A stretch of 64,000 nt of DNA, from contig CAJYLQ010000037.1 of NCBI GenBank assembly GCA_913775975.1, forward strand, positions 62,001 to 126,000. Direction: 5' to 3'. Under the pieces are notes generated by a model. The model did not search any database, was not told the origin of the DNA, and was given only the letters and a program-made list of their open reading frames with translations. The first letter of the stretch is position 1, and the number at the start of each line of letters is the position of its first letter. Both the position numbers and the translations under genes were made by a program. This DNA is from an uncultured Sphingomonas sp. GTDB lineage: Bacteria > Pseudomonadota > Alphaproteobacteria > Sphingomonadales > Sphingomonadaceae. This document shows positions 1 to 64,000 of this stretch, piece by piece.

Positions 1-1062
1 CTGCCCCAGCAGTTCCCGATGGATGTCGGCGTGGGCGTGCGCCGCCGTGATCGCGACGGCGACGGTCCGGCCGCGCTCCTCCGCGACCGGACCGTAGATC
101 TCGGCCAGCGCCTCCAGCATGTCGGGCAGGTCGACGCGGCGGAAGCTGTCGCGCGCCAGCCCCGCCTCCGCCCGGCGGATGCTGAGCGCCGTCTCCACGA
201 TCGCCAACAGCCGGTCGCCCTCCGCATGGGCCGCCTCGACCGCGCCGACGGCCAGCATGGGGTCCGCATCGGGCGCCGCCAGCGTGGCGCGCGCGCGTTC
301 CAGCGAGGACCGCATCCGCGTGATCGGCGACTTCAGGTCGTGCGCCAGCGCGTCCGTCGCCAGTCGCAGTCCGTCGACCAGGCCGGCGATCTGGTCCAGC
401 GTCAGGTTCACCGCCCGGCCGAGCGCGGCAAAGGCGTCGCGGCCGGGATCGGGGGGCACGCGGCGCGACAGGTCACCGGCGCGGGCGTGGGACAGCGTGT
501 CCACCACCTCGCGCAGCCGGTCGGTGAAGATCCGGGCGGACAGCCATGCCGTCGCACCCGCGAACAGGATCGCCAGCAACAGCGCGACGAGGCTGGCATC
601 GCCGAACACCTGCGTCGCGCGCTCCTCCCCCTGATCGACGACGCCGGTCAGCAGGCGCGCGCCGTCGGGCAGCGGCGTGATGCGCACGCGCGTCATGTCC
701 GGCGCGATGTGGTTCGTGCGCTGCACCGGGATGATCGCGGTGTCCGCCTCCTGGTCGAGGCCGGCGGGCCAGTGGGCCAGATTGCCCGTGATCCGCCCGT
801 CCGGCGCGCGCAGCAGCATCACCGCGCCGCGCGTGATCGTGGTGGTGGAACGGGTCAGCACCGTTCGCTCCAGCCCCGCCGTCCCGTCACGGCCATATAC
901 GGCGAGCAGGTCGTCGCGCAGCACGTCCGCCATCCGCGCAGTCTGCTGCGTCATCTCCCAGCGTAGATACACGCCGATGCCGACCATCAGCACCGTCGCC
1001 GCCGTGATCTGAAAGGCGAAGACGAGGCCCGCGAGGCGCAACGTAGTGGATGCGACCCGCAT
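1..1062 (-). CDS. sensor histidine kinase, C-terminus cut by window edge
   Basis: Membrane sensor kinase that would autophosphorylate on histidine and pass the phosphate to the response regulator encoded 14 bp upstream. My reading of the minus strand from the ATG at 1062 gives an open frame to base 1, which the ORF track omits because it has no stop. A first membrane helix lies near residues 9-31, followed by a periplasmic loop, a second helix (VALLLAILFAGATAWL), a HAMP linker, and a dimerisation helix with the phospho-acceptor motif AHDLKSPI. The ATP-binding domain is largely outside the window. The signal sensed cannot be told from the sequence. Confidence 0.85.
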   Translation of the reverse strand, partial: MRVASTTLRLAGLVFAFQITAATVLMVGIGVYLRWEMTQQTARMADVLRDDLLAVYGRDGTAGLERTVLTRSTTTITRGAVMLLRAPDGRITGNLAHWPAGLDQEADTAIIPVQRTNHIAPDMTRVRITPLPDGARLLTGVVDQGEERATQVFGDASLVALLLAILFAGATAWLSARIFTDRLREVVDTLSHARAGDLSRRVPPDPGRDAFAALGRAVNLTLDQIAGLVDGLRLATDALAHDLKSPITRMRSSLERARATLAAPDADPMLAVGAVEAAHAEGDRLLAIVETALSIRRAEAGLARDSFRRVDLPDMLEALAEIYGPVAEERGRTVAVAITAAHAHADIHRELLGQ

Positions 1063-1076
1063 CGGCTGCCTGCGTC

Positions 1077-1763
1077 CTACCGTTCTGCGCCCAGACGATA
1101 GCCGACGCCGCGCACCGTATGCAGCAGCGGCCGGGAGAACCCCTCATCCACCTTCTTGCGCAACCGGCTGACATGGACGTCGATCACGTTCGTGCCGGGA
1201 TCGAAATGATAGTCCCACACGCCTTCCAGCAGCATCGTGCGCGTCACGACCTGCCCGGCATGGCGGAGAAGGAATTCGAGCAGCCGGAACTCGCGCGGCT
1301 GAAGCTCGACATTCTGACCTGCGCGCTTCACGCGGCGCGACAGCAGGTCCATCTCCAGATCGTCGCACGACAGCACGGTTTCCGCCGCGGCGGCCGATGC
1401 GGCGGCGCGGCGCATCAACAGGCGGATGCGCGCGATTAGCTCGGCGAAGGTGAAGGGCTTGGCCAGATAGTCGTCGGCACCGCTGGTCAGCCCCTTCACC
1501 CGATCCTCCGGCGCGCCCAGGGCGGACAGCAGGATGACGGGCGTCGCGATGCCCGCGCCGCGCAGCGCCGCCAGCACCGCCATCCCATCCATTCCCGGCA
1601 GCATCCGGTCGAGAATGATGCAGTCGTGGCTGCCGTCCGTCGCATGGAACAGCCCGTCGCGGCCCGTATCGGCGCGATCGACGACGAAGCCATGCTCTTC
1701 CAGGCTTTTCGCGATGAAGTCGGCAGTGGCGCGATCGTCCTCGATCAGCAGGATCTTGCCCAA
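1077..1763 (-). CDS. OmpR/PhoB-family response regulator
   Basis: Cytoplasmic transcription factor, 228 aa, the normal length for the OmpR family. The receiver domain (residues 1-115) has the acidic pair EDD at 8-10, the phospho-accepting Asp52 in ILDRMLPGMDG, and Lys102 in LAKPF. The C-terminal winged helix (about 130-225) has the usual ELQPREFRLLEFLLRH and VDVHVSRLRKKV-type elements. It is followed 14 bp later by the kinase gene on the same strand, so the two form one operon and very probably a cognate pair. Target genes are unknown. Confidence 0.93.
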   Translation of the reverse strand: MGKILLIEDDRATADFIAKSLEEHGFVVDRADTGRDGLFHATDGSHDCIILDRMLPGMDGMAVLAALRGAGIATPVILLSALGAPEDRVKGLTSGADDYLAKPFTFAELIARIRLLMRRAAASAAAAETVLSCDDLEMDLLSRRVKRAGQNVELQPREFRLLEFLLRHAGQVVTRTMLLEGVWDYHFDPGTNVIDVHVSRLRKKVDEGFSRPLLHTVRGVGYRLGAER

Positions 1764-1930
1764 AAGAAGCGGCCTCCGGTCAGCGGCGAGGAGCCGGGGC
1801 TAGCACGTTCCGCACTGCCAGCCCAAGGGCCTGTCGCCCGGGATCCCACGATCATGACCGATCCGTCATGATCCGGCCATGCCCCCGCAGCCTGTGCCCT
1901 GCCAAGGGGATAGCGGCTGAAGGAGTGACC

Positions 1931-2767
1931 ATGACCCCATCCCCGACGACCCTGCCGGATCGGGCCGCGCCGCGCCGCGCCCGACGTGGCCGGGTCTTGG
2001 GCGTCGCGGTCGTGCTGTTGCTGCTGTGTGCTCCGCTCCTGGAATGCTGGCGGCTCGGCTACCCCTATGGTCCGGTGTTCAGCGACGTGCCGGCCGGGGC
2101 GCCCGCCTCTGGCGGCGCGACGCATACGGCGGCGGTGTTCCTGTCGGGCGACCTGGGGTTCAACACCGGCATGGGGCCGCGCATCGCCGAACGGCTGGCG
2201 CGGCAGGGGATGCCGGTCGTCGCGATCAACTCGCTGGCGGCCTTTGCCGGGCGGGGGTCGCCCGAACAGGCGGCGCAGCTGCTGTCGCAGGCGGTGCGTC
2301 GTGCCACCGGGCGGCCCGGGATCGATCATGTGCTGCTGATCGGCCAGTCGTTCGGCGCCAACATCATCCTGGCGGGCGTGCCGCACCTGCCGCGTGACGT
2401 CGCGGCACGGATCACGCTGATCGAGCTGGTCGTGCCGACCGACACCATCGCGTTTCGCGCGACGCCGGCCGGGTTGTTCAGCGGCAGCGACGGCGCGGCG
2501 CTGCCCTATGCTCGCGCGGTGCGCAATACGCCGGTGCTGTGCATCCACGGCAATCAGGAAACGGGCAGCCTGTGCCCGGAGTGGCATCAAGCCAATGTGG
2601 CCTCGATCGGCCTGCCGGGGGCGCATCTGCTGCGCCGGGATTCGGCGCTTGTCGCGGCGGTGCTGTTACGCGCCTATATGGAAAGTCGGACCCCGCATGG
2701 GGGCGCGGCATCTGCCGCTCCGATCATCCAGCCGACGCCGGCCGTCCGGCATCGCGCCGCTGCGTAA
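1931..2767 (+). CDS. VirJ/AcvB-like serine hydrolase (first of two)
   Basis: Predicted periplasmic or membrane-anchored alpha/beta hydrolase of the bacterial virulence protein VirJ family. The nucleophile elbow GQSFGAN (GxSxG) is clear, and a hydrophobic N-terminal segment (LGVAVVLLLLCAPLL) would act as signal or anchor. In Agrobacterium and Rhizobium the related AcvB/AtvA protein hydrolyses lysyl-phosphatidylglycerol made by LpiA (established for the family). Here an MprF/LpiA homologue lies two genes downstream, which supports the same role by inference. The start was moved from the track's 1868 to the ATG at 1931 because AAGGAG precedes it. A second paralogue lies at 5946. Confidence 0.8.
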   Translation: MTPSPTTLPDRAAPRRARRGRVLGVAVVLLLLCAPLLECWRLGYPYGPVFSDVPAGAPASGGATHTAAVFLSGDLGFNTGMGPRIAERLARQGMPVVAINSLAAFAGRGSPEQAAQLLSQAVRRATGRPGIDHVLLIGQSFGANIILAGVPHLPRDVAARITLIELVVPTDTIAFRATPAGLFSGSDGAALPYARAVRNTPVLCIHGNQETGSLCPEWHQANVASIGLPGAHLLRRDSALVAAVLLRAYMESRTPHGGAASAAPIIQPTPAVRHRAAA

Positions 2768-2778
2768 AGGAAGTGCGT

Positions 2779-3276
2779 ATGTTTAAAAGGGAAAGCGCGG
2801 CGCCGCGCAAGTTCATTGGGAAGGGCAGGGGACGTTCTGCGCGCGCCCTCGCACGCCACGGGGCCCTTGCCGCAATGGCGACGATGGGGCTGGCCGCGAC
2901 CACTGGCGCTGCGGCGGCCGCGCCGGCGATTCCCGACGCCCTGTGGCTCAACCCCTTTCGAAGCGTCGTCGTGCGGACCGGCCCGTGCGGCGAGCGGCTG
3001 TGCGGCTGGGTCGCCTGGGCCAATGCCAAGGCGGAGGCGGACGCGCGCGAGCACAAGATCGAGCGGCTGGTCGGCACGATGCTGCTGGAGAACTATCGCC
3101 CCAGCGGCGCGATAACGTGGCGGGGCACGCTGTATGTCCCCGACATGGACAGCCGCTTCTCGTCGGAGATCACGCTGATCTCTCCCAACGAGATGAAGGT
3201 GAAGGGGTGCATCCTTGGCGGCCTGTTCTGCAAGTCGCAGATATGGACGCGCGTGACGGAGTTGCCGCGTGGCTGA
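2779..3276 (+). CDS. DUF2147 secreted protein
   Basis: Small exported protein, 165 aa, with an N-terminal signal sequence ending near an Ala-rich stretch (TTGAAAAAPA). The remainder matches the DUF2147 pattern: LWLNP at the start, paired cysteines (GPCGERLCGW), a VPD segment, and the C-terminal GCILGGLFCKSQ element. The family has no assigned reaction. It sits 11 bp after the first VirJ-like gene and overlaps mprF by 8 bp, so it belongs to the same envelope operon. The ATG at 2779 follows AAAGGAAG; the longer track ORF runs into the preceding gene in another frame. Confidence 0.8.
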   Translation: MFKRESAAPRKFIGKGRGRSARALARHGALAAMATMGLAATTGAAAAAPAIPDALWLNPFRSVVVRTGPCGERLCGWVAWANAKAEADAREHKIERLVGTMLLENYRPSGAITWRGTLYVPDMDSRFSSEITLISPNEMKVKGCILGGLFCKSQIWTRVTELPRG

Positions 3277-5944
3277 ACGCCTCGCTCGCCTGTCCCGCTA
3301 TCGCGGAGCGATCACGGCGCTGGTCGCCGTGTTCCTCGTCGCGCTGGGACTGGCGGCGCTGGATCGCCTGACGCGGGAGATCCATTATGCCGACGTTCGC
3401 GCGGTCATCCACGGCCTGCCGTCATGGCGGCTGGCGCTGGCGCTGGGCTTTACCGCGCTGAGTTATCTCGCGCTGACCTTTTACGACGTGCTGGCGCTGC
3501 GCATCATCGGGCGCCCGCTACCCTGGCGGACGGCGGCGCTCGCCTCGTTCACCAGCTACACGCTCAGCCACAATCTGGGCCTCGCGCTGTTGACCGGCGG
3601 CTCTGCCCGCTACCGCGTCTATTCGGCGGCGGGGCTGGACGGGCCTGACATCGCGCGGATCATCGGTATCGCCAGCGCCGCGTTCTGGGCTGGCGTCGCC
3701 ACCGTCGCGGGTGCGGCGCTGCTGCTGCACGAGGGCGCGCTGGTGCTGCCTGCCTTGACCCTGTCCGAATCCCTGTCCCATGGCTTGGGCCTCGCGACGC
3801 TGCTCGTGGTCGGGGGCCTGATCGCCGCCTCCGTACGAGTGCGGGGGCCGCTGCGCCTCGCGGGGATGACGCTGCCGTTGCCGCGCCTCAACCACGCTAT
3901 GGGGATGCTCGTCATCTCCATCCTCGATCTCGTCACCGCCAGCGCCGCGCTGTTCGTCCTGATCCCCGCCGCCGCGCCGACGCTGCTGCCCGCCTTCGTC
4001 CTCGCCTATGCGCTGGGGATCGTCGCGTCCGCGGTCACGCATGTGCCCGGCGGCATCGGCATCTTCGAGGCGATCGTGATGAGCGTGCTGCCCGGCGATC
4101 CGGCGGTGCTGCTGGCGGCGCTGGTCGTCTATCGCATCGTCTATTACGTGCTGCCGCTGGCGGCGGCGATCCTGCTGCTGGCCGTGAAGGAGGGGTTCCG
4201 CGAGCGGACGGCGGTGCGCCGCCTGTCGCACGCGCCCGCGATCATCTCCCAGGTTGCGCCGGTCGTACTGGGCACAGCCACCTTTTGCGGCGGTGTCGTG
4301 CTGCTCCTGTCCGATGCGCTGCCGGCGCTCGGCTATCGCACGCGCGTGCTGGCGCGGTTCATGCCGCTGCCGTTCATCGAGGCGAGCCATATCGCCGCCA
4401 GCCTGGTCGGCACCGCGCTGCTGCTGCTGGTGCCTGGCCTCTACCGCCGGCTGGATGCGGCGAACCTGGCGGCGCGGGTGCTGCTGCTGGCGGGCGCCGT
4501 CTTCTCGCTGGTGAAGGGCATCGATTACGAGGAGGCGATCGTCTGCCTTACGATCGCGGGGCTGCTCCACTGGACGCGCGGCGCCTTCTACCGGAAGACC
4601 GCGCTGACCGCCGCGCCGCTGCCGGCCAGCTGGAGCGCGTGTGTGGCGATCGCGCTGGCGGTGGCGGCCTGGACCGGCTTCTTCGCCTTTCGCCGCATCC
4701 CCTATTCGGATGCGCTGTGGTGGCAGTTCGCGGTCCATGACGACGCGCCGCGATTCCTGCGGGCGATGCTGGCGGTGGCGGTGATGCTGGCCGCGATCGC
4801 GGTATGGCGCGCCTTCGCCCCTGCGCCGTCCTCCGCCGTGCCGGTCCGGTCGCCGGGGCGCGAGGCGCTGGACGCCGCGCTGGCCTGCGCCGACCGGACC
4901 GACGCGATGCTGGCGCTGACGGGGGACAAGCGCTTCCTGTGGTCGGACGACGGCACCGCCTTCGTCATGTACCAGATCGCCGGGAGTAGCTGGGTGGTGA
5001 TGGGCGACCCGGTCGGCCCGCGCGACGCTTGGCCTGACCTGTTGTGGCAGCTGCGGGAAAAGGCGGACGCGGCGCAGGGACGGCTCTTGTTGTACGAACT
5101 GTCCGCCCCCGCGCTGGAGCTGGCGATCGGCATGGGCTTGCAGATCATCAAGTACGGCGAGGAGGCGATCGTCGACCTTACCGACTTCACGCTCGCGACG
5201 CCGCAGCGGCGATCGGTCCGGCGCGCGGCGCAGGCGGCGGCGAACAAGGGTGCGACCTTCCGCATCCTGCCCGCCGCCGAGGTGCCGGCGATGCTCGACA
5301 CGCTGCAGGCGGTGTCCGACAGCTGGATGGGCGAGAAGGGCCGCCGGGAGAAGGGCTTCAGCCTAGGGCGGTTCGACCGGGATTATCTGGTCAATTTCGA
5401 CATCGCGCTGGTGATGCTGGGCGACGAGGTGATCGCCTTCGCCAATCTGTGGCTGACCGCCAACCGCAACGAGGCATCGGTCGACCTGATGCGTCAGCGC
5501 GCCGACGTGCCGCCGGGGACGATGGATTTCCTGTTCACCCAGATCATGCTGTGGGCGCAGGCGGAGGGCTATCGGCGCTTTTCGCTGGGGATGGCGCCGC
5601 TGTCGGGCATCGCGGACCGGCGCCTCGCCCCGGCCTGGGCGCGGATGAGCGCCTTCGTCTTCCGCCACGGCGAGCGGTTGTACGGATTTCGCGGCCTGCG
5701 CACCTACAAGGAAAAATATGCGCCGTCGTGGGAGGCGCGCTATATCGCGGGCCCGCGCGGACTGGCGCTGGCGGGGGCGATGCACGATCTGTCGCGGCTG
5801 ATCGGCGGGCGGGTGCGCCGGTTGCGCCACGCGTCCGTACCGCCGCCGATGCCGCCGCGGGTCCCCGATCCGTCCTTATCCGATACCGTGCCGCCGCCGA
5901 TCAAGCGCGGGATCGGCCGCCCCCCTCTTGCGATGGTGCTGTGA
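3269..5944 (+). CDS. mprF: bifunctional lysylphosphatidylglycerol flippase/synthetase
   Basis: Inner-membrane protein of 891 aa, the size expected for MprF/LpiA. The first about 500 residues are many hydrophobic helices (flippase region), and the last about 330 residues form the cytosolic DUF2156 GNAT-fold aminoacyltransferase that moves lysine (or alanine) from tRNA to phosphatidylglycerol. This lowers the negative charge of the membrane and gives resistance to cationic peptides and acid. The start is a GTG overlapping the stop of the DUF2147 gene. It is bracketed by two VirJ/AcvB-like hydrolases, the arrangement known as lpiA-acvB in rhizobia. Amino-acid specificity cannot be read from sequence. 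Confidence 0.9.
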   Translation: MAERLARLSRYRGAITALVAVFLVALGLAALDRLTREIHYADVRAVIHGLPSWRLALALGFTALSYLALTFYDVLALRIIGRPLPWRTAALASFTSYTLSHNLGLALLTGGSARYRVYSAAGLDGPDIARIIGIASAAFWAGVATVAGAALLLHEGALVLPALTLSESLSHGLGLATLLVVGGLIAASVRVRGPLRLAGMTLPLPRLNHAMGMLVISILDLVTASAALFVLIPAAAPTLLPAFVLAYALGIVASAVTHVPGGIGIFEAIVMSVLPGDPAVLLAALVVYRIVYYVLPLAAAILLLAVKEGFRERTAVRRLSHAPAIISQVAPVVLGTATFCGGVVLLLSDALPALGYRTRVLARFMPLPFIEASHIAASLVGTALLLLVPGLYRRLDAANLAARVLLLAGAVFSLVKGIDYEEAIVCLTIAGLLHWTRGAFYRKTALTAAPLPASWSACVAIALAVAAWTGFFAFRRIPYSDALWWQFAVHDDAPRFLRAMLAVAVMLAAIAVWRAFAPAPSSAVPVRSPGREALDAALACADRTDAMLALTGDKRFLWSDDGTAFVMYQIAGSSWVVMGDPVGPRDAWPDLLWQLREKADAAQGRLLLYELSAPALELAIGMGLQIIKYGEEAIVDLTDFTLATPQRRSVRRAAQAAANKGATFRILPAAEVPAMLDTLQAVSDSWMGEKGRREKGFSLGRFDRDYLVNFDIALVMLGDEVIAFANLWLTANRNEASVDLMRQRADVPPGTMDFLFTQIMLWAQAEGYRRFSLGMAPLSGIADRRLAPAWARMSAFVFRHGERLYGFRGLRTYKEKYAPSWEARYIAGPRGLALAGAMHDLSRLIGGRVRRLRHASVPPPMPPRVPDPSLSDTVPPPIKRGIGRPPLAMVL

Positions 5945-5945
5945 C

Positions 5946-6737
5946 ATGTCGTCCCTGACCCTTCCCGCCGCAGAGCCGCGTCACACTGCCGTCCCCACTG
6001 CCGGAAGCCGCCCGCCGTCCCGCTGGCAGGTCTTGGCACTGGTCGCGGCGATCGTGACGCTCGCGGCCACCGCCACGGCGGCGGGGGTGGCGGCGCTGAT
6101 GGCGGGGGGGAACCTTCAGATCATCGGCCCGCCGCCCGGCCATGCGCAGACCGTCGCGGTGTTCGTGTCGGGTGATGCGGGGTTGAAGTTCGGCATGGGC
6201 AAGCCGGTGACGCGCGCCCTGTCCGCGCGCGGCCTGCCGGTGTTCGGCGTCAGCTCCCCCGCCGTCTTCCGCACGCGCAAGACGCATGACGAGGTCGTCG
6301 CCATCGTCGCGGATGCGATCCGTGCCGCGCTTGCCACGACGGAGGCGAAACGGATCGTGCTGATGGGCCAGTCCTATGGCGCCGACATGGTTTCGGTCGC
6401 GGCGCCCGATCTGCCTGCGGATCTCAAAAGCCGGATCGCGGCGATCGTGCTGGTGGTGCCGGGCAAGACCGCCTTCTTCCGTGCCGACGCACTCGGCTTC
6501 GCCTATCGCGGCAAGCCGGATGCGGAGCCGGCGGCGGGGATGCGCACCGTCGATTGGACGCCGGTGATCTGCGTCTATGGCGTGAAGGAAGATGACAGCC
6601 AGTGCCCGCTGTTGGCCGGCAGCCCCGCCCGGCTGATCCCGCTGCCCGGCGGCCATTACCTGGATCATGACGAGGACCGGCTGATCGGCGCGCTGGTCGA
6701 ACAGCTGCACGCGATCGACCCTACGCTGTTGCCGTGA
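5946..6737 (+). CDS. VirJ/AcvB-like serine hydrolase (second of two)
   Basis: 263 aa hydrolase paralogous to the one at 1931: the same order of an N-terminal membrane anchor, a VAVFVSGDAG strand region, the nucleophile motif GQSYGAD and a C-terminal histidine region (GGHYLDHDE). It starts one base after the mprF stop, so it is translationally coupled to it. By analogy with AcvB/AtvA it probably degrades the aminoacylated phosphatidylglycerol made by MprF, acting on the periplasmic face. The start was set at the ATG at 5946; the track's extra N-terminal residues lie inside mprF in another frame. Confidence 0.82.
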   Translation: MSSLTLPAAEPRHTAVPTAGSRPPSRWQVLALVAAIVTLAATATAAGVAALMAGGNLQIIGPPPGHAQTVAVFVSGDAGLKFGMGKPVTRALSARGLPVFGVSSPAVFRTRKTHDEVVAIVADAIRAALATTEAKRIVLMGQSYGADMVSVAAPDLPADLKSRIAAIVLVVPGKTAFFRADALGFAYRGKPDAEPAAGMRTVDWTPVICVYGVKEDDSQCPLLAGSPARLIPLPGGHYLDHDEDRLIGALVEQLHAIDPTLLP

Positions 6738-6871
6738 CCGCACCCTCGGCAACGCGCCTGCAGTAGATGACGAAAGCGTAATCGGCCCCCCATCGCGCCC
6801 GCAGGGCTTAGGCGCTAAGGCGACGATCCGGTTCGCGGCGGCGGCGTCGCGTCGATAGGGCATCTCACGTC

Positions 6872-9800
6872 ATGCGCGCACCCGTTTTCTTCGATCCGAC
6901 CGGCCGGCGCGGGCGCTGGTCGAAGCGTATCGTCGCGGTGCTGATCGGGCTGGTGGTGGTCGCCGCGCTCGCCTTTGCGACGACGGTGTTGCTGGTCCCG
7001 CCCGGCAAGGATCTGGCGCTGCCGCTGCGCCAGCCCCGCGCCGCCGCACTGCGCGGCTCGCCGCCCCGGCGCGGATTGAACGCGTGGCTACCGCGCAAGC
7101 AGTCGGCGAGCCCGCACACGCCGCTGTCTGTGGGCTTCTACGTGCCGGGCAACGATACCAGCATCGCCTCGCTGCGTCGGCATATCGGCTCGCTCGACTG
7201 GGTGGTGCCCGCGACGATCAGCGTCGCCGGCCCGAATCACGCCGTCAGCGTCGAGGACGATCCGCGCTTCGCACGGATGATCGCCGCGCTGAAGGCGTCG
7301 AAGCGGATGCCCAAGATCCTGCCGATGGTGCAGAATTACGGCAACGACAATTGGGACGGTGCGGGCGCGGCGGCACTGCTGCGCGACCGGGCGGCCAGCC
7401 GGGCCTTCGCGACGCGCCTGGGTGCGATGGTCCGCGACGGTCACGATGCCGGATTGGTGATGGATTTCGAGTCGCTGCCGCCCTCCGCGATGCGCGGCTA
7501 TCTCCTGTTCCTGCGCGACCTGCGCGCCGCGCTGCCGGTCGGATCGCAGATCGCGCTGACCGTGCCGGCCGGCGACGCCAGCTGGCCGCTCGCCGCCTTT
7601 TCGCGGGTCGCCGATCGCGTGATCTTCATGGCGTACGACCAGCATTGGCAGGGCGGATCGCCCGGCCCGATCGCCGCGCAGGACTGGTTCGTGAAAGAGG
7701 TCGCCGCCGCGCGCCGCGCGATCGGGCCGGACAAGCTGGTCGTGGCGCTGGGCAGCTATGCCTATGACTGGCATGGCGGCGAAACCGACGCGCTGACGAT
7801 CGAGGAGGCGTGGCTGGACGCACACGACAGCAGCGCCAAGGTCGTGTTCGATCCGGTCAGCGGCAATGCCGGATTCGCGTTCGAGGATGACGGCCAGCAT
7901 CACAGCGTCTGGATGCTGGACGCCGCCAGCAGCTGGAACGAGATGCAGGCGCTGAAGCATCTGGGGATCGACGACGTCGCGCTCTGGCGGCTGGGCAGCG
8001 AGGATCCCGGTTTCTGGGAAGACCTGCGCGCCTTCCGCACCGGCGGCCTGCCCGATCTGTCGCACGTTCCCGCGCTGCTCAACACGGATGTCGAGGGATC
8101 GGGCGAGATCCTGCGCATCACCGCGTCGCCGGTCGACGGCCGCCGCCGCCTGTCGATCGACCCGCACGGACTGGTCCGGGCGGAGGTATATGATCAGCTG
8201 CCCACCCCCTATGTCGTCCGCCGCGCGGGCGGGGCCGATCCGAAGCGGATCGCGCTGACATTCGACGACGGACCCGATGGCGACTGGACGCCGAAGATCC
8301 TGGACGTGCTGGAGGCGAACCGCGTCCCTGCGACGTTCTTCGTCGTCGGCGAGAACGCGCTGGAGCATCCCGCGCTGCTCAACCGCATCATCGCGTCGGG
8401 CGGGGAGATCGGCAACCACAGCTACACCCACCCCAATATGGCCAATTCCTCGCCCGGGGCGACCCGGCTGGAGCTGAATGCGACACAGCGTCTGGTGGAG
8501 GCCTATACCGGCCGGGCGATGACGCTGTTCCGCGCGCCCTATTTCGGTGACGCGGAGCCGACCACGACGGACGAGCTGTTGCCCGCGCTGACCGCGCAGC
8601 AGGCGGGCTACACGGTCGTCGGCCTGCACGTCGATCCCAACGACTGGCAGCGGCCGGGCGCCGACGCGATCGTCCGGCAGGTGCTGGATCAGGTGCATCG
8701 CGCCACGCCGGAAAACACGGGCAATATCGTGCTGCTGCACGACGGAGGCGGCGATCGATCCGAAACCGTAGAGGCGCTGCCCCGGATCATCGCGGCGCTG
8801 CGGGCGGAGGGCTATCACTTCGTCACCGCCTCGCAGCTTGTCGGCCTGCCGATGGATCAGGCGATGCCGCGCGTGACGGGCGAGGATCTGCTGGCGGTCC
8901 GGATCGACGTCGCGACCTTCATCGTGCTGGCCGGCATCGTGATGGCGATCGGCTGGATCTTCTATGTCGCGATCGTGCTGGGCGTGGCGCGCGCGGTCAT
9001 CATCGCCGCGCTCGCCTGGTGGCAGAGCCGCCGCGTCCGCCCGGAACCGCCGACCTTCACCCCGTCCGTCTCGGTCATCATCCCGGCGTGGAACGAGGAA
9101 CGGGTGATCGCCGCCTCGGTCGCCCGCGTGCTGGCGAGCGATTATCCCGACCTGCAGGTGATCGTCGCCGACGACGGCTCGCGCGACCGGACCAGCGCGA
9201 TCGTGACGGAGCAGTTCGCGAACGATCCGCGCGTGACGCTGCTGACGCTGGTCAATGGTGGCAAGGCGGCGGCGCTGAACCGCGCGCTCCTCCAGGCGAC
9301 GGGCGAGGTGGTGATCGCGCTGGACGCCGACACCCAGTTCGAACCGCTGACGATCCGCCGGCTCGCGCGCTGGTTCGCCGATCCGCGCATCGGCGCGGTG
9401 GCGGGCGACGCCCGGGTCGGCAACCGCGTGAACATCGTCACGCGCTGGCAGGCCATCGAATACATTACCTCGCAGAATCTGGAGCGGCGCGCCTTCGCCG
9501 GGTTCGACGCGATCACCGTGGTGCCGGGCGCGGTCGGCGCATGGCGGCGCGCGGCACTGGATGCGGTCGGCGGCTATCCCGAGGATACGCTGGCGGAGGA
9601 TCAGGACCTGACCATCGCCGTCCAGCGCGCGGGCTGGCGCGTCACCTACGACCCGCGCGCGACCGCGTGGACGGAGGCGCCGGAAAGCTTCAAGGCGCTA
9701 GCAAAGCAGCGCTATCGCTGGGCGTTCGGCACGCTACAATGCCTGTGGAAGCATCGCGCCATCCTGCGCACCCGCAAACCCGCCGGGCTGGCGCTGGTTG

Positions 9801-10177
9801 GCCTGCCGCAGGCCTGGGTATTCCAGATCCTGTTCGCCGCCGTCTCGCCGATCATCGATCTGGCGCTGGTCGTCTCGACGATCACGACCGTGCTGCGCAT
9901 CACCCAGCATGGCTGGGCGCAGACGCAGGGGGACGTCAGCCTGATGGCGCTGTACTGGGCGATTTTCACCGCCGTGGACGTCGTGTGCGGCTGGGTGGCA
10001 TACCGCCTCGACGGGGGCCGTGCGCGTTATCCGGCGCATCTGCTTGTCGCGCAGCGGCTGGTCTATCGCCAGATCATGTACTGGGTCGTGCTGCGCGCGA
10101 TCGCCTCGGCGATCGGCGGCTGGGTCGTCGGCTGGGGGCAGCTGGACCGCACCGGGCGCGTCACCACGCCGGGCTGA
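6872..10177 (+). CDS. GH18-like / NodB deacetylase / GT2 fusion polysaccharide enzyme
   Basis: 1101 aa three-part membrane protein. An N-terminal helix is followed by a YaaH/GH18-like barrel (about 85-390) with GLVMDFES supplying the DxE catalytic pair; then a NodB-type polysaccharide deacetylase domain (about 450-660) with TFDDGPDGD and GNHSYTHPN; then, after more membrane helices, a processive family 2 glycosyltransferase (about 715-1000) with DDGSRDRT, LDADTQFE, EDQDL and QRYRW. This joins in one chain the making, trimming and deacetylation of a beta-linked, probably N-acetylglucosamine-type, exopolysaccharide. The product is inferred. It may be a separate transcription unit, 134 bp after the VirJ-like gene. 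Confidence 0.85.
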   Translation: MRAPVFFDPTGRRGRWSKRIVAVLIGLVVVAALAFATTVLLVPPGKDLALPLRQPRAAALRGSPPRRGLNAWLPRKQSASPHTPLSVGFYVPGNDTSIASLRRHIGSLDWVVPATISVAGPNHAVSVEDDPRFARMIAALKASKRMPKILPMVQNYGNDNWDGAGAAALLRDRAASRAFATRLGAMVRDGHDAGLVMDFESLPPSAMRGYLLFLRDLRAALPVGSQIALTVPAGDASWPLAAFSRVADRVIFMAYDQHWQGGSPGPIAAQDWFVKEVAAARRAIGPDKLVVALGSYAYDWHGGETDALTIEEAWLDAHDSSAKVVFDPVSGNAGFAFEDDGQHHSVWMLDAASSWNEMQALKHLGIDDVALWRLGSEDPGFWEDLRAFRTGGLPDLSHVPALLNTDVEGSGEILRITASPVDGRRRLSIDPHGLVRAEVYDQLPTPYVVRRAGGADPKRIALTFDDGPDGDWTPKILDVLEANRVPATFFVVGENALEHPALLNRIIASGGEIGNHSYTHPNMANSSPGATRLELNATQRLVEAYTGRAMTLFRAPYFGDAEPTTTDELLPALTAQQAGYTVVGLHVDPNDWQRPGADAIVRQVLDQVHRATPENTGNIVLLHDGGGDRSETVEALPRIIAALRAEGYHFVTASQLVGLPMDQAMPRVTGEDLLAVRIDVATFIVLAGIVMAIGWIFYVAIVLGVARAVIIAALAWWQSRRVRPEPPTFTPSVSVIIPAWNEERVIAASVARVLASDYPDLQVIVADDGSRDRTSAIVTEQFANDPRVTLLTLVNGGKAAALNRALLQATGEVVIALDADTQFEPLTIRRLARWFADPRIGAVAGDARVGNRVNIVTRWQAIEYITSQNLERRAFAGFDAITVVPGAVGAWRRAALDAVGGYPEDTLAEDQDLTIAVQRAGWRVTYDPRATAWTEAPESFKALAKQRYRWAFGTLQCLWKHRAILRTRKPAGLALVGLPQAWVFQILFAAVSPIIDLALVVSTITTVLRITQHGWAQTQGDVSLMALYWAIFTAVDVVCGWVAYRLDGGRARYPAHLLVAQRLVYRQIMYWVVLRAIASAIGGWVVGWGQLDRTGRVTTPG

Positions 10178-10187
10178 TCCAGATGCG

Positions 10188-10216
10188 TTGACTTGCCCGT
10201 TAGCGCTAACGATAAC
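10188..10216 (+). promoter_or_regulatory. sigma70-type promoter with LacI-type operator in its spacer
   Basis: TTGACT at 10188-10193 and GATAAC at 10211-10216 are separated by exactly 17 bp. The spacer holds the perfect 14-bp palindrome CGTTAGCGCTAACG (10198-10211). TTAGCGCTAA-type palindromes are typical operators of LacI-family sugar repressors. The site lies just upstream of two GH43 glycosidase genes, so it probably controls them by blocking RNA polymerase until a sugar inducer is present. No LacI gene is in the window. Confidence 0.7.
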
Positions 10217-10238
10217 ATGCGCAAAACGGGAGAGAATG

Positions 10239-11918
10239 ATGGCTGGCGAGGGATTGGGAGCGGCGTGGGCGCGGCTGCGGCTGGCGGCACTGGGCCTCTC
10301 GCTGGGTGTCACGCTGCCGGCGGCGGCCCAGACGGCAACCTTCGAGCGCTTCACCTATGACGGCCACGCGCAGGAGCGGGTGGCGGCGGGACCCGGCGAA
10401 TATCGCAACCCGATCCTGTCCGGCTATTATCCCGATCCGTCGGTGACGCGGGTGGGCGACACCTACTACCTCGTCAATTCCAGCTTCGCCCATTATCCGG
10501 GCCTGCCGGTGTTCCGCTCGACCGACCTCGTCAACTGGACGCAGATCGGCAATGCGATCGACCGGCCGGACCAGCTGACGCTGGCGGGGCGGGGGGCGTC
10601 GGAGGCGGTATTCGCGCCGGACATCTCGTGGCACGCGGGCACCTTCTACATCGTCAACACCTGCGTCCGCTGCGAGGGCAACTTCGTCATCACCGCGAAG
10701 GATCCGGCCGGCCCCTGGTCGAAACCGATCCTGCTGCCGTTCGAGGGGATCGACCCGTCCATCTACTGGGAAGGCGACCGCGCCTATATCGTCAACAACC
10801 GCGCGCCCGCCGAGCCGCCCCGGTACGAGGGGCATCGCGCGATCTGGATCCAGGAATATGACTGGCGCGCCGGCAAGATGGTCGGTGAGAGCACGCAGCT
10901 GATCAATGGCGGCGTCGACATCACGAAGAAGCCCGTCTGGATCGAGGGGCCGCACATCTTCCGCCACGATGGCTGGTATTATCTGACCGCGGCGGAGGGC
11001 GGGACGAGCGACAATCATTCGCAGGTCGTGTTCCGGTCGAAGGCGCTGCGCGGCCCCTATGTTTCCTATGCCGACAATCCCATCCTGACGCAGCGCGACC
11101 TGCCGGCGGGGCGCGCCAACCCGATCACCTCCGCGGGTCATGCCACATTGGTGCAGACGCAAAAGGGGGACTGGTGGGCGACCTTCCTCGCGACGCGGCC
11201 CTATGCCGAGGGCCAGTATAATATCGGCCGCGAAACCTTCCTGCTGCCGGTCACGTGGGCGGATGGCTGGCCGCACATCCTGCCGCGTGGGCAGGCGATC
11301 CCCTTCGTGGCGAAGCGGCCCGACCTGCCTGCCGGGCCCGCGCCGAAGCTGCCGACCAGCGGCGATTTCGCCTATGTCGACGAGTTCGATGGCGACCGGC
11401 TGGGGATGGCGTGGATCGGCCTGCGCGCGCCCGGCCAGCCGTTCGCGACGGTGGGCGGGGGCGTCTTGCGCCTGACCTCCGCCGCGCCGCTCGGCGATCG
11501 GCAGGGGACGCCCGCCTTTGTCGGCCGGCGCCAGCAGCATCATGTCGCGACCATCTCCACCACCGTGCGCTTCGTGCCGGGCAAGGATGGTGCGCGCGCC
11601 GGGCTGGCGGCGGTGCAGAGCGACGAATCGAACCTGTTCTTCGGCATCACCCGCATCGCCGGGCGACCGATGGTAGCACTCTACGCTCGCGACAAGGCGC
11701 CGGCGGAAACGCTGGTCGCCAGCGCGCCGATCGACCCGTCCGGCCCCGTCACGTTGACGATCCGCGCGACGGGCGGCACGATGGCGTTCGATTATGCCAC
11801 GCCCGGCACGCCGGTGCGGACGCTGAAGGCGGGCTTCGACGCGACGCTGCTCAGCACGAAGGCGGCGGGCGGCTTCGTGGGCACGGTCGTCGGCCCCTAT
11901 AGCTACACGCCGCGATGA
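10239..11918 (+). CDS. glycoside hydrolase family 43 protein (first)
   Basis: Exported glycosidase, about 559 aa, with signal peptide ending AAAQTAT. The five-bladed propeller begins with NPILSGYYPDPSV, which contains the conserved catalytic-base Asp of GH43, and a C-terminal beta-sandwich of the kind found in xylosidase/arabinofuranosidase subfamilies follows. It likely removes xylose or arabinose from plant hemicellulose oligosaccharides in the periplasm or outside. The track ORF is fused to another frame upstream; I chose the ATG at 10239 (or the adjacent ATG at 10236) after GGGAGAGA. The next gene overlaps by 4 bp. Confidence 0.85.
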   Translation: MAGEGLGAAWARLRLAALGLSLGVTLPAAAQTATFERFTYDGHAQERVAAGPGEYRNPILSGYYPDPSVTRVGDTYYLVNSSFAHYPGLPVFRSTDLVNWTQIGNAIDRPDQLTLAGRGASEAVFAPDISWHAGTFYIVNTCVRCEGNFVITAKDPAGPWSKPILLPFEGIDPSIYWEGDRAYIVNNRAPAEPPRYEGHRAIWIQEYDWRAGKMVGESTQLINGGVDITKKPVWIEGPHIFRHDGWYYLTAAEGGTSDNHSQVVFRSKALRGPYVSYADNPILTQRDLPAGRANPITSAGHATLVQTQKGDWWATFLATRPYAEGQYNIGRETFLLPVTWADGWPHILPRGQAIPFVAKRPDLPAGPAPKLPTSGDFAYVDEFDGDRLGMAWIGLRAPGQPFATVGGGVLRLTSAAPLGDRQGTPAFVGRRQQHHVATISTTVRFVPGKDGARAGLAAVQSDESNLFFGITRIAGRPMVALYARDKAPAETLVASAPIDPSGPVTLTIRATGGTMAFDYATPGTPVRTLKAGFDATLLSTKAAGGFVGTVVGPYSYTPR

Positions 11919-13468
11919 TGCGGCTGGCGATCCTGCCGCTGGTCCTCGCGCTCGGCGCGGCGGCGCCGGCCCCGCCCTGGCAATCGGACCAGGGGGATGG
12001 CCGCTACGCCAACCCGCCTCTCTACGCCGATTATCCGGACCCGGACATCATCCGGGTGGGGGCGGATTTCTATTTCATCACCACCACCTTCGCCAATGTC
12101 CCCGGCCTGACGCTGATGACGTCGAAGGACCTGGTGAACTGGCGGTTCGTCGGCCATGTGATCGACCGGCTGGAGGGGCGGCCGCAATACGATCTGAAGG
12201 ATGGCGGCGCGTATCGCAGCGGCATCTTCGCGCCCAGCCTGCGTCATCATGACGGCATGTTCTATGTCGCGGTGACGCCCGTCGGGGAGAATACGCGCAT
12301 TTACCGCGCGCGCGATCCACACGGCCCCTGGACGATGAACCGCCTGACGGAGCCGGCCTTCGACCCCGGCCTGTTTTTCGACACCGATGGCCGTGGCTAT
12401 ATCGCGACCTCGATCGGGTCGGACGGCACGATCACGCTGCTCAGCCTCAGCGCGGACCTGCGGCGTATCACCGACAAGCGCGTCATCTATTTCAACAAAG
12501 GTGCCGAGGGATCGAAGCTCGTCCGGCGGGGCGACTATTACTACCTGTTCAATGCCATTCCGTCGAAGCTGGCGCTCACCGTATCCCGTGCCAAGGCGCT
12601 GACGGGGCCATGGGAAACGCGGCCGCAGATCGACGATACCAGCGGCGGCCATCAGGGTGCGATCGTCGACCTGCCCGACGGACGCGACTTCGGCTTCGTC
12701 ATGGTCGATGCCGGGGCGGTCGGTCGGATGACCAATATCAGCCCGATCCACTGGCGGGACGGCTGGCCCGTCTGGGGGACGCCCGATGCGCCCGGCCGGG
12801 TGCCGACGCTCGCGTTGAAGCCGATCCAGGGCAAGCCGGTGACGCTGCTCCCCGCCTCCGACGACTTTGCTGCGCGGGAGCTGGGGATGCAGTGGCAGTG
12901 GAACCACAATCCGCTGCCCGATCGCTGGTCGCTGACCGCCCGGCCCGGCTTCCTGCGGCTGAACGCGGCGCCGGGGGCGGATATCTGGACGGCGCGCAAC
13001 ACGCTGATCCAGAAGGGGCAGGGCCCCGCCAGCCGTGGAGAGGTATCGATCGACGCCGCCGGCATCCGGCCGGGCGACCAGTGCGGCTTCGGCACGTTCG
13101 GCAAGCATAATGGCCATATCGCGATCGGGCGCGACGCGGGGGGCCGGCTGACGCTGACGATGCGCGTCGTCACCGATGTGGCGGACGGCAAGACGACGCG
13201 GCGGACCGAGGATGTCCGCATCGCCGCGCGGCCGGTGGCGGGATCGCGCCTGTTCCTGCGCACCGACATGGACTTTCGCGCCGGTATGGGCCGGGTCGCC
13301 TATAGCGTGGACGGACGCAGCTGGGCCGGCATGGGCGGCGAGTTCCCCATCGCCTATGACTGGCGCACGGGCACGTTTCAGGGGCCGCAATATGCGCTGT
13401 TCTGCTACAATCCGGCCGGCACCGGCGGGCGGATGGACGTCGACTGGTTCCGCCTGAGCCGGCCGTGA
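11915..13468 (+). CDS. glycoside hydrolase family 43 protein (second)
   Basis: 517 aa exported glycosidase with a short signal peptide (LAILPLVLALGAAAP). The propeller start NPPLYADYPDPDII carries the catalytic-base Asp of GH43, with APSLRHHDGMFYVAV and other blade motifs following and a C-terminal sandwich domain. Its ATG overlaps the stop of the first GH43 gene (ATGA), so both are made from the promoter at 10188. The two enzymes are related but clearly different, suggesting cleavage of different linkages in the same xylan or arabinan side chains. Exact substrate not determinable here. Confidence 0.87.
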   Translation: MMRLAILPLVLALGAAAPAPPWQSDQGDGRYANPPLYADYPDPDIIRVGADFYFITTTFANVPGLTLMTSKDLVNWRFVGHVIDRLEGRPQYDLKDGGAYRSGIFAPSLRHHDGMFYVAVTPVGENTRIYRARDPHGPWTMNRLTEPAFDPGLFFDTDGRGYIATSIGSDGTITLLSLSADLRRITDKRVIYFNKGAEGSKLVRRGDYYYLFNAIPSKLALTVSRAKALTGPWETRPQIDDTSGGHQGAIVDLPDGRDFGFVMVDAGAVGRMTNISPIHWRDGWPVWGTPDAPGRVPTLALKPIQGKPVTLLPASDDFAARELGMQWQWNHNPLPDRWSLTARPGFLRLNAAPGADIWTARNTLIQKGQGPASRGEVSIDAAGIRPGDQCGFGTFGKHNGHIAIGRDAGGRLTLTMRVVTDVADGKTTRRTEDVRIAARPVAGSRLFLRTDMDFRAGMGRVAYSVDGRSWAGMGGEFPIAYDWRTGTFQGPQYALFCYNPAGTGGRMDVDWFRLSRP

Positions 13469-13475
13469 TCGCCCC

Positions 13476-15548
13476 TCAGCCCGTCACCCGGACCGATACA
13501 CGCACCGTGCGCGGGGCGCCGGGATAGATCCAGAGGGGGCTGTAGGAGCTGAGCGCATATCGCGCGTCGAACAGGTTGTCCGCCTCCGCCCGCAACGTCA
13601 GTCGTGGCGACAGCGCATATTCCACCGCCGCCTTCACCTTGACATAGGCGGGCAGGACCAATCCGCTGGCATCGACCGCGCCGGCCCGGTCGCCGACATA
13701 ATTGAGGCCGCCGCTGACCGACAGGCCCCGCCCGCCGGCATCGAGGAACCGGCCAAGCGCGAAAAGCGTGCCGCTATGCGCGGGGACGTTCAGAACGCGG
13801 TTCGTGGCGAATTTCGTGTCGTCGGCGCGGGCGTGCGTCCACGCATAGTTGGCGACGATCTGCCAGTGTGGAGCGACCGTCACCGCCGCATCCGCCTCGA
13901 TCCCATGACTTTTCAGGCTGCCGATCGGGGCGAGGAAGTTGGGATCGACCGGGTCGTTGGTCAGGATGCCCTGCTTCTTCACCCCGAACCACGTCACGGC
14001 AAGGTCGATGCGCGGCCAGCGGCCCGCAACGCCCAGTTCATATCCCTTGCCCTCCTCGGGTGCGAAGCCCTGGCCCTGCCGGTCGGTGCCCGAGTTGAGG
14101 ATGAAGCTTTCCCCCCAGCTGCCGTGCAGCGCGACCGTTTCGGTCACGGCATAGCGGGCGGCGGCGCGGAACTTGACGGGCTGGTCGACCCGGCGGCCGG
14201 TCTGGCCGGTCCGGTTGTTCAGGATGCGCTGGCGATAGGCGTCCAGCCGCACGCCGCCCGACAGCGTCAGCCGGTCGGTCGCCTCCCACAGATCCTGTGC
14301 GTAGAGTGTGCCGGCCCAGCGCTTTTCTCGATTGTTGGTGAAGGGCAGCAGCGTCGGCGGCGTCTGGCCATAGACCGGGTTCAGCACATCGATCGCATAG
14401 GGCGCGGCGGCGCTGGGATTGCGACGCATCCACCGCTCTGCATAGTCGAGCGTGTACCCCTTGATCCCGATCGCGGGCCGGTGCCGGCCCAGCTGGCCGG
14501 ACAGCTCCAGCCGTGCCGAAAGGTCGTCGACCAGGAAGTCGCGCGAGCGCCGCTGCCGCCACAGCGTCGTGCCGCCGACCAGCCGCGACTGATCCGACGA
14601 AAAGCCCTTCAGCGATCCCGTCCGCCACGCGACGCCGCCGTCCAGCCGCCATGACCCGCCAAGGTCGAACAGGCCGGTCAGTTGATGGCGTTCGTTGCGG
14701 AACCGCGTCGTACCGTCATTGGGCTCACCGACGTAGCGGTTGCGCGGCACGGCGTTGGCATCGCCGTTGAGCGCCGGCACGCCCCGGTCAAACAGCGTGT
14801 CGAAGCGCGTGATCTCGCCGACATAGGTGATGCGCACGGCATCGCTGGGTCGCCATGTCAGCGATGGCGCGACGACGCGGCGTTGCAGGCCGACGAAGTC
14901 GCGCCAGCCATCCGAATCCTCCGCCGCCACGACGATGCGGCCCGCGATCGTGCGCGACAGCGGAACCGTGCCGTCCAGCTCCATCCGGCGCGTGTTGAAC
15001 GACCCGTAGAGGAAGGTCGCGCTGGCGGCCGGGACGAAGCCGGGCGTCTTGCTGACCAGATTCACCCGGCCGGCCGGGTCGATATCGCCGAACAACGCGC
15101 CTGCCGGGCCCTTCAGCAGCTCGATCCGCTCGGTCGTGGCGGGATCACGCGGGGGCGCCATGCCGCGATTGGCAAGGAAGCCGTCGACATAATATTCCGC
15201 GCCGCCATCGGGCGTGCCCAGGAACCCGCGGATGGCGAAATTGTCCATCACGCCGCCGCGATTGTTCTGATTGCTGACCCCGCTGACCAGTTCCAGCGCA
15301 TCCGACAGGCGATAGGCGCCGGCGGCGGTCAGGATATCCCGTTCGATCGAGCGGCTCGACTGCGACATCGTCTCGGTCGCGATGTCGGAGGAGATGGTTG
15401 CATCCGCGCTCGCGCGGCGCGTGCCCAGCACGACGATCTCGGTTTCGCCGTCACGCGGTTCGGTGGTGTCGGCCGGCTCCGCAGCGGCGGTCAAGGGCAG
15501 GGCGAGCAGCAACAGCGGGGCGGACAGCACCGGATGACGATGAAGCAC
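13476..15548 (-). CDS. TonB-dependent siderophore-type receptor
   Basis: Outer-membrane beta-barrel receptor with N-terminal plug. Visible features are a signal peptide (LLLLALPLTAAAEPAD), the plug motif ERIELLKGPAGALFG with NLVSKTP, many barrel strands, and a C-terminal end matching the siderophore receptor family (LFDARYALSS, final RVSVRVTG). It imports a ferric siderophore or similar ligand using TonB energy. The track starts at 15614, but that N-terminus precedes the signal peptide without a ribosome site; the GTG at 15548 gives a normal signal sequence. It is convergent with the GH43 operon, so a glycan ligand is possible but less likely from sequence. Confidence 0.87.
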   Translation of the reverse strand: MLHRHPVLSAPLLLLALPLTAAAEPADTTEPRDGETEIVVLGTRRASADATISSDIATETMSQSSRSIERDILTAAGAYRLSDALELVSGVSNQNNRGGVMDNFAIRGFLGTPDGGAEYYVDGFLANRGMAPPRDPATTERIELLKGPAGALFGDIDPAGRVNLVSKTPGFVPAASATFLYGSFNTRRMELDGTVPLSRTIAGRIVVAAEDSDGWRDFVGLQRRVVAPSLTWRPSDAVRITYVGEITRFDTLFDRGVPALNGDANAVPRNRYVGEPNDGTTRFRNERHQLTGLFDLGGSWRLDGGVAWRTGSLKGFSSDQSRLVGGTTLWRQRRSRDFLVDDLSARLELSGQLGRHRPAIGIKGYTLDYAERWMRRNPSAAAPYAIDVLNPVYGQTPPTLLPFTNNREKRWAGTLYAQDLWEATDRLTLSGGVRLDAYRQRILNNRTGQTGRRVDQPVKFRAAARYAVTETVALHGSWGESFILNSGTDRQGQGFAPEEGKGYELGVAGRWPRIDLAVTWFGVKKQGILTNDPVDPNFLAPIGSLKSHGIEADAAVTVAPHWQIVANYAWTHARADDTKFATNRVLNVPAHSGTLFALGRFLDAGGRGLSVSGGLNYVGDRAGAVDASGLVLPAYVKVKAAVEYALSPRLTLRAEADNLFDARYALSSYSPLWIYPGAPRTVRVSVRVTG

Positions 15549-15662
15549 GGATGACGATCCTGTTATGATGTATCGTCGCAACTGTCGGAACGCGGGTGCG
15601 GCGTCAATCCCCATTGGCGGTGTCGGAAGGGGTGGGCGGCGGTCGACCCGCCGCCCACGGAA

Positions 15663-16874
15663 TCAGTCGGTCGCCTTGCCTGACGGCGTGTTGACGCCCA
15701 TCGACTGCAGGTAGCGCTTCACGTTGCGCGCCGCCTGCCGCAGCCGCTGTTCGTTCTCCACCATCGCGATGCGGACGTACCCCTCGCCATTCTCGCCGTA
15801 CCCGACGCCCGGCGCGACCGCGACCTTCGCCTCCGTCAGCAATTGCTTGGAGAATTCCAGGCTGCCCAGATGACGCAGCGCCGGCGGCAGCGGCGCCCAG
15901 GCGAACATGCTGGCGGGCGGGGCGGGTATATCCCAGCCGGCGCGGCCGAAGCTTTCGACCAGCACGTCGCGGCGCTTGTGATAGAGCTGGCGGTTCTGCT
16001 CGACGATATCCTGTGGGCCGTTCAGCGCGGCGCAGGCGGCGGCCTGGATCGGCGTGAAGGCGCCATAGTCGAGATACGACTTCACCCGCGTCATCGCCGC
16101 GATCAGCCGCTTGTTGCCGACCGCGAAGCCGATCCGCCAGCCGGCCATCGAATAGGTCTTGGACAGGCTGGTGAATTCGATCGCGACGTCCTTGGCGCCG
16201 GGCACCTGCAGGATCGAGACGGTCGGCTTGCCGTCGAAATACAGCTCCGAATAGGCGAGGTCGGAGATGATCCAGACCTCGTTCTCCTTCGCCCAGGCGA
16301 CCAGCCGTTCGTAGAAGGCGAGGTCGACCGTCTCGGCGGTCGGGTTCGAGGGATAGTTGACCACCAGCACCGACGGGCGCGGGATGGTGAATTCCATCGC
16401 GCGCTGCAGGCTTTCGAAATAATGCTCATCCGGCGTCGTCGGCACCGCGCGGATCGTCGCGCCGGCGATGATGAAGCCGAAGGTGTGGATGGGATAGGAC
16501 GGGTTCGGCGCCAGCACGACGTCGCCCGGCGCGGTGATCGCGGTGGCGAGGCTGGCCAGCCCCTCCTTCGACCCCATGGTCACGACGACCTCCGTCTCCG
16601 GATCGACGTCGACGCCGAAGCGGCGGCCGTAATAGTTCGCCTGCGCACGCCGCAGGCCGGGAATCCCCTTCGACTGGGAATAGCCGTGCGCGGAGGGCTT
16701 GCTGGCGACCTCGACCAGCTTCTCGATGACGTGCGGCGGCGGCGGCAGGTCGGGATTGCCCATGCCAAGGTCGATGATGTCCTCGCCACCGCTGCGCGCC
16801 TGTGCCCGCATCGCGTTGACCTCCGCGATGACATAGGGCGGCAGACGCTTCATGCGGTAGAATTCGTCGGACAT
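15663..16874 (-). CDS. AlaC-like PLP aminotransferase
   Basis: 403 aa class I/II fold-type I aminotransferase in the cytoplasm. The PLP-binding lysine is in SLSKTYSMAGWRIGF, with NYPSNPTA and the phosphate-binding arginine region also present. Closest in overall sequence style to the alanine/glutamate-pyruvate transaminases (AlaC/AlaA group) rather than aspartate or LL-DAP aminotransferase, though LL-DAP-like activity cannot be excluded. It is divergent from phaC with about 120 bp between starts, which must contain both promoters. Confidence 0.85.
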   Translation of the reverse strand: MSDEFYRMKRLPPYVIAEVNAMRAQARSGGEDIIDLGMGNPDLPPPPHVIEKLVEVASKPSAHGYSQSKGIPGLRRAQANYYGRRFGVDVDPETEVVVTMGSKEGLASLATAITAPGDVVLAPNPSYPIHTFGFIIAGATIRAVPTTPDEHYFESLQRAMEFTIPRPSVLVVNYPSNPTAETVDLAFYERLVAWAKENEVWIISDLAYSELYFDGKPTVSILQVPGAKDVAIEFTSLSKTYSMAGWRIGFAVGNKRLIAAMTRVKSYLDYGAFTPIQAAACAALNGPQDIVEQNRQLYHKRRDVLVESFGRAGWDIPAPPASMFAWAPLPPALRHLGSLEFSKQLLTEAKVAVAPGVGYGENGEGYVRIAMVENEQRLRQAARNVKRYLQSMGVNTPSGKATD

Positions 16875-16998
16875 GGCTTCCTCTTCGCTGTCGCGTCGCC
16901 CATGTACGCCGTCCGGCGCGGACAGGCCAGTCCATCCCGGCGCTTCCGCTGACGGCCACGCTCCGCTAGGCTGGCGCTATCGATCCGAGGAGAGTGAC

Positions 16999-18747
16999 AT
17001 GGCCGCTTCAGCGCCCGACACCGACGCGCCAGCCCCTGATGCCGGCAGTGATCCGGCGGCCGCCATGCCCAGCCTCGAGGAGATGCAGCACTGGACCTGG
17101 GTGATGGGCCGGATGCAGCAGATGATGATGCAGCAGGGCCTGGCCGCACTGCCGACCGTGCCCGGCATCAACGATCCCGCGACGCTGGAGCGGCTGGACG
17201 ATTTCTGGACCGACAGCCTGAACCTGTGGCAGCGCTTCCTGACCCCGGCGGGGGACGGGGAGGCGGCCCCCGCTTCGCCGCCGCCCGACCGCCGGTTCCG
17301 CGCGGATGCGTGGCGTGAACCGGCGTTCGACATGATCCGCCAGAGCTACGTGATGATCGCCGATCATATGCTGCGCGGCGTCGACGCGGTTGAGGGGATC
17401 GATCCGAAGCAGAAGGAGCAGCTGCGCTTCGCCACCCAGACGCTCGTCGATGCGATGAGCCCCACGAACTTCCCCTGGACCAACCCGGAAGTGATCGCCC
17501 GCACCGTCGAAACGCGCGGCGAGAACCTGATGAAGGGCCTTCAGCACATGATGGCCGACATGGGCCGGGGCCAGCTGACGCATACCGATGGCAACGTGTT
17601 CGAGGTCGGCCGCAACCTCGCCACCACGCCGGGCCAGGTCGTCAAGCGGACCGAGCTGTACGAACTGATCCAGTACGCGCCCGCCACGGAAACGGTGTTC
17701 GCCACGCCGCTGGTGATCTTCCCGCCCTGGATCAACCGCTTCTACATCCTCGACCTGACGCCGGAAAAGAGCTTCATCCGCTGGGCGGTGGAGCAGGGCC
17801 TGACCGTATTCATGGTCTCGTGGCGATCGGCGGATGCGTCGATGAAGGATGTGACGTGGGACGATTATGTCCGCGCGCAGATCGACGCGGTGGAGACGGT
17901 GCGCGCGCTGCTCGACGTACCGTCCGTCCATACCATCGGTTATTGCGTCGCGGGGACGACGCTGGCGGCGACGCTGGCGGTGCTCGCCGCGCAGGATCGG
18001 GCCGAGGCGGTGGCCAGCGCGACCTTCTTCACCGCGCAGGTCGATTTCGCCGATGCCGGCGACCTCAAGCATTTCGTCGATGACGAACAGCTGAAGATGC
18101 TAGCCACGCTGTCGCCGGAGGGGTTCCTGGACGGGCGGTACATGGCCGCGACGTTCAACCTGCTGCGCGGGCGCGACCTGATCTGGAACTACGTCACCAA
18201 CAACTACCTGCTGGGCAAGGATTATGCGCCGTTCGATCTGCTCCACTGGAACGGCGACACGACGAACCTGCCGTCGAAATGGCACCTGTCGTACCTGACC
18301 GACCTGTATCGCGACAATCTGCTGGTCCGGCCGGGCGCGCTCAGCATCGACGGTACGCCGCTCGACCTGACGCGTGTCACCACCCCCGCCTATGTCCAGG
18401 CCGGGCGCGAGGATCATATCGCGCCGGCGGAAAGCGTGTGGAAGGTGACCGGCCAATTCACCGGCCCGCTGCGCTTCATACTGGCGGGATCGGGGCACAT
18501 CGCCGGCGTCGTCAATCCGCCGTCGCTGGGCAAATACCAGTATTGGACGAACGAATCGGGTGCCGGTTCGCTCGCGGAATTCATCGCGGGCGCGACCGAG
18601 ACGAAGGGCAGCTGGTGGCCGGATTGGCTGGCCTGGATTGCCGCCCGGTCAGGCGAGCGCATAGCCGCCGACGGGGCGCGCCAGCCGGGGGAGGGCGCCT
18701 TGCCCGCCTTGTGCCCAGCGCCGGGAGACTATGTTCGCACGCGTTGA
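16999..18747 (+). CDS. phaC: class I polyhydroxyalkanoate synthase
   Basis: 582 aa enzyme that polymerises 3-hydroxyacyl-CoA into PHA on the granule surface. The lipase-like box GYCVAGT carries the catalytic cysteine; the aspartate lies in GREDHIAPAES and the histidine in GSGHIAGVVNPP. An N-terminal region rich in Met and Gln (MGRMQQMMMQQG) precedes the alpha/beta hydrolase core, as in class I synthases that work without PhaE. The ATG at 16999 follows GAGGAGAG. A phasin gene lies 90 bp downstream. phaA and phaB are not in the window. Confidence 0.95.
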   Translation: MAASAPDTDAPAPDAGSDPAAAMPSLEEMQHWTWVMGRMQQMMMQQGLAALPTVPGINDPATLERLDDFWTDSLNLWQRFLTPAGDGEAAPASPPPDRRFRADAWREPAFDMIRQSYVMIADHMLRGVDAVEGIDPKQKEQLRFATQTLVDAMSPTNFPWTNPEVIARTVETRGENLMKGLQHMMADMGRGQLTHTDGNVFEVGRNLATTPGQVVKRTELYELIQYAPATETVFATPLVIFPPWINRFYILDLTPEKSFIRWAVEQGLTVFMVSWRSADASMKDVTWDDYVRAQIDAVETVRALLDVPSVHTIGYCVAGTTLAATLAVLAAQDRAEAVASATFFTAQVDFADAGDLKHFVDDEQLKMLATLSPEGFLDGRYMAATFNLLRGRDLIWNYVTNNYLLGKDYAPFDLLHWNGDTTNLPSKWHLSYLTDLYRDNLLVRPGALSIDGTPLDLTRVTTPAYVQAGREDHIAPAESVWKVTGQFTGPLRFILAGSGHIAGVVNPPSLGKYQYWTNESGAGSLAEFIAGATETKGSWWPDWLAWIAARSGERIAADGARQPGEGALPALCPAPGDYVRTR

Positions 18748-18757
18748 TTTGTCAGGT

Positions 18758-18776
18758 TTGTTGCACTGCACAAATT
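18758..18776 (+). promoter_or_regulatory. candidate PhaR-type operator upstream of phasin
   Basis: The sequence TTGTTGCACTGCACAAATT contains TGCA-N-TGCA flanked by partly matching TTG and CAA sides. TGC-rich dyads of this type are bound by PhaR, the PHA-responsive repressor of phasin genes in other alphaproteobacteria (established for Paracoccus and Rhodobacter). It lies about 60 bp before the phasin start. The assignment here is by position and resemblance only. Confidence 0.45.
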
Positions 18777-18837
18777 TACTTGAAACACCTCCGTCACTCG
18801 ATTATGTTGCGTCGCAGCAGATTGGGAGACGGGTGCG

Positions 18838-19767
18838 ATGGCTGCATCAGAGGACAAGCGTACGCGGCGCAAGCCGGCGGCTGCGTCGGTAACGATCCCG
18901 CATGTCGATACGGCGTCCGCCGAATCGGCCCCGCCGCTGCCCGGCCTGCCGGGTGCAAGCGTTCCCGCCCGCCCCGTGCGTCGTACCGTCGCGAAGGCGA
19001 CGCCGGCAAAGGTCGCGACGCCCGCCGCGCCGATTGAGGCCCCCGCGCCGGCCGCTCCGATCGAGGCGGTTGCGACCCCGGTCGTGGCAGCGCCCGTGCC
19101 GATCGCTTCTCTCGCCCCCACGGCGCCCGCCGTTGCCGAAGCTGTCGAGACGGTGACGGAGCAGGCCGAACAGGCGGTGGAAACCGCCACCCAATCCCTC
19201 GCGACCGCAGCGCATGACACGGCCGATGCCGTTCAGGCGCCGATCGCGAAGACCACCGACCTCGCCGTCGAGGCGAGCCGCAAGACCGAAAACGTGGCCC
19301 GCGCCGCGCTTGCCAAACAGGAGACGACGATCATGGATACGGTTCAGAACACCGCCGAGAAGACCCAGGCTTTCTTCGCCGACGCCAATGAGCGCACCAA
19401 GGGCGCGATGGAGAAGGGCGCGAAGCTGTTCCAGGAAATGACCGAGTTTGGCAAGGGCAACGTCGAGGCCGTCGTCGAATCGTCGAAGATCGCCGCGCGC
19501 GGTTTCGAGACGATGGGCCAGGACGCCGCCGCGTACCTGAAGACCTCGTTCGAGGAAGCCAGCCAGGCGCTGCGCACGCTGTCGTCGATCAAGTCGCCGA
19601 CCGAGCTGATGAAGTTCCAGGCCGACTATATGCGCTCGGCGTTCGACGCGATGGTCGCCCAGACCTCGCGCGGGACCGAGGCTTCGCTGAAGCTGGCCGG
19701 TGAGGTCGCGCAGCCGATCTCGAACCGCGTCGCGGTCGCGGCCGAGAAGCTGAAGGTCAACGCCTGA
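18838..19767 (+). CDS. phasin family protein
   Basis: 309 aa PHA granule-coating protein. Residues 1 to about 105 are Ala/Pro/Val-rich low complexity; residues about 145-290 are long amphipathic helices matching the phasin domain ([49 protein letters not shown]). It controls granule size and number and is likely de-repressed when PHA accumulates. The low-complexity N-terminal part makes it about twice the size of a minimal phasin. It follows phaC on the same strand, but the 90-bp gap with its own operator-like dyad suggests its own promoter. Confidence 0.92.
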
Positions 19768-19774
19768 TCCGGCG

Positions 19775-19848
19775 GGATATCCGCCCGGTGGCGGATATCC
19801 GGATCGATCGGGGGCGGCGGGCACCGACGGGTGTGCGCCGCCCCTTTT
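19775..19848 (+). terminator. double hairpin terminator after phasin gene
   Basis: Eight bases after the phasin stop there is a perfect 11-bp stem GGATATCCGCC with loop CGGT (19775-19800). A second GC-rich hairpin (GGGGCGGCG ... CGCCGCCCC, from 19811) follows and ends in TTTT at 19845-19848. The second has the form of a rho-independent terminator. The first lacks a T run and may act as an RNA 3' stabiliser. Confidence 0.7.
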
Positions 19849-19937
19849 GCGTGGCGCGCTTTTCCCATGTGGCGGGTCTTGCCGCAGCCGCGTCGGATGC
19901 CATATTCTGGCGACGCATGGACAGGCTGGATCACACC

Positions 19938-20276
19938 ATGGCCGATCACCGTGAGGGTGATGGCGGCGGCGACAATGGCGGCACGGGCATCGACCTGGCC
20001 ACCAAGACGCGGACCCGCACCAAGCAACCCACGCCCTATCGCGTGCTGATGCTGAATGACGACTACACGCCGATGGAGTTCGTAGTGCTGTGCCTGCAGC
20101 GCTTCTTCCGCATGGACATGGAGCAGGCGACGCGCGTGATGCTGCACGTCCACCAGCGCGGCGTCGGCGTGTGCGGCGTCTTTTCCTATGAGGTCGCGGA
20201 AACGAAGGTGGGGCAGGTGATCGATTTCGCCCGCCAGCACCAGCATCCGCTGCAATGCACGCTGGAGAAGGCCTGA
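19938..20276 (+). CDS. clpS: ClpS adaptor for the ClpAP protease
   Basis: About 112 aa cytoplasmic adaptor that delivers N-degron proteins to ClpA. The core motif [17 protein letters not shown] and the later [13 protein letters not shown] are highly characteristic, including the Asn-Asp pair that binds the substrate amino group. The N-terminal tail is flexible and charged, as usual. Start choice is uncertain: ATG at 19938 gives the typical length and ATG at 19917 adds seven residues; the track start at 19788 lies in the upstream terminator. clpA is not adjacent in this window. Confidence 0.93.
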
Positions 20277-20301
20277 ACGCAGGCCCGCTCGTCGGCGCGC
20301 G

Positions 20302-21036
20302 TCACTCGGCGACCTGCAGCCACTCCAGATCGAACTTCGCGTTCCGGTCGACATAATTGGCGGCGCGCATCAGCTTCGCCTCGTCCACCAGCGTCAGGCG
20401 CCCGGCGGCCCGGGCGATCAGGCCCTGCTCCTCCAGCTGGCGGAGCATCCGGTTCACATGGACGGCGGTCAGCCCGATCGCGTCGCCGATCTCCTCCTGT
20501 GTGATCCCCAGCGCGAAGACGGTGCCGATCGACGGATCGAGTTCGCGCATCCGGTCGCGCAGCTCCAGCAGCAGCGCCGCGACCCGCGCGCGGGCGGAGG
20601 TGCGGCCGACCGCCGCCAGCCGGTCCGTCATCGCGACGCGCACGCGCTGCTCGCTCGCCATCAGCGCCATGGCGAGGCGCGGGCATGACGATACCAGCTC
20701 CGCCAAGACCTGCCGGTCGAACGGGCTGACGGTACAGTCGGTGATCGCCATCACGGTTTCCGGCGCGGTCGCGTAGACCAGCGTCGCCGTCGCGATGATA
20801 TCGCCCGGGAACAGGAATCGCAGAATCTGCCGGCTGCCGTCGTCCAGCAGCACATAGCTCATCATCGTCCCCTCGCGCAGGACGAACAGATCGCTGACGC
20901 GATCATTCTCGCTGAACAGCGCGGCGCCACGGCGCAGCCTGCGCTCGCGCTCTTCCAATCGCCGCAGCATGTCGCGCTCCTGTGCGGTCAACGCGATCAG
21001 CCCGTTCAGCCGCGTGGCCAGCCAACTATCCGGCAC
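20302..21036 (-). CDS. Crp/Fnr-family transcriptional regulator
   Basis: 244 aa regulator with an N-terminal cyclic-nucleotide-type barrel (about 20-130) and a C-terminal winged helix with the recognition region ITQEEIGDAIGLTAVHVNRML. The four N-terminal cysteines of an FNR iron-sulfur cluster are absent, so it is not a classical oxygen sensor; the ligand is unknown. It is convergent with clpS and 193 bp from murA, which is divergent to it. This subtype (TAVHVNR helix) is common in sphingomonads and rhizobia. Confidence 0.88.
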   Translation of the reverse strand: MPDSWLATRLNGLIALTAQERDMLRRLEERERRLRRGAALFSENDRVSDLFVLREGTMMSYVLLDDGSRQILRFLFPGDIIATATLVYATAPETVMAITDCTVSPFDRQVLAELVSSCPRLAMALMASEQRVRVAMTDRLAAVGRTSARARVAALLLELRDRMRELDPSIGTVFALGITQEEIGDAIGLTAVHVNRMLRQLEEQGLIARAAGRLTLVDEAKLMRAANYVDRNAKFDLEWLQVAE

Positions 21037-21229
21037 GATGTGACATATCTCCCGTTAAACGACGCCGATTAGGCGGTACGGGCCACGAGGCGCATTAAAG
21101 TCGATCAACACGGTGGCGCGTCGTGGGGCGGCGGTGGCACCCACGCATCGGCAACGTCGTCGCGCCTGACCCGCGTGCGGCCGTGCGAGGGTGCTTGCAC
21201 CTTGCCGCCGTCGCGATAGGGGTGGGGCC

Positions 21230-22516
21230 ATGGATCGCATCATCATTCGCGGCGGCCGCCGCCTGTCGGGACGCCTGCCCATCTCCGGCGCGAAGAACGC
21301 GGCGCTGACGCTCATGCCCTGCGCGCTGCTGACGGACGAACCGCTGACGCTGCGCAACCTGCCACGGCTCGCAGACGTGGACGGCTTTGGCCATCTGCTC
21401 AACCAGCTGGGCGCGTCGACCGCGATCGAAGGAACGCGGCCGGAGGATTTCGGCCGGGTCATGACGATCCGCACCGGCAAGCTGACCTCGACCGAGGCGC
21501 CCTACGACATCGTCCGTAAGATGCGCGCGTCGATCCTGGTGCTGGGACCGGTGCTGGCGCGGGCGGGCGAGGCGCGGGTGTCGCTGCCCGGCGGCTGCGC
21601 GATCGGCAACCGTCCGATCGACCTGCACCTGAAGGCGCTGGAGGCGATCGGCGCGGAGCTGGAGATGGCGGCGGGGTATGTCCGGGCGACGGCACCCGGC
21701 GGCCGGCTGACGGGCGGGCGCTATCGTTTCCCGGTCGTATCGGTCGGCGCGACGGAGAATGTCGTGATGGCCGCCGTGCTGGCGAAGGGCGCGACGCGGA
21801 TCGAGAACGCCGCGCGCGAGCCGGAGATCGTCGACCTGTGCCGCTGCCTCGTCGCGATGGGCGCGCGGATCGAGGGGATCGGGACGGAAACGCTGGAGAT
21901 CGAGGGCGTCGACCGGCTGCACGGCGCGACCTATGCCGTGATGCCCGATCGGATCGAGGCGGGCAGCTATGCCTGCGCGGCCGCGATCACCGGCGGCGAC
22001 CTGACGCTGACCAACGTCGCGGTCGACGACATGGGCGCGACGCTGGCGGCGCTGACCGATGCGGGCGTGACGGTGGAGGCGGTGGGGCGCGACGCGGTGC
22101 GCATCGCGGCGGACGGTCCGCTGAAGCCGCTGACGCTGACGACCGCGCCGTTCCCGGGCTTCGCCACCGACATGCAGGCGCAGTTCATGGCGATGCTGTG
22201 CATGGCGCAGGGATCGAGCGTGCTGACCGAGACGATCTTCGAGAACCGCTACATGCACGTGCCCGAACTGGCGCGGATGGGTGCGGACATCACCGTATCC
22301 GGCCGCACCGCGGTGGTGCGCGGCGTCGACCGGCTGGTCGGCGCGCCCGTGATGGCGACCGACCTGCGTGCCTCGATGAGCCTGATCCTTGCAGGGCTGG
22401 CGGCGGAAGGGGAGACGCAGGTCAGCCGCGTCTATCACCTCGATCGCGGCTATGAGCGGCTGGAGGAGAAGCTGTCGGCGGTCGGCGCGGATATCGAGCG
22501 GGTCGGCGACGGCTGA
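21230..22516 (+). CDS. murA: UDP-N-acetylglucosamine 1-carboxyvinyltransferase
   Basis: 428 aa cytoplasmic enzyme that adds enolpyruvate to UDP-GlcNAc, the first committed step of peptidoglycan synthesis. The active-site loop [16 protein letters not shown] retains the cysteine that fosfomycin alkylates, and the N-terminal [12 protein letters not shown] contains the catalytic lysine and asparagine. The start is the ATG at 21230, giving the normal MDRIIIRGG beginning; the track's earlier start is upstream noise. Its stop overlaps the next start by one base. Confidence 0.96.
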
Positions 22517-24225
22517 TGCATCGCGCGACCGGCATCCTGGCTGCGACCCTCGCCGCGCTGGCGCTCGCCGGCTGCGCCGGGCGGACGCCTGCGCTCCGCG
22601 CGCAAGCGGCGGGGACGCCCATCGAGGTCCATGTCCTCGCCTTCAACGATTTCCACGGCAATCTGGAGCCACCCGGCCTGACCGTTCCCGAAACGGGCGC
22701 GGATGGCGCGACGGTGGAGACGCCCGCCGGCGGCGCGGCGTGGCTGGCCGCGACGATCGCGGGGCTGCGGCAACAGGCGCGGCATACGATCACCGTGTCG
22801 GCCGGCGACCTGACCGGGGCGAGCCCGTTCGTCTCCTCGCAATTCCTGGACGAGCCGACGGTCGCGGCGATGAACCTGATCGGCATCGACCTGAACGCGG
22901 CGGGCAATCACGAATTCGATCGCGGCGCCGACGAGCTGCTCCGCCTGCAGCATGGCGGTTGTGGCAAGCAGGCGATCATCAGCGGCACCGCCATCCCCTG
23001 CCGGCTGGAGCCGTTCAAGGGCGCGAAGTTCACCTATCTGGCGGGCAACACCGTCAAGGCGGACGGTAGCACGCTGTTCCCCGGCACCGCGATCCGTGAG
23101 TTCCGGGAGGGTGGTCGCCGCGTGCGGATCGGCTTTATCGGGCTGACGACGCGTACGACGCAGACGCTGGTCAATCCCGCCGGCCTTCACGGCATTCGCT
23201 TTGGCGACGAGGCGGACACGGCCAACGCGGCGGTGGCGAAGCTGAAGGCGGCGGGCGCGGACGCGATCGTCGTGCTGATCCATGAGGGCGGCGCGCAACT
23301 GGCCGGGCCGAACGACTGTCGGGGTCTGTCGGGCGCGATCCGGCCGATCCTCGATCGGCTCGACCCCCGCGTCGACCTGATCGTGTCGGGGCACACGCAC
23401 CGATCCTACATCTGCGACTATGCGCAGTATCTGCCGGGCAAGCCCTTCCTGCTGACCAGCGCCGGCAAGTACGGCACGCTCGTCACCGATGCGGTGCTCG
23501 CGATCGACCCGGTGAAGCATCGCGTGGTGGCGAAGCGCGCGCGCAACGTCACCGTCCGCGATCGCGACGTCGCCGGCGATGCGAAGGTGGCGGCGCTGGT
23601 CGCCCGCTACGCCGCCGCCGCCGCGCCGCTCGCCGCGCGTCCGTCCGGCCGACTGACCGAGGCGCTGCCCCGGCCGGCGGATGGCGCGGGAATGGCGGAG
23701 ACGCGGCTGGGGAACCTGATCGCCGATTCCGAACTGGCGGCGACCCGGCGGGACGGGGCGGTGATCGCCTTCATGAACCCGTTCGGCATCCGCGCAGGGC
23801 TGACGCCCAAGCCCGATGGGACAGTAACGTTCGAGGATATCTATCGCGTCACGCCGTTCGGCAACATGCTGCAGGTCCGCCGCTATACGGGGGCGCAGCT
23901 GCGCGCGGTGCTGGAGCAACAATTCGACCGCAGGATCATCCTGAGCGTCGCGGGCATGACCTATGCCTATGATGCCGCGCGTCCGGCCGGCTCGCGCATC
24001 CTCGACGTGCGCGTCGGCGGCGTCCCGCTGGACGACCGGGCGAGCTATCGCGTCGCCTTGAGTGATTTCCTGGCCTTTGGCGGCGATGGCTTCTCGACGC
24101 TGGCGGCGGGGGAACTGGTCGCGGGCGGCCCGGTCGATGTCGACGCGCTGCGCGACTATGTCGTTGCGCATTCACCGCTGACACCGCCCCAGACGGGGCG
24201 CATCGCCGACCGCACGGCGCGGTAG
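22516..24225 (+). CDS. 5'-nucleotidase / 2',3'-cyclic phosphodiesterase lipoprotein
   Basis: 569 aa UshA-like periplasmic hydrolase of nucleotides. The lipobox LALAGC near residue 20 predicts a lipoprotein. Metal-binding motifs of the calcineurin-like domain are in order: FNDFHGN, AGDLTGAS, GNHEFDRG and SGHTHRSY. The C-terminal 5'-nucleotidase domain (about 370-560) has the substrate-binding FGGDGF. It probably scavenges phosphate and nucleosides. It overlaps murA by one base and is thus co-translated, although no functional link is obvious. Confidence 0.92.
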   Translation: MHRATGILAATLAALALAGCAGRTPALRAQAAGTPIEVHVLAFNDFHGNLEPPGLTVPETGADGATVETPAGGAAWLAATIAGLRQQARHTITVSAGDLTGASPFVSSQFLDEPTVAAMNLIGIDLNAAGNHEFDRGADELLRLQHGGCGKQAIISGTAIPCRLEPFKGAKFTYLAGNTVKADGSTLFPGTAIREFREGGRRVRIGFIGLTTRTTQTLVNPAGLHGIRFGDEADTANAAVAKLKAAGADAIVVLIHEGGAQLAGPNDCRGLSGAIRPILDRLDPRVDLIVSGHTHRSYICDYAQYLPGKPFLLTSAGKYGTLVTDAVLAIDPVKHRVVAKRARNVTVRDRDVAGDAKVAALVARYAAAAAPLAARPSGRLTEALPRPADGAGMAETRLGNLIADSELAATRRDGAVIAFMNPFGIRAGLTPKPDGTVTFEDIYRVTPFGNMLQVRRYTGAQLRAVLEQQFDRRIILSVAGMTYAYDAARPAGSRILDVRVGGVPLDDRASYRVALSDFLAFGGDGFSTLAAGELVAGGPVDVDALRDYVVAHSPLTPPQTGRIADRTAR

Positions 24226-24229
24226 CGCG

Positions 24230-24745
24230 TCAGGCGATCCGGTCGGGCACCTCGGCGGCGTCGGCATCGATCGCGGATTGCGGGGCGACCGCCTCCCACG
24301 GGAAGACGAACCAGTCCTTCACCACCGCCCGGTCGATCGTGCGATGCGCATAGTCGACGCGCTCGGCCGAGCCGTGATTGTCGATCAGCGTGGCGAACCG
24401 GATCGCGTCCATCGCCGCGCCTGCCGCGATCAGTCCGGCGCGCAGGCGGGCGATGGTACGCCCCGAATCGTTGATGTCGTCGACGATCACCAGCCGCTCG
24501 CCACCGCGCGTGCGCGTCGCGAGGGCGATGAGCGCGGCGGCGATGCCGTCGCTCTCCGCCCCCGAATAGTCGATCGATATCATCGGCAGGCCGGTCGCGT
24601 GGCTCAGATAAACCGCCGGCACCAGCCCGCCGCGCCCGATCCCGACCAGCGCGTCCGCACGCCACGGATCGGCGGCCAACCGGGCGGCGAGATCGTGGAT
24701 CGCGGCGACGAACGCGTCGTGCGGGATCGGGGTGAAAACCGGCAT
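24230..24745 (-). CDS. purine-type phosphoribosyltransferase
   Basis: 171 aa type I phosphoribosyltransferase. The PRPP loop VIVDDINDSGRT and the early VGIGRGGLVPAVYL are diagnostic; the size and DWFVFPWE C-terminus resemble xanthine/guanine phosphoribosyltransferases (Gpt). It would salvage a purine base to the nucleotide. Base preference is not certain. Its ATG overlaps the stop of the upstream gamma-synthase gene by one base; it is the last gene of the leftward run. Confidence 0.85.
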   Translation of the reverse strand: MPVFTPIPHDAFVAAIHDLAARLAADPWRADALVGIGRGGLVPAVYLSHATGLPMISIDYSGAESDGIAAALIALATRTRGGERLVIVDDINDSGRTIARLRAGLIAAGAAMDAIRFATLIDNHGSAERVDYAHRTIDRAVVKDWFVFPWEAVAPQSAIDADAAEVPDRIA

Positions 24746-26058
24746 CAGATCGCGGCCAGCGCCTGGTCGAAATCGGCGATCAGGTCATCGGCATCCTCGA
24801 CCCCGATCGAGATGCGCACCAGATTGTCGGTGATCCCCAGCGCCGCCTTGCGCGCGTCGGGAACGGACAGGTGCGTCATGCCGGCCGGATGGCTCGCCAG
24901 CGTCTCCGTGCCGCCCAGCGACACGGCGAGCTTGGCGATCGTCAGCGCATCGAGGAAGCGGAACGCCTCCGCCTCGCCGCCCTTCAGGTAGAGGGAGAAG
25001 GTGGAGCCGGCGCCGGTGCAGTGACGGTCGTATATATCCTTCTGCCGGGCATCCTCGATAAAGCCCAGATAGCCCATCCGCTCGACCTTGGGATGATCGC
25101 GGAGGAAGGCACAAACCTTCGCCGCATTGTCGCCCGCGCGGCTCATCCGGAGTTCCAGCGTCTCCAGCGAGCGGAGCAGCATCCAGGCGGTGTTGGGATC
25201 GCAGATCGTGCCGATCGTGTTGCGCATCGCGCGCACCGTGTCGATCACCGCCTTCTTGCCGAGCAGCCCGCCCGCGACGAGGTCCGAATGGCCGCCGGCA
25301 TATTTGGTCAGCGAATAGACAACGATGTCCGCGCCGTGCTTCAGCGGCTGCTGCCACAGCGGGCCCAGGAACGTGTTGTCGATCGCGATCGGCGGCTTTT
25401 CGGCGGCATTGGCGAAGATCGCATCGCGGCTGGCGGCGACCGCCTCCACATCGACCAGCGCATTGGTCGGATTGGCGGGCGATTCGAGATAGATCAGCGC
25501 GACGCGCCCCGATGCCGCCTTCGACAGCACGGCGTCGATCTCCTCACGCGTCGCGCCGGCGGGGAAGTCGAGCCAGTGGACGCCGAACCGGCCCAGCACG
25601 CGGGCGATCAGCGTCTCCGTCGCGGCATAGAGCGGGCCGGAATGGACGATCGTGTCGCCCGGCTTCACCGTCGACAGGAACAGCGTCGCGATCGCCGACA
25701 TGCCGCTGGAAAAGGCGAGCGCGTCCTCCGCCTCTTCCCAGATCGCCAACCGGTCCTCCAGGATTTCCTGATTGGGCCCGTTGAAGCGCGAATAGACCAG
25801 GCCCTCCGCGCCGCCCGGCCGCTTGCCCGTCACGCCCTCGAAATGGCGCTTGCCGGCGGCGGCGTTGGGGAAGACGAAGGTGGAGGTGAGGAAGATCGGC
25901 GGCTTCAGCGAACCCTCCGACAGCGTCGGGTCATAGCCATGGCCCATCATCAGCGTCGACGGCTTCAGCTTGCGGTCGCCGATCCGGTCCGTGCCGGGGC
26001 GCGGGGTTTCGGTGGGCGGCACGCCGGTCAGTTCGGCTTCGGTCGGTTCGGTCATCAT
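24745..26058 (-). CDS. cystathionine gamma-synthase family PLP enzyme
   Basis: 437 aa Cys/Met-metabolism PLP enzyme. The PLP lysine is in YSLTKYAGGHSD, the phosphate-binding SSGMSAI and YSRFNGPN motifs are present, and the C-terminal SLGGTETL is typical. It catalyses gamma-replacement or gamma-elimination on a homoserine- or cystathionine-type substrate. The N-terminal extension of about 30 residues and the LMMGHGYDP motif place it in a distinct family often annotated as methionine gamma-lyase-like, so the exact reaction is open. It lies 19 bp after the YfiH gene. Confidence 0.88.
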   Translation of the reverse strand: MMTEPTEAELTGVPPTETPRPGTDRIGDRKLKPSTLMMGHGYDPTLSEGSLKPPIFLTSTFVFPNAAAGKRHFEGVTGKRPGGAEGLVYSRFNGPNQEILEDRLAIWEEAEDALAFSSGMSAIATLFLSTVKPGDTIVHSGPLYAATETLIARVLGRFGVHWLDFPAGATREEIDAVLSKAASGRVALIYLESPANPTNALVDVEAVAASRDAIFANAAEKPPIAIDNTFLGPLWQQPLKHGADIVVYSLTKYAGGHSDLVAGGLLGKKAVIDTVRAMRNTIGTICDPNTAWMLLRSLETLELRMSRAGDNAAKVCAFLRDHPKVERMGYLGFIEDARQKDIYDRHCTGAGSTFSLYLKGGEAEAFRFLDALTIAKLAVSLGGTETLASHPAGMTHLSVPDARKAALGITDNLVRISIGVEDADDLIADFDQALAAI

Positions 26059-26077
26059 CGTCTCCTGTGGCGCGCCG

Positions 26078-26851
26078 TCAGGTCTTCAGCCCGATCAGCG
26101 CAATCTGCCGCCCGTAATCGGGTTCGCCCCGATGCGTCGCACGGCGATAGCTGTAGAAACGCCCGGGATCGGCATAGGTGTCTAGCCCCAGCGCCTCGAT
26201 CCGCCCGATCCCCGCCACGGCCAGCCTGTGCGCGACATAGGATTCGAGGTCGAAATGGTGATGCCCTTCCCGCGCGGGCGCGAAGAATCGCTCGTTTTCG
26301 GAGTCGGCGGTACAGAAGCGGATCAGGAACGCCTCGTCCACCTCATAGCTTCGGCGGGCGATGCACGGGCCGATGGCGGCGGCGATCCGGCCGCGATCGG
26401 CGCCAAGCCCCACCATCTTCTCGATCGTCGCGTCGGTGACGCCGGCCAGCGCCCCCTTCCACCCGGCATGGGCGGCGCCGATCACGCCGGCCTGAGAATC
26501 CGCGAACAGCACTGGCGCGCAATCGGCGGTCAGGATGCCGAGCAGGATATTCGGCCGATCGGTGACGAGCGCATCGCCGCGCGGCCGATCCTCGTCGCGC
26601 ATCGCGGTCAGCACGCGCACCACGTCGGCGGAGTGGATCTGGTAGAGCGTCGCCAGCGACGCACCCGGCAGCACGGCGGCGATGGCGCGGGCGCGATTCT
26701 CCGCAAGGTCGGGCGGGATCGTCTCCGCGCCGCGCCGGCCCATGTCGAGCCCGGCGGTGACGCCCGTCGATACGCCGCCGCGCCGGCCCAGAAAGCCGTG
26801 CGGCACATCGCCCAGGCTGGCTGCGCGGATCGCCTCTACGGGTTCGGTCAC
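26078..26851 (-). CDS. YfiH/LACC1-family purine nucleoside phosphorylase
   Basis: 257 aa protein of the polyphenol oxidase/LACC1 family, now known to act on adenosine and other purine nucleosides. The zinc-site residues appear in TADCAPVL, HAGWKG and IGPCI. The start is a GTG at 26851 overlapping the TGA of the GNAT gene (GTGA); the track ORF adds a false N-terminus from the other frame. Next to a phosphoribosyltransferase one gene further on, a purine salvage link is plausible by inference. Confidence 0.88.
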   Translation of the reverse strand: MTEPVEAIRAASLGDVPHGFLGRRGGVSTGVTAGLDMGRRGAETIPPDLAENRARAIAAVLPGASLATLYQIHSADVVRVLTAMRDEDRPRGDALVTDRPNILLGILTADCAPVLFADSQAGVIGAAHAGWKGALAGVTDATIEKMVGLGADRGRIAAAIGPCIARRSYEVDEAFLIRFCTADSENERFFAPAREGHHHFDLESYVAHRLAVAGIGRIEALGLDTYADPGRFYSYRRATHRGEPDYGRQIALIGLKT

Positions 26852-27366
26852 AGCGTCAGCCTCATCACATGATCCTCGTCGGCATGGCTGCCGACCATGA
26901 AGGCGTAGGTGCCGACCCGCTCGAACCCCTGCCGTTCGTAGAAGCGACGGGCGCGGTGATTCTCGGTGAAGACCGACAGGTACAGGTCCCGCGCGCCGGT
27001 TTCCCGCGCGGTCGCGATCGCCCAGTCCATCAGCGTCTGACCCGCCCCCGTGCCGTGCCACGGCGCGAGCACATAGAGCTGGCGCAACTCCGCCGAGCGG
27101 CCGCGCGGCTCGAAGGGCAGCGATGGCGGTCCCAGCTTCGCGTATGCGACCGCGCGCGGGGCGTCCGCTTCCCGCACCTCGCCGATCCGTACGCGATAGG
27201 CGGGATCGGCGAGCTGCCCGGCCCAGGCCGTCTCGCTATGGTTTTCGAGGAAGGCGGCGAGGTCGTCGGGCCGATACAGGTGCCCGAACGTCTCGGTGAA
27301 GCTGTCCCGCCCCAGGCGGGCGAGGGCGGCGGCGTCCGCCAAACCGGCATCGCGCCAGACGATCAT
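26848..27366 (-). CDS. GNAT family N-acetyltransferase
   Basis: 172 aa acetyltransferase. The acetyl-CoA loop is LYVLAPWHGTGAGQTLMDWA and the C-terminal motif VFTENHRARRFYERQGFE is typical of RimI-like GNATs. The substrate is unknown; a small molecule or a protein N-terminus is possible. The ATG at 27366 overlaps the stop of the methyltransferase gene (ATGA), and its stop overlaps the YfiH start, so translation is coupled on both sides. The track's longer ORF is read-through from the neighbour in another frame. Confidence 0.88.
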   Translation of the reverse strand: MIVWRDAGLADAAALARLGRDSFTETFGHLYRPDDLAAFLENHSETAWAGQLADPAYRVRIGEVREADAPRAVAYAKLGPPSLPFEPRGRSAELRQLYVLAPWHGTGAGQTLMDWAIATARETGARDLYLSVFTENHRARRFYERQGFERVGTYAFMVGSHADEDHVMRLTL

Positions 27367-28439
27367 GCGAAGGCCGCCGGTTGCGGCCAGCCGGGCGCGG
27401 TGACGGCCAGCACCTTGAACAGCGCGCCCATCCCCTGCACCAGCCGCTGCCGGTCCGCGACGATCGCCTCCGCCCGGTCGGGCGCGGCGCGGGCGAGCGC
27501 GGCGGCGCGGGCGTCGATGCCCAGCTTCACCAGCCATTCGGCCTGCTCGATCGGACCCCATGCGGTCGCACCGGCGCTCTGCGCGGCGGCGGCCAGCGTG
27601 GTAAAGTCGACATGCGCGGTCAGGTCATGCTCGCCCGGCGCCTCGAAGGGGTTGGCGGCCCCATGCGCGCGGACGGCTTGCAGCGTGTCGCCACACGCCG
27701 GCCCCTCATGGCCATAATCGATCGCGACCAGCGCGCCGCCCTGCGCCGCGATTCGCGCGGCCAGGCTACGCATCACCGCGACCTGCGCGGGCGATACCTC
27801 CAGCACGGATCCGGGCGCCGCATCGCGCAACGGCGCGGGGATTACGTCGTCGGGCACGGGCCGGCCCGCGATCGGCAGGAACAGCGTATCCTGGCAGGCC
27901 ACCAGCCGCTCGTGCCATCCGTCCGCACGGCGCACGAGTTGCCGGATCGGCAGCGCGTCGAAGAATTCGTTGGCGACGACGATCAACGGCGCATCCGTGG
28001 GCAGCGTGTCGACCGAATCATGGAAGGTCGCATGCGGCACCCGTTCGGCCTGCGCGGCGCGCAGCACGGGGCTCGTCTCCACGAAATGGACGGACGGGGT
28101 GAAACCAGCCCTTTCCATCGCGCGCCGCGCGTCGGCCGCCAGCGTGCCGCGCCCCGGGCCCAGCTCCACCCAGTGGCAGGCGGGGTGCCCCGCCCGGTCC
28201 CACAGGTCCGCGCACCACAGGCCGGCCAGTTCACCGAACATCTGGCTGATCTCGGGCGCGGTCACGAAGTCGCCCGCCGCGCCCAGCGGGTCGCGCGTCG
28301 CGTAATAGTGCGCGTTCGCCGCCGCCATATAGTGCGACAGCGAAATCGGCCCCGCGAGCGCGATGGCGCGCGCCAGCCGCTCGGGCAGCGGGCCGTCGGC
28401 GGAACCGTCAGCGGCGGCGGAAGCGGACGGGCCGGTCAG
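27363..28439 (-). CDS. MidA/NDUFAF7-like SAM-dependent methyltransferase
   Basis: About 358 aa protein arginine methyltransferase family member (DUF185). In mitochondria and alphaproteobacteria this family dimethylates a complex I subunit. The SAM-binding motif is [17 protein letters not shown], with [14 protein letters not shown] and [10 protein letters not shown] also conserved. No ATG, GTG or TTG lies at the expected beginning; the frame has a CTG at 28439 overlapping the lgt stop (CTGA), upstream GTG codons inside lgt, or a later ATG that would delete conserved sequence. I use the CTG with low certainty for the exact start. Confidence 0.82.
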
Positions 28440-29314
28440 GCGACGCTCTCCGTCCCCGCGATCGGCTCCACGCGGACGCGGCGCTTCGGCGCGCTCAGGA
28501 TCAGGTACAGGCCGCCCGCGACCATCGGCAGGCACAGCCACTGGCCCATGTGCAGTCCCGTCGCCTCCGCGAAGGCCCGAAGCTGGCTGTCCGGCTCCCG
28601 GAAGAATTCGACGGTGAAGCGCGCCAGGCCATAGCCGAGCAGGAAAATGCCCGTCAGCCGCCCCGGCTCGTAGCGCGCGCGCGTCCGCCAGAACGCGACG
28701 GCCATGACCAGCGCCAGCACTAGCCCCTCCAGCGCCGCCTCGTACAGCTGGCTGGGGTGGCGCGCGGAATCGGGCAACGGGAAGGGCACGGTATGCGGAA
28801 AGACGATCGCCCACGGCACGTCCGCCGGCTTGCCCCACAATTCGCCGTTCACGAAATTGGCGAGCCGGCCGAAGAACAGGCCGAACGGCACGCAGCAGGC
28901 GACGTAATCGTGGATGCGCAGCCAGTGGAGCCCGTTTTTGCGCGCAAAGACGATGATCCCCAGCGACGTGCCGATCACGCCGCCGTGAAAACTCATCCCC
29001 CCGTCCCAAAGGCGCAGGATCATCAGCGGGTGCAGCAGCATTTCGGGGGCGTAGAACAGCACATAGCCGATCCGGCCGCCCAGGATGATGCCCAGCGTCG
29101 CATAGAAGACCAGATCGTCGGCATGGCGGCGCGCCATCGGCGCCCCCGGCTGGTCAAGCAGGCGCAGGAGATACCACCAGCCCAGCACGATGCCCGCGAT
29201 ATAGGCCAGGCTGTACCAGCGCAGCGTGAACCAGCCGATGCGAAACACGTCCGGGTGAAGGCCCAGATCCTCGAAACGGATATGGTCGCCGGCAAGGGTC
29301 AGGAGATGGATCAA
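28436..29314 (-). CDS. lgt: prolipoprotein diacylglyceryl transferase
   Basis: 292 aa inner-membrane enzyme that transfers diacylglycerol from phosphatidylglycerol to the lipobox cysteine, the first step of lipoprotein maturation. About seven membrane helices, the essential histidine in [10 protein letters not shown], and the signature [14 protein letters not shown] are visible. It is the first gene of a leftward operon continuing into the methyltransferase, GNAT, YfiH, gamma-synthase and phosphoribosyltransferase genes. Divergent from the acyl-CoA ligase gene 67 bp away. Confidence 0.96.
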
Positions 29315-29381
29315 GGCTTTTCCCCGGTCATTGGCGTCTGCATAGTGGCGGGCAACGATAGAACCAAGTGGAGAGAGATGG

Positions 29382-31082
<1,701 letters not shown>

Positions 31083-31130
31083 CGGCGCGGCGCTTCCCTG
31101 TCGTTCAAAACCGCCCTAGGTCGCTTTTCT

Positions 31131-32039
31131 ATGAACGACACTCCCGAAACGCAGCGGTGCGGCCTCGTCGCCGTGGTCGGCGCGCCCAATGCCGGCAAGT
31201 CGACGCTGGTCAATGCGCTGGTCGGCCAGAAGGTCGCGATCGTCAGCCCCAAGGCGCAGACGACGCGCACCCGGCTGCTCGGTGTCGCGATCGAGGGCGA
31301 TGCGCAGATCCTGCTGGTCGACACGCCCGGCATTTTCGAGCCGAAGCGCCGGCTGGACCGCGCGATGGTGTCCGCCGCCTGGGGCGGGACGGAGGGGGCC
31401 GACGTGCTGGCGCTTGTCGTCGATGCGAAGGGGGGCCTAGGCCCCAAGGTGACGGATATCGCGGAGGCGCTGAAGGACCGGCCGGAACCCCGCCACCTGA
31501 TCCTCAACAAGGTCGATCTGGCCGACAAGGCCAAGTTGCTGATCCATGCCGAGCGGCTGAACGCGCTGGTGCCCTTCGCCGAAACCTGGTTCGTGTCCGC
31601 CCAGACGGGCGACGGGCTGCCGGAACTTAAGCGGGCGCTGGCGAAGACGATGCCGGCAGGCCCGTGGCACTACCCCGAAGATCAGGTGTCCGACGCGACC
31701 GAGCGCGCGCTGGCGGCGGAGGTGACGCGTGAGCAGCTGTATCTGCAGCTGCACGCCGAACTGCCCTATGCCAGCGCGATCGAGACGGAGGCGTTCAAGG
31801 AGCGCGAGGACGGATCGGTCGAGATCCACCAGCAGATCCTGGTCGAGCGGCCGACGCAGCGCGCGATCGTGCTGGGCAAGGGGGGCGCGCGAATCCGCGA
31901 GATCGGAGCGAAGGCGCGGGTGGAACTGGCGGCGATCCTCGACCGGCCGGTTCATCTCTATCTGCATGTGAAGGTTCGTCCCGGCTGGGACGAGGACCGG
32001 ACGCTGTACCGGGATATCGGACTCGACTGGGTCGAGTGA
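31131..32039 (+). CDS. era: GTPase Era
   Basis: 302 aa GTPase needed for 16S rRNA maturation and 30S assembly. GTP motifs are G1 GAPNAGKS, G2 TTRTRLLG, G3 VDTPGIF, G4 NKVD and G5 SAQTGDG; the C-terminal KH domain follows with VLGKGGARIREIG. Length and order match Era. rnc and the usual neighbours are not adjacent here; it sits downstream of the acyl-CoA ligase and converges on the glycine-zipper gene. Confidence 0.96.
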   Translation: MNDTPETQRCGLVAVVGAPNAGKSTLVNALVGQKVAIVSPKAQTTRTRLLGVAIEGDAQILLVDTPGIFEPKRRLDRAMVSAAWGGTEGADVLALVVDAKGGLGPKVTDIAEALKDRPEPRHLILNKVDLADKAKLLIHAERLNALVPFAETWFVSAQTGDGLPELKRALAKTMPAGPWHYPEDQVSDATERALAAEVTREQLYLQLHAELPYASAIETEAFKEREDGSVEIHQQILVERPTQRAIVLGKGGARIREIGAKARVELAAILDRPVHLYLHVKVRPGWDEDRTLYRDIGLDWVE

Positions 32040-32062
32040 CTGGTTGAAGGCGCGATCGGCGC

Positions 32063-32089
32063 GGCCCCTCCCTCGGTCGGGAAGGGGCC
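32063..32089. terminator. hairpin between convergent era and glycine-zipper genes
   Basis: GGCCCCTCCC, a short loop, then GGGAAGGGGCC form an imperfect GC-rich stem between the two converging stop codons. There is no long T run, so it may be a bidirectional but weak terminator. Confidence 0.5.
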
Positions 32090-32099
32090 GGATCCGACC

Positions 32100-32495
32100 T
32101 CAGCGGCAGCGCACCTTGCCGCGATCGATCGAACGGCCGAGCAGGCCACCGGCAGCGCCGCCGGCCAGCGTACCCAGCAGGCCGCCGCCGATCACATTGC
32201 CCAGCACCGCACCGCCGACGCCGCCGACGACGAGGCCCGTCGTGCCATCGTTGCGCTGGCAATAGGCGCGCCCGTCCTGCCCGCGATAGATACGGTCCTC
32301 GCGGCTCAGGCGCCGCTCGCGCGCGTTGCTGCGGCGATAGTCGCGGCGCGGATCCCAATTGTCGTCGTCGCCATGCCAGCGATAATCGGGGCGGTCGCGA
32401 TCATAGCCGCGGTCCTGCGCCACGGCGGCGGTCGGCAGCGCGACGGGGGTTGCGACGGTCGCGACCATCAATGCGGCGATCAGGGCGTTTTTCAT
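32100..32495 (-). CDS. glycine-zipper 2TM surface protein
   Basis: 131 aa exported protein with signal peptide (ALMVATVATPVALPTAAVAQ), an Asp/Arg-rich middle, and a C-terminal glycine zipper (GLVVGGVGGAVLGNVIGGG and following). This pattern matches the 17-kDa surface-antigen/glycine-zipper 2TM family, which inserts in the outer membrane; some relatives inhibit lysozyme or support envelope integrity. ATG at 32495 follows AGAGGAG. A single cysteine pair (YCQ, RCR) frames the zipper. Confidence 0.85.
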   Translation of the reverse strand: MKNALIAALMVATVATPVALPTAAVAQDRGYDRDRPDYRWHGDDDNWDPRRDYRRSNARERRLSREDRIYRGQDGRAYCQRNDGTTGLVVGGVGGAVLGNVIGGGLLGTLAGGAAGGLLGRSIDRGKVRCR

Positions 32496-32549
32496 GGGGC
32501 AGGCTCCTCTAGGGGGTGCCGGGCAGAACGCGCGCACAATCGTTTCGGT

Positions 32550-33251
32550 TCAAGTCGCTGGCCGCAGGACTTCCTCTACGAAAGCGGGGACGAGCAGGCC
32601 CGCCGGTCCGATCCGCGTCTCGTCAAACAGCGCGCTGCCAGCGGAGGGTTCCAGGTTCAGCTCCAGCGTCCGCGCGCCGCAGGTGGATGCCAGCCCGACA
32701 AAGCCCGCCGCCGGATAGACCGCGCCCGACGTGCCGATCGACACGAACAGGTCGGCCGCCGCGATCGCGGCCTCGATCCGCTCCATCGCGTACGGCATCT
32801 CGCCGAAGAAGACGATGTCGGGGCGCAGCATCGGCGCACCGCATGTCGCACAAACACTGCCTGGCGGAAGGGCTCCTGGATGAGGGGTGCGCCCCCCGCA
32901 GGCGGCGCACAGGGCCGACCGCAATTCGCCATGCATGTGGATCAGCCGCCGGCTGCCGGCGCGCTCGTGCAGATCATCGACATTCTGGGTGACGAGGAGG
33001 AGGTCGCCCGGCCAGTCGCGATCCAGCCGCGCGAGCGCGTCATGCGCGGCATTGGGTCGCACATCCGCCAGCGCCGCGCGTCGAAGATCGTAGAAGCGGT
33101 GGACGAGATCGGGATCGCGCACCAGCGCCTGCGGGGTGCAGACATCCTCGACGCGGTGCCCCTCCCACAGGCCGCCCGGCCCGCGAAAGGTGGCGATGCC
33201 CGATTCGGCCGAAATGCCCGCGCCGGTGAGGATGACGATGCTGTCGACCAT
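32550..33251 (-). CDS. NAD-dependent protein deacylase (sirtuin)
   Basis: 233 aa class III sirtuin of the CobB type that removes acyl groups from lysines using NAD. Visible motifs are GAGISAESGIATFRG, TQNVDDLH, the catalytic histidine in HMHGEL, and two CxxC pairs (CAACGG, CATCGA) that bind zinc. The start MVDSIVIL at 33251 overlaps the possible ATG (33250) of the divergent mutT reading frame, so the two genes are back to back. The longer track ORF includes shadow sequence. Confidence 0.93.
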   Translation of the reverse strand: MVDSIVILTGAGISAESGIATFRGPGGLWEGHRVEDVCTPQALVRDPDLVHRFYDLRRAALADVRPNAAHDALARLDRDWPGDLLLVTQNVDDLHERAGSRRLIHMHGELRSALCAACGGRTPHPGALPPGSVCATCGAPMLRPDIVFFGEMPYAMERIEAAIAAADLFVSIGTSGAVYPAAGFVGLASTCGARTLELNLEPSAGSALFDETRIGPAGLLVPAFVEEVLRPAT

Positions 33252-33309
33252 GACCGCCACGATAGCGCGTCGCTTTGACAAAGCCATCCGGGCCCGGCAG
33301 CGCGGCGCG

Positions 33310-33690
33310 ATGAGACAGGTGGCGGCGGCGATACTGGAGCGGGACGGGCGGGTGCTCGTCGCGCGCCGTGCGCCGGGACAGGCGATGGCGGGCGCGTGGG
33401 AGTTCCCCGGCGGCAAGCTGGAACCCGGCGAAACGCCCGCGGCCTGCATGGTGCGCGAGCTGCACGAGGAACTGGGCATCACCGTCAGCGCCGGGGATGA
33501 GCTGATGCGCGTCGTCCATCGCTATCCCGGCGGCGCGATCGAGCTGATCGCTATCCGTGCGGCGCTGATATCGGGCGAGATCGCACCGACCGTGCATGAC
33601 GCGGTGCGCTGGGTCGCGCCGGCCGATTTGCCGGCGCTCGATCTGCTGCCCGCCGACGTGCCCGTCGCGCGGCGGCTGGCGGAGGGATGA
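33310..33690 (+). CDS. MutT-like NUDIX hydrolase
   Basis: 126 aa pyrophosphohydrolase, the size of MutT, likely removing oxidised nucleotides such as 8-oxo-dGTP. The full NUDIX box is present: GGKLEPGETPAACMVRELHE followed by ELG. ATG at 33310 gives the normal MRQVAAAILERDGRVLVARR opening; an in-frame ATG at 33250 would add 20 basic residues and overlap the sirtuin start. Its stop overlaps an ATG of the nusB frame. Confidence 0.9.
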   Translation: MRQVAAAILERDGRVLVARRAPGQAMAGAWEFPGGKLEPGETPAACMVRELHEELGITVSAGDELMRVVHRYPGGAIELIAIRAALISGEIAPTVHDAVRWVAPADLPALDLLPADVPVARRLAEG

Positions 33691-33722
33691 CGCGCGGGCC
33701 GCAAGCGCCTATTGGGCGGGCC

Positions 33723-34193
33723 ATGTCCCAGAAATCCCCATCCCCCCAGGCGCAGCGCGGCAAGGCGCGCGCCGCCGCCCGCCTCGCCGCCGTCCAGGCG
33801 CTCTATCAGCATGAGATGGAGGGGACGCCGATCCCCGCGCTGCTCCACGAATTCCATAACCACCGGCTGGGCGCGACGATCGAGGACGCCGACTATGCCG
33901 AGGCGGAGGTCGATTTCTTCGACGACGTGGTGAAGGGCGCGACGGCGCGCGCCGGCGAGATCGACCTCGCCATCGAGAAGAAGCTGGCTTCCGGCTGGAC
34001 GCTGGGCCGGCTCGACAAGCCGATGAAGGCGATCCTGCGCGCGGGCACCTATGAGCTGATGGCGCGGGCGGACGTGCCGGTCGGCGCGGCGATCAGCGAA
34101 TATGTCGATGTCGCCCATGCATTCTACGAAAAGCGCGAGGCCGGCTTCGTCAACGGCCTGCTCGACGCGATCGCCAAGGATGTGCGGGGCTGA
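33723..34193 (+). CDS. nusB: transcription antitermination protein NusB
   Basis: About 156 aa RNA-binding protein that joins NusE (S10) on boxA to prevent early termination of rRNA transcription. Matches include AARLAAVQALYQHEMEG near the start and RAGTYELMARADVPVGAAISEYVDVAH in two adjoining segments, with AFYEKREAGFVNGLLD at the end. ATG at 33723 was preferred; the in-frame ATG at 33687, which overlaps the mutT stop, would add 12 residues. DUF4169 and thiL follow. Confidence 0.94.
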   Translation: MSQKSPSPQAQRGKARAAARLAAVQALYQHEMEGTPIPALLHEFHNHRLGATIEDADYAEAEVDFFDDVVKGATARAGEIDLAIEKKLASGWTLGRLDKPMKAILRAGTYELMARADVPVGAAISEYVDVAHAFYEKREAGFVNGLLDAIAKDVRG

Positions 34194-34369
34194 TGGGCGA
34201 CGTCGTCAGCCTGAACCGCGCCCGCAAGGCGAAGGCAAAGGCTGACCGCGCCGTGCAGGCGGAGGCGAATCGCGTAGCGTTCGGCCGGACGAAGGCGGAA
34301 AAGGCCGCCGACGCGCAGGCCGCGGCGCGACGCGAGGCGTTGCTCGACGGCGCGAAGCGCGAAGAGTGA
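34193..34369 (+). CDS. DUF4169 small protein (not in ORF track)
   Basis: 58 aa, below the track cut-off. Reading from ATG at 34193, which overlaps the last base of the nusB stop, gives MGDVVSLNRARKAKAKAD, then VAFGRTKAEKAA and a charged end. This is the DUF4169 pattern (VxLNRxRK ... FGRTKAE). The function is unknown; it is a highly basic, probably helical, cytoplasmic protein. The overlap with nusB means coupled expression. Confidence 0.85.
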   Translation: MGDVVSLNRARKAKAKADRAVQAEANRVAFGRTKAEKAADAQAAARREALLDGAKREE

Positions 34370-34418
34370 GCGCGCGCAGCGCGGTGGTTCCCCTCTCGCA
34401 ACGAGCGACGATCCGGGG

Positions 34419-35303
34419 GTGACGGAAGCCGAATTCCTCGAACGCCTGTGCGCACTGCCGCTCCATCCCGGTGCCCACGGACTGCGCGATGATGCGGCAA
34501 CCGTGGCGGGGCTGGTCGTGACCAGCGACACGCTGGTCGAGGGCGTGCATTTCCTGCCCGACGACCCGCCGGGCGATGTCGCGTGGAAATTGGTGGCGAC
34601 CAACCTGTCCGATCTCGCCGCCAAGGGCGCGCTGGTCGAGGGGGTGATGCTCAACTACCCGCTGACCGACCTCGCCTGGGATGCCCTATTTCTAGACGGG
34701 CTGGCGACCGTGCTGGCGGCTTATGACGCGCGGCTGATCGGCGGGGATACGGTTAGCCTGCCCGTCGGCGCGCCGCGCGTGCTGACCGTCACCGCTTTCG
34801 GCCGTGACGCGGCGGCGCCGGTGCGCGGCGGCGCCCGGGCGGGCGATGCGCTGTGGGTGACGGGGACGATCGGCGATGCGGGCGCGGGCCTCGCCATCGC
34901 GCAAGGCGCGGCGGGGCCGGCGGCGCTGCTCGCCCGCTATCGCCGGCCGATGCCACGGCTGGCGGAGGGGCGGGCGCTTGCGCGCCACGTCCATGCGATG
35001 ATGGATGTGTCCGACGGGCTGCTGATCGACGCGGCGCGGATGGCGATGGCGAGTGGGCTCGCGGTGACGGTCGCGCTCGACGCGGTGCCGCTGTCGATGG
35101 ACTATGCCGCATGGAGCGGCGACCGGATGGCGGCGGTGACCGCCGGGGACGATTACGAGCTGCTCTTCGCCGCGCCCGCCGGCTGGACGCCGCCCGTCCC
35201 CGCGACGCGGATCGGCGGCTTCGCGGCGGGTGCCGGGCTGGCGCTGAGCGACGGCGGCGCGCGCGTGGCGCTTCCCGCCCGGCTCGGCTGGCAACACGGT
35301 TGA
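34419..35303 (+). CDS. thiL: thiamine-monophosphate kinase
   Basis: 294 aa ATP-dependent enzyme making thiamine diphosphate. The ThiL motifs are present: TSDTLVEGVHF near residue 28, KLVATNLSDLAAKGA, GGDTV, MDVSDGLLIDAARM and AGDDYELLF. The GTG start at 34419 is in the ORF track and gives the normal N-terminal length. It is the last gene of the nusB-DUF4169-thiL group, a common order in alphaproteobacteria. Confidence 0.94.
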   Translation: MTEAEFLERLCALPLHPGAHGLRDDAATVAGLVVTSDTLVEGVHFLPDDPPGDVAWKLVATNLSDLAAKGALVEGVMLNYPLTDLAWDALFLDGLATVLAAYDARLIGGDTVSLPVGAPRVLTVTAFGRDAAAPVRGGARAGDALWVTGTIGDAGAGLAIAQGAAGPAALLARYRRPMPRLAEGRALARHVHAMMDVSDGLLIDAARMAMASGLAVTVALDAVPLSMDYAAWSGDRMAAVTAGDDYELLFAAPAGWTPPVPATRIGGFAAGAGLALSDGGARVALPARLGWQHG

Positions 35304-35404
35304 CCGAGGTGACTTGCCAGCGGCCCCGAAAGGCGTAGCTTCGATCCCGTCCGACGCGACCGCCCACGATGGCGGCGCGCGGGGTCAGGAGAAGGAGCGA
35401 CGGG

Positions 35405-37579
35405 ATGACGGCAGTCTACCTCGCCATGGTCTGCGGCGTGCTCGCCGTTCTCTATGGCGTCCTCACCAGCGCGCAGGTGTTGCGCCAGTCGCCGGGCGAC
35501 GCCCGGATGCAGGATATAGCGGCGGCGATCCAGGAAGGGGCGAAGGCCTATCTGGGGCGGCAATATACCACCATCGCGATCGTCGGTGTCGTCGTAGCGG
35601 CCGTGCTGGCGGCGACGCTGGGGTGGCTGTCGACGGTCGGCTTCCTGATCGGCGCCGTGCTGTCGGGCGTGGCGGGCTATGTCGGCATGACCATCTCCGT
35701 CCGCGCGAACGTGCGCACGGCGGAGGCGGCGCGCACGTCGCTGCAGGGCGGCCTGACCACCGCCTTCCGCTCGGGCGCGGTGACGGGGATGCTGGTCGCG
35801 GGGCTCGGGCTGCTCGCGATCGCGGGCTTCTTCTGGTATCTGACGGGGCCGCAGGGCCGTGCGCCCAATGATCGCGAGATCGTCGAGGCGCTGACCGCGC
35901 TGGCGTTCGGCGCGTCGCTGATCTCCATCTTCGCGCGGCTGGGCGGCGGCATCTTCACCAAGGCGGCGGACGTCGGTGCGGACCTCGTCGGCAAGGTCGA
36001 GGCGGGGATCCCGGAGGACGACCCCCGCAACCCCGCCGTGATCGCGGACAATGTCGGCGACAACGTCGGCGACTGCGCCGGCATGGCGGCCGACCTGTTC
36101 GAGACGTACGTCGTGACGCTGGGCGTGACGATGATCTCCATCGCGCTGCTGATCCGCGCCGACGCCGCCGATATGATGCGGCTGATGAGCCTGCCCCTGA
36201 CGATCGGCGGCGTATGCATCGTCGCCTCTATCATCGGCACCTATGCCGTGCGGCTGGGACGCGGCAGCATCATGGGCGCGTTGTACAAAGGGTTCTGGAC
36301 GTCCGCGATCCTGTCCGTGCCGGCGATCTGGCTGGTCATGCAGTGGACGCTGGGCGACATGCGCCGGAACCTGGACGAGTCGGGTTTGCTCAACGCGGAT
36401 ATGATCCCGCCTGTGGGCGATCCGAACAATTTCGATTTGCCGACACAGGCGACGCGTTCGGCGTCACTCGTCTTCAACGGCACCGACCTGTTCTGGTGTG
36501 CGCTGATCGGGCTGGCCGTCACGGGCCTGATCGTTTGGATCACCGAATATTACACCGGCACCGCCTATCGCCCGGTCAAGTCGATCGCGAAGGCGAGCGA
36601 GACGGGTCACGGCACCAACGTGATCCAGGGCCTGGCCATCAGCCTGGAATCGACCGCGCTGCCGACTTTGGTGATCGTCATCGCGGTCATCGCCACCTAT
36701 CAGTTGGCGGGCATCATCGGCATCGCCTTCGCCGCGACCGCGATGCTGGCGCTGGCGGGGATGGTGGTGGCGCTCGACGCCTATGGCCCGGTCACCGACA
36801 ATGCCGGCGGCATCGCCGAGATGGCGGGCCTGCCCGACGACGTGCGCCAGCGGACCGATGCGCTGGACGCGGTCGGCAACACGACCAAGGCGGTGACGAA
36901 GGGCTATGCGATCGGCTCCGCCGCGCTCGCCGCGCTGGTGCTGTTCGGCGCGTACACGACCGACCTCGCGACCTACTTCCCGCGCATCACGGTCGATTTC
37001 AGCCTGTCCAACCCGTATGTCATCGTCGGGCTGCTGCTGGGGGCGCTGTTGCCCTATCTGTTCGGCGCGTTCGGCATGACCGCCGTCGGCCGCGCGGCGG
37101 GCGCGGTGGTGGAGGAGGTGCGCGGCCAGTTCCGCGACAATCCCGGCATCATGGAGGGGACCAGCCGACCCAATTACGGCCGTACCGTCGACCTCGTCAC
37201 CCGCGCCGCGATCCGCGAGATGATCGTACCCTCGCTACTGCCCGTTGCCTCACCCATCGTCCTCTATTTCGTCATCACGGCGGTGGCGGGGCAGGCGTCT
37301 GGCTTCGCGGCGTTGGGCGCGATGCTGCTCGGGGTGATCGTGTCGGGGCTGTTCGTCGCGATCTCGATGACGTCGGGCGGCGGCGCGTGGGACAACGCCA
37401 AGAAATTCATCGAGGACGGCAATCATGGCGGCAAGGGATCGGAGGCGCACAAGGCCGCCGTCACCGGCGACACGGTCGGCGACCCGTACAAGGACACGGC
37501 CGGCCCGGCGGTCAATCCGATGATAAAGATCACCAACATCGTCGCTCTGCTGCTGCTGGCCGCGCTGGCGGCCGGATAG
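35405..37579 (+). CDS. hppA: K+-independent H+-translocating pyrophosphatase
   Basis: 724 aa membrane pyrophosphatase with about 16 helices that pumps protons using pyrophosphate. Active-site motifs are [21 protein letters not shown]-type sequence (about 200) and [10 protein letters not shown] with [11 protein letters not shown] near the end. In [11 protein letters not shown] the lysine occupies the position that is alanine in K+-dependent enzymes, so this one should not need potassium. The start was set to the ATG at 35405 behind AGGAGAAGGAG. Confidence 0.95.
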
Positions 37580-37691
37580 TCCTGAATTGGCCCGGCACGG
37601 GGGCTTGCGCCCGTGGCCGCGGACCGCGATCATCCGCTGTGGGAAAGACGCTGCCGGGGGGCGGCGTTCGAGGATGATCCGGGGGGGGTAC

Positions 37692-39662
37692 ATGCGGAAG
37701 AATGGATGGATGGCCGGCGCCGCCATCGTGGCGGTGCTGGCCGGGGTGTCGGGCACGCTGGCGGCGCAGGTGCCCGCCCCCGGCGCACCGCCCGCTTTGA
37801 CCGGAGCGGGCGCGCCGGCCGCCGATCCGGTGCCGGTCGAGGCCTTTGCGATGCTGCCCGCGCTCGACTCGCCCAAACTGTCGCCCGAGGGGACGCATAT
37901 CGCCGCCAAGGTGGCGATCAAGGGCAAGCAGTACCTCGTCATCCGGTCGCTGTTCACGAACGACCCGCCGGTCGCGTTGGTCGCGGCCGGGGACGATGAC
38001 ATCAACTGGTGGCGCTGGGTCAGCGACCAGTGGCTGGCGGTCGGCCTCGGTGGCACGCAGACTCTGTACGGTGACGATTACTATATCACGCGCACGCTGG
38101 GCGTTTCGGCCGACATGAAGACGAAGCGGACGATCGGCCAGTACGAGGCCGGCCTGCGGGCTGATGACGTCGTCTGGACGGCGCGCGACGGATCGCCGCG
38201 CGTCCTGCTGTCGATGCAGACGGGGATCGAACAAACGGACCAGTTCTACCCTTCCGTATTCGAGGCGGACCTGTCGACCGGCAGAATGAAGCGCATCGTC
38301 GCCGGCCAGCGGGACGTGTATGACTGGTATGCCGATGCCGGGGGCATCGTGCGCGCGGGATACCGGATGAGTGACGAAACCGGCAGCCGGGCGCTGCTGT
38401 ATCGCGCCAACGCCGACGACAGGTTTCACATCGTCGCGCAGCGGCGCAAGAGCGATGCGGCATCGTTTGCCGCGCCGCTGATCTTTCGCGCCGACGGCAG
38501 CGCCGTGACGATCGCCGACGATGACGGTCGCGACGCCGTCTATGCCCAGACGCTGCCCGACCTCGCGCTCGGCGCGAAGCTGTTCGGGATCGATGGCTAT
38601 GACGTCGATGGCGTCATCGCGGGCGAGAAGGGCGACGATCTGGCGGGTGTGAGCGTGACGGACCGGACCTCGCACACCGTCTGGCTCGATGCGACGATGC
38701 GCGAGGTGCAGGACGCGCTCGACAAGTCGGTTGCGCCGCGTCGTGCCTCGATCATCTCCTGGAACCGCGATCGCACGCGTCTGCTGGTGTCGGTCGGCAG
38801 CCCGTCCCAACCCGGTGCCCTGTACTATTACGGTCTGGCGGACGGGAAGATGCAGCGCCTCGCCTGGCAGAACGACGCGCTGAAGGGACGCACGCTCTCC
38901 CCGGTCAGCACGATCCACTACACCGCGCGCGACGGTACGAAGATTGAGGCGGTGCTGACATTGCCGCGCGGTCGCCCGGCCAAGGGCCTGCCCCTGATCG
39001 TGATGCCGCATGGCGGCCCCTTCGCCCGCGATTCGGAGGAATGGGACTGGTGGACCCAGTATCTCGCCGAAAGCGGCTATGCGGTGATCCAGCCCAATTA
39101 TCGCGGCTCTTCAGGCTATGGGACCGCCTTCGCCAAGCTGGGCGAGGGGCAGTGGGGCCTGAAGATGCAGGACGATCTGGACGATGCCGCCCAGCAGATG
39201 GTGAAGGACGGCACCGCCGACCCGAAGCGGATGTGCATGATCGGCGCGTCCTATGGCGGCTATGCGGCGATGCGGGCGGCGCAGCGCGGCGCGCTGTATC
39301 GCTGCGCGGTCTCGTTCGCCGGGGTGTCGGACCTGCAGGCGATGCGCAAATATGACGGGCAGTTCCTGTTCGGGAAGACGCGCGGCGAATGGCTGAGGAA
39401 ACAGGCGCCCGATTTCAAGTCGGTGTCGCCCCGTTTCGGGGCCGCCAGCTTCGCGATGCCGATCCTGCTGGTGCATGGCAAGGCGGACAAGCGCGTGCCG
39501 GTCGCCCAGTCCCGCCTCATGGCGGACGCGCTGAAGGCGGCGGGCAAGCCGTACGAATATCTCGAACAGCCGCTTGCCGACCATCATTTCAGCCGGACCG
39601 AGGACAGGCTGGAATTCCTGAAGCGGATGAAGGCGTTCCTCGACCGGTACAATCCCGCCTGA
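37692..39662 (+). CDS. exported S9 family (prolyl oligopeptidase-type) peptidase
   Basis: 656 aa serine peptidase with a signal peptide (IVAVLAGVSGTLAAQ) and an N-terminal propeller followed by an alpha/beta hydrolase domain (about 420-656). The triad is visible: Ser in GASYGGYAAM, Asp in HGKADKRVP, His in ADHHFSR. Such enzymes release or cut short peptides, often after proline, in the periplasm. It precedes the M24 peptidase and hydroxyproline genes, which fits a role in feeding Pro/Hyp peptides into that pathway by inference. ATG at 37692 was chosen to begin just before the signal sequence. Confidence 0.9.
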   Translation: MRKNGWMAGAAIVAVLAGVSGTLAAQVPAPGAPPALTGAGAPAADPVPVEAFAMLPALDSPKLSPEGTHIAAKVAIKGKQYLVIRSLFTNDPPVALVAAGDDDINWWRWVSDQWLAVGLGGTQTLYGDDYYITRTLGVSADMKTKRTIGQYEAGLRADDVVWTARDGSPRVLLSMQTGIEQTDQFYPSVFEADLSTGRMKRIVAGQRDVYDWYADAGGIVRAGYRMSDETGSRALLYRANADDRFHIVAQRRKSDAASFAAPLIFRADGSAVTIADDDGRDAVYAQTLPDLALGAKLFGIDGYDVDGVIAGEKGDDLAGVSVTDRTSHTVWLDATMREVQDALDKSVAPRRASIISWNRDRTRLLVSVGSPSQPGALYYYGLADGKMQRLAWQNDALKGRTLSPVSTIHYTARDGTKIEAVLTLPRGRPAKGLPLIVMPHGGPFARDSEEWDWWTQYLAESGYAVIQPNYRGSSGYGTAFAKLGEGQWGLKMQDDLDDAAQQMVKDGTADPKRMCMIGASYGGYAAMRAAQRGALYRCAVSFAGVSDLQAMRKYDGQFLFGKTRGEWLRKQAPDFKSVSPRFGAASFAMPILLVHGKADKRVPVAQSRLMADALKAAGKPYEYLEQPLADHHFSRTEDRLEFLKRMKAFLDRYNPA

Positions 39663-39720
39663 TCCGCGACAGCCGGTGCCCGGTCAGCCCCCGGGCGCCG
39701 GCCATGCGTCGGCCCGCCCG

Positions 39721-40902
39721 TTATCCGAACGGCCGGTCGATCGAGGGCTGCGGCTGCGTGAACCAGGCTGCGCCGGTATCGGTGACGTGGAAGTGATCCT
39801 CCAGCCGCACCCCGAAGCGATCGGGCACGACGATCATCGGTTCGTTCGAAAAGCACATGCCCGGCATCAGCGGCGTCCGGTCGCCGCGCACCAGATTGCA
39901 CGGTTCGTGGATCGACAGGCCGATGCCATGGCCGGTGCGGTGCGGCAGGCCGGGCAGGCGATAGTCGGGGCCAAGGCCCGCTGCTTCCAGCACCTGACGC
40001 GCGGCGGTGTCCACCGCCTCGCATGGCACGCCCGGCGCGGCGGCGGCGAAGGCGGCGGCCTGCGCCGCGTGCTCGACGTCCCAGATATCGCGAATATCCT
40101 GCCCGACCTGTCCGAAGGCGTAGGTGCGGGTGATGTCCGAATGATAGCCATGCACGCGGCATCCGGTGTCGATCAGGACGAGCTGGTCCTCCTCCAGCAT
40201 CTGGTCGCCGGGCAGGCCGTGGGGGAAGGCGGTGGCGCGGCCGAACTGCACCGCGCAAAAGAACGATCCCCCGCCGCCGATCGCGTGATGCGCCGCGTCG
40301 ATGAAGCGGATGACCTCGCTGGCGCGGATGCCCGGCGCCAGGATCGCCGCCGCGCGGGCCTGCACCTCCAGCGTCATCGCCTTCGCTTCCGCAAGGCAGG
40401 CCAGTTCGGCGGCGGATTTCACCATCCGGCAGCCGTCGATCACCGACGCGCCATCGACCAGCGGGATGCCGGCGGCACGCAACCGCTCCATCCAGGCGAA
40501 CGGCATCAGCGGATCGACCGCCACGGTGCCCAGCGCGCGGGCGGCGTCGGCGGCGAGGGCGACGGGATCCTCATCCTCTTCCCACAGGCGCAGGTCCGCC
40601 GCGATCGTCAGGTCCGCCTCCAGCGATCCGCGCTCGAAATGCGGACAGATCATCACCGGATCGCCGCGCACCGGCAGCAGCAGCGCCACCATCCGCTCGG
40701 TCGCGCCCCAGGGCACGCCGGTGAAATATCGAAGGGACGCGCCCGCATGGACCAGCAGCGCGCCAGCCCCCATCGCGTCGGCCAGCGCGCGGGCCTTGTC
40801 GATCCGCGCGGCATATTCGGCAGCGGCGATCGGCGGCACGCGGGTGGCGGGCGGGCGGATCGCGGCGAGCTGCGTCGCGGCGTCTGAGGTGCCGATGGTC
40901 AT
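39721..40902 (-). CDS. M24 family Xaa-Pro peptidase
   Basis: About 393 aa metallopeptidase of the creatinase/prolidase fold. All five metal ligands can be seen: Asp in LIDTGC, Asp in YHSDITRTY, His in TGHGIG, Glu in FSNEPMI and Glu in RLEDHFHV. It would split dipeptides or longer peptides with proline or hydroxyproline in second position. It lies 16 bp after the dehydrogenase gene on the same strand and is likely co-transcribed with it. The track start is a TTG at 40914; the ATG at 40902 is preferred. Confidence 0.88.
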   Translation of the reverse strand: MTIGTSDAATQLAAIRPPATRVPPIAAAEYAARIDKARALADAMGAGALLVHAGASLRYFTGVPWGATERMVALLLPVRGDPVMICPHFERGSLEADLTIAADLRLWEEDEDPVALAADAARALGTVAVDPLMPFAWMERLRAAGIPLVDGASVIDGCRMVKSAAELACLAEAKAMTLEVQARAAAILAPGIRASEVIRFIDAAHHAIGGGGSFFCAVQFGRATAFPHGLPGDQMLEEDQLVLIDTGCRVHGYHSDITRTYAFGQVGQDIRDIWDVEHAAQAAAFAAAAPGVPCEAVDTAARQVLEAAGLGPDYRLPGLPHRTGHGIGLSIHEPCNLVRGDRTPLMPGMCFSNEPMIVVPDRFGVRLEDHFHVTDTGAAWFTQPQPSIDRPFG

Positions 40903-40918
40903 GGGCGGGCGCAATCCT

Positions 40919-42130
40919 TCAGAAACGGTCGAGGGTGAAAGGGGACAGGTCGACAGGCGGGGTGGCCCCCGTCAACAGGTCGGCGACCAGCTCCCCGGTT
41001 ACGGGGGCCAGCGTCAGCCCCAGATGCTGGTGGCCGAAGGCGTAGAACAGATTGTCCGCGCGACCCGACCGGCCGATCGCCGGCAGATAGTCCGGCAGCG
41101 TCGGGCGCGCGCCCATCCAGCGGCGATAGGGGCCCGCGATCGGCAGGCCCAGCTGCGCGACATGCCGCTCCAGCCGCTCCCATTTTCGCGGATCGGCCGG
41201 CGCGTTTGCGCGGCCCAGTTCCACGAAACCGGCGACCTGGACGGCGTCGGCATAGCGGGTGACGATGATCGAACGGTCCTCGAACACCACCGGCGGCAGG
41301 TCGGCGGGCCAGCGATCGGCAGCGGCCCGGACATGGTAGCCGCGCTCGGCGATCAGCGGCACGCGATGCCCCGCGGCCGCCATCGGCGCGGTAGAGCCGA
41401 TGCCGGCGGCCACGACGATCCGGTCGGCGGCGATTCCGGGAATGACGACGCGTCCGCCCTCCCGCGACAGCGTTGCCGCCCTGGCGATCCGCTCCACCCC
41501 AGCCGCATCCAGCGCCGCGTCGAAGGCGGCGGCCAGCGCATCCAGGTCCGCTACCTGCCCGCTCCCCGCGAACCGGATCGCGCCCGCGACATGGGGGGAC
41601 AGGGTGTGAAGCCGGGCGAGGTCGGCGGCATCGGCCTGCGCGCTGTGGGCGGTGCCGGTATCGGCGGCGGCCCAATGCGCGGCACCAGCGCGCGCGCTGG
41701 CGGCGCTTTCCCAGGCGACAAGATGCCCGTCCTCCCGCAGCAGATCGCCAGTGCCGAGGGCATCCACCAGCCGCCGCCAGGCCGGCATCGCCTCCGTCAG
41801 CAGCGCGCCGAGCGCCGCCGACCCCTTCGCGAAACGGGCCGGCGTACTGGCGCGCAGCAGCTTTGGCGCGAAGGGGAGCCACGCACCCGCCTGCGACAGC
41901 GGTAGATCGAGCGGGCCGCCCAGCGCGAACAGCCGGCGCGGCAGGCTGCGGATGGTGGCGGGGGAGGCAAGGGGGGCGACCTGTTCGGTTGCGATATGCC
42001 CGGCATTGCCCCACGATGCGGCGGAACGATCGGACGCCGGATCCACCAGCATGACCTTTTCCCCCCGCCGGGCCAGCGCGAGGGCGATCGCACGGCCGAC
42101 GACGCCGGCCCCGATGATCGCGATGGTCAT
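40919..42130 (-). CDS. FAD-dependent D-amino-acid (D-hydroxyproline) dehydrogenase
   Basis: 403 aa flavoprotein of the DadA/DAO family with the N-terminal dinucleotide motif IIGAGVVGRAIALALARRG and the C-terminal AFGHQHLGLTLAPVTGELVA. With the epimerase and DHDPS-like enzyme next door, its substrate is most likely cis-4-hydroxy-D-proline, which it oxidises to 1-pyrroline-4-hydroxy-2-carboxylate (established pathway in Pseudomonas and Sinorhizobium). It is divergent from the DHDPS-like gene across an 85-bp gap that contains a GntR-type palindrome. Confidence 0.87.
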   Translation of the reverse strand: MTIAIIGAGVVGRAIALALARRGEKVMLVDPASDRSAASWGNAGHIATEQVAPLASPATIRSLPRRLFALGGPLDLPLSQAGAWLPFAPKLLRASTPARFAKGSAALGALLTEAMPAWRRLVDALGTGDLLREDGHLVAWESAASARAGAAHWAAADTGTAHSAQADAADLARLHTLSPHVAGAIRFAGSGQVADLDALAAAFDAALDAAGVERIARAATLSREGGRVVIPGIAADRIVVAAGIGSTAPMAAAGHRVPLIAERGYHVRAAADRWPADLPPVVFEDRSIIVTRYADAVQVAGFVELGRANAPADPRKWERLERHVAQLGLPIAGPYRRWMGARPTLPDYLPAIGRSGRADNLFYAFGHQHLGLTLAPVTGELVADLLTGATPPVDLSPFTLDRF

Positions 42131-42175
42131 GCCGTCATATCCTCATCTGCATATCACTTGATTGTCGAGCGCTAC

Positions 42176-42189
42176 TATCGTATACGGTA
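42176..42189. promoter_or_regulatory. GntR-type operator between divergent hydroxyproline genes
   Basis: TATCGTATACGGTA is a 14-bp palindrome with one mismatched pair, with the perfect core CGTATACG. GTATAC-centred sites are typical for FCD-type GntR regulators. It lies in the 85-bp divergent region and can serve both sides. The GntR gene of the cluster is 2.1 kb downstream. Confidence 0.6.
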
Positions 42190-42215
42190 TTCATAAACAA
42201 GTCGCAGGAACCACT

Positions 42216-43133
42216 ATGAGCATCAACTGGACTGGCGTTTTTCCCGCCGTGACGACCCAGGTTCGCGAAGATCTGTCGATCGATATTCCCGACACGCAGC
42301 GGGTTGTCGATGACCTGATTCGCGACGGCGTGACCGGCGTGATCGCGCTCGGCACGGTGGGCGAGAACAACTCGCTGACCTTCGAGGAAAAGGTCGAGGT
42401 GCTCACCGCGATCGTCGAGGCGGTCGACGGCCGCGTGCCGGTGGTGACGGGCGTGTCGGAATACGACACCCGCCGCGCCGCGACCTACGCGCAGGCCGCC
42501 GAGAATGCGGGGGCGACCGGCCTCATGCTGCTGCCGCCGATGGTCTACGTGCCCAAGGCCAAGGAGCTGGCGGCGCATTTCCGCGGCGTGGCGGAGAAGA
42601 CGGCGCTGCCGATCATGCTCTACAACAACCCGCCCGCGTATCGCACGCAGATCGACAACGAGGTGCTGAGCCTGATCGCGGATGTGAAGAACATCGTCGC
42701 GATCAAGGAATCGGCCCCCGACACGCGTCGCTTCACCGATGTGAAGACCGCGTTCGGCGACCGTTTCGTGCTGTTCGCCGGTCTGGACGACGTCGCGCTG
42801 GAAGGCCTGTACCTCGGCGCGCAGGGCTGGGTCTCGGGCCTGACCAACGCCTTCCCGAAGGAATCGGTCGAACTGGTCAATGCCTTCCAGCGCGGCGACC
42901 ATGCCAAGGCGATGGAAATCTATCGCTGGTTCATGCCGCTCCTCCACCTCGATGCGGAGCATGACCTGGTCCAGTCGATCAAGCTGGCCGAGCAGGTTAT
43001 GGGTCGCGGCTCCGAGCGCGTGCTGCCGCCGCGCTATGTGCTTGAGGGTGCGCGCCGGGCCGAGGTGATCGCGATGGTCGAGAAGGCGGCGGCGACGCGG
43101 CCGACGCTGACCCCGGTCGCCAAGGCCGCGTAA
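42216..43133 (+). CDS. DHDPS-family 1-pyrroline-4-hydroxy-2-carboxylate deaminase
   Basis: 305 aa class I aldolase-fold enzyme of the dihydrodipicolinate synthase family. The Schiff-base lysine is in VAIKESAPDTRR and the active-site tyrosine in LYNNPPAYRTQID. The context (D-hydroxyproline dehydrogenase and 4-hydroxyproline epimerase) points to the deaminase that makes alpha-ketoglutarate semialdehyde, rather than lysine biosynthesis. ATG at 42216 follows AGGA and replaces the track's 42162. The next step, ketoglutarate semialdehyde dehydrogenase, is not in the window. Confidence 0.88.
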   Translation: MSINWTGVFPAVTTQVREDLSIDIPDTQRVVDDLIRDGVTGVIALGTVGENNSLTFEEKVEVLTAIVEAVDGRVPVVTGVSEYDTRRAATYAQAAENAGATGLMLLPPMVYVPKAKELAAHFRGVAEKTALPIMLYNNPPAYRTQIDNEVLSLIADVKNIVAIKESAPDTRRFTDVKTAFGDRFVLFAGLDDVALEGLYLGAQGWVSGLTNAFPKESVELVNAFQRGDHAKAMEIYRWFMPLLHLDAEHDLVQSIKLAEQVMGRGSERVLPPRYVLEGARRAEVIAMVEKAAATRPTLTPVAKAA

Positions 43134-43146
43134 AAGCAGGATGCGC

Positions 43147-43247
43147 CCTTCCCCGTCCGGGGGGAGGGCTTGGGGTGGGGCGCTTCCACACGCGCCGTGT
43201 TTGCGGCAAGGCCCACCCCCGGCCCCTCCCCCCGAAGGGGGAGGGGG
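43147..43247. repeat. GC-rich intergenic inverted-repeat element
   Basis: Between the deaminase and epimerase genes about 100 bp form two long imperfect inverted arms. The left arm runs from CCCTTCCCCGTCCGGGG to GGGGTGGGG, and the right arm from GCCCACCCCCGGCCCCTCCC to GGGGGAGGGGG. About 30 bases of core separate the arms. Elements of this look are frequent between sphingomonad genes and could be a REP or MITE-like unit or an attenuator within the operon. Confidence 0.75.
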
Positions 43248-43271
43248 TTATGGACACCGCGAGACGATCCC

Positions 43272-44270
43272 ATGCGCCACACCTTCTTCTGCATCGATGG
43301 CCACACCGCCGGGAACCCCGTGCGCCTGGTGGCGGGCGGCGCGCCGCTGCTGCGCGGGGCATCGATGTCGGAGCGGCGGCAGGACTTCCTGCAGCGGTTC
43401 GACTGGATCCGCACCGGCCTGTGCTTCGAGCCGCGCGGCCATGCGATGATGTCGGGCGGGTTCCTCTATCCGCCGACGCGCGACGATACCGATATCGGCA
43501 TCCTGTTCATCGAGACGTCGGGCTGCCTGCCGATGTGCGGGCATGGCACGATCGGCATGATTACCTTCGGGCTGGAGCACGGCCTTATCACCCCGCGCGA
43601 ACCCGGCCGACTGAAGGTGGAGGTGCCCGCCGGCGTCATCGACATCGCCTATGAAGCCGATGGCGACAAGGTCACGGCGGTCCGCATCACCAATGTGCCC
43701 GCCTATGTCGCGGCGCGCGGCATCCGCATCGAGGTGGACGGTATCGGCCCGCTCACCGTCGACCTGGCCTATGGCGGCAATTATTACGCGATCGTCGAGC
43801 CGCAGGGCGCGTACAAGGGCCTCGACGCGATGGGCGCGGAATGGCTGGTCGAAATGGGTCGCCGCGTCCGCGCCGCGATGCAGGCGGCGATCGAGCCCGT
43901 CCATCCGCTCGACCCGACGATCCGCGGCGTCAGCCACGTCCTGTGGGCGGACGATCCGCGCGGGGCGGGGGCGGACGGTCGCAACGCCGTATTCTATGGC
44001 GAGGGTGCGATCGATCGCAGCCCGTGCGGCACCGGCACCTCCGCACGGCTGGCGCATCTGGCCGATCGCGGCGTGCTGAAGCCGGGCGATCGCTTCGTCC
44101 ACGAAAGCTATATCGGCAGCCGCTTTATCGGCCGGGTGGAGCAGGCGACGACGCTGGGCGACGTGCCGGCGATCGTCCCCTCGATCGAGGGATCGGCGAT
44201 TGCCACCGGTTTCAACACGATATGGATTGATCGCGCCGATCCGTTCTGGGAAGGTTTCGCCGTTCGATGA
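43272..44270 (+). CDS. 4-hydroxyproline 2-epimerase
   Basis: 332 aa proline-racemase-family enzyme. Both catalytic cysteines are present, in LPMCGHGTIG and RSPCGTGTSA, which separates true racemases/epimerases from the Cys/Thr dehydratases. It converts trans-4-hydroxy-L-proline to cis-4-hydroxy-D-proline, the first step of the pathway encoded around it. The start MRHTFFCIDGHTAGNPV at 43272 matches the family; the track's longer ORF reads through the intergenic repeat. A GntR gene follows 31 bp later. Confidence 0.92.
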   Translation: MRHTFFCIDGHTAGNPVRLVAGGAPLLRGASMSERRQDFLQRFDWIRTGLCFEPRGHAMMSGGFLYPPTRDDTDIGILFIETSGCLPMCGHGTIGMITFGLEHGLITPREPGRLKVEVPAGVIDIAYEADGDKVTAVRITNVPAYVAARGIRIEVDGIGPLTVDLAYGGNYYAIVEPQGAYKGLDAMGAEWLVEMGRRVRAAMQAAIEPVHPLDPTIRGVSHVLWADDPRGAGADGRNAVFYGEGAIDRSPCGTGTSARLAHLADRGVLKPGDRFVHESYIGSRFIGRVEQATTLGDVPAIVPSIEGSAIATGFNTIWIDRADPFWEGFAVR

Positions 44271-44301
44271 CGCAGTCCCGCGTCCTCATCCCGGAGAAAC
44301 C

Positions 44302-44970
44302 GTGATCGTGCCAAGGGCCATCGTCGTCCGTACCCTGTCCGATCAGGTGTTTGAGATCGTTCGGGAGCGTATCGTCACCGGCCGCCTGCGCGACGACGCC
44401 CCGATCCGGCAGGATGCGCTGGCGACGGAACTGGGGGTCAGCAAGATCCCGCTGCGCGAGGCGCTGGCCCGGCTGGAGCAGGAAGGGCTGCTCGTCAGCC
44501 AGGCGAACCGCGGCTACACCGTCCGTCCCATGTCCGCCGAGGAAGCGGACGAGGTCTATGCGCTGCGGCTCGTCATCGAGCCTGCCGCCGCCGCCCGTGC
44601 CGCCGCCGTCGCCAGCGAACCCGCGAGGGAGGAGGCGGTCGCCGCCTTCCATGCGCTGGACGAGGCGGCGAATACCGATCTGGCGCAGGTCGCCATTCGC
44701 AACCGGCATTTCCACACCGCGCTCGTCCGTCCCGCCGGGCGCATCCTGACGACGCAGCTGGTGGAACGGCTCGCGGTCTTGTCCGAACGCTACGTCATCG
44801 CGCATCTGGCGCCCGCTGGCCGCGACGCGCGCGCACATCTCGAACATCGCGAGATGATCGACGCATGGATGGCGCGCGACGAGGCGGCACTGGAATCGCT
44901 GCTGCATCGCCATATAGAGGCGACGCTGCTGGACCTGCGCGCGCAATTTGCCGCCGGCGCAGACCGCTGA
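44302..44970 (+). CDS. GntR/FCD family regulator of the hydroxyproline cluster
   Basis: 222 aa transcription factor with an N-terminal winged helix (LATELGVSKIPLREALARLE) and a C-terminal all-helical FCD ligand domain containing metal-binding-type histidines (RNRHFHTAL, EHREMI). The GTG at 44302 is preceded by GGAGAAACC. It is inside the hydroxyproline operon and probably binds the palindrome at 42176, released by a pathway intermediate. This link is inferred from position. Confidence 0.9.
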   Translation: MIVPRAIVVRTLSDQVFEIVRERIVTGRLRDDAPIRQDALATELGVSKIPLREALARLEQEGLLVSQANRGYTVRPMSAEEADEVYALRLVIEPAAAARAAAVASEPAREEAVAAFHALDEAANTDLAQVAIRNRHFHTALVRPAGRILTTQLVERLAVLSERYVIAHLAPAGRDARAHLEHREMIDAWMARDEAALESLLHRHIEATLLDLRAQFAAGADR

Positions 44971-45012
44971 CCACAAACGTGGCGGCGACACTTGGGTAAA
45001 GGGGAGTACGCC

Positions 45013-46422
45013 ATGTCGATCATCGGACCACGCAAGGCGCTGGGCAGCCATGCGCCAGAGGGACAGGCGCTCGCCAAGACGCTCAGCTGGCCGCACCTGA
45101 TCGCGCTAGGCGTCGGCGCGATCGTCGGCACCGGCATCTATACGCTGACCGGCGTCGGCGCGGACCGCGCGGGGCCCGCCGTGATCCTCGCCTTCGCGAT
45201 CGCCGGCGCGGTCTGCGCCTGCGCGGCGCTCGCCTATGCCGAGCTTGCGACGATGATCCCGGCGGCGGGCAGCGCCTATACCTTTAGCTATACAGCGCTG
45301 GGGGAGACGATCGCCTGGGTGGTCGGCTGGTCGCTGATCCTCGAATATTCGCTCGCCTGTTCGACCGTCGCGGTCGGCTGGTCCGGCTATCTGGTCGGCT
45401 GGATCCAGGCCGCGGGCGTCCATCTGCCCGCCGCATTGCTGTCCGGCCCGCATGGTGGCGGGATCATCAACCTGCCCGCCGTGCTCGTCGCGCTGGCGGT
45501 GATGGGGATGCTGGTCGCCGGCACGCGCGAAAGTGCGACGCTGAACATCATCCTCGTCATCATCAAGCTGGTGGCGCTGACGATCTTCGTCGCCTTCGCG
45601 TTGCCCGCCTTCGACGGCGCGAACCTGCATCCGTTCATGCCCTATGGCTTCGGATCGGAGCAGATCGGCGGCACGCAGCGCGGCGTGATGGCGGCGGCGG
45701 CGATCGTGTTCTTCGCCTTTTACGGCTTCGACGCGGTCGCGACCTCGGCGGAGGAGGCGAAGAATCCCGGCCGCGACCTGACGATCGGCATCGTCGGCTC
45801 GATGCTGCTGTGTACCGCCATCTACATGGCGGTCGCGGTCACGGCGATCGGCGCGCTGCCCTTCCGCCAGCTGGCCGATTCGGCGGAGCCGCTTGCGCTG
45901 GTGCTGCGGTCGCTGAACCAGCCGACCGCCGCGTGGCTGATCGCGCTGGCCGCCGTGATCGCGCTGCCGTCCGTCATCCTGGTGATGATGTACGGGCAGA
46001 GCCGCATCTTCTTCGTGATGGCGCGCGACGGCCTGCTGCCCGCGAAGCTGGCGAAGGTCAGTGCGCGTACCGGCGCACCGACGCGCATCACCGTGCTGAC
46101 CGGCCTGTCGATCGCACTGGTGGCCGGCTTCTTCCGGCTCGACGAGATCGCGGAGCTGGCGAATGCGGGGACGCTGATCGCCTTCGTTTCCGTGGGTGCG
46201 TGCCTGATGGTGCTGCGCCGTACCGCCCCGCAGGTCGAACGGCTGTTCCGCTGCCCGGCGCCCTATGTGGTCGGCACGGCGGCGATCCTGGGGTGCCTGT
46301 ACCTGCTCTGGAGCCTGCCGGCGACGACGCTGATCCGATTCTGCATCTGGAACCTGATCGGTCTGGCCGTCTATTTCGCCTACGGCCGCCGCGCGGCGAG
46401 TGCCCTGCGCGCACGGGCGTGA
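45013..46422 (+). CDS. APC family amino-acid permease
   Basis: 469 aa inner-membrane transporter of the amino acid-polyamine-organocation superfamily, with about 12 helices. The first helices contain [15 protein letters not shown], the substrate-binding unwound segment, and [17 protein letters not shown] is in the middle. Overall it resembles the cationic amino-acid transporter group. As last gene of the cluster it probably imports hydroxyproline or proline (inference from context). ATG at 45013 follows AAAGGGGAG. Confidence 0.9.
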
Positions 46423-46490
46423 CGTCGGCGCGGGTGGTGCGCATATAACACTGGCGCACCGCCCCGCGCTTTGCTAACCGCACGGGCCAC

Positions 46491-46567
<77 letters not shown>

Positions 46568-46585
46568 GCAACAATCAAGTAAACG

Positions 46586-46605
46586 CCTGTATTTACGGGT
46601 TTTTT
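46586..46605 (+). terminator. terminator after tRNA-Arg
   Basis: A short hairpin (CCTGT, loop ATTT, ACGGG, with one G-T pair) is followed by six T residues, 19 bp after the tRNA end. It has the rho-independent form, though the stem is short. Confidence 0.6.
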
Positions 46606-46720
46606 GTCTTGCTGCGGCTGACCGCTCCCTCTCCTACTCCCACATCCGATCGCGGCTACAGCCGAATGCAGGCGAACAACGCCGGTCAAATGATCTGTAG
46701 AAAGAGCCTTTCACGGTAGG

Positions 46721-46975
46721 TCAAAGGTTGAAATCTATCTGCTCGGGCCGAACGTACCGAGGTGCCACGACATAGCCCTCGGCTGCCAAACGGCGCAGCG
46801 ACTCCGCGTGCACCAGCCGGCGCCGGCCGATCTTCACGGTTGTGATCTCGCCGCCCGCGACCAGCTCGTAGAAGGACGTGCGACCAATGCCAATCATGGC
46901 GAGCGCCTCCTTCACCGTAACAGTGAGAGGGTGCGATATGGAATGGGTGCCAGCCGGCTCCCGGATGCTCTTCAT
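46721..46975 (-). CDS. excisionase/AlpA-like HTH protein (first)
   Basis: 84 aa DNA-binding protein of the MerR-like excisionase type. The helix-turn-helix segment VKEALAMIGIGRTSFYELVAGG and the wing IGRRRLVHAESLRRL are typical of HTH_17 proteins such as AlpA or Xis, which control integration and excision of elements. ATG at 46975 follows AGGAGTCTGG. It is the first gene after the tRNA and points toward it. It is clearly paralogous to the smaller gene at 54694. Confidence 0.85.
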   Translation of the reverse strand: MKSIREPAGTHSISHPLTVTVKEALAMIGIGRTSFYELVAGGEITTVKIGRRRLVHAESLRRLAAEGYVVAPRYVRPEQIDFNL

Positions 46976-47371
46976 AAACCAGACTCCTAGCAGGGAGGCT
47001 GGTGGGCTCTTCGACACCTGCAACGTACGGGGGTTCGACCACGAAGAACAAGTAGCTTTGAGGCCTACAATCGGAGGCTACTTGATCCCGATCGACTACA
47101 AATTTTCTCCACCTCATCAACGGCTTAGCCAATGTGATCGGCTGGGATCAAAAAACTAGTCGCTTGGGATCGGGATGCCGAAGCGCGGAAAAGCGCCATT
47201 TTTCGCACGCGAAGCTTGCGTTCGGTGTGTATATTCCCGCCCGGTCAACCCGCGAAGCCTCGCCACGGTCGTGAGCGGGCTACGATGCGCTATCTGCTCC
47301 GGTGTGGACTGTCTCCGCCGTGAGGCGGCATCTTGTTTGAGCTATCTGCCGCGGATCAGAGTTGTCGCCTC
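46976..47371. other. 396-bp low-GC intergenic region, no convincing gene
   Basis: This holds the divergent promoters of the excisionase-like gene and of the coiled-coil gene at 47372. The track ORF 47175-47387 has no recognisable family and a weak start. I see A/T-rich patches (ACAAATTTTCTCC, ATCAAAAAACTAGTC) and partly repeated GATCCCGATC/GATCGGGAT motifs, but no RNA gene. Confidence 0.5.
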
Positions 47372-47926
47372 ATGGCCCGTCAACTGAAGGTCTTCCGCAC
47401 ACCGATCGGCTTTCATGATGCGTACGTTGCGGCGTCGAGCCGGAAGGCTGCGCTGGAAGCTTGGGGAGCCGACGTGGATCTATTTGCTCGCGGTGCAGCC
47501 GAGCAGGTCACCGATCCGGGTTTGATGGAGGAGCCCCTAGCACAACCGGGTCGGGTGATCCGCAAAGTCCGCGGCACCATGGAGGAGCATCTTGCAGCAC
47601 TTCCCGATGCTCCGAAGCCGAAGCAATCTGCATCCGCTGTCGACGTAAAGCCGTCTCGCTCCGTCAAGAGCGCACCAAGCCATAAACCGAAGCCGCGGCC
47701 GAGCAGGTCGGCTCTGGATGAAGCGGAGACGGCTATCAGGGATGCCGATCAGCGGTTCGACGAGGAGCGCCGTGAACTAGCTGTGCGAGAGGCGGCGTTG
47801 GCGAAGGAACGTAGTGCGTTGGAAGCTGCACACGATCGGCAGATCCGTAAGCTGGACAATGAGCGGGTCGAACACGAGCAAGCGTACAGGGCCGATGTCG
47901 AGAAATGGATCGCCGAACAGGAATGA
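47372..47926 (+). CDS. conserved hypothetical protein with C-terminal coiled coil
   Basis: 184 aa. The N-terminal about 70 residues (MARQLKVFRTPIGFHDAYVA, then WGADVDLFARGAAEQVTDP) form a compact domain I recall from sphingomonad mobile elements, without assigned function. A Lys/Pro/Ser-rich linker (about 85-115) leads to a long charged coiled coil (about 118-184). The ATG at 47372 was chosen over 47333 because the conserved part begins there. Convergent with the nuclease-like gene, with only 4 bp between stops. No signal or membrane segment. Confidence 0.7.
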   Translation: MARQLKVFRTPIGFHDAYVAASSRKAALEAWGADVDLFARGAAEQVTDPGLMEEPLAQPGRVIRKVRGTMEEHLAALPDAPKPKQSASAVDVKPSRSVKSAPSHKPKPRPSRSALDEAETAIRDADQRFDEERRELAVREAALAKERSALEAAHDRQIRKLDNERVEHEQAYRADVEKWIAEQE

Positions 47927-47930
47927 TCCT

Positions 47931-48278
47931 TCATTGGCACTCCCCCATGCGATACCGACGCCAATATCGGTCCCACCGTACTGCCGCGCCAGCCGCAATC
48001 ACCGCGCAGGACAGTGACCGTCCGTCAGGCAAAGTGCATCGCGCTACGACCCGGCTGTAGCTACGTCCGGTAGGCTCGCATGTCAGCCGCTTGCCCAGCG
48101 TAAGACCTGACACGATACGGCGGCTCCGATCGGCAGCACTATCGTCGCAGCGATATTCGACGCGACGTGCAGCCGACCGACGACATGGCTCGGCCCTTTC
48201 GAAGTCTGGTGCTTGCACGCCAGCGACCCGGACGCGCTGCCCCGATCTGCACCATAGGGGACCGTCGCCATCGTGCAC
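47931..48278 (-). CDS. degenerate staphylococcal-nuclease-like protein
   Basis: 115 aa, starting at GTG 48278; an in-frame stop lies about 20 codons further up, so no longer N-terminus is possible without another start. HDGDG ... QRVRVAGVQAPD aligns with the thermonuclease motif VVDGDT ... RVRLAGIDAPE. The catalytic arginine (RVRVAG) and a later Arg (YSRVVARC) remain, but the Ca2+-binding Asp is Gln and the general-base Glu is Asp. Activity is therefore doubtful. Four or more cysteines may form disulfides, although no signal peptide is present. Confidence 0.65.
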   Translation of the reverse strand: MHDGDGPLWCRSGQRVRVAGVQAPDFERAEPCRRSAARRVEYRCDDSAADRSRRIVSGLTLGKRLTCEPTGRSYSRVVARCTLPDGRSLSCAVIAAGAAVRWDRYWRRYRMGECQ

Positions 48279-48347
48279 ATGGGTGACAATGCATACGAAG
48301 GGCGGGGCAGGGCGGCGGGCATCCTAGCGCCCTGCCACCAAATCTAT

Positions 48348-48362
48348 GTTCTCACAATGTTC
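48348..48362 (+). promoter_or_regulatory. LexA/SOS box GTTC-N7-GTTC
   Basis: GTTCTCACAATGTTC exactly fits the alphaproteobacterial LexA operator (direct repeat GTTC with seven bases between). It lies 75 bp upstream of the small operon starting at 48437, so those genes are probably induced by DNA damage. An additional dyad CACAATG ... CATTGTG (48353-48377) overlaps it. Confidence 0.7.
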
Positions 48363-48436
48363 TTGCGAATCATTGTGGGCGGAGAATAGGCTAACAGCCG
48401 CCAAGCGATAGCGCTTCGACGATTATGAGGTTTCTG

Positions 48437-48643
48437 ATGGAGCACGATCTCCAGCTACGTGCGGCTTCGCGCGCGATTTATGACGCCTGCTATCCGTCAG
48501 AGGATTGGGCGCCGTGCCGCTTTGAGGAGGCAGAACGCTACGGCACGGTCCACTATAGGCAGGCCGTGGGCGCAGCGCAGGAAGCGCGGCGTGCGCTGTC
48601 GATGCCATTGCACGAGCAGCTCGCCTTTCCGGGTGCATCGTGA
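48437..48643 (+). CDS. small hypothetical protein, first of SOS-linked operon
   Basis: 68 aa acidic protein (MEHDLQLRAASRAIYDACYP, then HYRQAVGAAQEARRALSM), predicted all-helical and cytoplasmic. No family recognised. ATG at 48437 is chosen because GAGG lies 6 bases upstream; the track's ATG at 48425 adds four residues and lacks a ribosome site. Its TGA overlaps the GTG of the next frame (GTGA), so translation is coupled. Confidence 0.65.
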   Translation: MEHDLQLRAASRAIYDACYPSEDWAPCRFEEAERYGTVHYRQAVGAAQEARRALSMPLHEQLAFPGAS

Positions 48644-48939
48644 CCTATCGCAAGGGCGAGCAGCCTGTGCGGGTTCACCTCGATCGTTTCAGCGATTCGC
48701 ACCCGGTGGCAGATATGATGACAACTGGTGACCAGTGGTTCAGAGCCTGGATGGTCTAGAAAGCAACGCCAGTCGCGCGGCTTTCCAAGCTGACCGGTAT
48801 ACCTGCCGCCCGTCTGTACACCATCCATCATGGCGAGCCCATTTCGCGCGCCGAACTTGATGCATTGGCACGGGCTTGGAGCACGACGGCCGGTGATCTG
48901 GAGCGCTCCATCGGCGATCCCGCACTGATCGAAGATTAA
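48640..48939 (+). pseudogene. HTH-like small gene interrupted by in-frame amber codon
   Basis: The frame GTG 48640 to TAA 48939 is 100 codons with a single in-frame TAG at 48757-48759 (after WFRAWMV). The downstream half, KATPVARLSKLTGIPAARL then HHGEPISRAELDALARAW, looks like an HTH domain with a good composition and no other stop, so the two halves were once one gene. A C-to-T change in CAG (Gln) explains it. Neither half is in the ORF track. Upstream and downstream genes are coupled in the same operon. Alternatives are a sequencing error or amber suppression. Confidence 0.75.
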
Positions 48940-48940
48940 G

Positions 48941-49270
48941 GTGGCCGAGGACGATCGCACGCACATCGGCGAACGACTCCGCTGCCTTCAGCATTGTGCC
49001 CTACACAGGCGAACGATCAAGCTGACGTGCCCCGCTTGCCGAAAGGAACGGCGTTACGATGCCGTCGCGCTGTGGTGGATGTTCGAGCGCAAACGCTGGG
49101 ATGATCGGCTGCCGGCAGCATATCTTCGGTTCCATTGCGCTGCCTGCATGGCGTCAGGACGGAAGGTGAGGCCGCGGGGAAAGATCACTCGCGACGCGCC
49201 CGATGATGACCAGCCACCGTACCCAGATCAGGCGACATGGCGGCGCTTGGTGTCGCGCTATCGATCGTGA
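48941..49270 (+). CDS. zinc-ribbon-like hypothetical protein
   Basis: 109 aa starting with GTG one base after the previous TAA. Two CxxC pairs (CPACRKERRY and CAACMASG) separated by about 38 residues suggest a zinc ribbon, with a Trp/Arg-rich segment between them (LWWMFERKRWDDRL). The basic, Pro-rich tail may bind nucleic acid. It is the last gene of the SOS-linked operon. No known family recognised. Confidence 0.75.
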   Translation: MAEDDRTHIGERLRCLQHCALHRRTIKLTCPACRKERRYDAVALWWMFERKRWDDRLPAAYLRFHCAACMASGRKVRPRGKITRDAPDDDQPPYPDQATWRRLVSRYRS

Positions 49271-49335
49271 TGGTTGCCTTAGGCTCGACCCGCCATCGAG
49301 AATGTCCGGGGTTGGTGGAAGGCAGTCGACGACCA

Positions 49336-49797
49336 TCAACAGGCTGGCGGCTGCATAAGCTCTATCGTGACATGATCGGGCCCTGAAACGTAGGCCACGA
49401 AGGTCCCCTTCCTTGGACCCCCCGTAATAGGTAGCGGCCTGCCCTTTGCTTTCCATCCTGCCGCCTCGACGCGGGCAATGGCGGCGTTCATGTCCTTCAC
49501 GGTCAGAGCTAGGTGGGCGGCTCCGATCGATCCCGCGCTATCGGGTACGCTCCCGTTCTGGAAGCCGTTCGAATACTGTAACAGTTCGACCATGTAGCCG
49601 TCGGGTGCCACGACGATTGCCGTCTTGACACTCGGATCAACGGCGCCAGTCACCTGATGCAGGAAGTCGCCACCCATCTCCGATTGACGCTCCAGCGTGA
49701 AACCGAGCGCTTCCGTCCAAAATTGGATGGCTGCGTCCAAAGACGAAACAGCGAAGCCTGTGTGGTCGACGGTAGATACGTTTACGGCATCGGTCAT
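49336..49797 (-). CDS. VOC/glyoxalase superfamily protein
   Basis: 153 aa with two beta-alpha-beta-beta-beta modules (DHTGFAVSSLDAAIQFWTEA, then AHLALTVKDMNAAIARVE) and metal-ligand positions His in VDHTGF, Glu in VELLQY, His in AAHLAL and Glu in IELMQPP. It fits a metal-dependent lactoylglutathione lyase or a related dioxygenase or resistance protein. Substrate unknown. The ATG at 49797 gives the normal start; the track's longer ORF overlaps the divergent SRAP gene region. Confidence 0.85.
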   Translation of the reverse strand: MTDAVNVSTVDHTGFAVSSLDAAIQFWTEALGFTLERQSEMGGDFLHQVTGAVDPSVKTAIVVAPDGYMVELLQYSNGFQNGSVPDSAGSIGAAHLALTVKDMNAAIARVEAAGWKAKGRPLPITGGPRKGTFVAYVSGPDHVTIELMQPPAC

Positions 49798-49885
49798 GGA
49801 CGGAAATGTGCGGCCGATCCAGATTGTCCGCAAGCGGACGATTCCCACCATTGTGGATGCCCCTCTTCGGTGACATTTCAGAGGC

Positions 49886-50482
49886 ATGTGCAACCTCTAC
49901 CGCCTGCCGACAGATAGATGGGAGCTTGCAGCCGCGTTTGACGCCGCGGATGAAGCCGGCACCGATCTCGCAAAGGATTATGTGTCACCCGGCCGTCCTG
50001 GTTTCACGGTCACCAGTACCGACACGGGACGCCAACTTCGAACGATGCGCTGGGGCTTCCCTCCTCCCGCGAATGTCCGCAGTCCCGTGGTCAACGTGCG
50101 GAACTATGCCAGCCCATTCTGGCGATCGGCGTTGAAGAATCCGGAACGTCGTTGCTTGGTGCTGGTAACGAGCTTTCAGGAGTGGAGCGCCGACCCAGAT
50201 CCCTTCACGGGCAAGAAGCGGCCACATTGGTTTTCGGTGCCGTCGCGGCCGATCTTCTCATTCGCTGGCGTATGGCGCCCTACAGAGACAGGGCCAGCCT
50301 ATGCGTTTCTGACCACGGGGTATGAAGGCAACCCCGCCGCGCATCTCGTCGGCGCCGTCCATCCGAAGGCTATTCCCGTCATCCCCCACGACGAGGATCA
50401 GGATCGCTGGTTACACGCTCCGGTTGAGGAGGCCCTGACGCTCGCCACGCCATATCCATCACAACTAATGCGGGTCGATTAG
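49886..50482 (+). CDS. SRAP family abasic-site protein (YedK/HMCES-like)
   Basis: 198 aa. Cys2 right after the initiator Met is the residue that cross-links to abasic sites in single-stranded DNA; the other hallmarks are VVNVRNYASPFWR, FQEWSADP with the catalytic Glu, and the His region AVHPKAIPVI. Such proteins shield abasic sites from cleavage and are often carried on mobile elements close to SOS genes. No GTTC-N7-GTTC box is seen immediately upstream of this gene. It is divergent from the VOC gene. Confidence 0.88.
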   Translation: MCNLYRLPTDRWELAAAFDAADEAGTDLAKDYVSPGRPGFTVTSTDTGRQLRTMRWGFPPPANVRSPVVNVRNYASPFWRSALKNPERRCLVLVTSFQEWSADPDPFTGKKRPHWFSVPSRPIFSFAGVWRPTETGPAYAFLTTGYEGNPAAHLVGAVHPKAIPVIPHDEDQDRWLHAPVEEALTLATPYPSQLMRVD

Positions 50483-50491
50483 GCCAACCTT

Positions 50492-50770
50492 TTACACGCC
50501 GTAGCGTTTTTTGCCGCCGCTGGTGATGCAATACCGGCCGCCGCGCGGCCCAACGCAGACATTGCCGCCGTTGCAAGGACACTCGCCACTGTCGCTAGTC
50601 CCGCGGCTTCCGTAATAGCTCCGTGGATAGGACGCCCGACGCGCCGGCTTCGCGAACAAGCTTCTAGCGGACCGATACGAACGGCCACCACGCCCCCGCG
50701 CATCAGCGGAATCGGGAGCGACGGAGCCCAGCAATATTGTCGCGATGGCGCTGGCAAGAAATAGCTTCAT
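50492..50770 (-). CDS. small secreted basic Cys-containing protein
   Basis: 92 aa with a clear signal peptide (ASAIATILLGSVAPDSADA). The mature part is Arg/Gly/Tyr-rich and ends CPCNGGNVCVGPRGGRYC-like, then SGGKKRYGV. The GPRGGxYC...GKKxY ending resembles the short basic domain known from PBCV-type proteins; function unknown. Four cysteines could make two disulfides. It is convergent with the SRAP gene, 9 bp between stops. Confidence 0.75.
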   Translation of the reverse strand: MKLFLASAIATILLGSVAPDSADARGRGGRSYRSARSLFAKPARRASYPRSYYGSRGTSDSGECPCNGGNVCVGPRGGRYCITSGGKKRYGV

Positions 50771-51032
50771 GTAATCCCCCGGTTTTTCGATCGTCTAGTG
50801 TGAAACGTCCGACAGCGCAGTCGCCAACGTATCCGAAATGGTTGGGCTGCCTCTGGGGGCGTCCGGTATTTTCATCACGATAGCTGCGGCTTTCTGCGTT
50901 TTCGGCTTCTCCCCGTTGAAGCTCACCAGGCGGTCACGTCGATGCCGAGTTGTCATGAACAAGTTGCCATTTGACCGCCGCTGAAGATGGCATAGCCTTC
51001 AGACTCCTGACGATCGCCAAGGAGGATGAAGG

Positions 51033-51233
51033 ATGCGTGGATTCGTTACGGCAGGGTGCGCTCTACTCATGCTGGCGGGCGTGCCGTCTGTAGCTGGAGC
51101 GGCCCCCTGCAAGGACGCCAAGACTGGCAAGTTCATCAAGTGTCCGGACAAGGCACCAGCCAAGCCGGTGCGGTGCAAGGATGCGAAGGGCAAGTTTGCT
51201 AAATGTGGGACGCCCGGAGCCAAGCCCGCTTAA
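51033..51233 (+). CDS. tiny secreted protein with repeated CKDAK...KC motif
   Basis: 66 aa with signal peptide (GCALLMLAGVPSVAGA). The mature peptide is two copies of one unit, CKDAKTGKFIKCP and CKDAKGKFAKCG, joined by a Pro/Lys linker. Strong ribosome site AGGAGG 7 bp before the ATG. Each unit has one Cys pair 10-11 residues apart. Small proteins of this type are common in sphingomonads without a known role. The region 50771-51032 in front (262 bp) contains no other gene that I can support. Confidence 0.75.
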   Translation: MRGFVTAGCALLMLAGVPSVAGAAPCKDAKTGKFIKCPDKAPAKPVRCKDAKGKFAKCGTPGAKPA

Positions 51234-51287
51234 ACTAAGACGGCAGCAGGTGGTGCGCGCCAGAGACCACCTCCTGCCGGTTCAATA

Positions 51288-51491
51288 TCAGATTGTGCCG
51301 CTGTGCTTCTCGATCGCGGCCAGCACGTCGTCCTCCGTCCAAGGCCCCTGATTGCCTTGGACAGCGTCTAGCGCGGCAGAGAGGTGGATGGAGGCGACAT
51401 GGGCGCCGATCCGATCCGCCATCGCAAGAGCGTCGATGATGGCCGCCTCCAGGGCGGGGCCTTCCGGACCATGCCTCAGACTGTTGCTCAT
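51288..51491 (-). CDS. small hypothetical protein
   Basis: 67 aa (MSNSLRHGPEGPALEAAIID start; helical with ALAMADRIGAHVASIHLSAA). Cytoplasmic, no recognised domain. It is divergent from the LuxR-type operon, 56 bp between starts, so the two share a regulatory region. The longer track ORF (to 51581) overlaps that operon and is not supported. Confidence 0.6.
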   Translation of the reverse strand: MSNSLRHGPEGPALEAAIIDALAMADRIGAHVASIHLSAALDAVQGNQGPWTEDDVLAAIEKHSGTI

Positions 51492-51547
51492 TACAGAGGC
51501 ACCTACCGGGGATGCGCACAGCTTTAAACCTGTATTAAACATCCGGA

Positions 51548-52057
51548 ATGGAACGTTCTGCCTACGATTCTCTGACGCCACGAGAAAAGGACTGCCTCAG
51601 GCTCGTTGCCCAGGGGCTCGAGACGAAGCAGATCGCGGCGACCCTGACCGTAGGCGGCGGTGAAGCAGGCGATCCGCCAAGGCGGCCGACGCCGGATACT
51701 GTCGACGGCTACATAAAGTCCGCCATGCGCAAGCTGGGTGTCAGCCGGCGCCGTGATGCAGCGCGCATCCTCATGGAAACGGAGAACACTGCCCCCCAAT
51801 GGCTGGGGGTCCAGCCGAAGGGGGCAGACCGAGAACCCCCACCACCGCCAGCACCCACCTCAACGCCGAACCAGGGCATGCGCTTCCTGCTTCCCTTTCG
51901 GCGCCGGGATGAGGTGAACAATGAACTCGGCATAGCGACCCGATTGCTCTGGATACCGATGCTCGCGGTTGGGCTCGCCATCGGTTTCGGAATGCTGACA
52001 AGCGGGCTTAAGGTGGCTGTCGATCTGATCGGGTCGACAAAGCTCCTATCACACTGA
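51548..52057 (+). CDS. membrane-anchored LuxR-type HTH protein
   Basis: 169 aa. The N-terminal about 75 residues are a LuxR-type helix-turn-helix (LTPREKDCLRLVAQGLETKQ, then VDGYIKSAMRKLGVSRRR). A Pro-rich linker (PPPPPAPTSTP) leads to one C-terminal membrane helix (LLWIPMLAVGLAIGFGMLTSG). There is no receiver domain. It is the first gene of a four-gene coupled operon; a membrane-tethered regulator could respond to the membrane protein encoded third. Confidence 0.85.
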   Translation: MERSAYDSLTPREKDCLRLVAQGLETKQIAATLTVGGGEAGDPPRRPTPDTVDGYIKSAMRKLGVSRRRDAARILMETENTAPQWLGVQPKGADREPPPPPAPTSTPNQGMRFLLPFRRRDEVNNELGIATRLLWIPMLAVGLAIGFGMLTSGLKVAVDLIGSTKLLSH

Positions 52058-52093
52058 CCGATCAGGGGCGCCCAAAGGGGCGGACGGTTCGAC

Positions 52094-52456
52094 ATGACGA
52101 CTGCGAACGATAGCAACCACATCAACGTCATTCCCTCGCTTCTTCGCGAATTCGAGCAGAAGCTGGCGCACGCATATGCTGCGTTCGGAGATCTCGCTGG
52201 CGCCCTGCCGCGAGCTCGCGCAGAGGCAGACATTCCGCAGGTCGTCGGCCACTCGGTTATCACAGCGACCACGGAGGCCGGCCTTGCCGTCAGTACGGCA
52301 ATGGCGCGCATTGCGGGCGTGCATAAGCAGCTGGAAAAGGTGGCGAAGCATTATGGCATTGAGCACGCGGCCGGCGATGTTCGGCCGAAGCCGACGGATC
52401 CTTTCACGTCAGCAGAGCTGCTCATTGCCAGCGTCGAGCAACGGGACGCCGCGTGA
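52094..52456 (+). CDS. hypothetical protein in LuxR-MarR operon
   Basis: 120 aa, mostly helical and Ala-rich (LLREFEQKLAHAYAAFGDLA, then TATTEAGLAVSTAMARIAG), no signal peptide. No recognised family. Its TGA overlaps the GTG of the membrane gene (GTGA), so it is made in step with it. Confidence 0.75.
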   Translation: MTTANDSNHINVIPSLLREFEQKLAHAYAAFGDLAGALPRARAEADIPQVVGHSVITATTEAGLAVSTAMARIAGVHKQLEKVAKHYGIEHAAGDVRPKPTDPFTSAELLIASVEQRDAA

Positions 52457-52902
52457 TCCACATCATCGTGTATTTCGTGCTGTTGGCGCTCACGTGCGGG
52501 TACTCACTAGCGGCCGGAGGTCAGCCTGAGCGGCTGGCCTCCATCGCGTTGGCGATTGCTGTCGTGGCGACATACTTCCTGCCGTTTGATCCGAGCGGCA
52601 GCTTCAGATCTGTTGAAGTCGCGGAGTTGCTGATCGACTTAGCGCTACTGCTCGCGTTCGTCGCGATCTCGGCTTTCGCCAATCGCTTCTGGCCAACATG
52701 GCTTGCAGCACTGCACCTCGTTAGCGTCGGCATCCATGGCGTGAAGGGGTACGAGCCTGATTTACTGCCCACGATCTACGCCGCCGCAATCGGCAAATCG
52801 CAATACGGGCTCCTGATGATCCTGGCTGCCGGCGTGTACCGGCATACGGCACGGATTGCTCGATACGGTAAGGATAAGGACTGGTCGTGGGGAGCGGTAT
52901 GA
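52453..52902 (+). CDS. four-helix membrane protein
   Basis: 149 aa inner-membrane protein with about four hydrophobic helices (IHIIVYFVLLALTCGYSLAA; IALAIAVVATYFLPF; LLIDLALLLAFVAISAFA; SQYGLLMILAAGVYRH) and a charged C-terminal tail. No transporter or enzyme motif found. Coupled by 4-bp overlaps to both neighbours. Confidence 0.8.
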   Translation: MIHIIVYFVLLALTCGYSLAAGGQPERLASIALAIAVVATYFLPFDPSGSFRSVEVAELLIDLALLLAFVAISAFANRFWPTWLAALHLVSVGIHGVKGYEPDLLPTIYAAAIGKSQYGLLMILAAGVYRHTARIARYGKDKDWSWGAV

Positions 52903-53255
52903 CCCAGGTTCTTGAACCCGGTGCCGGCGCCCAGCAGGCGAAGGCAATGAACCTTATCGCACAGCGTCAGCTGCGTACGAAGGTATTCGCGGAAAGCGTG
53001 AATTACATCGGCGAAGCGGGCTGGTACATGTTGCTTGATCTCTATGTCGCATCCACTGCCGGAAAGTATGTGTCGGTCAGCAGCGCATGCTGGGCGTCTT
53101 TCTCACCGCCGACAACGGCGCTGCGGCATCTGGAGCAGCTTAGCCGTGACGGGCTCGTCGAGAGTAGCTCCGATTCGAAAGATGCCCGCCGCCGGATGGT
53201 CAAGCTGACGAGGCGGGGGAAGGAGTTGATGGCGAACTACTTGGACGCAATATGA
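52899..53255 (+). CDS. MarR-like winged-helix protein
   Basis: 118 aa regulator. The segment SACWASFSPPTTALRHLEQL and the wing SDSKDARRRMVKLTRRGKEL are typical of MarR-type DNA-binding domains. Start at ATG 52899, overlapping the membrane-protein stop (ATGA); the track's 52887 is four residues longer. With the LuxR-type protein at the head of the operon, two DNA-binding proteins bracket a membrane protein and an unknown. Confidence 0.82.
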   Translation: MTQVLEPGAGAQQAKAMNLIAQRQLRTKVFAESVNYIGEAGWYMLLDLYVASTAGKYVSVSSACWASFSPPTTALRHLEQLSRDGLVESSSDSKDARRRMVKLTRRGKELMANYLDAI

Positions 53256-53303
53256 CTTGTAGGCCTGAGCTCGTGCCACGCTGCGAGCTTCAGGTCATTC
53301 TGT

Positions 53304-53495
53304 TCACGGCACCTTTCGCTTTTTCTTAGCCTGTCCATTTTTGCGCGCTCTCTCGCTGCGGAATCGAGCGCGCTCCAGTTCCCAACCCTCTTCCCAATCG
53401 GCTGCGCCGCGCGAGAGCTGCGTCTCTCCCGCCGAGATATGTGTTCGCTGCCCCAGCAATCGAGATGCCGCGATTTGCAGGGATCCTGCGATCAT
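53304..53495 (-). CDS. small hypothetical protein, possible phage remnant
   Basis: 63 aa (MIAGSLQIAASRLLGQRTHI start; basic end RKNGQAKKKRKVP). The ATG lies one base after the TGA of the truncated gene above it, suggesting former translational coupling in a phage or element operon. No family recognised. The track's 107-aa version runs into the upstream gene in another frame. Confidence 0.5.
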   Translation of the reverse strand: MIAGSLQIAASRLLGQRTHISAGETQLSRGAADWEEGWELERARFRSERARKNGQAKKKRKVP

Positions 53496-53496
53496 A

Positions 53497-53892
53497 TCAT
53501 CGACGGCGTAGCGGCGGCAGGTCATCCACCTTGAAGCCGGGCGGTAGCGGCGGGAGCGATCCCCGGCCGCGACGCGAAGGCTTGGCCGGCGCGCCGAACA
53601 GGGCAGTTGGAGCTTCCTTGCGCGCATCCTTCATCAGATCCCCGACAGCTTCCTGCCGATCCTCGCGCGACATCGCGCGCCAGTCACCAGTCTGCACCAG
53701 CTCGTCTAGCCGCGGGTTGGCGATCCGCCCCGTCGCTTCCTGATAGCGATCGTGTTCGACATCGGTCAGTTCGCGGTCGCCGATCTTGCGCTGCGGCTTC
53801 CCTTCTTTCAAAGCATTCCTAAGATTAGCTCGCTTGCGCAACGACTGATCGATTTTCGGCAAATGCGGCAAATTACGTGCAATCTGGGGATG
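53497..53892 (-). pseudogene. C-terminal remnant of a large phage-type protein
   Basis: The frame (open to 53988) reads KIDQSLRKRANLRNALKEGK, then DRELTDVEHDRYQEATGRIA and ends PPGFKVDDLPPLRRR. This has the character of the extreme C-terminus of very large phage internal or tape-measure-like proteins, but there is no plausible start and the frame runs under the opposite-strand gene at 53890. It is most likely a decayed 3' fragment left after a deletion or insertion. Confidence 0.5.
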
Positions 53893-54597
53893 AACATGCC
53901 TGATCTTAAAGTGATCCAGCTTCTGCGACCTGATAAGGCAATCGCTGAAATCATTCACTACGCAGGGAGTGAAGTCGCAGCCAAACAAATCCTCATCGAC
54001 GGGCTACGAAGCGGCAAGCTTAATCTGACTGCTCGACATGCATGGGTGACAAATACCGGTGATGTCCGTGATGAATGGGTGCCACGCCAACACGGTGACT
54101 TTCCGTATCAAGAGAATGCCCTCGTCGAATCATCGAATTTTCGTGAGAGCCCCCGGTGGCCGGAAGAGACAAACCACTGGCGTTGGGAGAAGGGAGAATT
54201 CGTCATTTTTCTTGAGGAGGATCTGGAAGGTTGGGGGCGTTTCCACCGTATCTACATGAAAGATGTCGCATTTTATCGCGAAGAGGTTCTGAGTCTGGTG
54301 GGCCGCTCTAAACGAGGTGGAGGGCCAAAGTCTGATCGTGAGCGCTGGGCTATGTTTTGGATCAACGTGCTCTGGGACTTCAGCGACGGCTTTGATTGGA
54401 CGCAATTCGGAAGCCCGTACGAGCTGAAGCAAGCCTTCCTCAGTGCCAACGAGGATGCCGCAAACGAGCCTGGTGCACGTGGCAAAAAGACTATGTTTGC
54501 AGATAGTAACATCGATTTTGCCGTCGAGTTGGCATGGAAGCACCTAGTTAAGCGCGCAGCTCGCGAATCGATCAAGGAGCGCCTCGACCTGAGTTAG
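53890..54597 (+). CDS. conserved hypothetical protein of unknown function
   Basis: 235 aa (MNMPDLKVIQLLRPDKAIAE start). Lower-GC gene with many Trp residues (SPRWPEETNHWRWEKGEF, then WAMFWINVLWDFSDGFDW), suggesting a soluble single-domain enzyme or effector. No motif recognised. ATG at 53890 or 53896; the track start at 53752 lies in the phage remnant. It is followed by the AlpA-like gene 96 bp later. Confidence 0.7.
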   Translation: MNMPDLKVIQLLRPDKAIAEIIHYAGSEVAAKQILIDGLRSGKLNLTARHAWVTNTGDVRDEWVPRQHGDFPYQENALVESSNFRESPRWPEETNHWRWEKGEFVIFLEEDLEGWGRFHRIYMKDVAFYREEVLSLVGRSKRGGGPKSDRERWAMFWINVLWDFSDGFDWTQFGSPYELKQAFLSANEDAANEPGARGKKTMFADSNIDFAVELAWKHLVKRAARESIKERLDLS

Positions 54598-54693
54598 TGG
54601 GAGTTGCTGATACCTTGTTCGCGGCCGTTCGCCTCAAACCGTCCTCACCCGCTGCCTACCAGGCACTCGAGCAGCGGGTGAGGAGAATGAGAG

Positions 54694-54873
54694 ATGAAAA
54701 AGACCTTCAGCGTCAACGGGGCTGCCCGGACGCTCGGTATTGGCAGAACCAAGCTCTACGAGTTGCTGCACGCGCAGAAGTTAACGAGCATCCGCATTGG
54801 CCGCCGCCGCCTGGTTCTTGCTGAAAGTATCGACAAGCTGATTGAAGCCGCTCGCGTCGAGGAGGGCCGCTGA
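54694..54873 (+). CDS. AlpA/excisionase-like HTH protein (second; not in track)
   Basis: 59 aa, just under the track cut-off. Reading: MKKTFSVNGAARTLGIGRTK, LYELLHAQKLTSIRIGRRRL, VLAESIDKLIEAARVEEGR. This is a complete HTH_17/AlpA-type domain preceded by AGGAGAATGAGAG. It shares IGRT..YEL and IGRRRLVxAES with the first excisionase-like gene at 46721. Its stop is one base before the ATG of the HUH-like gene, so it probably regulates and is co-expressed with that gene. Confidence 0.88.
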   Translation: MKKTFSVNGAARTLGIGRTKLYELLHAQKLTSIRIGRRRLVLAESIDKLIEAARVEEGR

Positions 54874-54874
54874 T

Positions 54875-55768
54875 ATGCCCCGCCTCAGCGTCGAGCAGCT
54901 TGCTTTCGATCCAGAGTATGACCCAGCGACAGCGCCAGCTACCGCCATGGCATTCGAGTCGACAGACGCCCTATACGCACTGCGGGATGAGCGAGTGCCG
55001 ATCCTCCGCAGTGCCGCCGCCAACGTCGATGATGGCCACGCGGCAGGGCAGTTCTTGTGCCTGGCTCGCAGGCTTTCAGGGCGCAAAGTCCACCGCACGA
55101 TGGCCGATCCGCTGTACATGCACGAGGCCCGCCGGGCAGTCGGTAGCGGCGTATGGCGGTTGCTGGATCAGACTACCATCGGCAAGACTGCCCGGTTCGT
55201 GACCATCATCCAGCGCGATGCTCAGTACCGGGGGAACGAACCCATCCCGTTCGACCCCCGTCGGCTGAAGGGCTCACTGCAGTCTGCGATGAACCGCTGT
55301 GGGGCTCGCGATGCCGATGGCTTTCTGATGCTGTGGCTGGAGGGCGACTATCATCCACTCACACGAAATGGGCAGGCCCACTGGCACGGGCTTGTCGGCG
55401 GCGGGATGGTGGGGGTGATGGAACGACTCATGGAAACCGACAAGTTCCTCAGCTCTAAGGCGAGCACATTACGACCGCGCTATCGGCCCAACCTCGGCGA
55501 TCCTGTCATCGACCCGATACGGCTCCGGGGCCCATTGTTCGGCCTGCCGCGCCCGATCTTGTATTGCCTGAAGCAACGGTGGTGGGCACGGCCGGTCGAT
55601 GTCACTGCGGCGGACGGGCGATGGTCGTCGTTCGAGGCCAAGGCGAGGCCGATGCCCTGTATTCCGGAAGCCTACAGTCTGCTGTGGCGTGACCAGCACA
55701 GTCTGTCAGACATCACGCTTATGATGGGCGTGTATGTGGGGCGTGAAGGCTTAGCTCTCTCGAAATAG
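54875..55768 (+). CDS. putative HUH-type replication initiator/nickase
   Basis: 297 aa. Three motifs occur in the order and spacing of rolling-circle HUH endonucleases: motif 1 ARFVTIIQ (about 106-113), motif 2 AHWHGLV with His169 and His171 (metal-binding HUH), and motif 3 ILYCLK with Tyr230 and Lys233 (YxxK; the nicking tyrosine). The N-terminal 100 residues are unassigned. No C-terminal helicase. It follows the AlpA-like gene by one base (GAGGAGG site) and precedes the iterons and the DUF927-like gene. I infer initiation of replication or mobilisation of the element; no database match was available. Confidence 0.65.
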   Translation: MPRLSVEQLAFDPEYDPATAPATAMAFESTDALYALRDERVPILRSAAANVDDGHAAGQFLCLARRLSGRKVHRTMADPLYMHEARRAVGSGVWRLLDQTTIGKTARFVTIIQRDAQYRGNEPIPFDPRRLKGSLQSAMNRCGARDADGFLMLWLEGDYHPLTRNGQAHWHGLVGGGMVGVMERLMETDKFLSSKASTLRPRYRPNLGDPVIDPIRLRGPLFGLPRPILYCLKQRWWARPVDVTAADGRWSSFEAKARPMPCIPEAYSLLWRDQHSLSDITLMMGVYVGREGLALSK

Positions 55769-55957
55769 CGTAACTCGCGTATTCGAATAACTGGGCTGAA
55801 ATGCGTGTAAGTGCCCGGTTGGGCCAGCAAGATATCTGACAGGGCCATCAACGCCCTACTACACCACTGCTAACTAAATGTCACCCTACAATCGCTCACC
55901 TCTCGTGGCGCGGTAATGACCCGTCGCGTCCGCCATTTGCCCACATGCGCCAAAATA

Positions 55958-55984
55958 TGTGGGGATAGTGGGGATTGTGGGGAT
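55958..55984 (+). repeat. three tandem 9-bp iteron-like repeats
   Basis: TGTGGGGAT AGTGGGGAT TGTGGGGAT: three head-to-tail units with one change. They lie 27 bp before the DUF927-like gene and downstream of the HUH-like gene. Iterons of this kind are used as initiator binding sites in origins. The whole 242-bp gap (55769-56010) holds no gene. Confidence 0.6.
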
Positions 55985-56010
55985 GACCTCAATCATCCGA
56001 GGACACGATC

Positions 56011-57591
56011 ATGCAAGCATATAACATTTACATCTTTGAAGCCGTCGCCGCTAGCGGCGTCGAATGGTACTTGGTGACCGGTGGAGAATACAGCATTTGG
56101 GTCAATAAAGAAACCGCAACCGACCCGATCAAACTACTGCGCGCCTTAGCGCGGGCGGGTATGCCAATCAGCGACAAAGAGCCAGCAAAGGCTCTTCAGG
56201 CGCGCTGGGAATTGCGCAAACCCTATAATGGCGTGCCCCCGCTCGATCGACCGGGCTCCTCAGGCAATGCTTTCGCGTGGCCCGACGGCGCTGTGGTCGT
56301 GCCCAAAGGGCATCCTGAGCCTGTGACCATTTTCCAGCCCATCAGCCATATGTTCCCCCGTCACGGTACACTGAAGGGTTGGCTGTCGACGGCGGCGACC
56401 TTGCACGACCAGCCGCTCCTGATCTTCGCGATGCTGCTCCCGTTCGCCTCAGCGCTTAAGCGCTTGATCGATCCGATCGAGGATACCCTCTTGGAAATCA
56501 TCGTGCCAACGTACGACATGCTGCCCATTCATCATGCTGTCGCATCAGTGACCGGCGGTTTGAGAGACGGCGTAGCCTATCAGGCGGTGACTTTCCTTGA
56601 GGCGCTGGGGCGCAGTCCCGAGGTCGAGGCTCATGTTGACCAACTTCTTGTTCTGAACGACGCAAGTCTTTTTTTCGCGTCCAGGGGGGCAGCGATGCGC
56701 GCAAATGATGCACGCCAGCTGCTATCGCGGCAGCTGCGAGCGGTTAGCGAGCCGCACTCGCCGTCCCGTATGATCCTGCTGGTCGACGAAACGCCCTTGG
56801 CGGGGCTTGTCGGCGAGGATAGCGACATGGGACGCCTGCTGTCGTCCGGTCGCATGCATACGTTTCGAATACCTCCGGGGCGACCCTTTGGCATATTCGA
56901 ACGCCTGCCAAAGGGTGTGCGGCACCCATACCAATGGGCGAACCAGCTCGAAAAAGAGATGAAAACGAACCGTGGCGTAGCTCATCGACGCTTCATTCGC
57001 TGCCTCGTTGAGAAGCGCGCCGATGATTCGCGCAATCTGCTAGCGATAATCGAACATCGCATGGATCTTTTCGCTTCTAAGGTTCCGCATGACTCGCGGG
57101 ATTCAGCGGTTGTAAGAACGATACGCTTCTTGGGACTTGTCTATGCCGCAGGCTATCTGGCGGAAAACTGGAGCTTACTCCCGTCCAATTGGAAGGTCGG
57201 CCCGCTGCTGAAAAGCGTATTCCAGAACTATTACGCTGCCCCTGGGCCAATTGTCCCGTTTCTTGGTGAGGTAAAGGCGCTCGTCAATCATCCTGACGCC
57301 CTGCACGTTGGGCAGGGGAAGCCGAAACTCAGCAAGAGCGCTCTCGACGCGGGATGCCTCTTCGTCGATCACGGGCGGCACGGGGTAGATGTTGTCATTC
57401 GCAAAAACTACCTTGGCAGATACATCAAGAATGGTCACCGGCGGCTGAATGATCGTGAGGTGGTTGAGTTGCTACAGCGTGACGGCCGGCACCAAACGAT
57501 TAAAAAGCGAAAGATTACCGGCAACGACACCCGCCTTTATGTTTTCCGGCTGCCAATTGACGTTTCGCCAAGCGACAACACCTCGGACTGA
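56011..57591 (+). CDS. DUF927-like protein without visible P-loop
   Basis: 526 aa. The region about 110-330 resembles the DUF927 superfamily II helicase-like domain: HGTLKGWLSTAATL, then LIFAMLLPFASALKRLI, FGIFERLPKGVRH and GVAHRRFIRCLV. However, where the family normally has GxSGxGKT the sequence is EIIVPTYDMLPIHHAVA, so no Walker A is seen. The N-terminus (MQAYNIYIFEAVAASGVEWY) and C-terminus (RLYVFRLPI) are intact. It may be a non-catalytic replication accessory protein. Family membership is by eye and moderate. Confidence 0.55.
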   Translation: MQAYNIYIFEAVAASGVEWYLVTGGEYSIWVNKETATDPIKLLRALARAGMPISDKEPAKALQARWELRKPYNGVPPLDRPGSSGNAFAWPDGAVVVPKGHPEPVTIFQPISHMFPRHGTLKGWLSTAATLHDQPLLIFAMLLPFASALKRLIDPIEDTLLEIIVPTYDMLPIHHAVASVTGGLRDGVAYQAVTFLEALGRSPEVEAHVDQLLVLNDASLFFASRGAAMRANDARQLLSRQLRAVSEPHSPSRMILLVDETPLAGLVGEDSDMGRLLSSGRMHTFRIPPGRPFGIFERLPKGVRHPYQWANQLEKEMKTNRGVAHRRFIRCLVEKRADDSRNLLAIIEHRMDLFASKVPHDSRDSAVVRTIRFLGLVYAAGYLAENWSLLPSNWKVGPLLKSVFQNYYAAPGPIVPFLGEVKALVNHPDALHVGQGKPKLSKSALDAGCLFVDHGRHGVDVVIRKNYLGRYIKNGHRRLNDREVVELLQRDGRHQTIKKRKITGNDTRLYVFRLPIDVSPSDNTSD

Positions 57592-57631
57592 GGTTCGCGC
57601 GCTACGGTCATCGTGTCGGACTGCGCGCTTA

Positions 57632-57662
57632 ATGCCGCCGCTTCAGCTTGAAGCGGCGGCAT
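57632..57662. terminator. perfect 14-bp hairpin after the DUF927-like gene
   Basis: ATGCCGCCGCTTCA, loop GCT, then TGAAGCGGCGGCAT: a perfect 14-bp stem starting 40 bp after the stop codon. No T run follows, so it may stop transcription weakly, stabilise RNA, or be a protein-binding palindrome. The surrounding 57592-58010 stretch (419 bp) contains no supportable gene; the track ORFs there look like shadows. Confidence 0.6.
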
Positions 57663-57917
57663 ACATCATCTCGGAGCCGCCAACCCAGCGCAGGTGGAGC
57701 AGTGGCCCGCAGGCGGAGTTGGGCGTATACAGCGAGCGGACATTTATGGTGGGAAGCGGCCTATCCGCTTTCGGGCGACCAATCGCAATAAGCAGCCATT
57801 TGTTAACCAGCAGGGCTAGGGGCGTGAACGGGGCGTTCCCTCGAACCGTGAGCGGACTTCTGACGTGCCCTTCTGACACTTTGAAACCGGCACGAACCCG
57901 TGCGTCAGCTGGACGGA

Positions 57918-57937
57918 TCACAACCGACCGGTTGTGA
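57918..57937. repeat. 20-bp palindrome, left copy
   Basis: TCACAACCGACCGGTTGTGA has 9-bp arms and a 2-base centre. A near-identical copy (one base different) occurs at 60020-60039. The two copies bracket the three-gene TIR cassette. They may be operators of one regulator or the ends of a mobile cassette. Confidence 0.8.
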
Positions 57938-58010
57938 CACCAGAACCCGCATTCGCCATTCGGACTGCTTTTCTACTTTTTAGAGGCGAACGCTCATTTA
58001 TTCGACCCGG

Positions 58011-58712
58011 CTAAGCTGCGACTAATTCAGCGATCTTAGTCGCGATCGCCGCCATCGACTCTTCGGAGGTGCTTAGCCCGGCCCGCGACGCAAGCAGGAG
58101 GCTGACCTTTTCGAGTTCCTCGTAGGTCGTCCCATGCACGACTGGAACAAGGCGCTCCCGCCGCAGCAGAGCCGAAAGCTCCTTGTCAGCGACACCCTCT
58201 GCCGGAAGCCGGCGTAACATCGCGGGCGTCACCAGCACGATCCCGACACGAGAGTTCACCAGGCCCTTGTCGATCGCCCGCATCATCGGCACGCCAAGGC
58301 CAAGGTCTTTCTCGCTAAACCACACCCGAACGCCGCGCGCTTCCAGCAGGTCATGGAGGTCTTTCGCTGACCCCTGACGATCATCCCAAGCGTGGCACAG
58401 GAAAACGTCTCGAAGGTCAGGCTGTGAAACGGCGAGGCTTTCGACCTCTTCTCGAACCGGTGTCAGCGCCCGTACCTCTTCGGGCGTGTACCACACCCCG
58501 GAACCTGACGGGGACCAGCGCGGCTTTGAGCTGCGCCGCCCGGTGCCTCCCGATGAAGAGGGGGACGGGGTAGGGCTATAGCCTCCGTAGCCGCTGTAAC
58601 CGCCGTAACCGCCGTATCCACCGTAGCCTCTCGACCGACCACCACAGGCAGGACAATCGGCTGCCGCTGCCGCCGAACGATGTCCCCTAGTCGGTGCAGT
58701 ACATCTGGCCAC
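58011..58712 (-). CDS. zinc-finger TIR-domain protein
   Basis: 233 aa, three regions. Residues 1-29 hold Cys4, His11, Cys20 and Cys23 (RCTAPTRGH ... DCPACGG), a small zinc finger. Residues about 29-70 are low complexity with repeated YGGYGG and Ser/Pro. Residues about 98-230 are a TIR domain: RDVFLCHAWDDRQGSAKDLH, GVRVWFSEKDLGLGVPMM and DKELSALLRR, the last with the candidate NADase glutamate. Bacterial TIR proteins degrade or convert NAD during phage defence. GTG start at 58712 behind AAAGGGGGAGG. Third gene of its cassette; no ThsA or other known TIR partner is in the window. Confidence 0.82.
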   Translation of the reverse strand: MARCTAPTRGHRSAAAAADCPACGGRSRGYGGYGGYGGYSGYGGYSPTPSPSSSGGTGRRSSKPRWSPSGSGVWYTPEEVRALTPVREEVESLAVSQPDLRDVFLCHAWDDRQGSAKDLHDLLEARGVRVWFSEKDLGLGVPMMRAIDKGLVNSRVGIVLVTPAMLRRLPAEGVADKELSALLRRERLVPVVHGTTYEELEKVSLLLASRAGLSTSEESMAAIATKIAELVAA

Positions 58713-58814
58713 GGCGACCTCCCCCTTTCTTATTGATCTAAGCCGGCACTGAGATGGTTACATAGAGTTGACCGTTCAACGCGGATTTTACATCCGATTT
58801 GGTGATTTCTATCA

Positions 58815-59513
58815 TCATCGACCGCGACGCTTTGGACGATAGCCGTTCCGTCGTCGCCGCAATCCACGCTCGAACAGCTTATCGTGGAGCAACGCAGTCA
58901 GCCTCGCCTGCCATCCGTCCGTATGCACTACCCGGTCGAAGTGGGCGTCTTGGTCTCGGAGAAGATCAAGACGCGATCGTTGCGATACCGCGCTCCAATC
59001 TTGGTAGAGTAGATAAACCGCGTTGCCGTACTTCAAGTTCTCGAACACAACCAAATCGTCAGAAAATTGAGCTCCGAAATACGATCCGAAGCCGCCTTGG
59101 CCACGGATGTACGCCTTTGGCTGAAAACCCTCGAACAATTGCACCCGCTCTCGCACGTGCTTCTTGAAATCTGGTGCATTCGCGGGGTGCGCCGATCCTA
59201 CCAGCCGCGTCACGACCTCATCAGCAGTACCCGGCGGGAATATCTGCCAATCGAGTGTGACTGTGGAGATGTACTCCTCTCTGCTAGCATTGCTCGCGAA
59301 GACGCCGGTGACCCCGGTGTTTTCTTGGAGCATATTGATCGACCAGAGTAACATCAGGTCGAACTCGGGCATCCCTCGTTCGAGCATCGGAGACAAAGCG
59401 AATTTCACCAGGACCACGTTGCCGCCGCGATCTTCAAGGACGTGCGGCTCCACCGTCATTCCCTGTGGTTCAAAGATCTGATGTTGGTAAACGTCCTTTG
59501 TCCAAGAACGCAT
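58815..59513 (-). CDS. hypothetical protein of TIR cassette
   Basis: 232 aa, cytoplasmic. No family recognised. Notable stretch YIRGQGGFGSYFGAQFSDDL, then VVFENLKYGNAVYLLYQDW and SQRSRLDLLRDQDAHFDRVV in the C-terminal half, which looks like a compact, probably ligand- or protein-binding domain, followed by a very basic tail (LRRRRNGYRPKRRGR). It lies between the 93-aa gene and the TIR gene on the same strand (gaps 57 and 102 bp). It may sense infection or be the partner of the TIR protein; this is inference. Confidence 0.75.
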   Translation of the reverse strand: MRSWTKDVYQHQIFEPQGMTVEPHVLEDRGGNVVLVKFALSPMLERGMPEFDLMLLWSINMLQENTGVTGVFASNASREEYISTVTLDWQIFPPGTADEVVTRLVGSAHPANAPDFKKHVRERVQLFEGFQPKAYIRGQGGFGSYFGAQFSDDLVVFENLKYGNAVYLLYQDWSAVSQRSRLDLLRDQDAHFDRVVHTDGWQARLTALLHDKLFERGLRRRRNGYRPKRRGR

Positions 59514-59570
59514 CGTCCACCCGTTGCGCGGGCCATTACCGAAGTTCGGTGACTCAAAGGTCCATGTCTT

Positions 59571-59852
59571 CTAAACCATCGGCCAGTCTTGGCGCTTGCG
59601 ATCCCAGCCGAAAGCGTTTCGTTCCGACCACTTGCCGGCGTCAGCAGGAGGGGAAACAGGGCCGGATGTAGCGACCTCGCCGTCCTCGATCCGCAAGCCA
59701 ACGTGAGCGTACACGCCAGCGGCGATATCGTCGCGGGACACTTTCTTTGTCGCCGCAACGGCGATCAGGTTGCCGTTGATGGCATCAAGCGAAGCTTGGA
59801 CGCTCGGCGGGACTTTCTGGTAGTTGCCCTTCCAAGGAAAACGTGACGGCAT
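59571..59852 (-). CDS. small hypothetical protein, first of TIR cassette
   Basis: 93 aa (MPSRFPWKGNYQKVPPSVQA start; SRDDIAAGVYAHVGLRIEDG; tail WSERNAFGWDRKRQDWPMV). Good ribosome site GGGAGGG and an A/T-rich upstream region support this as the head of the three-gene leftward cassette. No domain recognised; no signal peptide. The right-hand palindrome lies 168 bp upstream. Confidence 0.75.
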   Translation of the reverse strand: MPSRFPWKGNYQKVPPSVQASLDAINGNLIAVAATKKVSRDDIAAGVYAHVGLRIEDGEVATSGPVSPPADAGKWSERNAFGWDRKRQDWPMV

Positions 59853-60019
59853 TCGCTCACCCTCCCTGTCATTTTTGGGAACATATGAGTCACATCAAGT
59901 TACGTTAAGCTTCTAACTTGTCATTTATGCATCCCAATAAAAGGAATGACGAATAACATTTTTCCAGCTATATCGCTTTACTACCCCAAAGCGGACGTGC
60001 TAATCCTACCAGTTAGGTG

Positions 60020-60039
60020 TCACAACCGACCGATTGTGA
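60020..60039. repeat. 20-bp palindrome, right copy
   Basis: TCACAACCGACCGATTGTGA, one base different from the copy at 57918. Here the dyad extends outward to TGTCACAA ... TTGTGACA. It is in the 238-bp A/T-rich gap (59853-60090) between the XRE-ImmA stop and the start of the TIR cassette, where the cassette promoter must also be. Confidence 0.8.
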
Positions 60040-60090
60040 CATTAGTGCTTAGTCTAAGAGACTGAGACCAATCGTCGCAGTCCTACCTGC

Positions 60091-61248
60091 TTAGCCCATG
60101 CTGGCGGGAGGGAAGCTGCTTCGCAAGCGGATAGGAACCACCCGCTGGTCTAGGTAGCCCTCAGTCAGCCCAGCTATTCCTTCGACATCGCGGAGGTTCA
60201 ATCCCAAGGACGCCTCGATCTGCGCGCGCGTGTACACGCCGTGTTCGACAAGCATGCGGAGTCCCTCGGCTAACACCGTCGGCCGATTAACCGGAAACGC
60301 ATCGTCCAGTGGCTCGACCTTGCGGATGCGCTGACTGTTCATTTGACGGAATAAATACGAGAACTGGTTTTCCGAGAGGATGCCAAGATCCCGGCTACGA
60401 TAGGCCATCGATGCGATCGACACTCCCCAACGCGCCTTGAGCGTTTTGAAGTAGGCGATCGAGCTGCCGAGCACCTCCCGGCTGAAGGTTTCCCGCGGCA
60501 GCAGAAACGCGCTGGCGAAGCGGTTAGCCTGCTTCTCGATCATGTCGAGGTTCGAGCTACTCACCTCAACGTCCGGATGAAGGATGAGATGGGCGAGCTC
60601 GTGTGCGAGATTGAACAAGTCGCGTGGACCGCCAGTGACCTCCTCCGACAAGAGCACGATCGGGCGTCCTCCGATCCAGCAACTGACCGCGTCCATGTCC
60701 TGGCATCGCACTGGCTCACGGACCAACAAGATGCCATTCGCCTCCATGTTCGCGGCAAGATTACGGATCGGACCGCGGCCTAGACCCCAGTGGTCTCGCA
60801 ACCGCTCGGCGGCGCACTCAATGTCGTCATTATCGCCGCGCTCCGCCTCGAACTCGAAGCTGGGGAAATTCACCGTAGGCAAGTCGATGAAGCGCTCCAA
60901 CAGCGTGCCGATATCGCCCGCCCACTGCATCCGGCGAACAATGCGCCGACGGTGATGCTGCTCCATGCGTTTCAGGCTGCGGAAGAACGGCGCCCGCGGC
61001 TCGCCTGCCCGTGGCGGCGTGCAGGTAAAAAACGAGATCGGCTGTCCCGTCTCCGCGATAATCTTACTCATCGTTTCACCGCTGGGCGACGCTTGGCCGG
61101 TCTCGAACTGCGCCACCGCTTGCCGGGTAACGCCGATCGCGTCGGCAAACGCCTCGCCGGAAAACCCGCGAGCCTCACGCGCCTCTCTAATTCGTTCTGG
61201 AATCGGCTTAGCTCCGGCCGAGGCCGGAGCGGTACGATCGGTGTCCAT
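60091..61248 (-). CDS. XRE-family HTH plus ImmA/IrrE metallopeptidase
   Basis: 385 aa. Residues 15-75 are an XRE helix-turn-helix (IREAREARGFSGEAFADAIG, VTRQAVAQFETGQASPS). The zinc peptidase motif HELAHLILHP near residue 210, with a later Glu in EKQANRFASAFLLP, marks an ImmA/IrrE domain. Such fused proteins act as self-cleaving or partner-cleaving regulators of mobile elements and toxin-like genes. It starts 14 bp after the 222-aa partner gene on the same strand and is the nearest regulator of the TIR cassette. Target unknown. Confidence 0.9.
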   Translation of the reverse strand: MDTDRTAPASAGAKPIPERIREAREARGFSGEAFADAIGVTRQAVAQFETGQASPSGETMSKIIAETGQPISFFTCTPPRAGEPRAPFFRSLKRMEQHHRRRIVRRMQWAGDIGTLLERFIDLPTVNFPSFEFEAERGDNDDIECAAERLRDHWGLGRGPIRNLAANMEANGILLVREPVRCQDMDAVSCWIGGRPIVLLSEEVTGGPRDLFNLAHELAHLILHPDVEVSSSNLDMIEKQANRFASAFLLPRETFSREVLGSSIAYFKTLKARWGVSIASMAYRSRDLGILSENQFSYLFRQMNSQRIRKVEPLDDAFPVNRPTVLAEGLRMLVEHGVYTRAQIEASLGLNLRDVEGIAGLTEGYLDQRVVPIRLRSSFPPASMG

Positions 61249-61262
61249 ATCGCTACCTGTAA

Positions 61263-61931
61263 TCAGGCTTTGTGGTCGAAATTCGACTCGTCAGTGTCCT
61301 TGCGCAGCGCCTCCTCGATATGATCACGAAAGCGGAGCACAACCGCCGGGGCGGTCGCCTCTGGCACCACCTCTACAAGGGGACCGAGGCGGCTCAGTAC
61401 GTTAGTCCGGGCGAGCCAGCTATTGCGGCCCGCCTCCGGCATTCCCCAGCAAAGGTGCGAGAGGTCGTGACCGCTCGCCCCAAACGTCAGCCACGCATAC
61501 AACTCAGGCTGAGCGGAAGGATGCAGCGGCACTACGACAGGATCGGTCTCGAATAGTTCAAGTTGATTGCTCAGGCGTTGATCCTGACGGGTCGGGGTCT
61601 CCTCGGGAAACGCAACAGCTCCGTCTGTCCGGCAGATATGGGCGCGGAATCGTCCCGATCGCACCTCAACCCAATGACCTCCGCCAAGCGGCATCCTCGT
61701 CATCTCGGATGCGAAAGGCAGATCGCCGGTTTTACAACTCTCATGCACGCTGAACAAAATCGCTGCTCGTCGAATGTGCCCCCTGATGTCCCCCCCGATC
61801 AGGGATTTTAGGAAGAGCTCATTATCCATCACGTCGCCGGCCAAACGGATCGCTTGGGACACCGAGCGCATCAACATCAGGTCAGTGTCAGCCGGGAACG
61901 CCTCGTCTAGCAGCTCCTGATACGATTCCAT
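61263..61931 (-). CDS. hypothetical partner of XRE-ImmA with clamp-like motif
   Basis: 222 aa from MESYQELL at 61931. No family recognised. Features: DIRGHIRRAAILFSVHESCK early, a QLELF pentapeptide at residues 123-127 (match to the beta-clamp binding consensus QL[S/D]LF), and an end rich in acidic residues. Soluble, no signal. It is upstream of and 14 bp from the XRE-ImmA gene, a typical spacing for toxin-regulator pairs, so it may be the controlled effector. This is inferred from arrangement only. Confidence 0.72.
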   Translation of the reverse strand: MESYQELLDEAFPADTDLMLMRSVSQAIRLAGDVMDNELFLKSLIGGDIRGHIRRAAILFSVHESCKTGDLPFASEMTRMPLGGGHWVEVRSGRFRAHICRTDGAVAFPEETPTRQDQRLSNQLELFETDPVVVPLHPSAQPELYAWLTFGASGHDLSHLCWGMPEAGRNSWLARTNVLSRLGPLVEVVPEATAPAVVLRFRDHIEEALRKDTDESNFDHKA

Positions 61932-62071
61932 CGTGCACATCCATTCCGATCACGGCAAGCATATTCCCGGGTTTTTCATTCCGCGTCAAGTGGGGCGTCA
62001 AAGACAGCTCACCCTCTCTCAACCGACGGGATCGGCGATCGCCGCGTGTGGCAACGAAATCCGCATCGATC

Positions 62072-62578
62072 TCAGATTAACGCGCTTGGATGGATCTCAA
62101 CGTATCCGGTAGCCGATTTAGCGACGCTCTTGCGGAAGGATGCGACTGCACCTGCACGAACTGCATCGTCGTCTATGATGCAAGCAGTCATCCCGGAAGT
62201 TAACGTCGCACTAAACCACTGGTTCAGCGACTCGCCTGCACAAATGCGCTCCACAGGCAGCTTTCTAATCATAGCGCATTCAATATAATTGACTGACCTT
62301 TCATAGAAGTAAGACATTAAAAAGCGGTGGTCAAAGCGCGGCTTCGGAAATACCGGTACGCCGCGCAAGTCAATGATCGTGGTCACCGCATTCATTATGA
62401 CGGAACGAATGAACCTGTCTTGATCCAGTACGGCAATATCGAGGTACGAAATCGTTGGTATTGAAGTATATGCATGATCGAACAATTCTAATTGTTCAGG
62501 CTCGCTGAGAAACGATTTCCCCTCCCTTTGGGCCAAGCGCCATCCGAGAGGAAGATGATGTACGTTACTGTCACGCAT
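62072..62578 (-). CDS. hypothetical protein overlapping the deaminase gene
   Basis: 168 aa from ATG 62578, which overlaps the deaminase stop by 8 bp, so the two are translated together. No family recognised. It carries QLELF at residues 29-33 (EPEQLELFDHA), the same clamp-like pentapeptide as the gene at 61263. Later segments include TIIDLRGVPVFPKPRFDHRF. Lower-GC codons than the core genome. It is probably an accessory or specificity factor of the deaminase system. Confidence 0.72.
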   Translation of the reverse strand: MRDSNVHHLPLGWRLAQREGKSFLSEPEQLELFDHAYTSIPTISYLDIAVLDQDRFIRSVIMNAVTTIIDLRGVPVFPKPRFDHRFLMSYFYERSVNYIECAMIRKLPVERICAGESLNQWFSATLTSGMTACIIDDDAVRAGAVASFRKSVAKSATGYVEIHPSALI

Positions 62579-64000
62579 CAACAACACCTGCGGTCAGTAC
62601 GGCTGGGACAAGCTTCATGGCTTCCTGCTCAACCAAATCGAGTTCTCGTAGCCGCACGGCATAGTAGGGCTGACCGCCAGAACTGGGTTCATAGGCGCCT
62701 TTGCTACCTTTAAGAGTGGTTCTTTTTGCGAAGAAATCCTCATACATGCGCGGCCCGACTCCGGTGAACGGTGCTACTAGCATATGTGTGTAATTTCCCC
62801 CTGCCGCAGCAGGCTTTTCTCCGGTGATAGCGTCGGAATGAAGTTCATATGCCAAACTTTTCACGTATGGCTCTATAAAATAGACCTCGGAAACACCAGC
62901 CGCGACAAGATGCCTGGCACAGTTATGGCACGGATAAGTGGTAACGTAGAGCGCGGTACCGACGGTAGTGGTGCCGTTACGCGCAGCTGTCATCAGCGCA
63001 CTCATTTCGGCATGTATCGCGCGGCTGTACTCGATAGCATCCTTTATTCCGGGCATCGTTCCAAGGGCCGAGGCGGCCTCCAGCAGGGCCTTCGCTGCTC
63101 GATCGCTTGCTTCCTTGCGCTTATCGGCGTGCAAGTCCTCGCCCATAAAGTGGTCTTTGGGGAACAACTTCTCCGCGATTGGATCGGCGAGACGCTTCGA
63201 CATCCAATTAGCAATTGTGTCGTAAAGCTCGTGCTTTTTGCGGTCGTTATGGCAACCCTTGAATTTTCCTGTCTTGGTGTCAAACTCCCAAGCGAAGCAG
63301 CGGTTGTCGGGCTTTGAATCTTCGTCGTATATCCCACCGCCGAAACGAGGTGGATCGTTCGTTCCGGTCGCGATGACGCTTCCATCCTTCGCGACTAAAG
63401 CGGCACCGACCTGTCGCGACAGGCAGGCCGACTGCAGAGCTGCGGCAGAGGCGTGGTAGATGGCCCTCTCCCCCTTCGTTGGTCGGACCAGGTCTCGGTC
63501 GAGCAGCAGGTTCACAAAGCGCGAGATATCGGCGTTCATAGCCGATCCGCTCTGAGAATTGGCGGTGTTGTCGAGGAAAAAATCAGCAAGATGGAATGCA
63601 TCGCGAACGCGCTGACCATGGGCGTGAATGTCGTCCTTAGAATCGCGATCCATGAATTTTCGGACTTCCTCCCTCGCGGCGCCGCTATACTTGGCTGTTG
63701 ATGTCACATCTCCGATCAGGCGCTCTTCGCGTTTCGATACGTCGCAGTGGACCGCGACCAAGCGGAAGGAGTGGTCATAGACCTTGCGAAGCAAGGTGAC
63801 CTCGGCCGGATGCTTAAGAGAATCGAGGATGAAGGCTAGCTTCCGTTCGCCAGGAGCTGAGTCCCCTCGTTTGGCCTTTAGACGGGCAATCGCCGCAACA
63901 GCCAACGCATGATCGCCGTGCGTCTTGCGGATCGTGTCTCCGCGGTCTTGCATCATGGTCGCAATCGCGAAACGAGACAGACCCTTCCTCGCACCTTCCT
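62571..64000 (-). CDS. AvcD-like nucleotide (dCMP/dCTP) deaminase, N-terminus cut by window edge
   Basis: At least 476 aa in the window. The frame stays open past the track's Met at 63956 to the edge (GLSRFAIATMMQDRG), so the start is outside. The first part has a nucleotide-kinase-like segment (AFILDSLKHPAEVTLLRKVY); the second is a zinc deoxycytidylate deaminase domain with HAEMSAL and PCHNCARHL. This two-domain layout matches the anti-phage deaminase AvcD, which depletes dCTP/dCMP pools on infection (established in Vibrio and E. coli). P-loop and any regulatory RNA would lie beyond base 64000. Confidence 0.88.
   Translation of the reverse strand, partial: EGARKGLSRFAIATMMQDRGDTIRKTHGDHALAVAAIARLKAKRGDSAPGERKLAFILDSLKHPAEVTLLRKVYDHSFRLVAVHCDVSKREERLIGDVTSTAKYSGAAREEVRKFMDRDSKDDIHAHGQRVRDAFHLADFFLDNTANSQSGSAMNADISRFVNLLLDRDLVRPTKGERAIYHASAAALQSACLSRQVGAALVAKDGSVIATGTNDPPRFGGGIYDEDSKPDNRCFAWEFDTKTGKFKGCHNDRKKHELYDTIANWMSKRLADPIAEKLFPKDHFMGEDLHADKRKEASDRAAKALLEAASALGTMPGIKDAIEYSRAIHAEMSALMTAARNGTTTVGTALYVTTYPCHNCARHLVAAGVSEVYFIEPYVKSLAYELHSDAITGEKPAAAGGNYTHMLVAPFTGVGPRMYEDFFAKRTTLKGSKGAYEPSSGGQPYYAVRLRELDLVEQEAMKLVPAVLTAGVVDA

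Follow-up and report, generated by a model that had tools for sequence, protein, structure and literature searches.

How a short TIR protein with its own metal-site-like tip might act, and whether it needs a partner to do so, is the question raised by a gene of an uncultured Sphingomonas sp. within the 64,000 nucleotides of contig sequence analysed here (hereafter the window; Table 1). The original prediction placed a zinc finger, a low-complexity linker and a TIR domain in this protein, and proposed an undescribed TIR system in which the finger reads a signal and the linker allows assembly.

Table 1. Features of the window that bear on the finger-TIR gene and its surroundings.
Feature	Position	Strand	Basis or remark
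Finger + linker + TIR gene	58011..58712	(-)	233 aa, GTG start, intact
Finger, residues 4-23 (C4, H11, C20, C23)	58644..58703	(-)	Ligands invariant, 105/105
Ser/Gly/Tyr/Arg-rich linker, residues 24-65	58518..58643	(-)	Composition; AlphaFold2
TIR domain, residues 100-233	58014..58415	(-)	Pfam TIR_2; Foldseek
Candidate catalytic Glu178, KEL motif	58179..58181	(-)	104/105 conserved; aligned to known TIRs
Companion gene, 345 aa in relatives	58815..59852	(-)	In-frame TAG at codon 94 (59571-59573)
RmrA-like (RosmerTA) HTH/IrrE-peptidase gene	60091..61248	(-)	PADLOC E 1.5e-107; neighbour, outside system
RmrT-like (RosmerTA) gene	61263..61940	(-)	PADLOC E 8e-18; neighbour, outside system
Anti-phage dCTP deaminase gene	62571..63956	(-)	NCBIfam NF041025 408 bits (cut-off 400); PADLOC dCTPase E 3e-131; neighbour, outside system

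Architecture of the finger-TIR protein

The N-terminus of the window protein (MARCTAPTRGHRSAAAAADCPACGG; residues 1-23 in full, MARCTAPTRGHRSAAAAADCPAC) carries Cys4, His11, Cys20 and Cys23 just as the original prediction described them. Homologues that combine finger and TIR domain, which are 57-97% identical to the window protein over its full length, were collected from plasmids (349 records), genomes (the best 80 of 429 confirmed loci) and viral contigs (18 loci), and 107 loci, the window included, were analysed, 105 of them with an intact N-terminus and two truncated where a contig stops. Each of the four ligands is invariant in all 105 intact homologues, which span nine phyla, as are A6, G10 and P21, and T5 and P7 are each kept in 104 of the 105. 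In one subgroup the spacing between H11 and C20 is shorter by one residue (for example GHTRGGGADCPVC) and all ligands are retained; variable spacing around fixed ligands is the pattern expected of a metal site. Judged from these alignments, the conservation of the finger is not a matter of chance, and the CHCC finger is a putative zinc-binding site.

The segment that follows the finger is G/Y/S-rich in the window protein (GYGGYGGYGGYSGYGGY), as predicted, and the same bias runs through the family: across 101 homologues the linker contains 33% S, 22% G, 12% R and 12% Y, versus 8, 6, 8 and 1%, respectively, in the remainder of the protein. Its length ranges from 24 to 52 aa in these homologues, and its composition is maintained while its sequence drifts. 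An AlphaFold2 model built from a 44-sequence alignment, and lacking metal, places the TIR domain and the helix preceding it with confidence, gives the finger a pLDDT of ~66-74, and shows the linker as disordered (pLDDT <50 at residues 27-57, in a numbering that omits the first Met). With Tyr and Arg set among Ser and Gly, the linker is reminiscent of condensing low-complexity segments, a resemblance that is suggestive only.

Assignment of the C-terminal domain is supported by a Pfam TIR_2 match to residues 103-196 (E 1.5e-15) and by Foldseek matches to BtpA/TcpB, PdTIR, BtTir and AbTir (probability 1.00, TM-score by target about 0.7-0.88). These four proteins share the TIR fold with the window protein at 27-30% identity and with the glutamate aligned, but the matches extend over the TIR domain only, and none covers the finger or the linker. 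In a profile alignment E178, within a KEL motif, pairs with the glutamate of QKEL in PdTIR and of YEL in AbTir, in agreement with the candidate catalytic residue of the original prediction. The glutamate at the equivalent position is catalytic in TIR NADases of the PdTIR/AbTir class, and the window TIR is predicted to cleave NAD+ by means of Glu178. The TIR part of the gene is under strong purifying selection (dN/dS 0.02-0.06).

The possibility that the finger is a shuffled domain, also borne by other effectors, was rejected after a finger-only profile was run over 798 genomes (399 Pseudomonadota and 399 Bacillota), where clear matches were solely to the finger-TIR family. Seven matches in Pseudomonadota fell below E 1e-12; in six of these the finger is followed by the TIR domain, and the seventh is truncated by the end of its contig. 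An additional match was a copy split in its finger by an IS21-type element; in Bacillota, all four strong matches were full finger-linker-TIR proteins. The weaker matches (E > 1e-4) were short or partial. As far as these genomes sample it, the finger appears to be private to the finger-TIR family.

Distribution and genomic surroundings

Plasmids, genomic islands and viral contigs carry the finger-TIR gene as cargo across nine phyla, and soil, plant-associated and free-living bacteria are among its hosts. Of 5,426 complete genomes of E. coli, 108 possess it, with ~82-86% DNA identity to a copy from Enterobacter; WP_001389195.1 is an E. coli homologue. Three of these chromosomes were opened, and in each the gene is solitary on a genomic island, flanked by genes on the opposite strand at distances of ~1.5 kb on the upstream side and ~0.4 kb on the downstream side. 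Close DNA matches occur in 140 plasmid records, mostly from Klebsiella, and in the plasmid copies of this type that were opened the gene adjoins an ISNCY-family transposase. At locus L157 (G124:C12:26300-31200) an IS21-type element with IstA/IstB-like genes has inserted within the finger of the homologue, which thereby constitutes a natural knock-out.

The window gene belongs to a cluster of defence genes. The RosmerTA-like RmrA/RmrT pair (60091-61940, minus strand) sits directly upstream of the TIR gene and its broken companion, followed by a 171-aa ORF (62072-62587) that is without a convincing family match and overlaps the dCTP deaminase gene by 17 bases. On the other side, a tRNA-Arg (CCG) gene at 46491-46567 on the plus strand is followed just beyond by a small HTH/excisionase-like ORF (46721-47023, minus strand), with the defence genes further on. 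This tRNA gene may mark where an integrated island ends, although a search for direct repeats of at least 18 bases, which would have proved it, found none.

Across the family this company is not constant. Clustering of the ORFs at the 107 loci revealed no general neighbour and one close partner, the clade-limited companion described below; apart from it and from recombinases, no close neighbour recurs at four or more loci, and one small ORF is found in three. A PADLOC scan of 77 loci, covering a single large neighbour at each, gave scattered matches that included IetS, AbiL, AriA, HerA, type I specificity subunits and type II methylases, with no defence system recurring near the finger-TIR gene. 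Location beside defence genes could reflect hitch-hiking on the same islands.

Thoeris and companion-gene alternatives

The database label attached to this protein is that of Thoeris. PADLOC model PDLC00424 (ThsB1/ThsB, TIR-like, Thoeris) describes the same protein family as the window TIR: it aligns residues 1-232 of 233 with profile positions 1-233 of 234 (E 2.4e-115), finger included. Since the model spans the protein end to end, the architecture was already in databases under a Thoeris label, and the proposal of an undescribed system is not supported in that form, although no paper dealing with the finger, these accessions or PDLC00424 was found in the open-access literature. It is natural to ask whether the window TIR is a ThsB whose cyclic-ADPR-type signal activates a ThsA encoded nearby or elsewhere, a reading with which the AbTir- and BtTir-like TIR fold also agrees. 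ThsA is the defining partner in Thoeris, but most finger-TIR carriers lack it and it is hardly ever encoded near the gene. In a search of 50 carrier genomes that covered the SIR2-SLOG and macro types of ThsA, a full-length SIR2-SLOG ThsA was present in seven and within 10 kb of the finger-TIR gene in one, Sinorhizobium americanum, while no genome contained a macro-type ThsA above the cut-off. With so few carriers encoding a full-length ThsA, a dedicated ThsA cannot be generally required, and these counts rule out Thoeris by neighbourhood as a general explanation.

The neighbours of the window gene include no ThsA by Pfam, NCBIfam or PADLOC, as the original prediction had observed, and none was found in the genome to which the window belongs, which is 84% complete and was searched without a positive control; a STALD search of that genome, likewise without a positive control, was negative. 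In S. americanum (L007/L042) only ~2.4 kb separate the finger-TIR gene from a complete Thoeris locus (TIR-SIR2/SLOG-TIR), a proximity that favours a link with Thoeris and is probably one reason for the ThsB label, but two other TIR genes already belong to this locus. We regard a ThsB function for the window protein as unlikely and the family as probably misfiled by the Thoeris profile, though Thoeris-type signalling may operate in some hosts, or may be directed to another effector.

A second alternative is a clade-specific two-gene system in which a 345-aa companion senses infection or restrains the TIR protein, the window copy having lost its companion. The original prediction counted a three-gene set, but the two ORFs upstream of the TIR gene (59571-59852, 93 aa; 58815-59513, 232 aa) are the parts of one gene split by a TAG codon, whose product as a whole is 91% identical over 345 residues to that of an intact relative. 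In relatives the companion is on the same strand, 60-107 bp upstream of the TIR gene, and it occurs at 12 of the 107 loci (including L075, in which only the C-terminus remains at the end of the contig), from several alphaproteobacterial orders and one Armatimonadota MAG; Sphingobium sp. Leaf26 is a relative in which the pair is intact. The companion is under purifying selection, and its dN/dS is low also after the stop, pointing to a break that is recent or to an error in the assembly.

The close linkage and the selection on the companion speak for a joint function, but its distribution argues against one. All companion-bearing loci except L075, which is placed in another TIR clade, fall within a clade of 13 in the TIR tree (support 100/98), with about four changes, a pattern compatible with one gain and several losses; the gene is repeatedly absent within this clade (L065, L043 and L037) and missing from most homologues, and in the window the TIR gene is intact next to a broken companion. 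Relatives of the companion are found in Alphaproteobacteria, Actinomycetota, Bacteroidota and others. Distant ones (26-42% identity) are also encoded where there is no finger-TIR gene, prophage cargo being one example. On two prophage contigs (L113 and L114) such relatives are situated between the terminase and portal genes. The companion has no Pfam or PADLOC match and no significant sequence match in the PDB, and its AlphaFold2 model (mean pLDDT 50.5) is too poor for use; it is itself a candidate defence gene for which no family model was found. We give the two-gene reading little credence.

A role outside defence, either as a toxin-like or stress NADase carried as mobile-element cargo or as an effector that acts on other cells in the manner of Brucella TIR proteins, is improbable: the inclusion of Brucella BtpA/TcpB among the closest solved structures and the occurrence as a solitary cargo gene on plasmids are set against soil, plant-associated and free-living carriers in nine phyla, varied anti-phage genes among the neighbours, and an N-terminus that is the finger itself, with no signal-peptide-like stretch seen.

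A possible stand-alone TIR receptor

The explanation that we favour, and judge to have a slightly better than even chance of being correct, is that the gene encodes a horizontally mobile TIR immune protein that is self-contained, acts in the manner of SpbK and causes abortive infection. The N-terminal CHCC finger would dock on a trigger or surface of phage origin or otherwise made or exposed during infection; the flexible S/G/Y/R linker would let TIR domains gather; the clustered TIR domains would switch on and consume NAD+ using Glu178; and the loss of NAD+ would stop the infected cell. In favour of this explanation are the invariant finger ligands and their restriction to the family in the genomes sampled, the glutamate conserved with one exception, the strong purifying selection on the TIR part, the mobility of the gene and the varied defence genes among its neighbours. 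The family has no obligatory ThsA or other partner, and a sensory role for the finger and an assembly role for the linker, as the original prediction envisaged, are plausible on sequence and precedent. A finger of about 20-25 residues, modelled with modest confidence, is small for a specific sensor and counts against this explanation.

The closest precedent is SpbK of Bacillus subtilis, a single-gene TIR NADase on a mobile element, whose N-terminal domains are brought together by the phage portal, allowing assembly of the TIR domains and cleavage of NAD+ (PMC12847820). Both proteins consist of an N-terminal domain, a linker and a C-terminal TIR domain encoded by one gene with no obligatory partner, but the SpbK TIR begins near residue 111, after an N-terminal domain larger than the tip of the window protein, and a CHCC finger is not described in the excerpts of the SpbK report drawn on here (PMC12847820). 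The original prediction had treated orphan TIR genes without conserved neighbours as an outcome that would refute its proposal; this description does fit most of the family, but SpbK indicates that an orphan TIR gene may still be a complete defence gene (PMC12847820). The TIR-NLR of P4-like satellites is likewise a single-gene TIR defence on mobile elements, but its sensor consists of a STAND NTPase and TPR repeats, neither of which is found in the window protein (PMC9122126).

A more specific form of the stand-alone explanation, which we advance tentatively and consider more doubtful than probable, is that the family is a minimal TIR receptor of nine phyla in which a ~20-residue CHCC finger carried by no other protein senses infection, and condensation or clustering through the low-complexity Ser/Gly/Tyr/Arg linker leads to the destruction of NAD+.

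The family is common, its members are ~233 residues long, and it is filed under Thoeris though most carriers are without ThsA. If the finger-TIR protein works alone, it would rank with the smallest self-contained TIR immune receptors known, its sensor being short enough for residue-by-residue mutagenesis, and single-gene ThsB matches would need to be re-read. In this way, the family would also provide a simple system for understanding how an invariant sensor recognises phages of very different hosts.
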